Assembly (NCBI RefSeq): GCF_900243075.1
Contig: NZ_OEZH01000170.1
Span: 1-34,483, forward strand
Length of the DNA: 34,483 bases
Source of the DNA: Clostridioides difficile
Lineage (GTDB): Bacteria > Bacillota > Clostridia > Peptostreptococcales > Peptostreptococcaceae
Direction: 5' to 3'
Each line of letters begins with the position of its first letter. The first letter of the stretch is position 1. The notes below the pieces were generated by a model. That model did not search any database and was not told the DNA's origin. It saw only the letters and a list, made by a program, of their open reading frames with translations. Shown piece after piece: positions 1-34,483 of this stretch. Made by a program: the position numbers and the translations under genes.

Positions 1-105
1 AACTACGGGGATAGCCTGTGGAGAATTAGTAAGACATATTTTAGTATGCAAAATTCTATGAAGCAGGAACCCTGTGACTTTAGTCATGGGAGGTTCAGTA
101 GGGGG
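1..105 (+). mobile_element. 3' end of an IS605-family (TnpB) element, probable remnant
   Basis: This is not the end of asrB, which would be expected upstream of asrC. Frame 2 reads TTGIACGELVR and stops at 59-61. Frame 1 reads NSMKQEP further on. Both resemble pieces of the usual C-terminus of TnpB/OrfB proteins (a TGIxACG stretch followed by SxKQE), but they lie in different frames. Either the copy is frameshifted or only one match is real. A hairpin at 67-96 looks like the right-end structure of such elements. The element continues outside the window on the left, and its exact right boundary cannot be fixed here. C. difficile carries IStrons (group I intron plus IS605 genes), so an IStron tail is possible. 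Family assignment is by recognition only. Confidence 0.5.
67..96 (+). other. Stem-loop at the right end of the IS605-like element
   Basis: GAACC (67-71) pairs with GGTTC (92-96). Inside, GTGAC (74-78) pairs with GTCAT (83-87) around a TTTA loop. In TnpB elements the right-end transcript forms the guide RNA scaffold, so this could be the scaffold end of an omega-RNA, with asrC leader sequence lying where a guide would be. That role is inference. Confidence 0.45.
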
Positions 106-113
106 CGAAATTT

Positions 114-1085
114 GTGATAAGAGATTTAAATACTAAAAAAGTAATGAAAAATGCTTATAGGATTACAAAAACAAAATATGAGACTTCTTTAAGAGTTAGA
201 ATACCAGGAGGGCTTATTGACCCTGAGAGTTTAAATGTGGTTTCTAAAATTGCAAGTGAATACGGTAATGGACAGATACACATAACTACAAGACAGGGAT
301 TTGAAATACTGGGAATAGATATGGAAGATATGGAACAAATAAATAAAATTATACAACCTGTTATTGAAAAAATGAATATAAATCAAAGTGAGAAAAATGC
401 GGGTTATCCAGCAGCAGGTACAAGAAATATAGCAGCGTGTATAGGAAATAAAGTCTGTCCAAAAGCTCAGTATAATACAACTGAATTTGCTAAAAGAATA
501 GAAAAAGCTATATTCCCAAATGATTTACATTTTAAAGTAGCTTTAACTGGATGTCCAAATGATTGTATAAAAGCTAGAATGAATGACTTTGGAATTATTG
601 GTATGGCTTTACCTATATATGAAAAAGATAGATGTGTAAATTGTGGAGCATGTGTAAAAAAATGTTCTAAAATATCTGTTGGAGCATTAAAGACAGAAAA
701 TAATAAAGTAGTAAGAGATGGAGATAAGTGTATAGGTTGTGGAGAGTGTGTACTAAATTGCCCAACAAATGCATGGACTAGAGATGAGAAAAAATACTAT
801 AGATTGGCTATAATGGGTAGAACAGGAAAGAAAAATCCTAGACTAGCAGAAGATTTTCTTTTATGGGCAGATGAGGATAGCATAATAAAGATAATACTTA
901 ATACTTACAAATATGTAGAAAAATATATAGATAAAGATGCACCAGGAGGAAAAGAACATATAGGGTATATAATTGATAGAACAGGATTTATGGAATTTAA
1001 AAAATGGGCACTTGAAGGTGTTGAACTTCCAGAAATAACTAAAATGCACGAAAATATATACTGGAGTGGAGTTAAATATCTATAA
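114..1085 (+). CDS. asrC: Anaerobic sulfite reductase subunit C (siroheme/[4Fe-4S])
   Basis: AsrC is the catalytic subunit of the AsrABC dissimilatory-type sulfite reductase, which reduces sulfite to sulfide in the cytoplasm. The N-terminal half is the nitrite/sulfite reductase ferredoxin-like and siroheme fold, with TTRQGFEI near residue 60. The siroheme-coupled cluster ligands are C109-X5-C115 and C147-X3-C151. A two-cluster ferredoxin insert follows, with C174/C177/C180/C184 and C206/C209/C212/C216. Length (323 aa) fits the family. The start is GTG at 114, with AGGGGG (100-105) about 8 nt upstream. The upstream neighbour should be asrB but is an IS605-like tail, so the operon may be interrupted here. 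The following gene is a hydrosulfide channel, which suits a sulfide-producing enzyme. Confidence 0.95.
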   Translation: MIRDLNTKKVMKNAYRITKTKYETSLRVRIPGGLIDPESLNVVSKIASEYGNGQIHITTRQGFEILGIDMEDMEQINKIIQPVIEKMNINQSEKNAGYPAAGTRNIAACIGNKVCPKAQYNTTEFAKRIEKAIFPNDLHFKVALTGCPNDCIKARMNDFGIIGMALPIYEKDRCVNCGACVKKCSKISVGALKTENNKVVRDGDKCIGCGECVLNCPTNAWTRDEKKYYRLAIMGRTGKKNPRLAEDFLLWADEDSIIKIILNTYKYVEKYIDKDAPGGKEHIGYIIDRTGFMEFKKWALEGVELPEITKMHENIYWSGVKYL

Positions 1086-1142
1086 ATTAATTAAAACATA
1101 TGTTTAAATAAATTAAAAATCTAATAGAAGGAAGAGGGAATT

Positions 1143-1919
1143 ATGCATAAAGAGACTTTGGATAAATTAACTAATGCAGCTATAAATAAGATAAATTTAT
1201 TGAACACGAGCAAAGTAAAGTATTTGGTATCTTCTGCGTTTGCAGGACTTTATGTAGGTATAGGTATACTTTTGATATTTACTATTGGAGGAATTTTGAC
1301 TGATGCAGGTTCACCTATGACTAAGATAGTAATGGGGTTATCATTTGCAATAGCACTTAGTTTGGTTATAATGACAGGAACAGAATTATTTACTGGAAAC
1401 AATATGGTTATGTCTGCTGGTATGTTGAATAAGGGTGTAAGTATAAAAGATACCTCTAAAATATGGGGATATAGTTGGGTAGGAAATTTAATCGGAGCTT
1501 TGATTTTAGGTCTTATATTTGTAGGAACTGGTCTAGTAGACAAAGGACCTGTAGCTGAATTTTTTGCAAATACAGCAGCTAGTAAAGCATCTATGCCATT
1601 TACAGCTCTTTTCTTTAGAGGAATTTTATGTAATATTTTAGTATGTGTATCGGTATTATGTTCGTTTAGAACTAATAGTGATACTGCAAAAATAATTATG
1701 ATATTCTTATGCTTATTTGCTTTTATAACATCAGGTTTTGAGCATAGTGTAGCAAATATGACAATTTATAGTGTTTCATTATTTTCACCAGCAATAAGTA
1801 CAGTTACTATTGGAGGAGCTATTTATAATTTAGTAGCTGTGACACTTGGAAATATTGTTGGAGGAGCTTTATTTATGGGACTTGGAACTTATATATTGGG
1901 TAAAGAAAAACTTAACTAA
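1143..1919 (+). CDS. hsc: FNT-family hydrosulfide (HS-) channel
   Basis: This is a six-helix formate/nitrite transporter family pore of 258 aa, the usual FNT length. Hydrophobic helices are visible around residues 28-55, 65-90, 105-130, 155-180, 185-210 and 225-250. The fifth-helix family motif SGFEHSVANM places the central pore histidine at residue 201. FNT proteins form pentamers with one pore per subunit. A C. difficile FNT next to the asr genes was characterised as a hydrosulfide channel, and this gene sits 57 nt after asrC, so sulfide export is the best call. Generic tools may label it nirC or a formate transporter. RBS GAAGGAAGAGGG lies just before ATG 1143. A terminator follows the gene. 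Confidence 0.9.
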   Translation: MHKETLDKLTNAAINKINLLNTSKVKYLVSSAFAGLYVGIGILLIFTIGGILTDAGSPMTKIVMGLSFAIALSLVIMTGTELFTGNNMVMSAGMLNKGVSIKDTSKIWGYSWVGNLIGALILGLIFVGTGLVDKGPVAEFFANTAASKASMPFTALFFRGILCNILVCVSVLCSFRTNSDTAKIIMIFLCLFAFITSGFEHSVANMTIYSVSLFSPAISTVTIGGAIYNLVAVTLGNIVGGALFMGLGTYILGKEKLN

Positions 1920-1937
1920 ATTTATTGTATAAATTAT

Positions 1938-1995
1938 ATAACTCTCTTAATAAATACAGTTTTAGTATTATTGAGAGAGTTATTTTTATTTTTAA
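1938..1995 (+). terminator. Rho-independent terminator after the asr/hsc unit
   Basis: ATAACTCTCT (1938-1947) pairs with AGAGAGTTAT (1974-1983), and TAATA/TATTA extend the stem across a 3-nt bulge. A T-rich tract follows. Confidence 0.85.
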
Positions 1996-2067
1996 AAAAA
2001 ATATTTGAAAGAAAAAAGATATGGAAGCTTATGAAGTTATATAGAGAATACATACAATAAAATATGT

Positions 2068-2073
2068 TATAAT
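2068..2073 (+). promoter_or_regulatory. Probable -10 element upstream of the FUSC gene
   Basis: TATAAT sits about 120 nt before the start codon. No convincing -35 is visible at 17 nt. If used, the transcript has a leader of about 110 nt. The only structure I see in it is a weak CAACAA/TTGTTG hairpin (2144-2172). I recognise no riboswitch. Confidence 0.35.
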
Positions 2074-2192
2074 ATGAACTATATATTGAAAAACATGTAT
2101 AAAAGTTAGACTCCTACCGTAAAAAAGCTGATTTTGAATAAGGCAACAAATATGATAAAATTGGTCTTGTTGAAATTTTTAGGGGGGATATG

Positions 2193-4211
2193 ATGACAAA
2201 AAAACTAGTAATATCAAAAACAAAATTGTTTATTTTTATAATAGCATTTATTTCTATATTTATATATCTATTTGGAAGTAAAAACACACTTATAGGTGTA
2301 GGTATAGTAACAGCTATGTTAACACTCTTAGAAAGAGATTTAACTATTTCTCCAATTAAAAATTTACTAAAGTATTTAGCAATAAATATAATTTTGGGAG
2401 TACTATCATTTTTTGCAGTACAAAATATGTATTTAGGAATTTTATTAAATTTTATAGCATTATTTATAATAGGATATGTATTTAGTTATGACCTAAAAAG
2501 AGCGGTATATGTACCTTTTGGTCTAATGTATATATTTATGGTAAGTATACCTGTAGGAGTAAGTGAATTTCCTATGAGATTATCAGCCTTAGCTGTTGGT
2601 GCAGTTATAATAATGGTTGCTCAGTTTGTTATGAACAGAAATAGAATGAAAAAGGTTGGAGATAAAGAACTTATATCTATATGTGATGAATTATTAGAAA
2701 AAATTAGCCTTTTAAAAAATATTATTAATGATGATAATTCTATAAGTAAATCTAATATGAGAAAAATAGATAGCTGTAATTATAGAATAAATTCTGTATC
2801 CAAAAGTCTGAAAATGGTTATTTTTGACAATAGAAAGGATGACTTTTATATCAGCATTAAAGGTATAGATATAATAAATATTTTATTTTCATTAGAAAGA
2901 ATAAGTTTAATACTGGAAAGATATAAAAAAGATAGTAAGGAATTTGAAGATGAAGATATAAAACATATTCTAGAAGAAAGTAGCATTAATAGTAAAGTAG
3001 ATGTTTTAGCTGTAGTAACTAAAGAAGTAAACTATATTAAGATGTGTTTAGAAAATAAAGATACGATAACTGATAAGGAGATATTAGGATTTAGAGATTA
3101 TGTTATTGCTCAAAATACTAAAAATATAAATTTAAAAGAAATTTATAGCGTGTTAGAAAATTTATATGAGTTTTTAGTAGATTATAAAAAAGTAAAATCA
3201 AGAGATGAAAAGAGAGCTGAAAGAAAATCAAAGATACCTCATGAATTTAAACGACTATCAATATACAAGAAAAACTTTAATTTAAATTCTATAAGATTTT
3301 CTTATGCAATAAAGATTGCGTTAGCTACAGCTATAGCTGGTTTTATTATGGATTATTTCCACCTAAAAGATGGGAGATGGATAATGTTAACTGTGTTTTC
3401 ATTAACACAACCTTATGCGGAAAATTGTATACAAAGGTCTAGAAAAAGAATAGAAGGTACACTTATAGGAGCTATAATATTTATTGTATTATTTTCAATA
3501 ATAAAAGATAGTACACTAAGGTCGTTAATAGTTCTTTTAGCAGGATATATAAACTCTTATGTAGTTGACTATAGGAAATTAATAATGTGTGTAACCGTTT
3601 CAGCTCTTGGTTCAGCAGTAGTTATGGGAGACCCAAATGTTTTAACTATAAGTAGAATTTCATATGTGGCATTAGGAGCAATTATTGCATTAATAGTAAA
3701 TAAGTTTATATTACCATATGATGCTAAAACAGGTTATCAACATGTTATAGACATGTATAAAGGAATAGTTAAGAATATAATTGATGAAGTAAATAATTCT
3801 ATAGAAAATGTGACTGACGTTTACTATATAAAGAATTTATTATTAGTGCCATCACTTATTGAAGATAGACTTATGTTGATAAATGCTATATATAAAGATA
3901 AAAATCAAGAAGATTTCCTAGAAAATCAGAGATTACTAATAAGTAATATGTATAATTTATATATAAATATTAATCAGAATAAGATTGAAGATGAAGATAT
4001 AGAAAAAATATTGAGAGATACTGATTATATTTCAAATTACAATGCAGATAAGTATGATGAAGGAAGAATGATAATTTTAGAGAGTATTGAAAATACTAAG
4101 AGTCTAGGAGACAAGATAATTTGTCTAAATTTGTTACAAACTTTAAATGGTGTTAAAGAAATGTATAGAATAAGCAATATATCTAGAGTTTCAATAAAAG
4201 AAGCAGCCTAG
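2193..4211 (+). CDS. FUSC-family (YccS-like) inner-membrane protein
   Basis: This is a large (672 aa) integral membrane protein of the FUSC/aromatic-acid-exporter type. An N-terminal block of about six helices spans residues 5-150. A long charged cytoplasmic helical region spans about 155-370. A second helix block at about 375-510 contains the FUSC_2-like stretch with FSLTQPYAENCIQRSRKR. A charged C-terminal tail of about 160 residues follows. The two-block layout is typical of the family, whose members are proposed efflux components for aromatic or fusaric-type acids; the substrate here is unknown. Two ATGs are possible. AGGGGGG at 2181-2187 is only 2 nt from the ATG at 2190 but 5 nt from the one at 2193, so I prefer 2193. 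It stands alone between two terminators. Confidence 0.8.
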   Translation: MTKKLVISKTKLFIFIIAFISIFIYLFGSKNTLIGVGIVTAMLTLLERDLTISPIKNLLKYLAINIILGVLSFFAVQNMYLGILLNFIALFIIGYVFSYDLKRAVYVPFGLMYIFMVSIPVGVSEFPMRLSALAVGAVIIMVAQFVMNRNRMKKVGDKELISICDELLEKISLLKNIINDDNSISKSNMRKIDSCNYRINSVSKSLKMVIFDNRKDDFYISIKGIDIINILFSLERISLILERYKKDSKEFEDEDIKHILEESSINSKVDVLAVVTKEVNYIKMCLENKDTITDKEILGFRDYVIAQNTKNINLKEIYSVLENLYEFLVDYKKVKSRDEKRAERKSKIPHEFKRLSIYKKNFNLNSIRFSYAIKIALATAIAGFIMDYFHLKDGRWIMLTVFSLTQPYAENCIQRSRKRIEGTLIGAIIFIVLFSIIKDSTLRSLIVLLAGYINSYVVDYRKLIMCVTVSALGSAVVMGDPNVLTISRISYVALGAIIALIVNKFILPYDAKTGYQHVIDMYKGIVKNIIDEVNNSIENVTDVYYIKNLLLVPSLIEDRLMLINAIYKDKNQEDFLENQRLLISNMYNLYININQNKIEDEDIEKILRDTDYISNYNADKYDEGRMIILESIENTKSLGDKIICLNLLQTLNGVKEMYRISNISRVSIKEAA

Positions 4212-4225
4212 ATATTAAACTATAG

Positions 4226-4268
4226 AATAGTCATATATTTAAAATAAAGTATATGACTATTTCTTTTA
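4226..4268 (+). terminator. Rho-independent terminator after the FUSC gene
   Basis: A perfect 12-bp stem, AATAGTCATATA (4226-4237) with TATATGACTATT (4250-4261), is followed by TTCTTTTAT. Confidence 0.85.
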
Positions 4269-4390
4269 TAGAATATTAAAAGAAAATATTATATAAAAAA
4301 CAAAAATCATATGTTTATGAATTTTATATGAAAATAGTTAAAATATTGATTTTTTTCATTGGTTGAAAAAACAATTTACTTAGGATAAAC

Positions 4391-4396
4391 TATAAT
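4391..4396 (+). promoter_or_regulatory. Probable -10 element of the alpha/beta hydrolase gene
   Basis: TATAAT lies 30 nt before the start codon. The nearest TTGAAA (4363-4368) is 22 nt away, too far for a normal spacer, so the -35 is unclear. Confidence 0.4.
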
Positions 4397-4425
4397 AGTA
4401 TTCAAATATTATGGGGGTTAGATTT

Positions 4426-5283
4426 ATGAGTAAAGATGTAAAGGTAAAGCGTAATAAGAAATATGATACATTTAGTATAACTATGGAACTTGAGAGACCT
4501 TTACTTTATGATGAGGTTGAAAACAAAGATGATAAAAATAATAATAAAAAATTTAACATAAAGAATAAAATATTTAAGGGAATAGGTATACTATTTGTAT
4601 TGATATTGCTTGGTTTTTTCATATGGATAAACAAAACATATGAACCTCAAAAACTAGCAAAAGAAGCTCTAGTCAGTAATAGTAAAGTTGAAGTAACAGT
4701 AAAGGAAAATATTTCATTTACACCAAAAGGAAGAAAAGTTTCTAAGGGTTTAATTTTCTACCCAGGAGCTAAAGTAGAAATAGAATCTTATGCACCACTT
4801 GCCAGAAAAATAGCAGAAAGTGGATATGAGGTTGTAATTGTAAAGATGCCACTTAATATAGCCATACTTGGAACCAATAAAGCACAGAAAGTTATGGATT
4901 CTTACAACAATATAGAACATTGGGTAATAGGAGGTCATTCATTAGGAGGAGTTGCAGCAGCAAATTTTGCACGTGATAATAAATTAATTGATGGAGTTGT
5001 ATTTTTATCCTCTTATCCAATGGGGGATGAGCTGAAACTGTTAGGAAAAAAAGTTATATCCATATGGGGAAGTAAAGATGGCGTAGTCAATTTTAAAAGT
5101 CTTGTAGAATCAAAACAAAAACTCCCTGATGATACAACTTATGTTGAGATTGAAGGAGGAAATCATGCGCAATTTGGAGATTATGGAAAGCAAAGTGGAG
5201 ATAATGATGCTATTATAAGTCAAGAAAAACAACTTGATATTACTGCTAATAGTATTATTAAATTTTTAAAGGATATATCTTAA
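4426..5283 (+). CDS. Membrane-anchored alpha/beta hydrolase
   Basis: This is a 285-residue protein when started at ATG 4426. TGGGGG (4411-4416) then works as the ribosome binding site; an earlier in-frame ATG at 4411 would consume that site. An N-terminal cytosolic stretch of about 48 charged residues precedes one membrane helix (about 49-68, ILFVLILLGFFIWI). The catalytic domain therefore probably faces outward. The domain is of the alpha/beta hydrolase 5 type. The nucleophile motif GGHSLGG puts Ser at 172. Asp218 (GSKDG) and His247 (GGNHAQFG) complete the triad. The substrate is unknown. The gene is monocistronic by context, with no partner in the same direction close by. Confidence 0.85.
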   Translation: MSKDVKVKRNKKYDTFSITMELERPLLYDEVENKDDKNNNKKFNIKNKIFKGIGILFVLILLGFFIWINKTYEPQKLAKEALVSNSKVEVTVKENISFTPKGRKVSKGLIFYPGAKVEIESYAPLARKIAESGYEVVIVKMPLNIAILGTNKAQKVMDSYNNIEHWVIGGHSLGGVAAANFARDNKLIDGVVFLSSYPMGDELKLLGKKVISIWGSKDGVVNFKSLVESKQKLPDDTTYVEIEGGNHAQFGDYGKQSGDNDAIISQEKQLDITANSIIKFLKDIS

Positions 5284-5339
5284 ACTAAAACTTAAAATTT
5301 ATAATTATATAAAGTATTATTTTAAGTAAATATTAATAG

Positions 5340-5345
5340 TATAAT
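5340..5345 (+). promoter_or_regulatory. Probable -10 element of the radical SAM gene
   Basis: TATAAT lies 35 nt before the ATG. Only a weak TTATTT is present at the -35 position. Confidence 0.35.
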
Positions 5346-5379
5346 AGAATGAAGATTTAATTACAAGGGGGATTTTAAT

Positions 5380-6249
5380 ATGGAATATGATATGCCACTT
5401 TATAGACCACCAAGTGAGGCTTATAGTCTTATAATACAAGTCACACTTGGGTGTTCTCACAACAAATGTACGTTTTGTAGTATGTACAAATCTAAAAAAT
5501 TTAAAATAAAGCCACTAGAAGTAATAAAAAATGAAATTGATATATTTAGAAGACATTATAAACATGTAGAAAGAATATTCTTAGCAGATGGAGATGCATT
5601 GATAATACCAATGGAAAAACTAAGAGATATAATATTATATATAAAAGAAGTCTTTCCAGAATGTGAAAGAGTTACTATGTATGGTTCTCCTAAGTCTATA
5701 GAGAAAAAATCTGATGAGGAACTTAAAGAGTTAAAAAAACTTGGTGTTAAGATGATTTACCTAGGTCTTGAAAGTGGAAGTAATGAAGTATTAGAAGATA
5801 TAAAAAAAGGATTTAGTAGTGAACAATTAATAAAAGTTGGTAGAAAAGTTAAAAAAAGTGGTATCAAATTATCAGCCACTGTAATAGCAGGTCTTGGAGG
5901 AACTAAAAAAACACACCAGCATGCAGTTGATACAGGAAAAATGCTAGGAGCAATTTCACCAGATTATGTAGGTGTACTTAGTTTAATGGTAGAACCTAAT
6001 ACTGAACTTTACGATTTACTTAAGGCAGGAGAGTTTACAATACTAGAAGATAAGGCCGTGTTACAAGAAATTAAAGAGATGATAAAGAATATAGATGCCA
6101 ATGGAAAAATTGTATTTAGAAGTAATCATGCATCAAATTATGCTAACTTGAAAGGTGTATTACCTGATGATAAACAACGTCTAATTGATGAGATTGATTA
6201 CTACCTAAGTAACCAAAAACTAAAAAGAGAAGAATATAGAAGACTGTAG
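5380..6249 (+). CDS. Radical SAM protein (Elp3/MiaB-like core), unknown reaction
   Basis: The cluster-binding motif is C25-X4-C30-X2-C33, with TLGC before it and SMYKSKKF after it. This CX4CX2C spacing differs from the common CX3CX2C but is shared by a group of clostridial and archaeal radical SAM proteins that I recognise as a family without an assigned reaction. The rest fits a radical SAM barrel: FLADGDALI near 68, the ESG motif in LGLESGSNEVLEDIKKG near 130, and ATVIAGLGG near 170. No second cluster or B12 domain is visible in 289 aa. RBS AAGGGGG precedes ATG 5380. A strong bidirectional terminator follows, so it is transcribed alone. Confidence 0.85.
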   Translation: MEYDMPLYRPPSEAYSLIIQVTLGCSHNKCTFCSMYKSKKFKIKPLEVIKNEIDIFRRHYKHVERIFLADGDALIIPMEKLRDIILYIKEVFPECERVTMYGSPKSIEKKSDEELKELKKLGVKMIYLGLESGSNEVLEDIKKGFSSEQLIKVGRKVKKSGIKLSATVIAGLGGTKKTHQHAVDTGKMLGAISPDYVGVLSLMVEPNTELYDLLKAGEFTILEDKAVLQEIKEMIKNIDANGKIVFRSNHASNYANLKGVLPDDKQRLIDEIDYYLSNQKLKREEYRRL

Positions 6250-6295
6250 TTTTTGTAAAAATTAAATCTTTTGTAGGGATAATTTTATATATAAT

Positions 6296-6335
6296 AAAAA
6301 GTAAAGTAACTTCATGTGAAGTTACTTTACTTTTT
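6296..6335. terminator. Bidirectional terminator between convergent genes
   Basis: Nineteen-nucleotide complementary arms (6296-6314 and 6317-6335) carry an A-run on the left and a T-run on the right. It can serve both the radical SAM gene on the plus strand and the acetyltransferase on the minus strand. Confidence 0.9.
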
Positions 6336-6453
6336 ATTTTTGATTTTAGTATTGCATTAATTTTGAATATATTAAATAGAATACTAAAGTCTTAAAGAAG
6401 CTCTTATAAAGAGAATCATTAAAATCTAGTTTAAGATAAAGAATCACAAAATA

Positions 6454-7086
6454 TTAAACTAATTTATCAATATTTCCTGATTTAATATGCTGAATGTTTG
6501 ATTGAATTTTTTTTGATGACCAATCCCACCATTTAATTTCTAATAACTTTGAAATTGTATCATTACTAAATCTCTTTTTTATAATCTTTGCAGGTATTCC
6601 TCCAACAATAGAATATGGTGGGACATCATTAGTAACTATTGCTCTTGTTCCAATAATTGCACCATCACCAATATGTACACCTGACATAATTATAGCATCA
6701 TAGCCTATCCATACATCATTTCCAATTATAATATTTCCTTTATTGTCCCAAGCATCAGTTATATGATTGACATCTAGTCCCCATTCTTCATAAAAGATAG
6801 GAAAAGTATATGTAGATTGTGATTTCATTGTGTGATTTCCACTAGTCATTAGAAACTTTGCGTTACATGCTATTGAACAAAACTTACCAATTATTAATTT
6901 ATCATTGTTTATAGGGTAATGATATAATACATTGTTTTTCTCAAAATCTCTTGGGTCATTATAAAAGTCATTATATATTGTATAATCTCCAACTTCTATA
7001 TTTTCTCTTGTGATTACATTTTTAAGATATACAGTTTGATAATCATTACTTCTTGGGTATATTTTATTTGAATTTGGAATAGTCAT
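6454..7086 (-). CDS. Vat/CatB-type xenobiotic (streptogramin A) acetyltransferase
   Basis: This is a 210-residue left-handed beta-helix acetyltransferase of the xenobiotic acetyltransferase group. Hexapeptide repeats run from about residue 63 to 75 and from 114 to 160 (IIIGNDVWIGYDAIIMSGVHIG). The catalytic histidine motif GNHTM lies between them at His85. Family members acetylate streptogramin A (Vat) or chloramphenicol (CatB) with acetyl-CoA. The drug is not determinable from sequence alone, and chromosomal homologues may act on other compounds. ATG 7086 has AAAGGAGAG 8 nt upstream. A short leader peptide and alternative stems directly precede the gene, the arrangement expected for inducible translational attenuation. 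The length matches Vat proteins (about 209-220 aa). Confidence 0.88.
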   Translation of the reverse strand: MTIPNSNKIYPRSNDYQTVYLKNVITRENIEVGDYTIYNDFYNDPRDFEKNNVLYHYPINNDKLIIGKFCSIACNAKFLMTSGNHTMKSQSTYTFPIFYEEWGLDVNHITDAWDNKGNIIIGNDVWIGYDAIIMSGVHIGDGAIIGTRAIVTNDVPPYSIVGGIPAKIIKKRFSNDTISKLLEIKWWDWSSKKIQSNIQHIKSGNIDKLV

Positions 7087-7139
7087 GTTTAAATCTCTCC
7101 TTTGTAATATGTTGTGCTTTGACTATTCCACTATTACAA
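7076..7139 (-). promoter_or_regulatory. Two mutually exclusive stems around the Vat start (candidate translational attenuator)
   Basis: On the transcript, the leader-ORF 3' end (plus coordinates 7121-7130) is perfectly complementary over 10 nt to 7076-7085, which covers the G of the Vat ATG and codons 2-4. A second perfect 8-bp stem joins 7132-7139 (leader codons 5-7) to 7102-7109, immediately before the Vat Shine-Dalgarno sequence. The two stems interleave, so they would compete or form a pseudoknot. A ribosome held on the leader would cover both left arms and free the Vat start. Confidence 0.6.
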
Positions 7140-7152
7140 TACATCTCTTCAC
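7123..7152 (-). CDS. Nine-codon leader peptide (MKRCIVIVE) upstream of the Vat gene
   Basis: GTG at 7152-7150 is preceded by AAGGAG at a 7-nt spacing, which is a better ribosome binding site than many genes here have. It encodes 9 residues and stops with TAG at 7125-7123, 36 nt before the Vat ATG. Its last codons form arms of the stems described for 7076-7139. Leader peptides of this size regulate cat and erm genes in Gram-positive bacteria by drug-dependent ribosome stalling; that role here is inference. Confidence 0.55.
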   Translation of the reverse strand: MKRCIVIVE

Positions 7153-7461
7153 AAAATCACTCCTTAGATAGTATCCATATTTCAATTTATAATCTATATA
7201 TTTTGTATTTAAAAACAGACTTTTAACTATGTAGTATTTTATAACAATTATATTTTTAATTGATTATATATCAAGATAATAAAACTTGCAACTATTTAAT
7301 TTACATTAATATAAAATAATTTTTAATTTGAATAATATTAATGTTTAGTAGATGCTTAATTTTTAATAGTAATTTGACTATGATATGTTAGATATGGTAG
7401 AACTATGCTTATATAAATTATTTTTGAGTTAGTATTGTTATAGAGTATAGGATTTTTACTG

Positions 7462-7467
7462 TATAAT
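7462..7467 (+). promoter_or_regulatory. Probable -10 element of aroD
   Basis: TATAAT lies about 57 nt before the aroD start. A possible -35, TTATAG (7438-7443), is 18 nt upstream and weak. The rest of 7153-7460 is AT-rich with no gene that I can support; it should also hold the divergent Vat promoter. Confidence 0.4.
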
Positions 7468-7523
7468 AGAACTGTGAAGAAAAGAGAAAATATCTTATGA
7501 GATTTCTAATTATGGAGGGGAAT

Positions 7524-8291
7524 ATGAAAAAGATAGTGAAAGTAAAAAATATTAATATTGGAGAAGGTGTACCTAAAATTTGTGTACCAATTATCGGAAA
7601 AAATAAAGAAGATATTATAAAAGAGGTCAAAGAATTAAAAGAAGAATGTTTAGATGTTATAGAGTGGCGAGTTGATTTTTTTGAGAATGTGGAAAATATT
7701 CAAGAAGTTAAGAATACTCTTTATGAATTAAAAAGTTACATATCTAATATACCTTTATTATTCACATTTAGAAGTATAGTAGAAGGGGGAGAAAAATTAA
7801 TATCAAAAGATTATTATATTACTTTGAATAAAGAAATTTCCAATACAGGCTTAATAGATTTATTAGATGTAGAGTTATTTATAGGAGATGAAATTGTAGA
7901 GGAAGTAGTTAATTTTGCTCATAAAAAAGGAGTGAAAGTAATTATATCTAATCATGATTTTAATAAAACTCCAAAAAAAGAAGAGATTATATCTCGTTTA
8001 TGTAGGATGCAGGAATTAGGAGCGGATTTACCTAAAATAGCTGTTATGCCACAAAATGAAAAAGATGTGTTGGTGCTACTTGAAGCTACAAATGAAATGT
8101 TTAGAATTTATGCAGATAGACCAATAGTAACAATGTCAATGTCAGGAGTGGGAGTTATAAGTCGATTATGTGGAGAAATATTTGGTTCCGCGTTGACCTT
8201 TGGAGCAGCTAAAAATGTTTCAGCACCAGGACAGATATCATTTAAAGAATTAAACTCAGTACTCAATTTATTGCATAAGAGTATTAACTAA
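7524..8291 (+). CDS. aroD: Type I 3-dehydroquinate dehydratase
   Basis: This enzyme performs the third step of the shikimate pathway, dehydrating 3-dehydroquinate through a Schiff base. At 255 aa it has the usual length. The catalytic residues sit one position beyond those of the well-studied Salmonella enzyme: Glu47 (EWRVDF), His144 (SNHDF), Schiff-base Lys171 (LPKIAVMP) and Arg214 (SRLCGE). The C-terminal loop SAPGQ is also present. The start is ATG 7524 with GGAGGGG (7514-7520); an upstream in-frame ATG at 7497 lacks a site. The gene stands alone, away from other shikimate genes. Isolated type I enzymes can also be catabolic, but nothing nearby supports that. Confidence 0.95.
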   Translation: MKKIVKVKNINIGEGVPKICVPIIGKNKEDIIKEVKELKEECLDVIEWRVDFFENVENIQEVKNTLYELKSYISNIPLLFTFRSIVEGGEKLISKDYYITLNKEISNTGLIDLLDVELFIGDEIVEEVVNFAHKKGVKVIISNHDFNKTPKKEEIISRLCRMQELGADLPKIAVMPQNEKDVLVLLEATNEMFRIYADRPIVTMSMSGVGVISRLCGEIFGSALTFGAAKNVSAPGQISFKELNSVLNLLHKSIN

Positions 8292-8842
8292 TTTAATTAA
8301 AGCTGAAAAGTAATATTGGATAGTATTTATTGGTATGTTTTTACATTATGTATATCTAATGAAAAATGAATACTCTTTAAGATGTATAAATCAAATATAA
8401 AAAACTTTTCAGATAGTAAAATTTAAATTAGGTAATTACGTGATATCTGAAAAGTAACTATTTAATGTATGTATTCTGAAAGTAATTATAGAAAATGATG
8501 TTGTCTGATATTATATAGTGAACTTGGATTGTAGGAAATCTTATAAATCAACTATGGCATATTTAAAATATGCCATTAAAAACTATTAAATATTAGATTA
8601 TAAGATAATATACTAATATTTCTGTTATTTATAGACAGTAAGTTTCAATAATGACGATTTTATCTAAATTAGAAGATATATATTGAAAAAGTGAAAATTT
8701 TGATATAGAAACATATTAGACTATATAAGCAATTTTACACTTTGTTATTTTTTATAGTGCATTTTAATATTATGTATCTTTAGATGTAAAATTTGTGCTA
8801 TTTATGTTTGTCATTCTTTTTCCTTTTTTATAATCATGTACT
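8292..8842. other. Gene-free 550-bp AT-rich region with several inverted repeats
   Basis: I find no convincing ORF. It holds a 12-bp inverted repeat (8404-8455), a perfect 10-bp hairpin ATGGCATATT/AATATGCCAT (8554-8576) and an 8-bp repeat AATATTAG/CTAATATT (8589-8620). CTGAAAAGTAA occurs twice (8302-8312 and 8448-8458). This could be a small RNA locus or the decayed end of an inserted element. Confidence 0.4.
8399..8455 (-). terminator. Minus-strand terminator-like hairpin
   Basis: ACTTTTCAGATA (8404-8415) and TATCTGAAAAGT (8444-8455) are perfectly complementary, with a 28-nt loop. On the minus strand the stem is followed by a run of T (A8399-8404 on the plus strand). It lies nearly 400 nt beyond the nearest minus-strand gene end. 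Confidence 0.5.
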
Positions 8843-9520
8843 CTAAAAATTATATATGTAATATAAGATTATCACTCTATTTTTTGAATATTGTACGTTA
8901 CAACATTTATACCTATCATCATCAATGACACTAGAATATATAGGATACTTATTTTCGTTTAACCAATATTTTTGCATATTCTTTGTCCAAGATTTTGGAA
9001 ATTTAAATACTTTTTTGTTTATTAGAACATCTTCATCTTCAAAAATATTAACTTCTTTTTCAATTTTTATTTTTCTGTTATATATTTTATCTATAGATTC
9101 CTTGTCGAGTTTTATGTCTTTATACATATCAGGACAATAACAACAAACATAATTTCTGTTTTTTCGACGTTTAAATTTTACAACTTTCTCTATGCTAATT
9201 TCTAGTTTTTTTGTATCATCTTTTATAAATTTAATATCTTCTATATTGTCACTTGAAAAAATTTCTGTCAATCTTAAAGTGTTCACAGTTTCTCTAAGTA
9301 TCTGTTTTTTATAAGAACAAAACTCATATCTCAAAGAAAGGTTTAATTTATTAGGTATGTAGTCATTCCCATATTTAAACATCTTAATTTTTTTCAATTC
9401 AGTATTATCTTTAAATTTCAACTTTTTATACCTGAAAGTTACTTTGCTAAAAAGAGTATATTCTACATCAATATATTCTTTTGCAATCTTAAATTTATCG
9501 CTACCTTCAATCACAATCAT
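8843..9520 (-). CDS. Hypothetical protein, lysine-rich with Cys pairs
   Basis: I do not recognise this 225-residue protein. It is rich in Lys, Asp and Ile and has no signal peptide or obvious membrane helix. Possible metal ligands are C126, C127 and C129 (CCYCPDMY) and C206-C207 (KCCNV), which may form a zinc site between the middle and the C-terminus. ATG 9520 has GGGGAT about 8 nt upstream. A long imperfect palindrome (9561-9602) and a terminator separate it from the sin genes, so it is probably its own unit. Its composition and isolation suggest accessory or horizontally acquired DNA, but that is only an impression. Confidence 0.6.
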   Translation of the reverse strand: MIVIEGSDKFKIAKEYIDVEYTLFSKVTFRYKKLKFKDNTELKKIKMFKYGNDYIPNKLNLSLRYEFCSYKKQILRETVNTLRLTEIFSSDNIEDIKFIKDDTKKLEISIEKVVKFKRRKNRNYVCCYCPDMYKDIKLDKESIDKIYNRKIKIEKEVNIFEDEDVLINKKVFKFPKSWTKNMQKYWLNENKYPIYSSVIDDDRYKCCNVQYSKNRVIILYYIYNF

Positions 9521-9560
9521 AGCCTATCCCCAATCGTTTTATATTAAAATAAGGCCACAC

Positions 9561-9602
9561 AACATGGTCTAATAGTGCTCATTAGCACTATAAGACAATG
9601 TT
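9561..9602 (-). promoter_or_regulatory. 42-nt imperfect palindrome upstream of the unknown gene
   Basis: Arms of 19 nt (9561-9579 and 9584-9602) match at 17 of 19 positions around a CATT loop. Paired blocks are AACAT/ATGTT, GTCT/AGAC and ATAGTGCT/AGCACTAT. It lies about 40 bp before the gene at 8843-9520, after the sin terminator, with no U-tract. It could be an operator for a dimeric regulator or a leader hairpin. Confidence 0.55.
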
Positions 9603-9617
9603 AACACAAAAAGACAA

Positions 9618-9648
9618 AAAAAGGTTATTTATTTCAAATAACCTTTTT
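9618..9648. terminator. Terminator of the sinR-sinR' operon (bidirectional form)
   Basis: A perfect 13-bp stem, AAAAAGGTTATTT with AAATAACCTTTTT, has an ATTTC loop. T-tracts are present on both strands. It lies 21 nt past the sinR' stop. Confidence 0.9.
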
Positions 9649-9669
9649 GTTTATATAAAATATAAAGAA

Positions 9670-9996
9670 TTATATTCTATTCTTTTTTATGGTATCTATA
9701 ATTTGTAATATCAGATTTAGCTCTCTTGAATTTAAGCCTTTTAACTCTTCGTCTATATCATTTTCTAAATATGTCTTTCCAATGGGAGTAATATCTTTTA
9801 TAAGAACATCTGCAGAGATATTTAATACACTTACAAATTTTATGAATGTTTTAAGACTTGGATTCTTTTTACCACTTTCGATTTGAGTTATATACCAAGG
9901 CGATACTCCAACCATATTTGCAAACTCTTTTGAAGTTAAATTCGCTTTTTTACGTTCTTCTTTAAGTCTTTTACCTATATAATTCATTATTGTCAC
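9670..9996 (-). CDS. sinR': Xre-family regulator SinR' (SinI)
   Basis: This is a small DNA-binding or antagonist protein of 108 aa from GTG 9996, or 105 aa from the internal ATG at 9987. An Xre helix-turn-helix occupies about residues 8-64 (LTSKEFANMVGVSPWYITQIESG), and a short helical C-terminal tail may serve dimerisation. It is the second gene of a pair, 12 nt after sinR. The C. difficile sin locus has this organisation: two HTH proteins of about 112 and 105 aa that affect sporulation, toxin and motility. In the published work the second protein antagonises SinR. GAGG lies about 6 nt before GTG 9996 but 15 nt before the ATG, so the GTG start looks better supported. Confidence 0.85.
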   Translation of the reverse strand: MTIMNYIGKRLKEERKKANLTSKEFANMVGVSPWYITQIESGKKNPSLKTFIKFVSVLNISADVLIKDITPIGKTYLENDIDEELKGLNSRELNLILQIIDTIKKNRI

Positions 9997-10008
9997 TATT
10001 TACCTCAC

Positions 10009-10347
10009 TTATATTTCTTTATATTTAATGATACATTTTATTAACTCTAACATTGCAATTTGTTCTTTTTTAGTTAATTTATTAATCATTTCATAACATT
10101 CTAAAGGTATAGAGTTATCAATGCCTTCTGCTGTAATAATATTTGCAAATAACAATTCCAGTGGTATATTTAAAGCAGTAGCAATTTTCATTATAATATT
10201 GATAGATGTATTTGTTTCAGCTCTTTCAATCTGACCAATATATGTTGTATGTAAACCTGCCTTTTCTGCAAGAAATTCTTGACTATATCCTAATTTTGTT
10301 CTATAGACTTTTATTCTATCTCCTATTATTTTTCCAATATTTGCCAA
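10009..10347 (-). CDS. sinR: Xre-family pleiotropic regulator SinR
   Basis: This is a 112-residue protein with an N-terminal Xre helix-turn-helix at about residues 10-66 (YSQEFLAEKAGLHTTYIGQIERAE). A C-terminal helical region of about 40 residues probably mediates dimers or contact with SinR'. Length and position match C. difficile SinR, a pleiotropic regulator of sporulation, toxin production and motility reported to be repressed by Spo0A. The start codon is TTG at 10347, chosen because GGAGGG lies 8 nt upstream and no ATG fits. It is the first gene of the minus-strand pair. The upstream region holds three direct repeats spaced 30 and 29 bp apart that may be its operators. I found no exact Spo0A box (TGTCGAA) upstream. 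Confidence 0.88.
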   Translation of the reverse strand: MANIGKIIGDRIKVYRTKLGYSQEFLAEKAGLHTTYIGQIERAETNTSINIIMKIATALNIPLELLFANIITAEGIDNSIPLECYEMINKLTKKEQIAMLELIKCIIKYKEI

Positions 10348-10396
10348 TTATTATCCCTCCACCTTAGATTATATTCATAGTTTAAGCTGTTTTATA

Positions 10397-10479
10397 TAGA
10401 CTATTTATGCTTTTTTAGCCTAAATGTAGACTATATATGTTTATATACTGAAATAAGTACTATTTATTTTGCATAGTCT
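10397..10479. repeat. Iterated repeats upstream of sinR (candidate operators)
   Basis: TAGACTATTTATG (10397-10409), TAGACTATATATG (10427-10439) and GTACTATTTAT (10457-10467) form three direct repeats. Their ACTATWTAT cores start at 10400, 10430 and 10459, close to three helical turns apart, so they face the same side of the DNA. An inverted partial copy, CATAGTCT, lies at 10472-10479. They sit 50-130 bp upstream of the sinR start codon. Confidence 0.6.
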
Positions 10480-10994
10480 GTATCTACAATAAACAAATAC
10501 GAATAAATCATATTTTCAACTAGACAAATATTTTTCGTAATTTCATACCCATACTACAATAATAAAATGAAATAATAATATGTTAATTATAGCATTTTTT
10601 ATTACAATTACATATTATATACATGGAATATATTTTGAAAATTTAAATAATTTTAGATTTCATAGTGTTGAATAATTAATGTATCTAGAAAATTTTTTGA
10701 TGAGTATTTTAAGCTTGATTATTCCATTAATAATGTCAATATTTTTAAATCTAATAATATAGAAGTGAAATAAAAAAGTAATTATAAGTGAGAATTTTTT
10801 GAATAAGATTTCAAAAAAATATTTAATTAAATAAATAATGAAAATATATAATACTAGCTTCGATTATAAAAAAATAAATATGTAAATACTTATAAACATA
10901 AGTTATATGTAAGATTTACAGTAGAGTAATAATTTTATAAAAATACTTAATAAATATAAATTAAATTATATATGTATATATTGCAGTTCAATAG
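10480..10994. other. AT-rich intergenic region between sinR and the carbonic anhydrase gene
   Basis: No ORF of note. A small hairpin ACTTAT-AAAC-ATAAGT lies at 10888-10903. Nothing else in this stretch has features I can name. Confidence 0.4.
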
Positions 10995-11003
10995 TGATAT
11001 AAT
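10995..11003 (+). promoter_or_regulatory. Extended -10 promoter of the carbonic anhydrase gene
   Basis: TGATATAAT gives an extended -10 (TGnTATAAT) 34 nt before the start codon. The -35 region is poor, as is common for extended -10 promoters. Confidence 0.5.
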
Positions 11004-11037
11004 AATAAAAAAATTTTTAAAGAGAGTGAGATTACAT

Positions 11038-11604
11038 ATGAGAAAACTTGAAGAGATATTAGAATATAATAAATCATTTGTAGAGAGTAAAGAATATGAA
11101 CAATATGTGACTTCAAAACATCCAAATAAAAAAATAGTAGTCTTATCTTGTATGGACACAAGATTAACTGAACTTTTGCCTAAGGCTATGAATTTGAAAA
11201 ATGGAGATGTGAAGCTAATAAAAAACGCAGGAGCTACTATAATGCATCCTTTTGGAAGTATTATGAGAAGTGTTCTAGTTGCAATTTATGAATTTGATGT
11301 AGATGAGGTTATAGTTGTAGGACACCATGGATGTGGTATGTGTAATGTTGATACAGATAAATTGCTTAGTAAAATTTTAGATAGGGGAATATCTAATGAT
11401 GTGATACTTACACTTCGTAGTGCTGGCATTGATACAAAACAATGGTTACATGGATTTGATTCTGCAGAAGAATCTGTAAAAGATAGTATTGATTTAATAA
11501 AAGGACATCCTTTGATTCCAGATGGGATTATTGTACATGGTCTAATCATATCACCAGAGACTGGAAAGTTAGATGTTGTTGTAAATGGATATGAAGATAA
11601 GTAG
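11038..11604 (+). CDS. Beta-class carbonic anhydrase
   Basis: The enzyme interconverts carbon dioxide and bicarbonate in the cytoplasm. Zinc ligands are Cys38 (SCMDTR), His96 and Cys99 (GHHGCGM). The Asp40/Arg42 dyad is present, as is the KNAGA motif at about residue 64. The protein of 188 aa is of the short, single-domain bacterial type. I start it at ATG 11038 after AGAGAGTGAG; a longer ATG at 10972 overlaps the promoter and has no binding site. It is flanked by its own promoter and terminator, so it is monocistronic. Confidence 0.92.
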   Translation: MRKLEEILEYNKSFVESKEYEQYVTSKHPNKKIVVLSCMDTRLTELLPKAMNLKNGDVKLIKNAGATIMHPFGSIMRSVLVAIYEFDVDEVIVVGHHGCGMCNVDTDKLLSKILDRGISNDVILTLRSAGIDTKQWLHGFDSAEESVKDSIDLIKGHPLIPDGIIVHGLIISPETGKLDVVVNGYEDK

Positions 11605-11648
11605 GATATTATAGTATTATATAAGAAATATACTACTTAAATAGGGTG

Positions 11649-11681
11649 TTGTCTCAAAATTTATTTTGGGACAATTTTTTT
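11649..11681 (+). terminator. Terminator after the carbonic anhydrase gene
   Basis: TTGTCTCAAAAT (11649-11660) pairs with ATTTTGGGACAA (11663-11674) with one T-G wobble, followed by seven T. Confidence 0.9.
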
Positions 11682-11836
11682 GCTTGGAAAGATATGAAAA
11701 GGTTTATTTGAAGCTTTAGAATAAAAAATATAAGTAGCTGACTAATTAAAAATCTTACTATTACTTATTAAAATTATAACTATATGATGTAAAAATATTT
11801 AATAAATGAAATTTATATGAATTTTTTATAAATATA

Positions 11837-11865
11837 TTGAAAAAAAGTATACGATATAGTAAAAT
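11837..11865 (+). promoter_or_regulatory. Promoter of the marR-ABC exporter operon
   Basis: TTGAAA (11837-11842), a 17-nt spacer and TAAAAT (11860-11865), with a palindromic operator directly downstream. Confidence 0.75.
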
Positions 11866-11867
11866 AA

Positions 11868-11885
11868 TACTTAGCCGACTAAGTA
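11868..11885. promoter_or_regulatory. Palindromic operator for the MarR regulator
   Basis: TACTTAG-CCGA-CTAAGTA is a perfect 7-bp inverted repeat starting 3 nt after the -10, over the expected transcription start. A related sequence TAGCTGACTAA (11735-11745) matches TAGCCGACTAA (11872-11882) at 10 of 11 positions and may be a second, weaker site. Confidence 0.7.
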
Positions 11886-11908
11886 ATATAAAAATAAGGA
11901 GGGCAAGC

Positions 11909-12370
11909 ATGAATAGTAATTCTGAAGAAAAATTAAATGATGTTTTTTTGCAATTAATGCGAATATATTTTATAAGAACTCATTTTTATTTTGATAAATT
12001 AGGTTTGTATCATGGTCAGCCACAAATACTTTTTTCTCTAAAAATGAAAAATGGGCAAAGTCAAAAGGAATTAGCAGATAAAAGAAAAGTAAAAGCATCT
12101 ACAACTACAGTTATGATAAAGAGGATGGAAAAAGCTGGACTTGTAGAAAGAAAACAAGATGAAAAAGACCAAAGAGTATCTAGGATTTTTTTAACAGATA
12201 AAGGTTTAGAAACATGCAATAAAGTTGAGGAATTTAATAAGGAATTAGAAAGAGAATTCTTTTTAGGATTTAGTGAAGAGGAAAAAATAGTACTTAGAAG
12301 ACTCCTAATGCAAGTACGAGATAATTTAAAAGAAAGGTGTCATAAACATGAAGATGAAAAATACTTTTAA
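11909..12370 (+). CDS. MarR-family repressor of the downstream ABC exporter
   Basis: This is a 153-residue winged-helix regulator. The recognition region runs QSQKELADKRKVKASTTTVMIKRMEKAGLVERKQDEKDQRVSR in pieces from about residue 50 to 95; the DxRxxR wing is present as DQRVSR. The ATG at 11909 has AAGGAGGG five nt upstream; a longer TTG frame from 11837 would start in the promoter and is rejected. It precedes two ABC half-transporters by 66 nt. The palindrome over its transcription start implies autoregulation, and MarR proteins of this layout usually release DNA when they bind a small drug-like ligand. The ligand is unknown. Confidence 0.88.
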   Translation: MNSNSEEKLNDVFLQLMRIYFIRTHFYFDKLGLYHGQPQILFSLKMKNGQSQKELADKRKVKASTTTVMIKRMEKAGLVERKQDEKDQRVSRIFLTDKGLETCNKVEEFNKELEREFFLGFSEEEKIVLRRLLMQVRDNLKERCHKHEDEKYF

Positions 12371-12436
12371 AGTTAAAATAATATTTTTCAATTCAATGTC
12401 ATTAGACTAATTAATATTACAGAAGGGAAGAAATGT

Positions 12437-14683
12437 ATGTTTAAATTAATTAAATATTTAAAGAAATCGGCATTATCAATAGCAATAATAGTCTGTCTAT
12501 TGGTAGTTCAAGCGGTATGTGACCTTTCTTTACCAGAATACACATCCAATATAGTAAATGTAGGTATACAACAAGGTGGAGTAGAAAACTCTGTTCCATC
12601 TGTGATTAGAGAGGGAGAATTAGATAAAATTACTTTATTCATGGATAAAAATAGTAAGGATAAAGTACTAGATAATTATACTTTATTGAATAAAGAGGAT
12701 TATACTAAGTATAAAGATAAGTATCCAGGACTAAAAGATGAATCTCTTTATGAGTTAAATACTAAAGATAAAGATACTATAGATGATTTAAACACTATTT
12801 TTGGGAAAGCTATTTTAATAGTATCAGGACTTGAAGGTGATAGTAAAGAAGTCAAAGCGATGAAAGCTCAACTAATGAGCCAACTTCCACCACAAGCTAC
12901 TCAAGGTGGAGATATTGATATATTTAAATTGTTATCAGCAATGCCAAAAGATAAGTTAGATACATTGACTAAAGAGATGAGCAAAGGCTTTGAAGGTATG
13001 CCAGAGAGCATGATAACACAAAGTTCAGTATCATATGTAAAGTCAGAGTATGAGAAAATAGGTATTGATACAGAAAAAACTCAAAATAATTATATATTAT
13101 TTACTGGGGCTAAAATGCTTGGGATAGCTATGATTAGTATGGTAGCAACAATAACAGTAGGATTCTTAGCAGCAAGAGTAGCAGCAAGTGTAGGTAGAAA
13201 TCTGAGAAGTGGAGTTTTTAGAAAAGTTATGTCATTTTCAAATACTGAAATGAATGAATTTTCTACAGCTTCGTTAATTACTCGTAGTACAAATGATATT
13301 CAACAAATACAAATGTTGATGGTTATGTTGCTTAGAATCGTATTCTATGCACCTATAATGGCTATAGGTGGGGTGATAAAGGTCTTAGACACAAATACTT
13401 CAATGGCATGGATTATAGCAGTAGCAGTCGTTGCGATTTTATCATTAATTGTAGTGTTATTTTCAGTGGTTATGCCTAAGTTTAAACTAGTTCAAAAGCT
13501 TGTTGATAAGTTAAACTTAGTAAGTCGTGAAATAATTACTGGTATTCCAGTTATCAGAGCTTTTAGTACTGAGAAACATGAAGAAAAAAGATTTGATGAA
13601 GCAAATAAAAATCTAACTAAAACAAATCTTTTTGTAAATAGGGTCATGACATGTATGATGCCTGCTATGATGCTTATAATGAACCTTATTACAGTTCTTA
13701 TAGTTTGGAGGGGTGCATATAGTGTTGATTCTGGAGCAATGCAAGTTGGAGATATGATGGCATTTATACAATATACAATGCAAATAATAATGTCATTCTT
13801 GATGATATCAATGATATCTATCATGCTTCCAAGAGCGTCTGTTTCAGCTATACGTATAGATGAAGTATTAGTATCAGATATAAGTATTAAAGACCCAGAA
13901 AAATCAGAAGCACAAGAATTTAAAGAAGATAAAAAAGGTCTTGTTGAATTTAAAAATGTTTCATTCATGTACCCAGATGCAGAAGAACCTATATTAACAA
14001 ATATATCTTTTACAGCAAAACCAGGAGAGACAACTGCTTTTATAGGAAGTACTGGTAGCGGTAAGTCAACTCTTATAAATTTAATTCCTCGTTTCTTTGA
14101 TGTTACTGAGGGGGAAATATTATTTGATGGAGTTAATATAAAAAATGTTTCTCAACATGATTTAAGGGAAAAAATTGGATATGTACCTCAAAAAGGAGTA
14201 TTGTTCTCTGGTACTATAGAATCCAACTTAAAATATGGTAGAAAAGACGCAACAGAGGAAGAAATGAGAATAGCAGCTGATATAGCTCAAGCCACAGAAT
14301 TTATTGATTCTAAACCAGAAGCTTTTAAAACTGAAATCTCTCAAGGTGGAACAAATGTGTCTGGAGGTCAAAAACAAAGACTTTCTATTGCAAGAGCAAT
14401 AGCAAAAAATCCAGAAGTTTATATATTTGATGATAGCTTTTCAGCACTTGACTTAAAGACTGATGCAGCTCTTCGTAAGGCTTTAAAATCAAAAACTGCT
14501 GAAAGTACTGTACTAATAGTTGCACAAAGAATTAGCACTATCTTACATGCAGAACAAATAATTGTATTAAATGAAGGAGAAATAGTTGGAATAGGAACAC
14601 ATAAAGAGCTTCTAAAAAATTGCGAAGTTTATGAGCAAATAGCTTTATCACAACTTTCAAAGGAGGAGCTAGCTAATGAGTAG
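12437..14683 (+). CDS. ABC exporter half-transporter with degenerate ATP site (subunit A)
   Basis: This is a type IV ABC exporter subunit of 748 aa, longer than the usual 580-620. The extra length is a charged extracytoplasmic insertion of about 185 residues (about 33-220) between the first and second membrane helices. Helices cluster at about 12-30, 222-245, 295-320, 325-350, 400-430 and 440-465. The nucleotide-binding domain has Walker A GSTGSGKST (about 537-545), a canonical signature VSGGQ (641-645) and Walker B ending in Asp665. Asp666 replaces the catalytic Glu. That substitution marks the degenerate half of heterodimeric exporters such as TM287/288. It overlaps the next gene by 8 nt, so the two are probably translated in a fixed ratio. 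Confidence 0.92.
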   Translation: MFKLIKYLKKSALSIAIIVCLLVVQAVCDLSLPEYTSNIVNVGIQQGGVENSVPSVIREGELDKITLFMDKNSKDKVLDNYTLLNKEDYTKYKDKYPGLKDESLYELNTKDKDTIDDLNTIFGKAILIVSGLEGDSKEVKAMKAQLMSQLPPQATQGGDIDIFKLLSAMPKDKLDTLTKEMSKGFEGMPESMITQSSVSYVKSEYEKIGIDTEKTQNNYILFTGAKMLGIAMISMVATITVGFLAARVAASVGRNLRSGVFRKVMSFSNTEMNEFSTASLITRSTNDIQQIQMLMVMLLRIVFYAPIMAIGGVIKVLDTNTSMAWIIAVAVVAILSLIVVLFSVVMPKFKLVQKLVDKLNLVSREIITGIPVIRAFSTEKHEEKRFDEANKNLTKTNLFVNRVMTCMMPAMMLIMNLITVLIVWRGAYSVDSGAMQVGDMMAFIQYTMQIIMSFLMISMISIMLPRASVSAIRIDEVLVSDISIKDPEKSEAQEFKEDKKGLVEFKNVSFMYPDAEEPILTNISFTAKPGETTAFIGSTGSGKSTLINLIPRFFDVTEGEILFDGVNIKNVSQHDLREKIGYVPQKGVLFSGTIESNLKYGRKDATEEEMRIAADIAQATEFIDSKPEAFKTEISQGGTNVSGGQKQRLSIARAIAKNPEVYIFDDSFSALDLKTDAALRKALKSKTAESTVLIVAQRISTILHAEQIIVLNEGEIVGIGTHKELLKNCEVYEQIALSQLSKEELANE

Positions 14684-16508
14684 AATGGGAAGAGGTCCTA
14701 TGGGAAAATCTATGGGAGCAGGACAAAAAGCAAATGACTTTAAAGGGACTATGCGAAAATTAATTGCATACTTATCTAAATTTAAAATATCAATAATTTT
14801 AGTAATTGTATTTGCTATTGGTAGTGCATCGTTTTCTATAGTAGGTCCAAAAATTTTAGGTAAGGCAACTACAAAGATATTTGAAGGATTAGTGAGTAAG
14901 GTTTCTGGAGGAAATGTAGGTATAGATTTTAATGCAATTGGAAAAATCTTATCATTTTTACTTTGCCTTTATTTGATAAGTGCATTATTCTCTTTTGTAC
15001 AAGGATTTATAATGAGTGGAATTTCGCAAAAAGTATCCTATAATTTAAGAAAAGAGATTTCCGTAAAATTGGATAGATTGCCAATGAAATATTTTGATAC
15101 TAAGACACATGGTGAAATATTATCAAGAATTACGAATGATATAGATACTCTAAGCCAAAGTTTAAATCAAAGTATGACACAGCTTATAACATCAGTAACA
15201 ACTATGATAGGTGTTTTGATAATGATGTTATCTATAAGTGGGATTATGACATTGGTAGCAATTTTAATATTACCAATATCAATGTTTGTAATTTCAAGAA
15301 TAGTAAAGAAATCACAAAAATACTTTAGATATCAACAAGAATATTTAGGAAATGTAAATGGTCAAGTTGAGGAAACTTATAGTGGTCAAACAATAGTAAA
15401 AGCATTTAATCGTGAAGATGAAGTAATTGAAGAATTTGATAAGTTAAATGATAGCTTGTATAATTCAGCATGGAAATCTCAATTTTTATCAGGTATAATG
15501 CAACCACTTATGATGTTTATTGGAAACTTAGGATATGTAATGGTATCAATTTTAGGAGGTTGGCTTGCAATTAAGAAAACTATTGAGGTTGGGGATATAC
15601 AATCATTTATACAATATGTAAGAAACTTTACACAGCCAATGACTCAGATTGCACAGGTTGCCAACTTGCTACAATCAACAGCAGCAGCTTCTGAAAGAGT
15701 ATTTGAGTTTTTAGAAGAGGAAGAGGAGGACCAAATTGTTGAAAATGCAGTTTCAATAGATGGTCTAGAAGGCAAAATTGATTTTGAAAATGTTAACTTT
15801 GGATATAATCCAAACAAGACTATAATAAATGATTTTTCAGTAAATGTTAAACCTGGTCAAAAAGTTGCTATTGTTGGACCTACAGGAGCAGGAAAAACTA
15901 CAATAGTTAAACTTTTAATGAGGTTTTATGATGTTAATAGTGGTTCAATATTGATTGATGGTCATAATATTAAAGATTTCAATCGTAGCGAGCTTAGAGA
16001 AATGTTTGGTATGGTTCTTCAAGATACATGGTTATTTAGTAGTTCAATTATGGAAAATATAAGATATGGTAAGTTGAATGCTACAGATGAAGAAGTTATA
16101 GAGGCTGCTAAATCTGCACATGTTCATAGATTTATTAAGACATTACCAGATGGATATAAGATGAAATTAAATGAAGAAGCAAGTAATGTTTCTCAAGGTC
16201 AAAAACAATTATTGACTATAGCTCGTGCTATTTTAGCTGACCCTAAAATCTTGATATTAGATGAGGCTACAAGTTCTGTCGATACTAGAACAGAGGTACT
16301 GATTCAAAAAGCTATGGATAATCTTATGGAAGGTAGAACAAGTTTTGTAATAGCCCATAGATTATCAACTATACGTGATGCTGATATGATTCTAGTTATG
16401 AATGATGGAGATATAGTTGAACAAGGAAATCATGAGGAACTTCTAAAGAAAGGCGGATTCTATGCTAATCTTTACAATTCTCAATTTGAAGAAGATGAAG
16501 CAATGTAA
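14676..16508 (+). CDS. ABC exporter half-transporter with consensus Walker B (subunit B)
   Basis: This is the partner subunit of the heterodimer, 610 aa. Six helices lie in the first 330 residues. The nucleotide-binding domain has Walker A GPTGAGKTT (about 401-409) and Walker B ILILDE with catalytic Glu530. The signature is VSQGQ (505-509) instead of LSGGQ. In TM287/288-type exporters the altered signature of one chain faces the Asp-containing Walker B of the other. Here the altered motifs lie on opposite chains, as that model requires. The N-terminus starts with a Gly/Met-rich stretch (MSRMGRGPMGKSMG). The substrate is unknown; control by MarR suggests a drug or toxic metabolite. Confidence 0.92.
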   Translation: MSRMGRGPMGKSMGAGQKANDFKGTMRKLIAYLSKFKISIILVIVFAIGSASFSIVGPKILGKATTKIFEGLVSKVSGGNVGIDFNAIGKILSFLLCLYLISALFSFVQGFIMSGISQKVSYNLRKEISVKLDRLPMKYFDTKTHGEILSRITNDIDTLSQSLNQSMTQLITSVTTMIGVLIMMLSISGIMTLVAILILPISMFVISRIVKKSQKYFRYQQEYLGNVNGQVEETYSGQTIVKAFNREDEVIEEFDKLNDSLYNSAWKSQFLSGIMQPLMMFIGNLGYVMVSILGGWLAIKKTIEVGDIQSFIQYVRNFTQPMTQIAQVANLLQSTAAASERVFEFLEEEEEDQIVENAVSIDGLEGKIDFENVNFGYNPNKTIINDFSVNVKPGQKVAIVGPTGAGKTTIVKLLMRFYDVNSGSILIDGHNIKDFNRSELREMFGMVLQDTWLFSSSIMENIRYGKLNATDEEVIEAAKSAHVHRFIKTLPDGYKMKLNEEASNVSQGQKQLLTIARAILADPKILILDEATSSVDTRTEVLIQKAMDNLMEGRTSFVIAHRLSTIRDADMILVMNDGDIVEQGNHEELLKKGGFYANLYNSQFEEDEAM

Positions 16509-16561
16509 TAAAGAATTGTCTTAGTATATGAGTATTATTAATAAGATAAAATAAAATAAAC

Positions 16562-16608
16562 AAGGGTGTCTTAAAATGAACTTTTTAGTTCATAAGGCAC
16601 CCTTTTTT
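16562..16608 (+). terminator. Terminator of the marR-ABC operon
   Basis: AAGGGTG (16562-16568) pairs with CACCCTT (16598-16604), an inner ATGAACT/AGTTCAT stem caps it, and six T follow. Confidence 0.9.
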
Positions 16609-17020
16609 GTATGAAATCAAATATATTTTCATCATTTCAACAATGAAAAAGAGGATTTTCTATATTTTGAGGAAACCACACTATTTTATGTATTTACAAA
16701 GTGTTTATTTTATTATAATATATAATAAGGAAAATGTTGGAGGTGATTATCAAAATGTATATTTAATCGTATTCTTTAAATTTTATTATAGATAAAATTT
16801 AATTTTAATGGTTGATGATTATATTAAAGTATATATTTCTATTGCTTTTATTAATCATGTAAATAACTACTTAAATTTAAGAATCGGGTTAAATATAAAA
16901 TGATAATTACATATAGTTAATTAAACTGATGTATTTTTTAATATATATTTAGAATTTTAATCCTTCTTATGATATAAGTAGCTTGTTTTGTATTACTTAG
17001 ATTTGTAAGGAGTTTTTTTG
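16609..17020. other. Long AT-rich region before hflX, probably partly its leader
   Basis: No gene is supported. TTTACA (about 16692) is followed at 15 nt by TATAAT (about 16713), a possible but short-spaced promoter. GGAGGTG near 16739 resembles a ribosome binding site but opens only a 3-codon frame (ATG at 16755). A 62-codon frame running from the terminator (16607-16795) is judged spurious. Confidence 0.35.
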
Positions 17021-17092
17021 TTGAAAAAACTACATAATATATTTGGGAGGAGGTGTATTAACGTGATTTTTTATATAAGATTGAGAAAATAA
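17021..17092 (+). CDS. Upstream ORF (leader peptide) before hflX
   Basis: A 23-codon frame starts at TTG 17021 with AAGGAG (17007-17012) eight nt upstream. An internal GTG at 17063 has an even stronger site, GGGAGGAGGTG (17044-17054), and would give a 9-residue peptide, MIFYIRLRK. Its stop overlaps (TAATG) an ATG at 17092 that opens a further 21-codon frame to 17157. None resembles a known protein. The strong initiation sites in front of very short frames suggest regulatory translation, but a decayed gene is possible. Confidence 0.45.
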   Translation: MKKLHNIFGRRCINVIFYIRLRK

Positions 17093-17093
17093 T

Positions 17094-17197
17094 GCACGAT
17101 TATGGTTATTATAATGTTAAATTAGAAGTGGCATTTAAGGATAAGATAAAAAAATAGAATTCTTGATGAATTTAATTATAGAGCCATAATCTCGTGC
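17094..17197 (+). promoter_or_regulatory. Large leader stem-loop between the upstream ORF and hflX
   Basis: GCACGATTATGG (17094-17105) pairs with CCATAATCTCGTGC (17184-17197) apart from a 2-nt bulge. Inner blocks TATAAT (17110-17115)/ATTATA (17175-17180) and TAAATT (17118-17123)/AATTTA (17169-17174) extend it. The stem begins 2 nt after the upstream ORF stop and ends 26 nt before the hflX ribosome binding site. No U-tract follows, so it is not a simple terminator. Confidence 0.5.
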
Positions 17198-17238
17198 TGT
17201 ATATTAAATAAAAAATAGCAGATAAGGAGAATATGGAT

Positions 17239-18510
17239 ATGGCGAAAAAAGGAATAGTAGTAGGATTAAATATAAATAACAAATCTGAAGACTTTAATGA
17301 ACTGATGATTGAACTTGAAAACTTATGTTCAGCATGTGATATTGATGTTGTTGGAAGTATAACTCAAAATGCAAAGCAGGTCAACAGAGCATATTACATT
17401 GGGACAGGTAAAGTTGAGGAATTATTAAACTTAATAAAGAAGGAAAATACAGATATAGTTGTATTTTATAATGAACTTTCTACATCACAACTCAAAAATC
17501 TTGAAGAAAAGCTTAATTGCGAAATCATAGATAGAACAGCATTGATACTTGATATATTTGCACAAAGAGCAAAAACTAGAGAAGCTAAACTTCAAGTAGA
17601 AGTGGCAAGTTTAAAATATATGTTACCAAGACTTATAGGCTCAAATGAAAATTTAGGACGTCAAAGTGGTGGAGTTGGTACTAAAAATAGAGGTTCTGGT
17701 GAGAAGAAGTTAGAACTTGACCGTAGAAGAATAGAAGAAAAGATAACTTCTCTAAATAGGGAGTTGGATGATTTAAAATTCCAAAGAGAAACTCAAAGAA
17801 GTATGAGAATAAAATCAAATCTTCCAAATGTAGCTCTAGTTGGATATACAAATTCTGGTAAATCTTCGATAATGAATAAATTAGTAGATATATTTAAGAA
17901 TTCTGAAGAAAAGAAAGTGTTTGAGAAGAATATGCTATTTGCCACACTAGAAACTTCTGTTAGAAATATAGTTCTTGCAAATAACAAAGAATTTTTATTG
18001 TCTGATACTGTTGGGTTTGTAAGTAATCTACCACATGATTTAGTAAAAGCATTTAGATCAACATTAGAAGAAGCATGTGAAGCAGATATATTGTTGCATG
18101 TTGTTGATATTTCAAATCCAAGCTATAAAAGTCATATTAAAGTAACAGAAGATACTCTAAAACAAATTGGTGCAAATGATATACCTATAATTCATATATA
18201 TAATAAAATTGATTTAATTGATGAAGATTTATTAGATAATGTTGTAGGTGGTATAGATAAAGAAGGTCTCTTTATTTCGGTTAAAGAAAATATAAACATA
18301 GATAAAATGATAAAATGTATTTGTGATAGTATATTTAAAGATTATATAAGATGCAAGTTCTTAATTCCATATGACAAAGGTCATGTAGCTTCTTATTTTA
18401 ATGAGAACACAAGTGTTATAAGTACAGAATACAGAGAAGAAGGGACTCTTTTAGATGTGGAGTGTAGCAATATAGAATATAATAAGTATAGAAAGTATGT
18501 TTTAGAGTAA
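17239..18510 (+). CDS. hflX: Ribosome-associated GTPase HflX
   Basis: HflX splits or rescues stalled ribosomes using GTP. The N-terminal HflX domain covers about residues 1-170 with YYIGTGKVEEL, the glycine-rich RGSGEKKLELDRR and a coiled coil. The GTPase domain follows: G1 GYTNSGKSS (202-210), G2 FATLE, G3 DTVGF, G4 NKID. A C-terminal domain of about 60 residues ends the protein. AAGGAG (17224-17229) fits ATG 17239 (9-nt spacing) better than ATG 17233 (3 nt), giving 423 aa. The gene follows a long leader with a short ORF and a stem-loop. A Listeria hflX homologue involved in antibiotic resistance is reported to be controlled by a leader ORF, so similar control is plausible here. Confidence 0.93.
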   Translation: MAKKGIVVGLNINNKSEDFNELMIELENLCSACDIDVVGSITQNAKQVNRAYYIGTGKVEELLNLIKKENTDIVVFYNELSTSQLKNLEEKLNCEIIDRTALILDIFAQRAKTREAKLQVEVASLKYMLPRLIGSNENLGRQSGGVGTKNRGSGEKKLELDRRRIEEKITSLNRELDDLKFQRETQRSMRIKSNLPNVALVGYTNSGKSSIMNKLVDIFKNSEEKKVFEKNMLFATLETSVRNIVLANNKEFLLSDTVGFVSNLPHDLVKAFRSTLEEACEADILLHVVDISNPSYKSHIKVTEDTLKQIGANDIPIIHIYNKIDLIDEDLLDNVVGGIDKEGLFISVKENINIDKMIKCICDSIFKDYIRCKFLIPYDKGHVASYFNENTSVISTEYREEGTLLDVECSNIEYNKYRKYVLE

Positions 18511-18518
18511 GTTTTGAA

Positions 18519-18567
18519 AAGTTATTATAACTTGAAATATATTTAATGTATAATTTTATAATAACTT
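18519..18567 (+). repeat. 12-bp inverted repeat after hflX
   Basis: AAGTTATTATAA (18519-18530) and TTATAATAACTT (18556-18567) are perfect inverted copies. The left copy is itself part of the 15-nt palindrome AAGTTATTATAACTT. There is no U-tract; it may stabilise the 3' end. Confidence 0.5.
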
Positions 18568-18596
18568 ATAGAATGATTGTAAAATATGATTTTGTG

Positions 18597-18626
18597 AAAC
18601 GGTATGGCATAAAGCTATGCCGTTTT
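18597..18626 (+). terminator. Terminator after hflX
   Basis: GGCATA-AAGC-TATGCC (18606-18621) is flanked by AAACGG and CCGTTTT, which can form an alternative outer stem. A short T-run follows. Confidence 0.65.
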
Positions 18627-18651
18627 GCTATTTATAATAAAAATAAATTTA

Positions 18652-18680
18652 TTGACATAGTAGTAACTAATTACTATAAT
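18652..18680 (+). promoter_or_regulatory. Consensus sigma-A promoter of the marR-flavodoxin operon
   Basis: TTGACA (18652-18657), exactly 17 nt, TATAAT (18675-18680). Both hexamers are perfect. Palindromes overlap the spacer and the start site, so the promoter is probably strongly repressed. Confidence 0.92.
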
Positions 18681-18698
18681 ATATGGTAACTAGTTACT
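18662..18698. promoter_or_regulatory. Two MarR operators over the promoter
   Basis: AGTAACTAATTACT (18662-18675) lies in the spacer and touches the -10. GGTAACTAGTTACT (18685-18698) lies over the transcription start. The two share GTAACTARTTACT, are palindromic, and their centres are 23 bp apart. Confidence 0.85.
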
Positions 18699-18749
18699 AT
18701 TTGAAATTATTAAAAAATTAAAATCTAAGATAAAGAGAGGTATATAATA

Positions 18750-19247
18750 ATGGATGTAGAAACTTTAATGAAAAAATTTATGGGAGATGATGATAGTAGA
18801 AAACAAGCTATATTTGCAAGTATATTTGTAATGCAAAATAAACTTCAAACTACATGTGATAAATTAGACCCAGAACTAACAATGAAACAATGGTTACTTT
18901 TAGCTATTGCAGAGTCTGTAGATGAAACTCTTACCTTAACTAAACTTGGAGAACTAATGGGGTGTTCAAGACAAAATGTAAAAAAATTGGCTATTGCTTT
19001 AGAAAAGAAAGGTTTTATACAAATTGAGCAAAATGAAAAAGATTCAAGAGCTACTTGTCTTTTAACAAAAGATAAAGTGGAAGAGTATTCTGAAAAAGTA
19101 AGAGGTATGCAGGAAAAAGTATTACAGCTTTTATTTAAAGATTTTACAGAGAAAGAAGTGGAACAATTATTTTTTGGAATTATGAAATTAAGTACAGGAA
19201 TTGAAAATATAAAGAATTATGTAGAAAATAATGACCTTGGAGAGTAA
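18750..19247 (+). CDS. MarR-family regulator
   Basis: This is a 165-residue winged-helix protein. The helix-turn-helix runs from about residue 60 to 85 (LTKLGELMGCSRQNVKKLAIALEK in part), and the wing carries EKDSRATCLLT. Cys74 (MGCSRQN) and Cys106 (RATCLL) lie in or near the DNA-binding domain and could make it redox-responsive, which would suit the flavodoxin encoded next; this is inference. RBS AGAGAGG precedes ATG 18750. Two identical-type palindromes in its own consensus promoter indicate tight autorepression. Confidence 0.9.
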   Translation: MDVETLMKKFMGDDDSRKQAIFASIFVMQNKLQTTCDKLDPELTMKQWLLLAIAESVDETLTLTKLGELMGCSRQNVKKLAIALEKKGFIQIEQNEKDSRATCLLTKDKVEEYSEKVRGMQEKVLQLLFKDFTEKEVEQLFFGIMKLSTGIENIKNYVENNDLGE

Positions 19248-19295
19248 GCAAGTGTCAAATCAACTTTGTATGGCATCAAAAAGGGGGCAATTTAT

Positions 19296-19820
19296 ATGAA
19301 AAATGTATTAGTGATTTATAAGAGTAAATATGGTTCAACAAAGAAGTATGCTAAATGGCTTTCAGAATTATTGTCTTGTGATATTTTTGAAACTAAGAAT
19401 ATTAATATAGAAAAGGTTTTGAAGTATGATACGATTATTTTAGGAGGAGGTCTTTATGCTTGTAATATAGCAGGAATTTCTTTTTTTAAAAAAAATTATA
19501 AAGAATTACAGAAAAAAAATCTAGTAGTATTTGGTGTAGGAGCTGCTCCATATAATGATGAAGTAATAAAGAGATTAAAAGAAGTAAACTTTAAGGGTGA
19601 ATTAAATAATGTTCCTTGTTTTTATTGTCGTGGGGCATGGGATGAGACAAAAATGTCCTTGCTAGACTATACTCTTTGTAGCTTTTTTAAAAAATCTATA
19701 GCTAAAAAAGAACGTCAAGGTCTTAAACCAATAGAAGCACCTTTATTGTCTGGAGAAGCTTTTGATTGGTGTAATAAAGAAAATCTAGACCCAATACTCG
19801 ATTATATAAGAGCACTTTAA
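19296..19820 (+). CDS. Flavodoxin-domain protein (HemG-like)
   Basis: This is a 174-residue flavodoxin fold. The phosphate-binding loop is YKSKYGSTKKYA at residues 7-18. ILGGGLYACNI at about 50 and VFGVGAAPYNDE at about 80 fit the second and third flavin loops. It resembles the flavodoxin_5/HemG group (menaquinone-dependent protoporphyrinogen oxidase-like) more than electron-carrier flavodoxins. I do not claim a haem role, since no haem genes are nearby. The start at ATG 19296 is supported by AAGGGGG (19281-19287). It follows the MarR gene by 48 nt and shares its promoter, so the regulator most likely controls this protein. Confidence 0.82.
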   Translation: MKNVLVIYKSKYGSTKKYAKWLSELLSCDIFETKNINIEKVLKYDTIILGGGLYACNIAGISFFKKNYKELQKKNLVVFGVGAAPYNDEVIKRLKEVNFKGELNNVPCFYCRGAWDETKMSLLDYTLCSFFKKSIAKKERQGLKPIEAPLLSGEAFDWCNKENLDPILDYIRAL

Positions 19821-19980
19821 GAGGTATATACTTACAATTATTTATTATCTAAAGTTAGACTCTATAGAAATTTATTAGACATTATTTATAAAATAATAAT
19901 ATTATTAAAGATGGATAATTTAATTGTTTCAATAAGGGTATAATTTTAAAAAGTGTTGATTTTAAAATAAATTATTTTAT

Positions 19981-20016
19981 AAGCTTACTTATACTTAATA
20001 AGGGGGCTTTTTTTAT
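19981..20016 (+). terminator. Terminator of the marR-flavodoxin operon
   Basis: AAGC (19981-19984) pairs with GCTT (20006-20009) and CTTAT with ATAAG inside, with weak pairs between; seven T follow. It lies 160 nt past the stop. The rest of 19821-19980 shows no gene. Confidence 0.65.
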
Positions 20017-20103
20017 TGGAAGATTTATGTTATATTGAGATGAATTTATTATGATATAAAAAACAATGTTAAGATAAATTTAAATCTTTTTCTAAAAATG
20101 TAC

Positions 20104-20112
20104 TGGTATAAT
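20104..20112 (+). promoter_or_regulatory. Extended -10 promoter of the aldehyde dehydrogenase gene
   Basis: TGGTATAAT is an extended -10, 23 nt before the ATG. The -35 region is weak. Confidence 0.5.
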
Positions 20113-20135
20113 TCTTAAAGAAAGGATTTCTAACA

Positions 20136-21500
20136 ATGGAGATAAAAGAGTTAGTTAAAATGCAAAGAAAATATTATAATACAGGTAAAACAAGAGATAT
20201 ATCGTTTCGTTTAGAGCAGTTAAAGAAACTTAAGTCAGTTGTATTACAAAATGAAGAAAAAATACTTTTAGCACTAAAGAAAGATTTAAATAAATCGGAA
20301 TTTGAAGGTTTTATGACAGAGGTAGGTATGTTTTATAGTGAATTAGATTTTGCTATAAAGAATATAAGAAAATGGAGTAAGACAAGAAGAGTTAGATCAA
20401 GTATGGTTAATTTTCCATCTATATCTAAGATTATTCCACAACCCTATGGTGTTACGCTCATAATGTCACCTTGGAATTACCCCTTTCAATTAGCACTTAT
20501 ACCATTAGTTTGGTCATTGGCAGCAGGAAATTGCATCATAGTAAAGCCTTCTGAATACGCTGTATCAACATCCAATATTATTAATGACATAATTGAAAAT
20601 AATTTTTCAAAAGAATATATTGCAGTTGTTCAAGGAAATCAGGAAGAAAGTGAAAAATTACTTTTAGAAAGATTTGATTATATATTTTTTACAGGAAGTA
20701 CTAATGTTGGCAGAATAGTTATGAAGTCGGCATCAAATTATTTGACTCCTATAACTTTAGAGCTTGGAGGAAAAAGTCCGTGTATTATTTTAAAAGATGC
20801 AGATATAGACCTTACTGCAAAAAGACTTACATGGGGAAAACTAATAAATGCAGGACAAACCTGTGTGGCTCCAGATTATGTCTTAGTGCATGAAGATAGA
20901 AAAAATGAGTTAATAGAAAAAATAAAATATTATATCAATAAGTATTTTGGAGATAATCCATGTAATAATGAGCAATTTCCTAAAATCATAAATGAAAGAC
21001 ATTTTAAGCGAATAGTATCTCTTATTGATACAGATAAAGTAGTATATGGTGGAGGTTATAATAGTAAAACATTAAAAATAGAACCAACTATAGTAGACAA
21101 TGCTAATTGGGATGATAATATAATGAAAGAAGAGATATTTGGTCCTATATTTCCTATTTTAACTTACAAAGATTTGGATGAAGTCATACAAGAAATTATA
21201 AAAAGACCAAATCCATTAGCCGTTTATATTTTTACAAAAAATAAGTATCTAGAAGATAAAATTTTAGAAATGATTCCATCAGGGGGATGTTGCATAAATG
21301 ATACAATTACGCATATAGCTACGAATTACTTGCCATTTGGTGGCGTTGGTGAAAGTGGTATGGGTTCATATCATGGAAAATCTGGATTTGATACATTTAC
21401 ACATTATAAGAGTGTGTTAAAAAAATTAAATTTGGATATTCCTATTAGATATGCGCCATATAATGATAAATTAATTAAGATTCTTAAAAAGATAATGTAG
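20136..21500 (+). CDS. Class 3 (ALDH3-type) aldehyde dehydrogenase
   Basis: This NAD(P)-dependent enzyme oxidises aldehydes to acids. At 454 aa it is the short ALDH3 type. Landmarks are MSPWNYPFQLAL (about 110) and the Rossmann-type FFTGSTNVGR (about 184). Catalytic Glu209 lies in LELGGKSP and the nucleophile Cys243 in AGQTCVAPDY. EEIFGPIFPI and NYLPFGGVGESG occur towards the C-terminus. The hydrophobic or basic C-terminal tail (IRYAPYNDKLIKILKKI) resembles ALDH3 members that act on long-chain aldehydes at membranes; the substrate is not known. It has its own promoter, and no functional partner is adjacent. Confidence 0.92.
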   Translation: MEIKELVKMQRKYYNTGKTRDISFRLEQLKKLKSVVLQNEEKILLALKKDLNKSEFEGFMTEVGMFYSELDFAIKNIRKWSKTRRVRSSMVNFPSISKIIPQPYGVTLIMSPWNYPFQLALIPLVWSLAAGNCIIVKPSEYAVSTSNIINDIIENNFSKEYIAVVQGNQEESEKLLLERFDYIFFTGSTNVGRIVMKSASNYLTPITLELGGKSPCIILKDADIDLTAKRLTWGKLINAGQTCVAPDYVLVHEDRKNELIEKIKYYINKYFGDNPCNNEQFPKIINERHFKRIVSLIDTDKVVYGGGYNSKTLKIEPTIVDNANWDDNIMKEEIFGPIFPILTYKDLDEVIQEIIKRPNPLAVYIFTKNKYLEDKILEMIPSGGCCINDTITHIATNYLPFGGVGESGMGSYHGKSGFDTFTHYKSVLKKLNLDIPIRYAPYNDKLIKILKKIM

Positions 21501-21648
21501 CTTATATTGTAGAAAAATGAACATAAATAAAATTAAAAGTTTGTATTTTGAATATACTTTATGCAATTAAAATTTTAATTTGGCATATTTGTTATAATAG
21601 TGGTGATTTTGTGATAAAATTTAATTATATAGAAATAAGGAGGAAAAA

Positions 21649-22815
21649 ATGAAAATTAATTGGAATACAAAGTACACAACGATAGCAATTTATACATTTA
21701 TAATAACTGCTTCTAGTATTATATTTTATCTAGTATCATCACAAATTGATGTGTTTTCTAATAATTTAGATGCTATATTTACAACTTTACAGCCTTTTAT
21801 AATAGGATTTGCTATTGCATATCTTCTTAATTTTATTTTAAAGTTTTATGAAGATAGAGTTTTTATAAAAAGTGAGAAATTAAAAAACCTAAAACAAAAA
21901 TCAAAAAGAGGATTGGGTCTTTTATTAACATATGCAACAGCCGCATTGATACTTTACTTATTTATGTATTTCGTATTGCCTCAAGTAATTGAGAGTATTG
22001 TTGGACTAGCAAATGATATACCTATGTATGTAAATAATGCAACTAAGCTTATTGATAAATTAATGATTGATTTAAATCTTGATGAACAATACTTTAATTT
22101 GGCAGTAGACAAATGGAATGAGTTTGTTGCATACATCATAAAATTTGTAACAGATTTAATACCAATATTAGGAAATATATTAAAGAATGTAGCTTCTAGT
22201 ATATGGAATATTGTCTTAGGGCTAATTGTTTCAGTATATTTATTAATTGATAAGGAAAAATTTTATGGATTAAGTAAAAAAATAACTTATGCTCTATTTA
22301 CAGAAACACAAGCTTCTAGAATTTTAGAGTTAACTCACAGAAGTAACTATACATTCGGAAGATTTCTAGGCGGTAAGATATTAGATTCATTCATTATAGG
22401 TATTCTAACATTTGTGATACTTACAGTAGTTAAAATGCCATATGCATTATTAATATCAGTTATAATTGGTATTACAAATATTATTCCTTTCTTTGGACCT
22501 TTATTTGGAGCGATACCATCTACAATAATAGTATTGTTTGTTTCTCCTATAAAAGCTTTATGGTTATTGTTGATTATATTAATAATACAACAAATAGATG
22601 GAAATATTATAGGACCTAAAATACTTGGAGATTCAATTGGTATATCTGCATTTTGGATTTTATTCTCATTATTGGTTGCAGGAAAGCTATTAGGTTTTAT
22701 TGGAATGGTTATAGGAGTTCCTATGTTTGCTGTGATTTATTCTATAATTAAAGATATTGTTGAAGAGAAATTGGATAAGAAGGGATTACCAACAGATACT
22801 TCCGATTATATGTAG
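21649..22815 (+). CDS. AI-2E family transporter (PerM-like membrane protein)
   Basis: This is a 388-residue integral membrane protein of the AI-2E/PerM family. Helices are visible at about 10-30, 40-60, 82-110, 170-195, 240-262, 265-300, 305-325 and 335-370. A long segment between helices 3 and 4 (about 112-165) is characteristic. The family motif NIIPFFGPLFGAIPS is present near 280. Members export varied compounds or ions; the name does not prove autoinducer-2 transport, and LuxS is not encoded here. The start has AAGGAGGAAAAA before ATG 21649, and TATAAT (21593-21598) may be the -10. Confidence 0.88.
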   Translation: MKINWNTKYTTIAIYTFIITASSIIFYLVSSQIDVFSNNLDAIFTTLQPFIIGFAIAYLLNFILKFYEDRVFIKSEKLKNLKQKSKRGLGLLLTYATAALILYLFMYFVLPQVIESIVGLANDIPMYVNNATKLIDKLMIDLNLDEQYFNLAVDKWNEFVAYIIKFVTDLIPILGNILKNVASSIWNIVLGLIVSVYLLIDKEKFYGLSKKITYALFTETQASRILELTHRSNYTFGRFLGGKILDSFIIGILTFVILTVVKMPYALLISVIIGITNIIPFFGPLFGAIPSTIIVLFVSPIKALWLLLIILIIQQIDGNIIGPKILGDSIGISAFWILFSLLVAGKLLGFIGMVIGVPMFAVIYSIIKDIVEEKLDKKGLPTDTSDYM

Positions 22816-22866
22816 CCAAAAACAGATGTTATTTTTAGTTAAAAATATATAAGTTAAGAAATATTT

Positions 22867-22901
22867 AAAGCACTGAGAAAGCTAAACTCTTGGTGCTTTT
22901 T
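22867..22901 (+). terminator. Terminator after the AI-2E family gene
   Basis: AAAGCACTGAGA (22867-22878) pairs fully, with two wobbles, to TCTTGGTGCTTT (22888-22899), followed by T. It ends 33 nt before the next start codon, so the esterase needs its own or read-through transcription. Confidence 0.85.
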
Positions 22902-22934
22902 AGATATAAAATCATTATAGAAGAGGTGTTTTTT

Positions 22935-23717
22935 GTGGCATTTATAGAATGTAAATTTAAATCTAAATATACAGGAGGAGAAACTGATGTAATTGTAGTT
23001 TTACCTGTAGCAAATGGAAAAGAACTTTTTAGTGGTAAAGAGATATATGATTTTGAAGGTAAGTTTAAAACATTATACTTATTTCATGGTCTAGAAGATG
23101 ACCAAAGTTCATGGATTAGATATACTAATGTAGAACATTATGCTAAAAATAAAAATATAGCTCTCGTGATACCAAGAGTAGAAACAAGTTTTTATACAGA
23201 TATGGTGTATGGACATAAATATTTCACTTTTGTAAGTGAGGAATTACCTAAATTTGTTAGAGCTATATTTCCTCTATCAGATAAGAGAGAAGATAACTTT
23301 GTAGCTGGAATGTCTATGGGAGGGTATGGTGCTTTAAAGTTAGCACTTTCAAAACCAAAAGAATTTTCAGCAGTTGCAAGTTTTTCTGGTTCACCTGATA
23401 TGATTCATGAGTTAGAAAATCAACAAATAGAAACTAACGCAGATATCCTATTTCATGATTTTGGAAGACCAGAAGATGCTAGAAATAGTGAGAATGATTT
23501 GCTCTACGTACTTAAGAATCTTAAAGAAAGAAATGAAGATATTCCTAAAATTTATCAATTCTGTGGTGATAGAGATTTTTTATATAAAAATAATCAGACA
23601 TTTAAGAAGTATGCAGAGTCTTTAAATATAGATATTACATATGAAGAGTGTGTTGGAGGTCATGAATGGCGTCTTTGGAATTTATGGATAAAAAAATTTA
23701 TAGATATGATTGTGTAG
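22935..23717 (+). CDS. EstA/esterase-D-type carboxylesterase
   Basis: This is a cytoplasmic alpha/beta hydrolase of 260 aa related to tributyrin esterase EstA and S-formylglutathione hydrolase. The nucleophile motif GMSMGGYGAL gives Ser127. GDRDF supplies the acid (Asp212 or Asp214) and GGHEWRLW gives His243. LYLFHGLEDDQSSW near 50 is the typical oxyanion region of the family. The start is GTG 22935 with AGAGGTG 6 nt upstream; a longer frame from 22890 begins inside the preceding terminator and is rejected. No signal peptide is visible. Short-chain ester substrates are likely from the family. Confidence 0.9.
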   Translation: MAFIECKFKSKYTGGETDVIVVLPVANGKELFSGKEIYDFEGKFKTLYLFHGLEDDQSSWIRYTNVEHYAKNKNIALVIPRVETSFYTDMVYGHKYFTFVSEELPKFVRAIFPLSDKREDNFVAGMSMGGYGALKLALSKPKEFSAVASFSGSPDMIHELENQQIETNADILFHDFGRPEDARNSENDLLYVLKNLKERNEDIPKIYQFCGDRDFLYKNNQTFKKYAESLNIDITYEECVGGHEWRLWNLWIKKFIDMIV

Positions 23718-23769
23718 AATACTTGCACTATTAAGAAAAAATACTCTAAAATATCTTTAGATATAGTAA

Positions 23770-23814
23770 AGACTGAAATCCTAAAATCCAATTGCGATTT
23801 TAAAATTTCAGTCT
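23770..23814. terminator. Hairpin between convergent esterase and TetR genes
   Basis: AGACTGAAAT (23770-23779) pairs with ATTTCAGTCT (23805-23814), and TAAAATC/GATTTTA continue the stem around CAATTGC. T-tracts are weak on both sides, so terminator strength is uncertain. Confidence 0.65.
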
Positions 23815-23836
23815 CTAAGAATCCGATAAAATTCTA

Positions 23837-24517
23837 TTAAGTTCTTATGCGAGTTATTATTGGAGTGAAGTTATCAACTATATCTATATAGTATTTACTC
23901 AGCTCTTCTAAAATATCTTCACATAAATCAGTGCTATGACCAAGGTTAATGAGAAATTGTTTTGTAAAATACTTTATTACAGCTTGAGAAGATATATCGT
24001 ACTTGTGTGAAATATAAACCCTAATTATCTCAGGTTTCATAGCAAGTATACCAATACAAGAAAGTATTAACTCATCATGTTCTATAGATTCTTTATCATT
24101 AACATATCTTTTCATAACCATTTCAGTTACACTTCGTTGATAGCTTAAAATAGCTTCTTCATAAGCTATATCCAAATAAAAATTCCGATATGCTTCATTT
24201 TTTAGAAGAAAACAAAGGTCAGCATTCATAGCAAGAAAGAACATCATCATAGTACCTTCTTCATGATAGTTATAGATTAAAGACTGCATTTCATCTCTTA
24301 TATCTTCATATATTATAGCTCCTATTTCGCTTTTACTTGAGAAGTAATAACTTATTAGACCTAAATTTGTATTAGCTCTTTCTGCAATTTGCCTAGTTGT
24401 CGTTTTATGATAACCTTGTTCAAAAAATAATTCTCTAGCAGCACTTATAATACTAGCTTTTGTTTCTTTGCCTTTTTCTGATTTTGACATATTTACTGTG
24501 TATACCTCTCTTTTCAA
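23837..24517 (-). CDS. TetR-family regulator coupled to the symporter
   Basis: This is a 226-residue TetR protein. The N-terminal helix-turn-helix covers about residues 18-66 (AARELFFEQGYHKTTTRQIA, then LISYYFSSKSEIG). The remainder is a divergent ligand-binding domain. TTG at 24517 overlaps the symporter stop (TTGA), implying translational coupling. An internal ATG at 24490 is an alternative start, but its nearest purine-rich site is 14 nt away. Being downstream of the transporter in the same transcript, it probably senses the transported solute or a product and regulates the operon. A 25-nt palindrome upstream of the symporter is a candidate operator. Confidence 0.88.
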   Translation of the reverse strand: MKREVYTVNMSKSEKGKETKASIISAARELFFEQGYHKTTTRQIAERANTNLGLISYYFSSKSEIGAIIYEDIRDEMQSLIYNYHEEGTMMMFFLAMNADLCFLLKNEAYRNFYLDIAYEEAILSYQRSVTEMVMKRYVNDKESIEHDELILSCIGILAMKPEIIRVYISHKYDISSQAVIKYFTKQFLINLGHSTDLCEDILEELSKYYIDIVDNFTPIITRIRT

Positions 24518-25878
24518 TCTTTTTTTGAAAATTTACTAACTATAAATATTGTAATAGAACCACCTATTATAGGAATTAAAATTCTGTCAAAGACAGTAAG
24601 AATGCCAACCATATTTAATAATGCCAATATCATACTAACTATAACAGCATAGATAGCACCTTTTTTTGTAGCACCTTTCCAGGAAAGTCCGATTACAAAT
24701 GGTGCAAATATTACTCCTGTACATAATGGTGCTGGCCAAAATAATAATTCTAATAAACTGTCAAACTTAAGTGCTATAATTGCACCTGCTACAGCTGTTA
24801 AAGCTGAGGCAATTTGAGAATATTTTAAAGTGTTTTTTAAATCATTAAATTCTATATTAGGATGTAACAATTTGTTATAAATATCTCTTGATATGATAGC
24901 ACTCATTGAGGTCATTAATGAATCTGCAGTAGACATTATAGCAGCTAATATAGCAGCCAAGAATAATACAGAAATTAAAGGTGGTAAAGTTGTTGATATC
25001 ATTTGAGGTAAAACCTGGACAGATGATATGTTTGGAAATAAACTACCACCAATAGCTCCAATTATTCCTATAGGGAAAGCAAGAAACAGTAGTATAAATC
25101 CTGCAATTACACTACTTTTAACTGCATTTTTAGCATTATCAGCACATTGATATCTTAAAAAACTTTCATAAGAAAATATTGAGCCTAGAACTAATGGTAA
25201 AACTGTATACATAAAATCATTAATCGATTTATTTCCTGGAAAGAATGGTTCTTTTACCATTGATTGTAACATAAGTAAAGGATTGTCGCCAACTAATTTT
25301 AGGCTTATATAAGCCACTATTGGCAAAAACACTATACAAATAGCAAGTTGAATAAATGCTGATACTGCAACTCCCCACATTCCTGATGTATAAGTATATA
25401 TAATGATTACTATTACTCCTATAATTACTGCCATATCATAAGGAATACCAAATGCGGTAGATACAGAACCAAAAGAGATTAATTGACTACCCATAATGGC
25501 TAATATTGATATTGGTGTTACAATACTTTGATAAACTCTTAAAAATACACTATGACCATATCTAGTTTCAATATAATCAGCAGGTGTTATATCACAAGAT
25601 AAACTTCTTAGCTTTCCTGCGAAAAATGCGTTTACAAAGCAAGCCAAAGCTGCACCTATAGTAGAGTACATTCCAACCCATAGACCTCTTTCAGCTCCCC
25701 ATTGAACTCCACCAACTAAGCATCCTCCTCCAAAAGATGTAGCAGCAATAGTTGCGGCTAGTATGGGTAAAGGAAGATTTCTACCCGCAATTAGGAAATC
25801 AGATGCTGTTTTAACTTTTTTAGAAAAATAAAAACCAATCCATATGTATACTGCACACGTAATAATTAAAAGTAACAT
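24514..25878 (-). CDS. Sodium:solute symporter (SSS family)
   Basis: This is a 454-residue LeuT-fold permease with about 12-13 helices over its full length. Landmarks are AGRNLPLPILAATIAATSFGGG (in part, about 31-52), ADYIETRYG (about 100) and the SSS sodium-site region STADSLMTSMSAIISRDIY at about 316-334. It resembles the sodium/pantothenate, proline and unassigned-solute branch; the solute cannot be told from sequence. AAGGAGAAGG lies 5 nt before ATG 25878. It is the first gene of a two-gene unit with the TetR regulator. Confidence 0.9.
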   Translation of the reverse strand: MLLLIITCAVYIWIGFYFSKKVKTASDFLIAGRNLPLPILAATIAATSFGGGCLVGGVQWGAERGLWVGMYSTIGAALACFVNAFFAGKLRSLSCDITPADYIETRYGHSVFLRVYQSIVTPISILAIMGSQLISFGSVSTAFGIPYDMAVIIGVIVIIIYTYTSGMWGVAVSAFIQLAICIVFLPIVAYISLKLVGDNPLLMLQSMVKEPFFPGNKSINDFMYTVLPLVLGSIFSYESFLRYQCADNAKNAVKSSVIAGFILLFLAFPIGIIGAIGGSLFPNISSVQVLPQMISTTLPPLISVLFLAAILAAIMSTADSLMTSMSAIISRDIYNKLLHPNIEFNDLKNTLKYSQIASALTAVAGAIIALKFDSLLELLFWPAPLCTGVIFAPFVIGLSWKGATKKGAIYAVIVSMILALLNMVGILTVFDRILIPIIGGSITIFIVSKFSKKD

Positions 25879-25916
25879 AGTCCCTTCTCCTTTATAAAAT
25901 ATTTTAATAAAATTTA

Positions 25917-25941
25917 TAAAATATATTTTAAATATATTTTA
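25917..25941. promoter_or_regulatory. 25-nt palindrome upstream of the symporter (candidate TetR operator)
   Basis: Twelve-nucleotide arms TAAAATATATTT and AAATATATTTTA are perfect inverted copies around one T, starting 39 bp before the symporter start codon. The size suits a TetR operator. The pure A/T content makes chance symmetry more likely than elsewhere. Confidence 0.4.
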
Positions 25942-26384
25942 TATAAAAGTAATACGATATTAATTTTTACTAGTTTTGGATTAGTATATCTATAATAATT
26001 TATAATGCTATCTACAAATTGGACAAAATAAAAAAATTGAAAATTCTGAAATTAATTTATATAATGATGTTTGATTGATAGATTCTTTTTTTGTAATTGT
26101 AACATGCTTTTATTCTTAAATCAATAGTACATGTATAAAAATAAAAGGAATTTAAAAAAGAAAGATTTATTTTTAATATCTAACTGTAGTATAGAAATAT
26201 CTCTAAGAAATTATTCTTGAATAAATTTAAAAAGGTTATAAATTAGTAGAAATATAATGAAATAATTTAAAGTATATATTTTAGTAATCTTTCAAAACAA
26301 AAAAACAATAAAAAATAGAACTAAGTTAAGTAAAAATAGCTTTTTAATTAATTTTAAGAGGGGGAAATAAAACTCAAAAAGTGT
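25942..26384. other. AT-rich divergent intergenic region
   Basis: No gene is supported. On the minus strand TTGTCC, 16 nt and TATAAA (about 26005-26032) could be the symporter promoter. AAAATTCTGAAATTA (26041-26055) resembles a CodY box with four mismatches. AGAGGGGG near 26357 looks like a ribosome binding site but has no start at a fitting distance. Confidence 0.3.
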
Positions 26385-26413
26385 TTGACAATTATGAATT
26401 TTAAGAATATAAT
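26385..26413 (+). promoter_or_regulatory. Consensus promoter of the transporter/2-oxoacid oxidation cluster
   Basis: TTGACA (26385-26390), a 17-nt spacer and TATAAT (26408-26413) are both perfect. The implied leader of the transporter mRNA is about 120 nt, with only a small hairpin near 26485-26504. Confidence 0.88.
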
Positions 26414-26538
26414 TAAATTAAAATTATACACATATAAAAATCTAAACCAAACTAAGAAAAAATAGTTGGAATTTTCAAGAGTAGATTATTATACGTGAAT
26501 AATAAAAAGTAATCAAATTTTATAAGGGAGGGGTAGAT

Positions 26539-27969
26539 GTGAGTAGTCAAAAAAGCAAGCCAAAAGGAAACCTTATATCAAATTTTAGAGAGGATATGAG
26601 AGACCCTAAAAAAAGAGCAATATACACATATTCAAGTTCTATAAACCTAGCATACAATTTTATAGGTTACTTTGTATCAACAGTAACAAATATCTTTTTA
26701 ACTGATGTAGCAAAGCTTGGTGTAATTATGGCAGGTGGTATGCAAATTGTACAATCTTTTATAAAAATTGCTATAGCTCCTATAACAGGTACAATATTTG
26801 ACAAACAGCCATTTAAAAAAGGAAAATATTATCCATGGCTTAGATATGCACCAGCAGCCTTAGCACTAACATATGGGATATTTTTCATAGTTCCATTAAT
26901 GAAAATAAGCCCAGCGTTACTTTTACCTTTGATGACAGCTTTATTATTAATAGCATCTTGTGCTCAACAAGTAGTTTTCACTATAATTTATGCTATTTAC
27001 CCTGTAGTTGCTAAGACACCTAGAGACAGAGTTATAGGTTCAACTACTACGAATATATTCAAAGAAGTTGGTAAATTCTTAGTAGGTTTTTCATATCCGT
27101 TATTATTAGTTTTATTTGCAGATGTATTAGGTGGAGAAGGAATGGGTTATTTAGGTACCTATTTATTCTTTGCAGTAGGATGTCTTTTAGTATTTTGGTT
27201 TTCTTCAACAGAGATAATAAAATCTGGTGCAGAAGAAGAAGTTCTTCAAAAAGAGGAAAAGCCAAAAATTAAAGCAAGTGAAATGGCAAAAGCTTTATTC
27301 ACTAATGTACCACTTATGATGGCATTTTGTCTGGAATTTCTTATATGTATAAGATCTATAGGTCTAGGACCTTTGGCTCCATATTATTTTAAATATGTAA
27401 TAGAAGATGAACGTGGATTAGCCGTATTTTTAGCAATAATGCCTTTAGTAAGTGTAGCGTTCATGTTTTTTGCACCAATATTTATAAAAATCTGTAGAGA
27501 GCAAAAATTAGCTTCAATAATTTCTTTTTCTATATGTGCTTTGTGTCACTTATTGGTTGCATGGACTCCTTGGGGAAAAACTACTTTAGGTGTAACTATG
27601 TTACTGGCAATTGGTGGAGGTTTTTCAAATGTAGTATCAATAATAAATCTTAACTTCTTTGCTGGTTCTTGTGACTATGGATATTGGAAATCAGGAAAAG
27701 ATTTACCAGGTTTAAGTATGTCATTATATCCAGTTGCTATACAAGTAGGAGTATTACTTGCAACTACTATAAGAACAGTTTTGATGAATTCAATGGGATA
27801 TCAAGCTGATATGGTAGTTACAGAAGCAGTTAAATCAGGTTTTGTAAATATGATTTCTTATTCTATGGCAATACCTTTAATAATAGCTGTTGTTATAGCA
27901 ATCTTATATCCAGTAAGTGATAAGAAATTAAATCAAATAAGAGAAGAATTAAATCAAAGAAAAGCTTAG
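26539..27969 (+). CDS. MFS transporter of the GPH (MelB-like) type
   Basis: This is a 476-residue, about 12-helix carrier. The pattern resembles the glycoside-pentoside-hexuronide:cation symporter group: FNFIGYFVSTVTNIFLTDV-like first helix region (read as YNFIGYFVSTVTNIFLTD), the cytoplasmic loop GTIFDKQPFKKGKYYPWL between helices 2 and 3, and a long central loop at about 230-255. GPH members usually move sugars with sodium or protons. The neighbouring genes suggest an amino acid or organic acid instead, so the substrate is open. GTG 26539 has GGGAGGGG five nt upstream. It is the first gene after the consensus promoter and is followed 102 nt later by an aminotransferase. Confidence 0.87.
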   Translation: MSSQKSKPKGNLISNFREDMRDPKKRAIYTYSSSINLAYNFIGYFVSTVTNIFLTDVAKLGVIMAGGMQIVQSFIKIAIAPITGTIFDKQPFKKGKYYPWLRYAPAALALTYGIFFIVPLMKISPALLLPLMTALLLIASCAQQVVFTIIYAIYPVVAKTPRDRVIGSTTTNIFKEVGKFLVGFSYPLLLVLFADVLGGEGMGYLGTYLFFAVGCLLVFWFSSTEIIKSGAEEEVLQKEEKPKIKASEMAKALFTNVPLMMAFCLEFLICIRSIGLGPLAPYYFKYVIEDERGLAVFLAIMPLVSVAFMFFAPIFIKICREQKLASIISFSICALCHLLVAWTPWGKTTLGVTMLLAIGGGFSNVVSIINLNFFAGSCDYGYWKSGKDLPGLSMSLYPVAIQVGVLLATTIRTVLMNSMGYQADMVVTEAVKSGFVNMISYSMAIPLIIAVVIAILYPVSDKKLNQIREELNQRKA

Positions 27970-28071
27970 TTAAAAGAAATTTAAGTAGAAGATTAAATTT
28001 AGTTATTGAAGTAAGTAGACGCACTAGCGTTTATATAAATGAAAATACATATATAGAGGGGGCTTTTAAAA

Positions 28072-29175
28072 ATGATAGAGAAATTATTGAGAAATACAGT
28101 AAAAGAATTACATCAATATGTTCCAGGTGAACCAATAGAAAAAGTTAAAGAAAAATATGGTGTAAAAGAAATAATAAAACTAGCTTCAAATGAAAATCCT
28201 CTAGGTCCTTCACCAAAAGCAATGGAAGCTATGATTGAAATGTTAAAACAAGGTCAACTTTATCCAGAACCAGAGGCTAATGAACTTAGAAGAAAATTAG
28301 CTGAAAAGTTAGATTTAAAACCAGAAAACTTTATTGTTGCTAATGGTGCGGATAACGTTATCACCCTAATAGGTGAAGCTTTTATAAATAAAGGGGATGA
28401 AGTTATATATTGTAACCCAACATTTCCATCATATAGAACTGCAACTGTAAAAAATGAAGGAATACCAGTAGAAGTACCTTTAACAGAAGATTATAAGTAT
28501 GACTTACAAGGTATATTAGATAAGATTACAGATAAGACAAAATTAATATGTGTATGTAATCCAAATAATCCAACAGGAACAATTGTAGATGATAAAGAGT
28601 TAGAAGAATTTTTAAAGAAAGTCCCTGAAAATATTATAACTATATTGGATGAAGCATATATAGAATTTTTAACAGTACCTAATTATGTGGATGGGCTTAA
28701 GTATATAAGAGAAAATTACAATGTTATAGTAACAAGAACTTTTTCTAAAATATATGGTCTTGCAGGGCTTAGAGTAGGCTACGGTATTGCTAAAGATGAA
28801 ATAATAAGAACTCTATTTACAGTAAAAGAGCCTTTCTCTGCAAATCGTGTTGCTATAAGTGGAGCAACAGCAGCACTTGATGATGAAGAATTTATAAAAG
28901 AAACATATGACTTAAATAGAGCTGGAATGGCTTATTTTAAAGAGGAGTTTACAAAAATGGGATTCGATGTTATAGACTCACAAGCAAACTTCCTTTATGT
29001 AGATATGAAAACAGATATACCTAAATTATTTGAAGATTTGAAAAAAAGAGGTTTTGTAATAAGACCAAGTGCTACACATGCACGTGTAAGTATTGGAACT
29101 ATGGAAGAAAATAAGAAATTTGTAGCAGTTTTAAGGGAAATATTAAATCTTAAAGAAGAGCCAAGTGTTGGATAA
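28072..29175 (+). CDS. Class I/II aminotransferase (HisC-like), probably catabolic
   Basis: This PLP enzyme of 367 aa has the HisC-family layout. LASNENPLGPSPKA (about 37-50) is the substrate/PLP region. CNPNNPTGT (about 163) and DEAYIEF (about 200) contact the cofactor. The Schiff-base lysine is Lys226 in TFSKIYGLAGLR, and RVSIGTMEEN lies near the C-terminus. Automatic tools would call it histidinol-phosphate aminotransferase. No histidine genes are here; the next genes oxidise 2-oxoacids, so conversion of an amino acid (branched-chain or aromatic) to its 2-oxoacid is more likely. AGAGGGGG precedes ATG 28072. A small hairpin (28017-28032) lies upstream. Confidence 0.88.
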   Translation: MIEKLLRNTVKELHQYVPGEPIEKVKEKYGVKEIIKLASNENPLGPSPKAMEAMIEMLKQGQLYPEPEANELRRKLAEKLDLKPENFIVANGADNVITLIGEAFINKGDEVIYCNPTFPSYRTATVKNEGIPVEVPLTEDYKYDLQGILDKITDKTKLICVCNPNNPTGTIVDDKELEEFLKKVPENIITILDEAYIEFLTVPNYVDGLKYIRENYNVIVTRTFSKIYGLAGLRVGYGIAKDEIIRTLFTVKEPFSANRVAISGATAALDDEEFIKETYDLNRAGMAYFKEEFTKMGFDVIDSQANFLYVDMKTDIPKLFEDLKKRGFVIRPSATHARVSIGTMEENKKFVAVLREILNLKEEPSVG

Positions 29176-29207
29176 TAGATAGAAATATTATGAAATGGGG
29201 TGTAGAT

Positions 29208-29426
29208 ATGAGCTTAAAAATAAACGCAGAGAGATGTAAAAGTTGTGAATACTGCGTTATATCTTGCAAAAAAGGAGCATTGAAAATATCAAATAAGATA
29301 AATAAAGAAGGCTATGCTCATGTAGAAGTTGATGAAAGTAAATGCATACTTTGTGGAATTTGTTATCAAGTGTGTCCAGATAATGTTTTTGAAATAATTA
29401 AAGAAGAAGCATGTCAAGAGGCTTAG
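29208..29426 (+). CDS. 2[4Fe-4S] ferredoxin-like delta subunit of the 2-oxoacid oxidoreductase
   Basis: This small protein (72 aa) carries two complete cluster motifs, CKSCEYCVISCK and CILCGICYQVCP. It corresponds to the KorD/VorD/PorD subunit that passes electrons from the thiamine site to free ferredoxin. I start at ATG 29208, after GGGGTG; the ATG at 29190 lacks a site. It is 32 nt after the aminotransferase and 16 nt before the alpha subunit. This gene order (delta, alpha, beta, gamma) is common for four-subunit 2-oxoacid:ferredoxin oxidoreductases. Confidence 0.93.
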   Translation: MSLKINAERCKSCEYCVISCKKGALKISNKINKEGYAHVEVDESKCILCGICYQVCPDNVFEIIKEEACQEA

Positions 29427-29442
29427 AAGGAGTTGGGATAAT

Positions 29443-30492
29443 ATGAAGAAGATGTGGAAGGGGAACCACGCCATTGCAGAAGCAGCCCTAAGAGGTGGTT
29501 GTGAATTTTATGCAGGATATCCAATTACACCTCAAACAGAGGTAATGGAATTTTTATCACATAGAATGTCTGAACTAGGAAGAACTTTTATACAATCCGA
29601 AAATGAAATGGCTGCTATATATATGGTATATGGAGCATATGCAAGTGGAATGAGGTCTATGACGAGTTCTTCAGGACCAGGAATATCTTTAAAACAAGAA
29701 GGAATTTCGTACTTATGTGCAAATCACTATCCTTGTGTAATTGTAAATGTACAGAGATGGGGACCTGGTCTTGGTTCACTTGATTCAGCACAAACGGACT
29801 ATCTAAGAGATACTAGAGGGGGAGGAAATGGAGATTATCATTTGATAGTTTATGCACCAAACAGCATTCAGGAGACTGTAGATTTGATGTATAACTCATT
29901 TGATGTAGCGGAGAAATACAGAGTGCCTGTTGAAATTTTGACAGAAGCAGCATTAGGTCAAATGATGGAACCAGTAGAGTTTCCAGAGTTTAAAAAGAGA
30001 GAAGAAGATTTAGGTTGGACTTACGATGGAAGTAATAGAGACCATGCAAAAGTTGCAGATAACCAAAAGCCAACTTTTTGTATGGAGAAACGTATGAGAA
30101 TAACTGAAAATGAACAACAATGGGAAGATTATCAAGTCGAAGATGCAGAATATGTGTTTGTAGCGTTCGGTATACCATCAAGAACAACTATGAATGCTGT
30201 TAGAAGACTTAGAGAACAAGGTGAAAAAGTTGGAATAATAAGACCAATAACAGTGTGGCCTTTCCCATATAAAGCATTTGAAAAGGTAAACAAGGATGTA
30301 AAAGGATTTATATCAGTAGAGTCAACAGATACAGGTCAGTTAGTAGAAGACGTTGCTTTAGCTTCAAAGAAAGTATGTAAAGAAAATGTACCTGTGTATG
30401 GTTTATTTAGTGGAAATCATATACCAAAAACATTGCAAGTAATGGACACTTATAGCAAAATAAAATCTGGCGAAATTAAGGAGGTGTTCTAA
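29443..30492 (+). CDS. 2-oxoacid:ferredoxin oxidoreductase, alpha subunit
   Basis: This is a 349-residue KorA/VorB-type subunit. The pyrimidine-binding domain of thiamine enzymes fills about residues 1-180 (GYPITPQTEVMEFL, the SENEMAAI glutamate region, TSSSGPGISLKQEG). Domain II follows at about 220-345 (EYVFVAFGIPSRTTMNAVRRL, GIIRPITVWPFP). It lacks the extra CoA domain of fused pyruvate oxidoreductases, as expected for a four-subunit enzyme. AAGGAG lies 10 nt upstream of ATG 29443. The beta subunit starts 1 nt after its stop. The substrate (branched-chain, aromatic or other 2-oxoacid) cannot be read from the sequence. Confidence 0.93.
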   Translation: MKKMWKGNHAIAEAALRGGCEFYAGYPITPQTEVMEFLSHRMSELGRTFIQSENEMAAIYMVYGAYASGMRSMTSSSGPGISLKQEGISYLCANHYPCVIVNVQRWGPGLGSLDSAQTDYLRDTRGGGNGDYHLIVYAPNSIQETVDLMYNSFDVAEKYRVPVEILTEAALGQMMEPVEFPEFKKREEDLGWTYDGSNRDHAKVADNQKPTFCMEKRMRITENEQQWEDYQVEDAEYVFVAFGIPSRTTMNAVRRLREQGEKVGIIRPITVWPFPYKAFEKVNKDVKGFISVESTDTGQLVEDVALASKKVCKENVPVYGLFSGNHIPKTLQVMDTYSKIKSGEIKEVF

Positions 30493-30493
30493 T

Positions 30494-31234
30494 ATGGCTA
30501 CAGAAAAATTAACACCTAGCGTTGTTTCAATACCAAACAAATTTTGCCCAGGTTGTGGTCATGGAATAGTAAACCGTATAATAGCGGAAGTAATAGAAGA
30601 ACATGGATATGAAAAAAATCATGTATTGACATTAGGAGTTGGTTGTGTTTGTAATATGAATTTTAGCTGGAATGGTGATAAGATGCAAACTGCACATGGT
30701 AGAGCTTCATCTACAGCTATAGGAGTTAAAGTAGCACTTCCAGAAACATTAGTAATGACTTATCAAGGAGATGGAGACGCTTATGTTATAGGTCTTTCTG
30801 AAACTTTAAATACTGCATATAGAAACCATAATGTGACTGTATTTGTAATAAATAACAATAACTTTGCTATGACTGGTGGACAAATGTCATGGACTACTAT
30901 GCCAGGTCAAGTTACAACAACAAGCGTAAATGGAAGAGATATAAAGACTACTGGTAGTCCGTTAAAAGTGCCTGAGATGGTAGCAAATTTCTTTGATGTA
31001 GCCTATGTAGCAAGAGGTTCAGTTCATAGTCCAAAAGAAATAATTAATCTAAAAAAATATATAAAAAATGCAATAGAAGCTCAATTAAATGGAGAGGGAT
31101 ATTCATTAGTTGAAATATTAGCACCTTGTCCAACCAACTGGGGGGTATCACTAGAGAAATCTATCAAGTGGATGGAAGAAGAAATCGTGCCATATTATAC
31201 TCTTGGCGAATTTAAGCAAAGGGATGGTGAATAA
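30494..31234 (+). CDS. 2-oxoacid:ferredoxin oxidoreductase, beta subunit (thiamine pyrophosphate-binding)
   Basis: This is a 246-residue KorB/VorA-type subunit. FCPGCGHGI (about 18-26) and GCVCNMNF (about 51-58) hold the cysteines typical of this subunit and may ligate its cluster. The thiamine/Mg motif is GDGDAYVIG with NNNNFAMTGGQ about 28 residues later. AHGRAS near 73 is also conserved. The start follows GGAGGTG by a short spacer and is almost contiguous with the alpha gene; the gamma gene begins 2 nt after its stop. Tight packing indicates a stoichiometric complex. Confidence 0.94.
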   Translation: MATEKLTPSVVSIPNKFCPGCGHGIVNRIIAEVIEEHGYEKNHVLTLGVGCVCNMNFSWNGDKMQTAHGRASSTAIGVKVALPETLVMTYQGDGDAYVIGLSETLNTAYRNHNVTVFVINNNNFAMTGGQMSWTTMPGQVTTTSVNGRDIKTTGSPLKVPEMVANFFDVAYVARGSVHSPKEIINLKKYIKNAIEAQLNGEGYSLVEILAPCPTNWGVSLEKSIKWMEEEIVPYYTLGEFKQRDGE

Positions 31235-31236
31235 TT

Positions 31237-31776
31237 ATGGAAAAAGAGTTAGTATTTGCAGGATTTGGTGGTCAAGGAGTTTTAACTCTTGGTCTAATTG
31301 TAGCTGAGTCAGCACTTGAATTAGGAAAACAGGTAACTTGGATGCCTGCATATGGTCCAACTATGAGAGGTGGAAAAGCATATAGTGTAGTAAAGTTTTC
31401 TGATGAGAGTATAGGTGGACCTGATATGGAAGAAATAGATGTTTTGGTAGCTATGAATAAGCCATCTTTAGATTATATAAATTTAGTTAAAGAAGGTGGA
31501 ACAGTAGTTATTAATACATCTGCAATAGATGAGAATGTAGCGTTAAGAGAAGATATAAATGTAGTTAAAATAAATTGCCAAGAATTAGCCCAAAAAGTAA
31601 ACAATCCAAAAGCAGCAAATATAGTAGTACTTGGAGCATTAATTGCGAAAACTGGATTATTTGAAAAAGAATTAGCTTTAAAAACTATGTGTGATTTCTT
31701 TGAGGAAAAAGGAAAAGGTAAGTTTAATGTTCAAAATGAAGCAGCATTCATGGAAGGCTATAATAACGCCATTTAA
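31237..31776 (+). CDS. 2-oxoacid:ferredoxin oxidoreductase, gamma subunit
   Basis: This is a 179-residue KorC/VorC-type subunit. The family hallmark GFGGQGVLTLGLIVAESA lies at residues 9-26, and YGPTMRGGKAYSVVKFS at about 48-64. The domain helps form the active site and bind CoA. It completes the delta-alpha-beta-gamma set. The downstream gene starts 123 nt later, behind a large stem-loop that has no U-tract. Confidence 0.93.
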   Translation: MEKELVFAGFGGQGVLTLGLIVAESALELGKQVTWMPAYGPTMRGGKAYSVVKFSDESIGGPDMEEIDVLVAMNKPSLDYINLVKEGGTVVINTSAIDENVALREDINVVKINCQELAQKVNNPKAANIVVLGALIAKTGLFEKELALKTMCDFFEEKGKGKFNVQNEAAFMEGYNNAI

Positions 31777-31791
31777 TAAATTACCCTTATC

Positions 31792-31865
31792 TTAAGTGAT
31801 TTATCTCAAGATTTAATAATCTTTAGTGCCAAAAGAAACTTCGTCTTGAGATAAAATTCACTTAA
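31792..31865 (+). promoter_or_regulatory. 20-bp intercistronic stem-loop without a U-tract
   Basis: TTAAGTGA (31792-31799) and TTTATCTCAAGA (31800-31811) pair with TCTTGAGATAAA (31844-31855) and TCACTTAA (31858-31865), with a 2-nt bulge. No T-run follows. It separates the oxidoreductase genes from the acyl-CoA synthetase and may set their relative mRNA levels by pausing, processing or 3'-end protection. Confidence 0.65.
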
Positions 31866-31899
31866 AATCACAACTATAAATATATAGGAGAGTGAATTT

Positions 31900-33999
31900 A
31901 TGAGTTTGGAAAAACTTATTAGACCAAAGAGTATTGCTATAGTAGGAGTTACTGATAAACTTGGTTTTGGTAGAAGTGCAGCACTTAGTATAGTAAAAAG
32001 TAAAGATACAGATAGAGTATACTATGTTAATCCCAAAAGAGAAGAATTATTTGGGAGAAAATGTTACAAAACGATACAAGAGATTCCAGAAGTAGTAGAT
32101 TGTGTGGTAGTATGTACACCTAGAAATGTAGTTCCATCTGTATTAAAAGATTGTGGAGAGTTAGGTACAAAGGCAGCTGTAGTATATGCGAGTGGATTTG
32201 CAGAAGAAGGAACAGAAGAAGGTATAGATTTAGAAAATCAACTTATAGAAATATCAAATACATATGATATGAAAATATTAGGTCCAAACTGTATGGGATT
32301 GCTAAATTGTATAGATAAAGTTAATCTGTGGGCAGGAGGTTCTAAGTGGGATTTAGATACTAAAAAGCCTGGGATAGGAATTGTAGGGCAAAGTGGATTT
32401 ATAACTGCGGAGATTGTCTCAAGTGATTATTTTAATATATCTTATGGTTTTTCAACTGGAAATGGAAATATAGTTACGCTAGAAGATGCTGTAGATTTTC
32501 TTGTAGATGATGATTATGCATCAGTAATAGCTATCTACCTTGAAGGTTTAAAAAATCCACAAAAATTCATATATGCGTTAAAAAGAGCTGCTCAAAAAAG
32601 AAAACCAGTAATAATCTTGAAATCAGGAAGGTCAGAAAAAGGAGCTATTTCTGCTGCTTCTCATACAGGAAACTTAGCTGGTTCAAGTAAGGCTTTTGAA
32701 AGTATTTTTGAAAAATACGGAGTAATTTCTGTGGAAAACTTAGAACAGTTTATGTGTTTAGCACAAGCTTTTAGTGTTTTAGATGGTAATTTACCTAAAA
32801 ATTCTAATTTCGCAGCAATAAACTTCTCAGGTGGAGAAAATACTATTTGTGCAGATTTAGCAGAAGAAAATGGTGTAGAACTTGCAGAAATATCTTCTGA
32901 AACTAAAGAAGAAATGAAAAAATATCTCCCAGGATTTGCAACACCTAAAAATCCACTAGATGCTACAACTGCATTATTCCATGAAAAGGATATGATAGTA
33001 GGTCTATTACATACTTTTGAAAAGGATGATAGTGTTGGATTTACTATGGTAGGTGCAAATATAAGAGATGAAGAAAATGAAATGCATGAAACACTTTGTC
33101 AAGCTGTAAGTGAAGCTAGAGAACAAGGATTGAAAAAGCCAGTGTTTGCAGTTCCTACACTTGAAGGAAATAGATATTTAGATTATAGAACTAGATTAGA
33201 AAACAATCAAGTACCTATAATGTCATCAGTTGGAACTACATTTACTTGTTTTAATAAAATGGCTAAATTTATAGATTATGATTACTCAAAGAGAACTTTG
33301 GAATTTAAAGCTGTTAAGAAAAGAGACTCAAATAATGTAGTAGCGTTATCAGAGTTAGATAGCAAAATTGAGATGAAGGAATATGGAGTACCAGTACCAG
33401 GACAAGGTAATGCAAAAAGTATTGATGAATTAGATGAAATCTTAAATTATATTAACTATCCTGTTGTCTTAAAAATAAATTCTTCCGAAATATTACACAA
33501 ATCTGATGTTGGAGGAGTTAAAATAGGGATTAAGAATAGAGATGAGGCAGTAGATGCATATAATGAGATTTTAGCCAATGTAAAAAAAGAAAAACCAGAT
33601 GCTAAGATTGATGGTATACTAGTTCAAGAAATGGTAGAAAGTGGAATAGAAATTATTATTGGTATAACTAATGATGACCAATTTGGCCCAATGTTACTAG
33701 TTGGTTTAGGAGGCGTATTTGTAGAAGTATTTAAAGATACTACTTTATATCCACTACCTATAAATCACGATGAAGCTATCATGATGCTTGAAAAATTAAA
33801 ATCATTTAAGCTTTTAAATGGATATAGAGGAAGTGAACCTTGCGATATTGATGCTCTTGCAGATATGATGGTTAAGTTAGGAAAATATGCTTATGAAAAT
33901 AAGGATGAGGTTAAGGAAATAGATTTAAATCCAGTGTTTGTATATCCTAAAGGAAAAGGTGTATGTGCAGTAGACGCCTTAATAGTTAAATATAAATAG
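31900..33999 (+). CDS. ADP-forming acyl-CoA synthetase (fused alpha-beta)
   Basis: The enzyme converts acyl-CoA, ADP and phosphate to acid, CoA and ATP. It is a 699-residue fusion. The CoA-binding Rossmann domain comes first (about 7-130, IAIVGVTDKLGFGRSA). Succinyl-CoA-ligase-like domains follow (about 145-460), and a C-terminal ATP-grasp domain (about 480-699, YPVVLKINSSEILHKSDVGGV) completes it. The phosphorylated active-site histidine is His255 in SAASHTGNLAG. RBS GGAGAGTG precedes ATG 31900. Placed after a 2-oxoacid oxidoreductase, it should recover energy from the acyl-CoA produced there. Acetyl-, branched-chain- or aryl-acetyl-CoA are all possible substrates. Confidence 0.93.
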   Translation: MSLEKLIRPKSIAIVGVTDKLGFGRSAALSIVKSKDTDRVYYVNPKREELFGRKCYKTIQEIPEVVDCVVVCTPRNVVPSVLKDCGELGTKAAVVYASGFAEEGTEEGIDLENQLIEISNTYDMKILGPNCMGLLNCIDKVNLWAGGSKWDLDTKKPGIGIVGQSGFITAEIVSSDYFNISYGFSTGNGNIVTLEDAVDFLVDDDYASVIAIYLEGLKNPQKFIYALKRAAQKRKPVIILKSGRSEKGAISAASHTGNLAGSSKAFESIFEKYGVISVENLEQFMCLAQAFSVLDGNLPKNSNFAAINFSGGENTICADLAEENGVELAEISSETKEEMKKYLPGFATPKNPLDATTALFHEKDMIVGLLHTFEKDDSVGFTMVGANIRDEENEMHETLCQAVSEAREQGLKKPVFAVPTLEGNRYLDYRTRLENNQVPIMSSVGTTFTCFNKMAKFIDYDYSKRTLEFKAVKKRDSNNVVALSELDSKIEMKEYGVPVPGQGNAKSIDELDEILNYINYPVVLKINSSEILHKSDVGGVKIGIKNRDEAVDAYNEILANVKKEKPDAKIDGILVQEMVESGIEIIIGITNDDQFGPMLLVGLGGVFVEVFKDTTLYPLPINHDEAIMMLEKLKSFKLLNGYRGSEPCDIDALADMMVKLGKYAYENKDEVKEIDLNPVFVYPKGKGVCAVDALIVKYK

Positions 34000-34036
34000 T
34001 TTATAAGTTTTGGTATTCAACCATGATTAAAGCACC

Positions 34037-34081
34037 GGCTGAAAATCACATTTTATAAATTAAATAGTGTGATTTTCAGTC
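34037..34081 (+). other. Strong stem-loop after the acyl-CoA synthetase, no U-tract
   Basis: CTGAAAATCACA (34039-34050) pairs with TGTGATTTTCAG (34068-34079), extended by a G-T and a G-C pair. The following sequence (CACCCCAAATTT) is not a terminator tail. It may block 3' exonucleases. Confidence 0.6.
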
Positions 34082-34183
34082 ACCCCAAATTTAAAGTTAA
34101 AATATTTTAAAGTATAGTTTTAAGTCTAATTGTGAAATAGTACTGTATAAACAATAAAATACTACATATAAAACGAATAATAA

Positions 34184-34232
34184 AAGGTGTTTTAATGGGC
34201 AGAATCAATCTTGATTTTCATTAAAACACCTT
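34184..34232. terminator. Bidirectional terminator between the acyl-CoA synthetase and ferritin genes
   Basis: A perfect 14-bp stem, AAGGTGTTTTAATG (34184-34197) with CATTAAAACACCTT (34219-34232), contains an inner AATCAA/TTGATT stem. T-rich tails occur on both strands. It lies 28 nt past the ferritin stop. Confidence 0.85.
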
Positions 34233-34259
34233 ATTTATTATATTAAAAATTTTTAAACA

Positions 34260-34483
34260 TTATATTGTCACAGGTGGATTTGTTGGAGCTGCGTATGTAC
34301 GATTAGCAAATTCTTGGTCAACAAAGAATAGACCACCCTCTCCAGCAAGTTTAACACGTTTTATATTGTCTTCACAATTTGTTTCTTCTTCTGCTTGTTC
34401 AGATATAAACCAAAGTAAGAATTGAGAAGTTCTAAAGTCTGACTCAGAGTTTGCTACAGCTGCTAAATTGTTTATTAAAGCTG
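34260..34483 (-). CDS. Ferritin, C-terminal part (gene continues beyond the window)
   Basis: Translated from the window edge, 73 C-terminal residues and a TAA stop are visible. FRTSQFLLWFISEQAEEETN is the fourth-helix region of bacterial non-haem ferritins, including glutamates of the iron site. FFVDQEF and a short Pro/Thr-rich tail follow. The N-terminal helices with the rest of the ferroxidase ligands lie outside. Ferritins form 24-mer iron-storage shells in the cytoplasm. Confidence 0.88.
   Translation of the reverse strand, partial: ALINNLAAVANSESDFRTSQFLLWFISEQAEEETNCEDNIKRVKLAGEGGLFFVDQEFANRTYAAPTNPPVTI

What the first reader, a model, noticed from the sequence alone, without database searches (positions are those of the whole stretch)
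7076..7152. Leader peptide with competing stems in front of a Vat-type acetyltransferase: candidate drug-inducible attenuator
A 9-codon ORF (MKRCIVIVE) has an AAGGAG site at ideal spacing. Its 3' end is perfectly complementary (10 bp) to the acetyltransferase start codon region, and its middle codons form an 8-bp stem ending just before the acetyltransferase Shine-Dalgarno sequence. The stems interleave, so only one state or a pseudoknot can form. Cat and erm leaders are the known precedent. A stalled ribosome on this leader would free the start codon. I do not know of a described leader for this gene.
Basis: partly seen in the sequence, partly recalled or inferred. Interest (0 to 1): 0.75.

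Follow-up and report, generated by a model that had tools for sequence, protein, structure and literature searches.

The report
Conserved drug-sensing leader before vat gene
Just upstream of a likely antibiotic-inactivating gene in a Clostridioides genome lies a tiny reading frame whose RNA folds over the gene's start; the same arrangement recurs in many gut bacteria, so the gene is probably switched on only when a drug stalls a ribosome on the tiny frame.

Summary
A 9-codon leader (GTG start, MKRCIVIVE) begins 66 nt before a Vat-type acetyltransferase gene; 11 bp at its 3' end pair with the vat start region. Among 96 non-redundant vat loci found by protein search, 47 of 49 whose protein starts M[ATSM][IV][PS] have the leader, and 0 of 47 others. 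Leaders read M-[KR]-x-C-I-[VA], then vary in frame and stop; six stop at codon 7 (MRRCIA*). The anti-start helix usually begins 22 nt into the leader, beats shuffles in 64 of 64 loci and shows double changes at 6 of 12 pairs. Best reading: a translational attenuator; a ribosome stalled by a drug at about codon 5-6 opens the helix over the vat start codon. A similar peptide core, with the same AUU isoleucine codon and arm spacing, precedes Mef-like efflux genes that carry a different RNA switch, which hints at a portable arrest peptide. Inducer and arrest are untested. No description was found in the open-access text searched. New variant of a known kind.

The parts
7123..7152 (-). leader ORF, GTG start, MKRCIVIVE*, TAG stop
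   Evidence: a leader of this form in 47 of 49 protein-found loci with the same type of vat start
7160..7165 (-). AAGGAG, Shine-Dalgarno of the leader
   Evidence: an SD-like word before 64 of 66 leaders, against 22 of 264 control positions
7120..7130 (-). 5' arm of the anti-start helix (UGGAAUAGUCA)
7075..7085 (-). 3' arm of the anti-start helix: U and G of the vat start codon and codons 2-4 (UGACUAUUCCA)
7097..7102 (-). AAGGAG, Shine-Dalgarno of vat, in the loop of the anti-start helix
6454..7086 (-). Vat-type O-acetyltransferase gene, 210 aa
   Evidence: NCBIfam Vat equivalog 241 bits, below its cut-off of 300
7247..7274 (-). possible promoter TTGATA-16-TATAAT (11 of 12 matches)
   Evidence: 13 such sites in the region against 14.3 in shuffles, so weak

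Best explanation
A ribosome-controlled translational attenuator of the vat gene. SHOWN by comparison: a leader ORF with a Shine-Dalgarno and conserved first six codons M-[KR]-x-C-I-[VA], and an RNA helix between about nucleotides 23-34 of the leader and the vat start (start codon and codons 2-4). INFERRED: without drug the helix hides the vat start codon while the vat Shine-Dalgarno lies in the loop. A drug at the peptidyl-transferase centre or upper tunnel arrests the ribosome once M-K-R-C-I(-V) has been made, at about codon 5-6; its leading edge, 16 nt from the first base of the P codon, then lies near leader nt 28-31, so it opens the outer part of the helix and vat is translated. Vat then inactivates the drug and the system resets. 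A group A streptogramin, or another drug of that site, is the likeliest inducer, because Vat enzymes acetylate group A streptogramins (recalled); this is not shown.
For: Leader in 47 of 49 loci with an M[ATSM][IV][PS] start and 0 of 47 others, helix not used in the selection. Helix: 94.9% of 525 cells paired, 6 pairs and 36 cells with changes on both sides, covariation score 0.276, 0 of 500 shuffles as high on these measures, slid versions 19-47% paired; predicted by RNAalifold unaided; beats 200 of 200 shuffles in 64 of 64 loci. The arm lies 22 nt from the leader start in 54 of 66 while frame and stop vary, six stopping at codon 7, so arrest must occur by codon 6 there. SD-like word before 64 of 66 leaders. 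A similar core precedes Mef-like exporters with the arm at the same distance. Precedents: MsrDL, six residues, stalls with codon 6 in the P site (PMC10314930, passages); C. difficile cplR is induced through leader MRI (PMC10201436, passages).
Against: No induction, toeprint, profiling or transcript-start data. Vat scores below the NCBIfam cut-off, so its substrate is unproved. The count of further pair types is not above shuffles (139 of 500) and the shuffle control ignores kinship. The search word itself fixed Cys at codon 4 and Val/Ala at codon 6. Two loci with the vat start lack the leader (L010, L073), and acquired vat(E) with an MTIP start has none. The fold energies are ordinary.
Confidence: 0.82

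Rival explanations
1. The leader responds to amino-acid shortage or general translation stress (a ribosome waiting at Cys4 or Ile5) rather than to a drug.
For: Cys and the AUU Ile codon are nearly constant; AUU rather than Ile alone is kept in both leader families.
Against: The genes downstream, a Vat-type acetyltransferase and Mef-like exporters, look like drug resistance. Only one Cys and one Ile codon, unlike multi-codon amino-acid attenuators (recalled). In the MFS leaders Cys is often replaced (10 of 18 have C-I-[AV]).
Confidence: 0.06
2. The helix only keeps vat translation low or couples it to leader translation; no specific arrest is involved.
For: The helix is the best supported feature; any ribosome passing or ending at the arm opens it for a moment.
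Against: It does not explain the kept codons 2-6 and AUU, nor the same core before an unrelated gene family.
Confidence: 0.09
3. One reading: two interleaved stems, the second masking the region just before the vat Shine-Dalgarno, compete or form a pseudoknot.
For: Stem 2 is perfect in the window and has 6-8 of 8 pairs in its 13 nearest aligned relatives, with one double change in L014.
Against: 0-6 pairs in the other 31 of 45 aligned loci; no better than shuffles in 61 of 64. The region is AT-rich.
Confidence: 0.02
4. Transcription attenuation, as for many ABC-F resistance genes, rather than control of translation.
For: Common for C. difficile cplR and B. subtilis vmlR (PMC10201436, PMC9226507, passages).
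Against: No terminator-like site on the coding strand between leader and vat; the conserved helix covers the start codon instead.
Confidence: 0.01

Closest known systems
Translational attenuators of erm and cat resistance genes (detail recalled; erm abstracts seen in search listings)
   Same: Short translated leader; RNA pairing that hides the ribosome-binding site of the resistance gene; a stalled ribosome would free it.
   Different: One helix straight from leader to start codon, no supported second stem; different leader residues; different gene.
cplR leader of C. difficile (PMC10201436, passages)
   Same: Same organism group; leader-controlled resistance to streptogramin A, pleuromutilins and lincosamides.
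   Different: Leader is M-R-I, with an intrinsic terminator and SD masking; protects the ribosome rather than modifying a drug.
MsrDL hexapeptide leader (PMC10314930, passages)
   Same: Six-residue leader that arrests with codon 6 in the P site; compare MRRCIA*.
   Different: MYLIFM, senses macrolides, transcription attenuation; there synonymous recoding mostly preserved regulation, whereas here AUU is kept.
Leaders of Mef-like MFS exporters found here
   Same: Ile(AUU)-Ala/Val at about codons 5-6, often after Cys; RNA arm starts at the same distance.
   Different: A leader hairpin plus a separate helix over the Shine-Dalgarno; unrelated downstream protein.

Membership tests
Ribosome-mediated translational attenuator of a resistance gene (erm/cat class) | short upstream ORF with translation signals, conserved | tested here: met
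Ribosome-mediated translational attenuator of a resistance gene (erm/cat class) | RNA structure that hides the SD or start codon of the main gene | tested here: met
   start codon helix; the SD itself lies in the loop
Ribosome-mediated translational attenuator of a resistance gene (erm/cat class) | alternative structure formed when the ribosome stalls | tested here: not met
   the proposed second stem is no better than chance; simple unmasking would not need one
Ribosome-mediated translational attenuator of a resistance gene (erm/cat class) | drug-dependent arrest on the leader and induction of the gene | not testable with these tools
   needs toeprinting and a reporter
Vat streptogramin A acetyltransferase | NCBIfam equivalog score at or above cut-off | tested here: not met
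   241 bits against 300; 48% identity to Vat(E) over 201 residues
Vat streptogramin A acetyltransferase | hexapeptide-repeat fold family and catalytic histidine (role recalled) | tested here: met
   best PDB match streptogramin A acetyltransferase 1khr, 3.5e-51; NH motif aligned
Vat streptogramin A acetyltransferase | acetylates streptogramin A | not testable with these tools
   needs an enzyme assay
ABC-F type uORF attenuator (cplR, vmlR) | three-codon leader and intrinsic terminator | tested here: not met
   nine codons (six at the shortest among relatives); no terminator-like site on that strand
Any Rfam family | match at gathering score | tested here: not met
   0 matches in the window; in nine relatives (6 MFS and 3 vat loci) only one lysine riboswitch, elsewhere in the L056 locus

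The most novel reading that the evidence does not exclude
M-[KR]-x-C-I(AUU)-[Val/Ala] is a portable arrest peptide for a drug of the peptidyl-transferase centre, joined to at least two unrelated resistance families (Vat acetyltransferases, Mef-like exporters) and to two different RNA switches, with ribosome geometry (arm about 22 nt from the leader start) as the common rule. The arrest depends on the AUU codon itself and not only on isoleucine, which would be a new feature for a drug-sensing leader.
Probability: 0.4. Interest if true: 0.8.

Novelty: new variant of a known kind. Interest (0 to 1): 0.62.

Why it matters
If right, vat genes of this type in Clostridioides and many gut Firmicutes stay silent until a drug is present, so tests without induction could miss them. 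For streptogramin A, pleuromutilin and lincosamide drugs, the link between leader residues and drug is an open question (PMC10201436, passage). A short core shared by two resistance families gives a compact, directly testable arrest peptide. The nearly constant AUU codon is an unexplained constraint.

Tried and rejected
Second stem: tested by column pairing and by duplex energy against 200 mononucleotide shuffles per locus; rejected beyond the nearest relatives. The same test (codons 4-7 against the spacer) found no general pairing partner for the nearly constant UGCAUUG. Terminator before vat: none on that strand. Known RNA family: none. Leader before acquired vat(E) and two Bacteroidales plasmid relatives: none; vat(E) also begins MTIP, with an IS30 transposase gene ending about 65 nt upstream. 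Weak model hits (7 of 13, E 0.001-0.01): no vat next to them, treated as chance. Of 18 pattern hits (0 for the backwards control), 4 precede vat, 2 precede MFS genes and 12 were set aside as coding or unexplained. One single leader origin on the protein tree: not seen, about 15 changes, 6 forced by well supported branches. Literature: nothing relevant found in open-access PMC text; subscription journals and preprints are not covered, and the paper I tried by DOI for C. difficile transcript ends is not held.

Rows dropped: exact duplicates before alignment; L060 left out of A1 (45 of 46 used, insertion); L132 and L067 left out (leader over 120 nt from vat; 64 of 66 used); 4 loci without upstream sequence or start; of 18 MFS leaders, 15 had a clear SD word and 12 of these went into A2. 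A first try to file this report (after) was garbled in form and was returned; I then rechecked counts and ran.

Full report
What is in the window. On the minus strand a 210-aa Vat-type acetyltransferase gene (7086-6454) is preceded by a 9-codon ORF, GTG AAG AGA TGT ATT GTA ATA GTG GAA TAG (7152-7123; MKRCIVIVE), with AAGGAG 7 nt before its start. The second stem is there too. Taken alone these features are already unlikely: 22 of 5000 shuffles give a 10-bp match to the start region and 94 of 5000 an AGGAG with a short ORF, though the fold as a whole is not unusually stable. The window is probably Clostridioides: the nearest named records, C. difficile, have 91-93% identical Vat proteins, and 6 of 7 other genomes of the genus carry the gene at E<=1e-40.

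Comparison, protein first. Relatives of the Vat protein were collected by protein similarity. I then asked which have, within about 300 nt upstream, a leader whose first six codons fit a loose word (codon 2 Lys/Arg/Ile/Met-Leu type, any codon 3, Cys, ATN or AGN, Val or Ala); the helix was not used. Of 96 non-redundant loci with upstream sequence, 49 have proteins beginning M[ATSM][IV][PS] and 47 of these have the leader; none of the 47 with another start has it, which is also the control for chance matches. The exceptions are L010 and L073. Hosts include Clostridium, Intestinibacter, Peptacetobacter, Oscillospiraceae, Lachnospiraceae, Erysipelotrichaceae, one Anaerolineaceae and one Treponema (in the Treponema locus the leader is 211 nt away). 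On a tree of 112 Vat proteins the leader state changes about 15 times, 6 of them forced by well supported branches, so leader and gene have been separated repeatedly.

The leader as peptide. Over 66 non-redundant leaders (47 protein-found, 19 found later with an RNA model or leader pattern) codon 2 is Lys or Arg in 65; codon 4 is Cys in all (TGC 54, TGT 12; Cys was required by the word); codon 5 is Ile in 63 (ATT 62, ATA 1), else Met 2 and Ser 1; codon 6 is Val 43 or Ala 23 (required). From codon 7 on the frame is free: Clostridium-type leaders lack one nucleotide and end in E* or G*, most others read [AST]-G-I-V, and six stop at codon 7 (MRRCIA*, MRRCMV*). The isoleucine codon is never ATC although about 20 of 66 would be expected from the vat genes of the same loci (kinship ignored).

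The helix as RNA. In a 45-sequence alignment the 12-pair helix has 94.9% of 525 cells paired, 6 pairs with changes on both sides, 36 such cells, covariation score 0.276 against 0.168 in shuffles (0 of 500 as high on these measures); slid versions pair 19-47%. The number of further pair types is not above shuffles (139 of 500). RNAalifold finds ten of the pairs without being told. Later loci add compensated forms, e.g. CCGATATAGT with ACTATATCGG in L130 and L134 (found with the model, so not independent). The duplex beats all 200 shuffles in 64 of 64 loci tested. The same letters are read in different frames, or lie behind the stop codon, so they are kept as RNA rather than as peptide.

The second stem. 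It has 6-8 of 8 pairs in the window and its 13 nearest aligned relatives and 0-6 in the other 31. Against shuffled spacers it reaches p<=0.05 in 3 of 64 loci; the window has 13 of 200. I therefore drop the competing-stem and pseudoknot part.

Where else the leader occurs. A covariance model matched 13 of 398 genomes of the phylum at E<=0.01: six strong ones, each before vat, and seven weak ones without vat. In 391 genomes of the class 17 had E<=1e-4. Of the 14 strong ones 13 precede a vat gene; the other, L136, has the leader and only about the first 19 vat codons. The three weaker ones are a vat with its leader 252 nt away (L132), a leader with no recognised gene (L133) and a leader MILCIAEAPFSQK* before an MFS exporter (L131), whose best models are TIGR00900 and Mef(A), below cut-off. 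Of 150 genomes of the family of G631 six had E<=0.001, four new ones before vat.

The MFS family. Of 29 MFS relatives with a start in the fetched loci (31 of 150 genomes matched), 16 of 18 at 41% identity or more have a leader of 11-15 codons around the consensus M[KRIL]LCI[AV]xAPC[KR]V. I recognised none in the 11 below 39%, though L162 has a distant look-alike. Two more leaders came from the leader pattern. Of these 18, 10 have C-I-[AV] and 15 have I-[AV]; the core isoleucine codon is ATT in 17. The RNA differs: a leader hairpin and a separate helix CTTTGC/GCAAAG over the Shine-Dalgarno (12 sequences). In leaders with A-P-C at codons 8-10 the hairpin arm CTCC starts at nucleotide 23 of the leader, the same place as in most vat leaders. 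This suggests, without proving, that both switches read a ribosome stopped at the same codon. The likeness is a few residues, so common origin and convergence cannot be told apart.

Mechanism. With the leading edge 16 nt downstream of the first base of the P codon (PMC9226507, passage), arrest at codon 5 or 6 puts it near nt 28-31, inside the arm; arrest at codon 3 would leave it near nt 22, at the arm's edge. MRRCIA* leaders allow nothing later than codon 6. MsrDL, six residues, stalls with codon 6 in the P site (PMC10314930, passages). I therefore expect arrest at codon 5-6 and opening of the start-codon helix. The inducer is inferred from the gene only: Vat enzymes acetylate group A streptogramins (recalled), the histidine motif is kept, but the NCBIfam score is below its cut-off.

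Known or new. The class of mechanism is old (erm, cat; recalled). C. difficile has a leader-controlled ABC-F gene, cplR, with leader MRI (PMC10201436, passages; 'Vat' and 'acetyltransferase' do not occur in that text). The uORF4u paper has no streptogramin or acetyltransferase entry in its main text (PMC10219788, passages). A genome paper lists a 210-aa virginiamycin A acetyltransferase in C. difficile strains (PMC5547579, passages), possibly this gene. Searches for leader words and vat leaders found nothing relevant. I call it a new variant of a known kind.

Noticed in passing
L144-L147, L149-L157, L159, L160, L170, L175, L186 (upstream of MFS genes): Mef-like MFS exporters carry leaders with a similar core (M-x-L-C-I-A/V, then A-P-C-K/R-V) and a different, hairpin-based switch over the Shine-Dalgarno.
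   Followed up: partly
leader codon 5 (window 7140-7138, minus strand) and related leaders: The isoleucine codon is ATT in 62 of 66 vat leaders and 17 of 18 MFS leaders and never ATC at the vat leaders, although ATC is common in the genes behind them; unexplained.
   Followed up: partly
L087:783-1430: In one Clostridioides genome, excisionase-like and truncated integrase-like genes (Tn916 type, recalled) lie directly upstream of the leader in place of the usual upstream region; leader, vat and the next gene are kept.
   Followed up: no
L067:2790-3003: In a Treponema MAG about 150 nt, with an inverted repeat, lie between the leader's downstream Shine-Dalgarno and the vat start.
   Followed up: no
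L136 minus strand, leader at base 587, vat start at base 653 of the reverse complement: Leader and about 19 vat codons without the rest of the gene: a remnant.
   Followed up: partly
L022, L025, L033, L048, L053, L061, L080 upstream of vat: Vat genes without the leader often follow closely on the end of one conserved coding sequence (ending like ...QAVYYVQNN...), suggesting another way of control.
   Followed up: no
window 9670-10347 (-): Two adjacent small HTH regulators (108 and 112 aa) that resemble the SinR pair of C. difficile (recalled, not tested).
   Followed up: no
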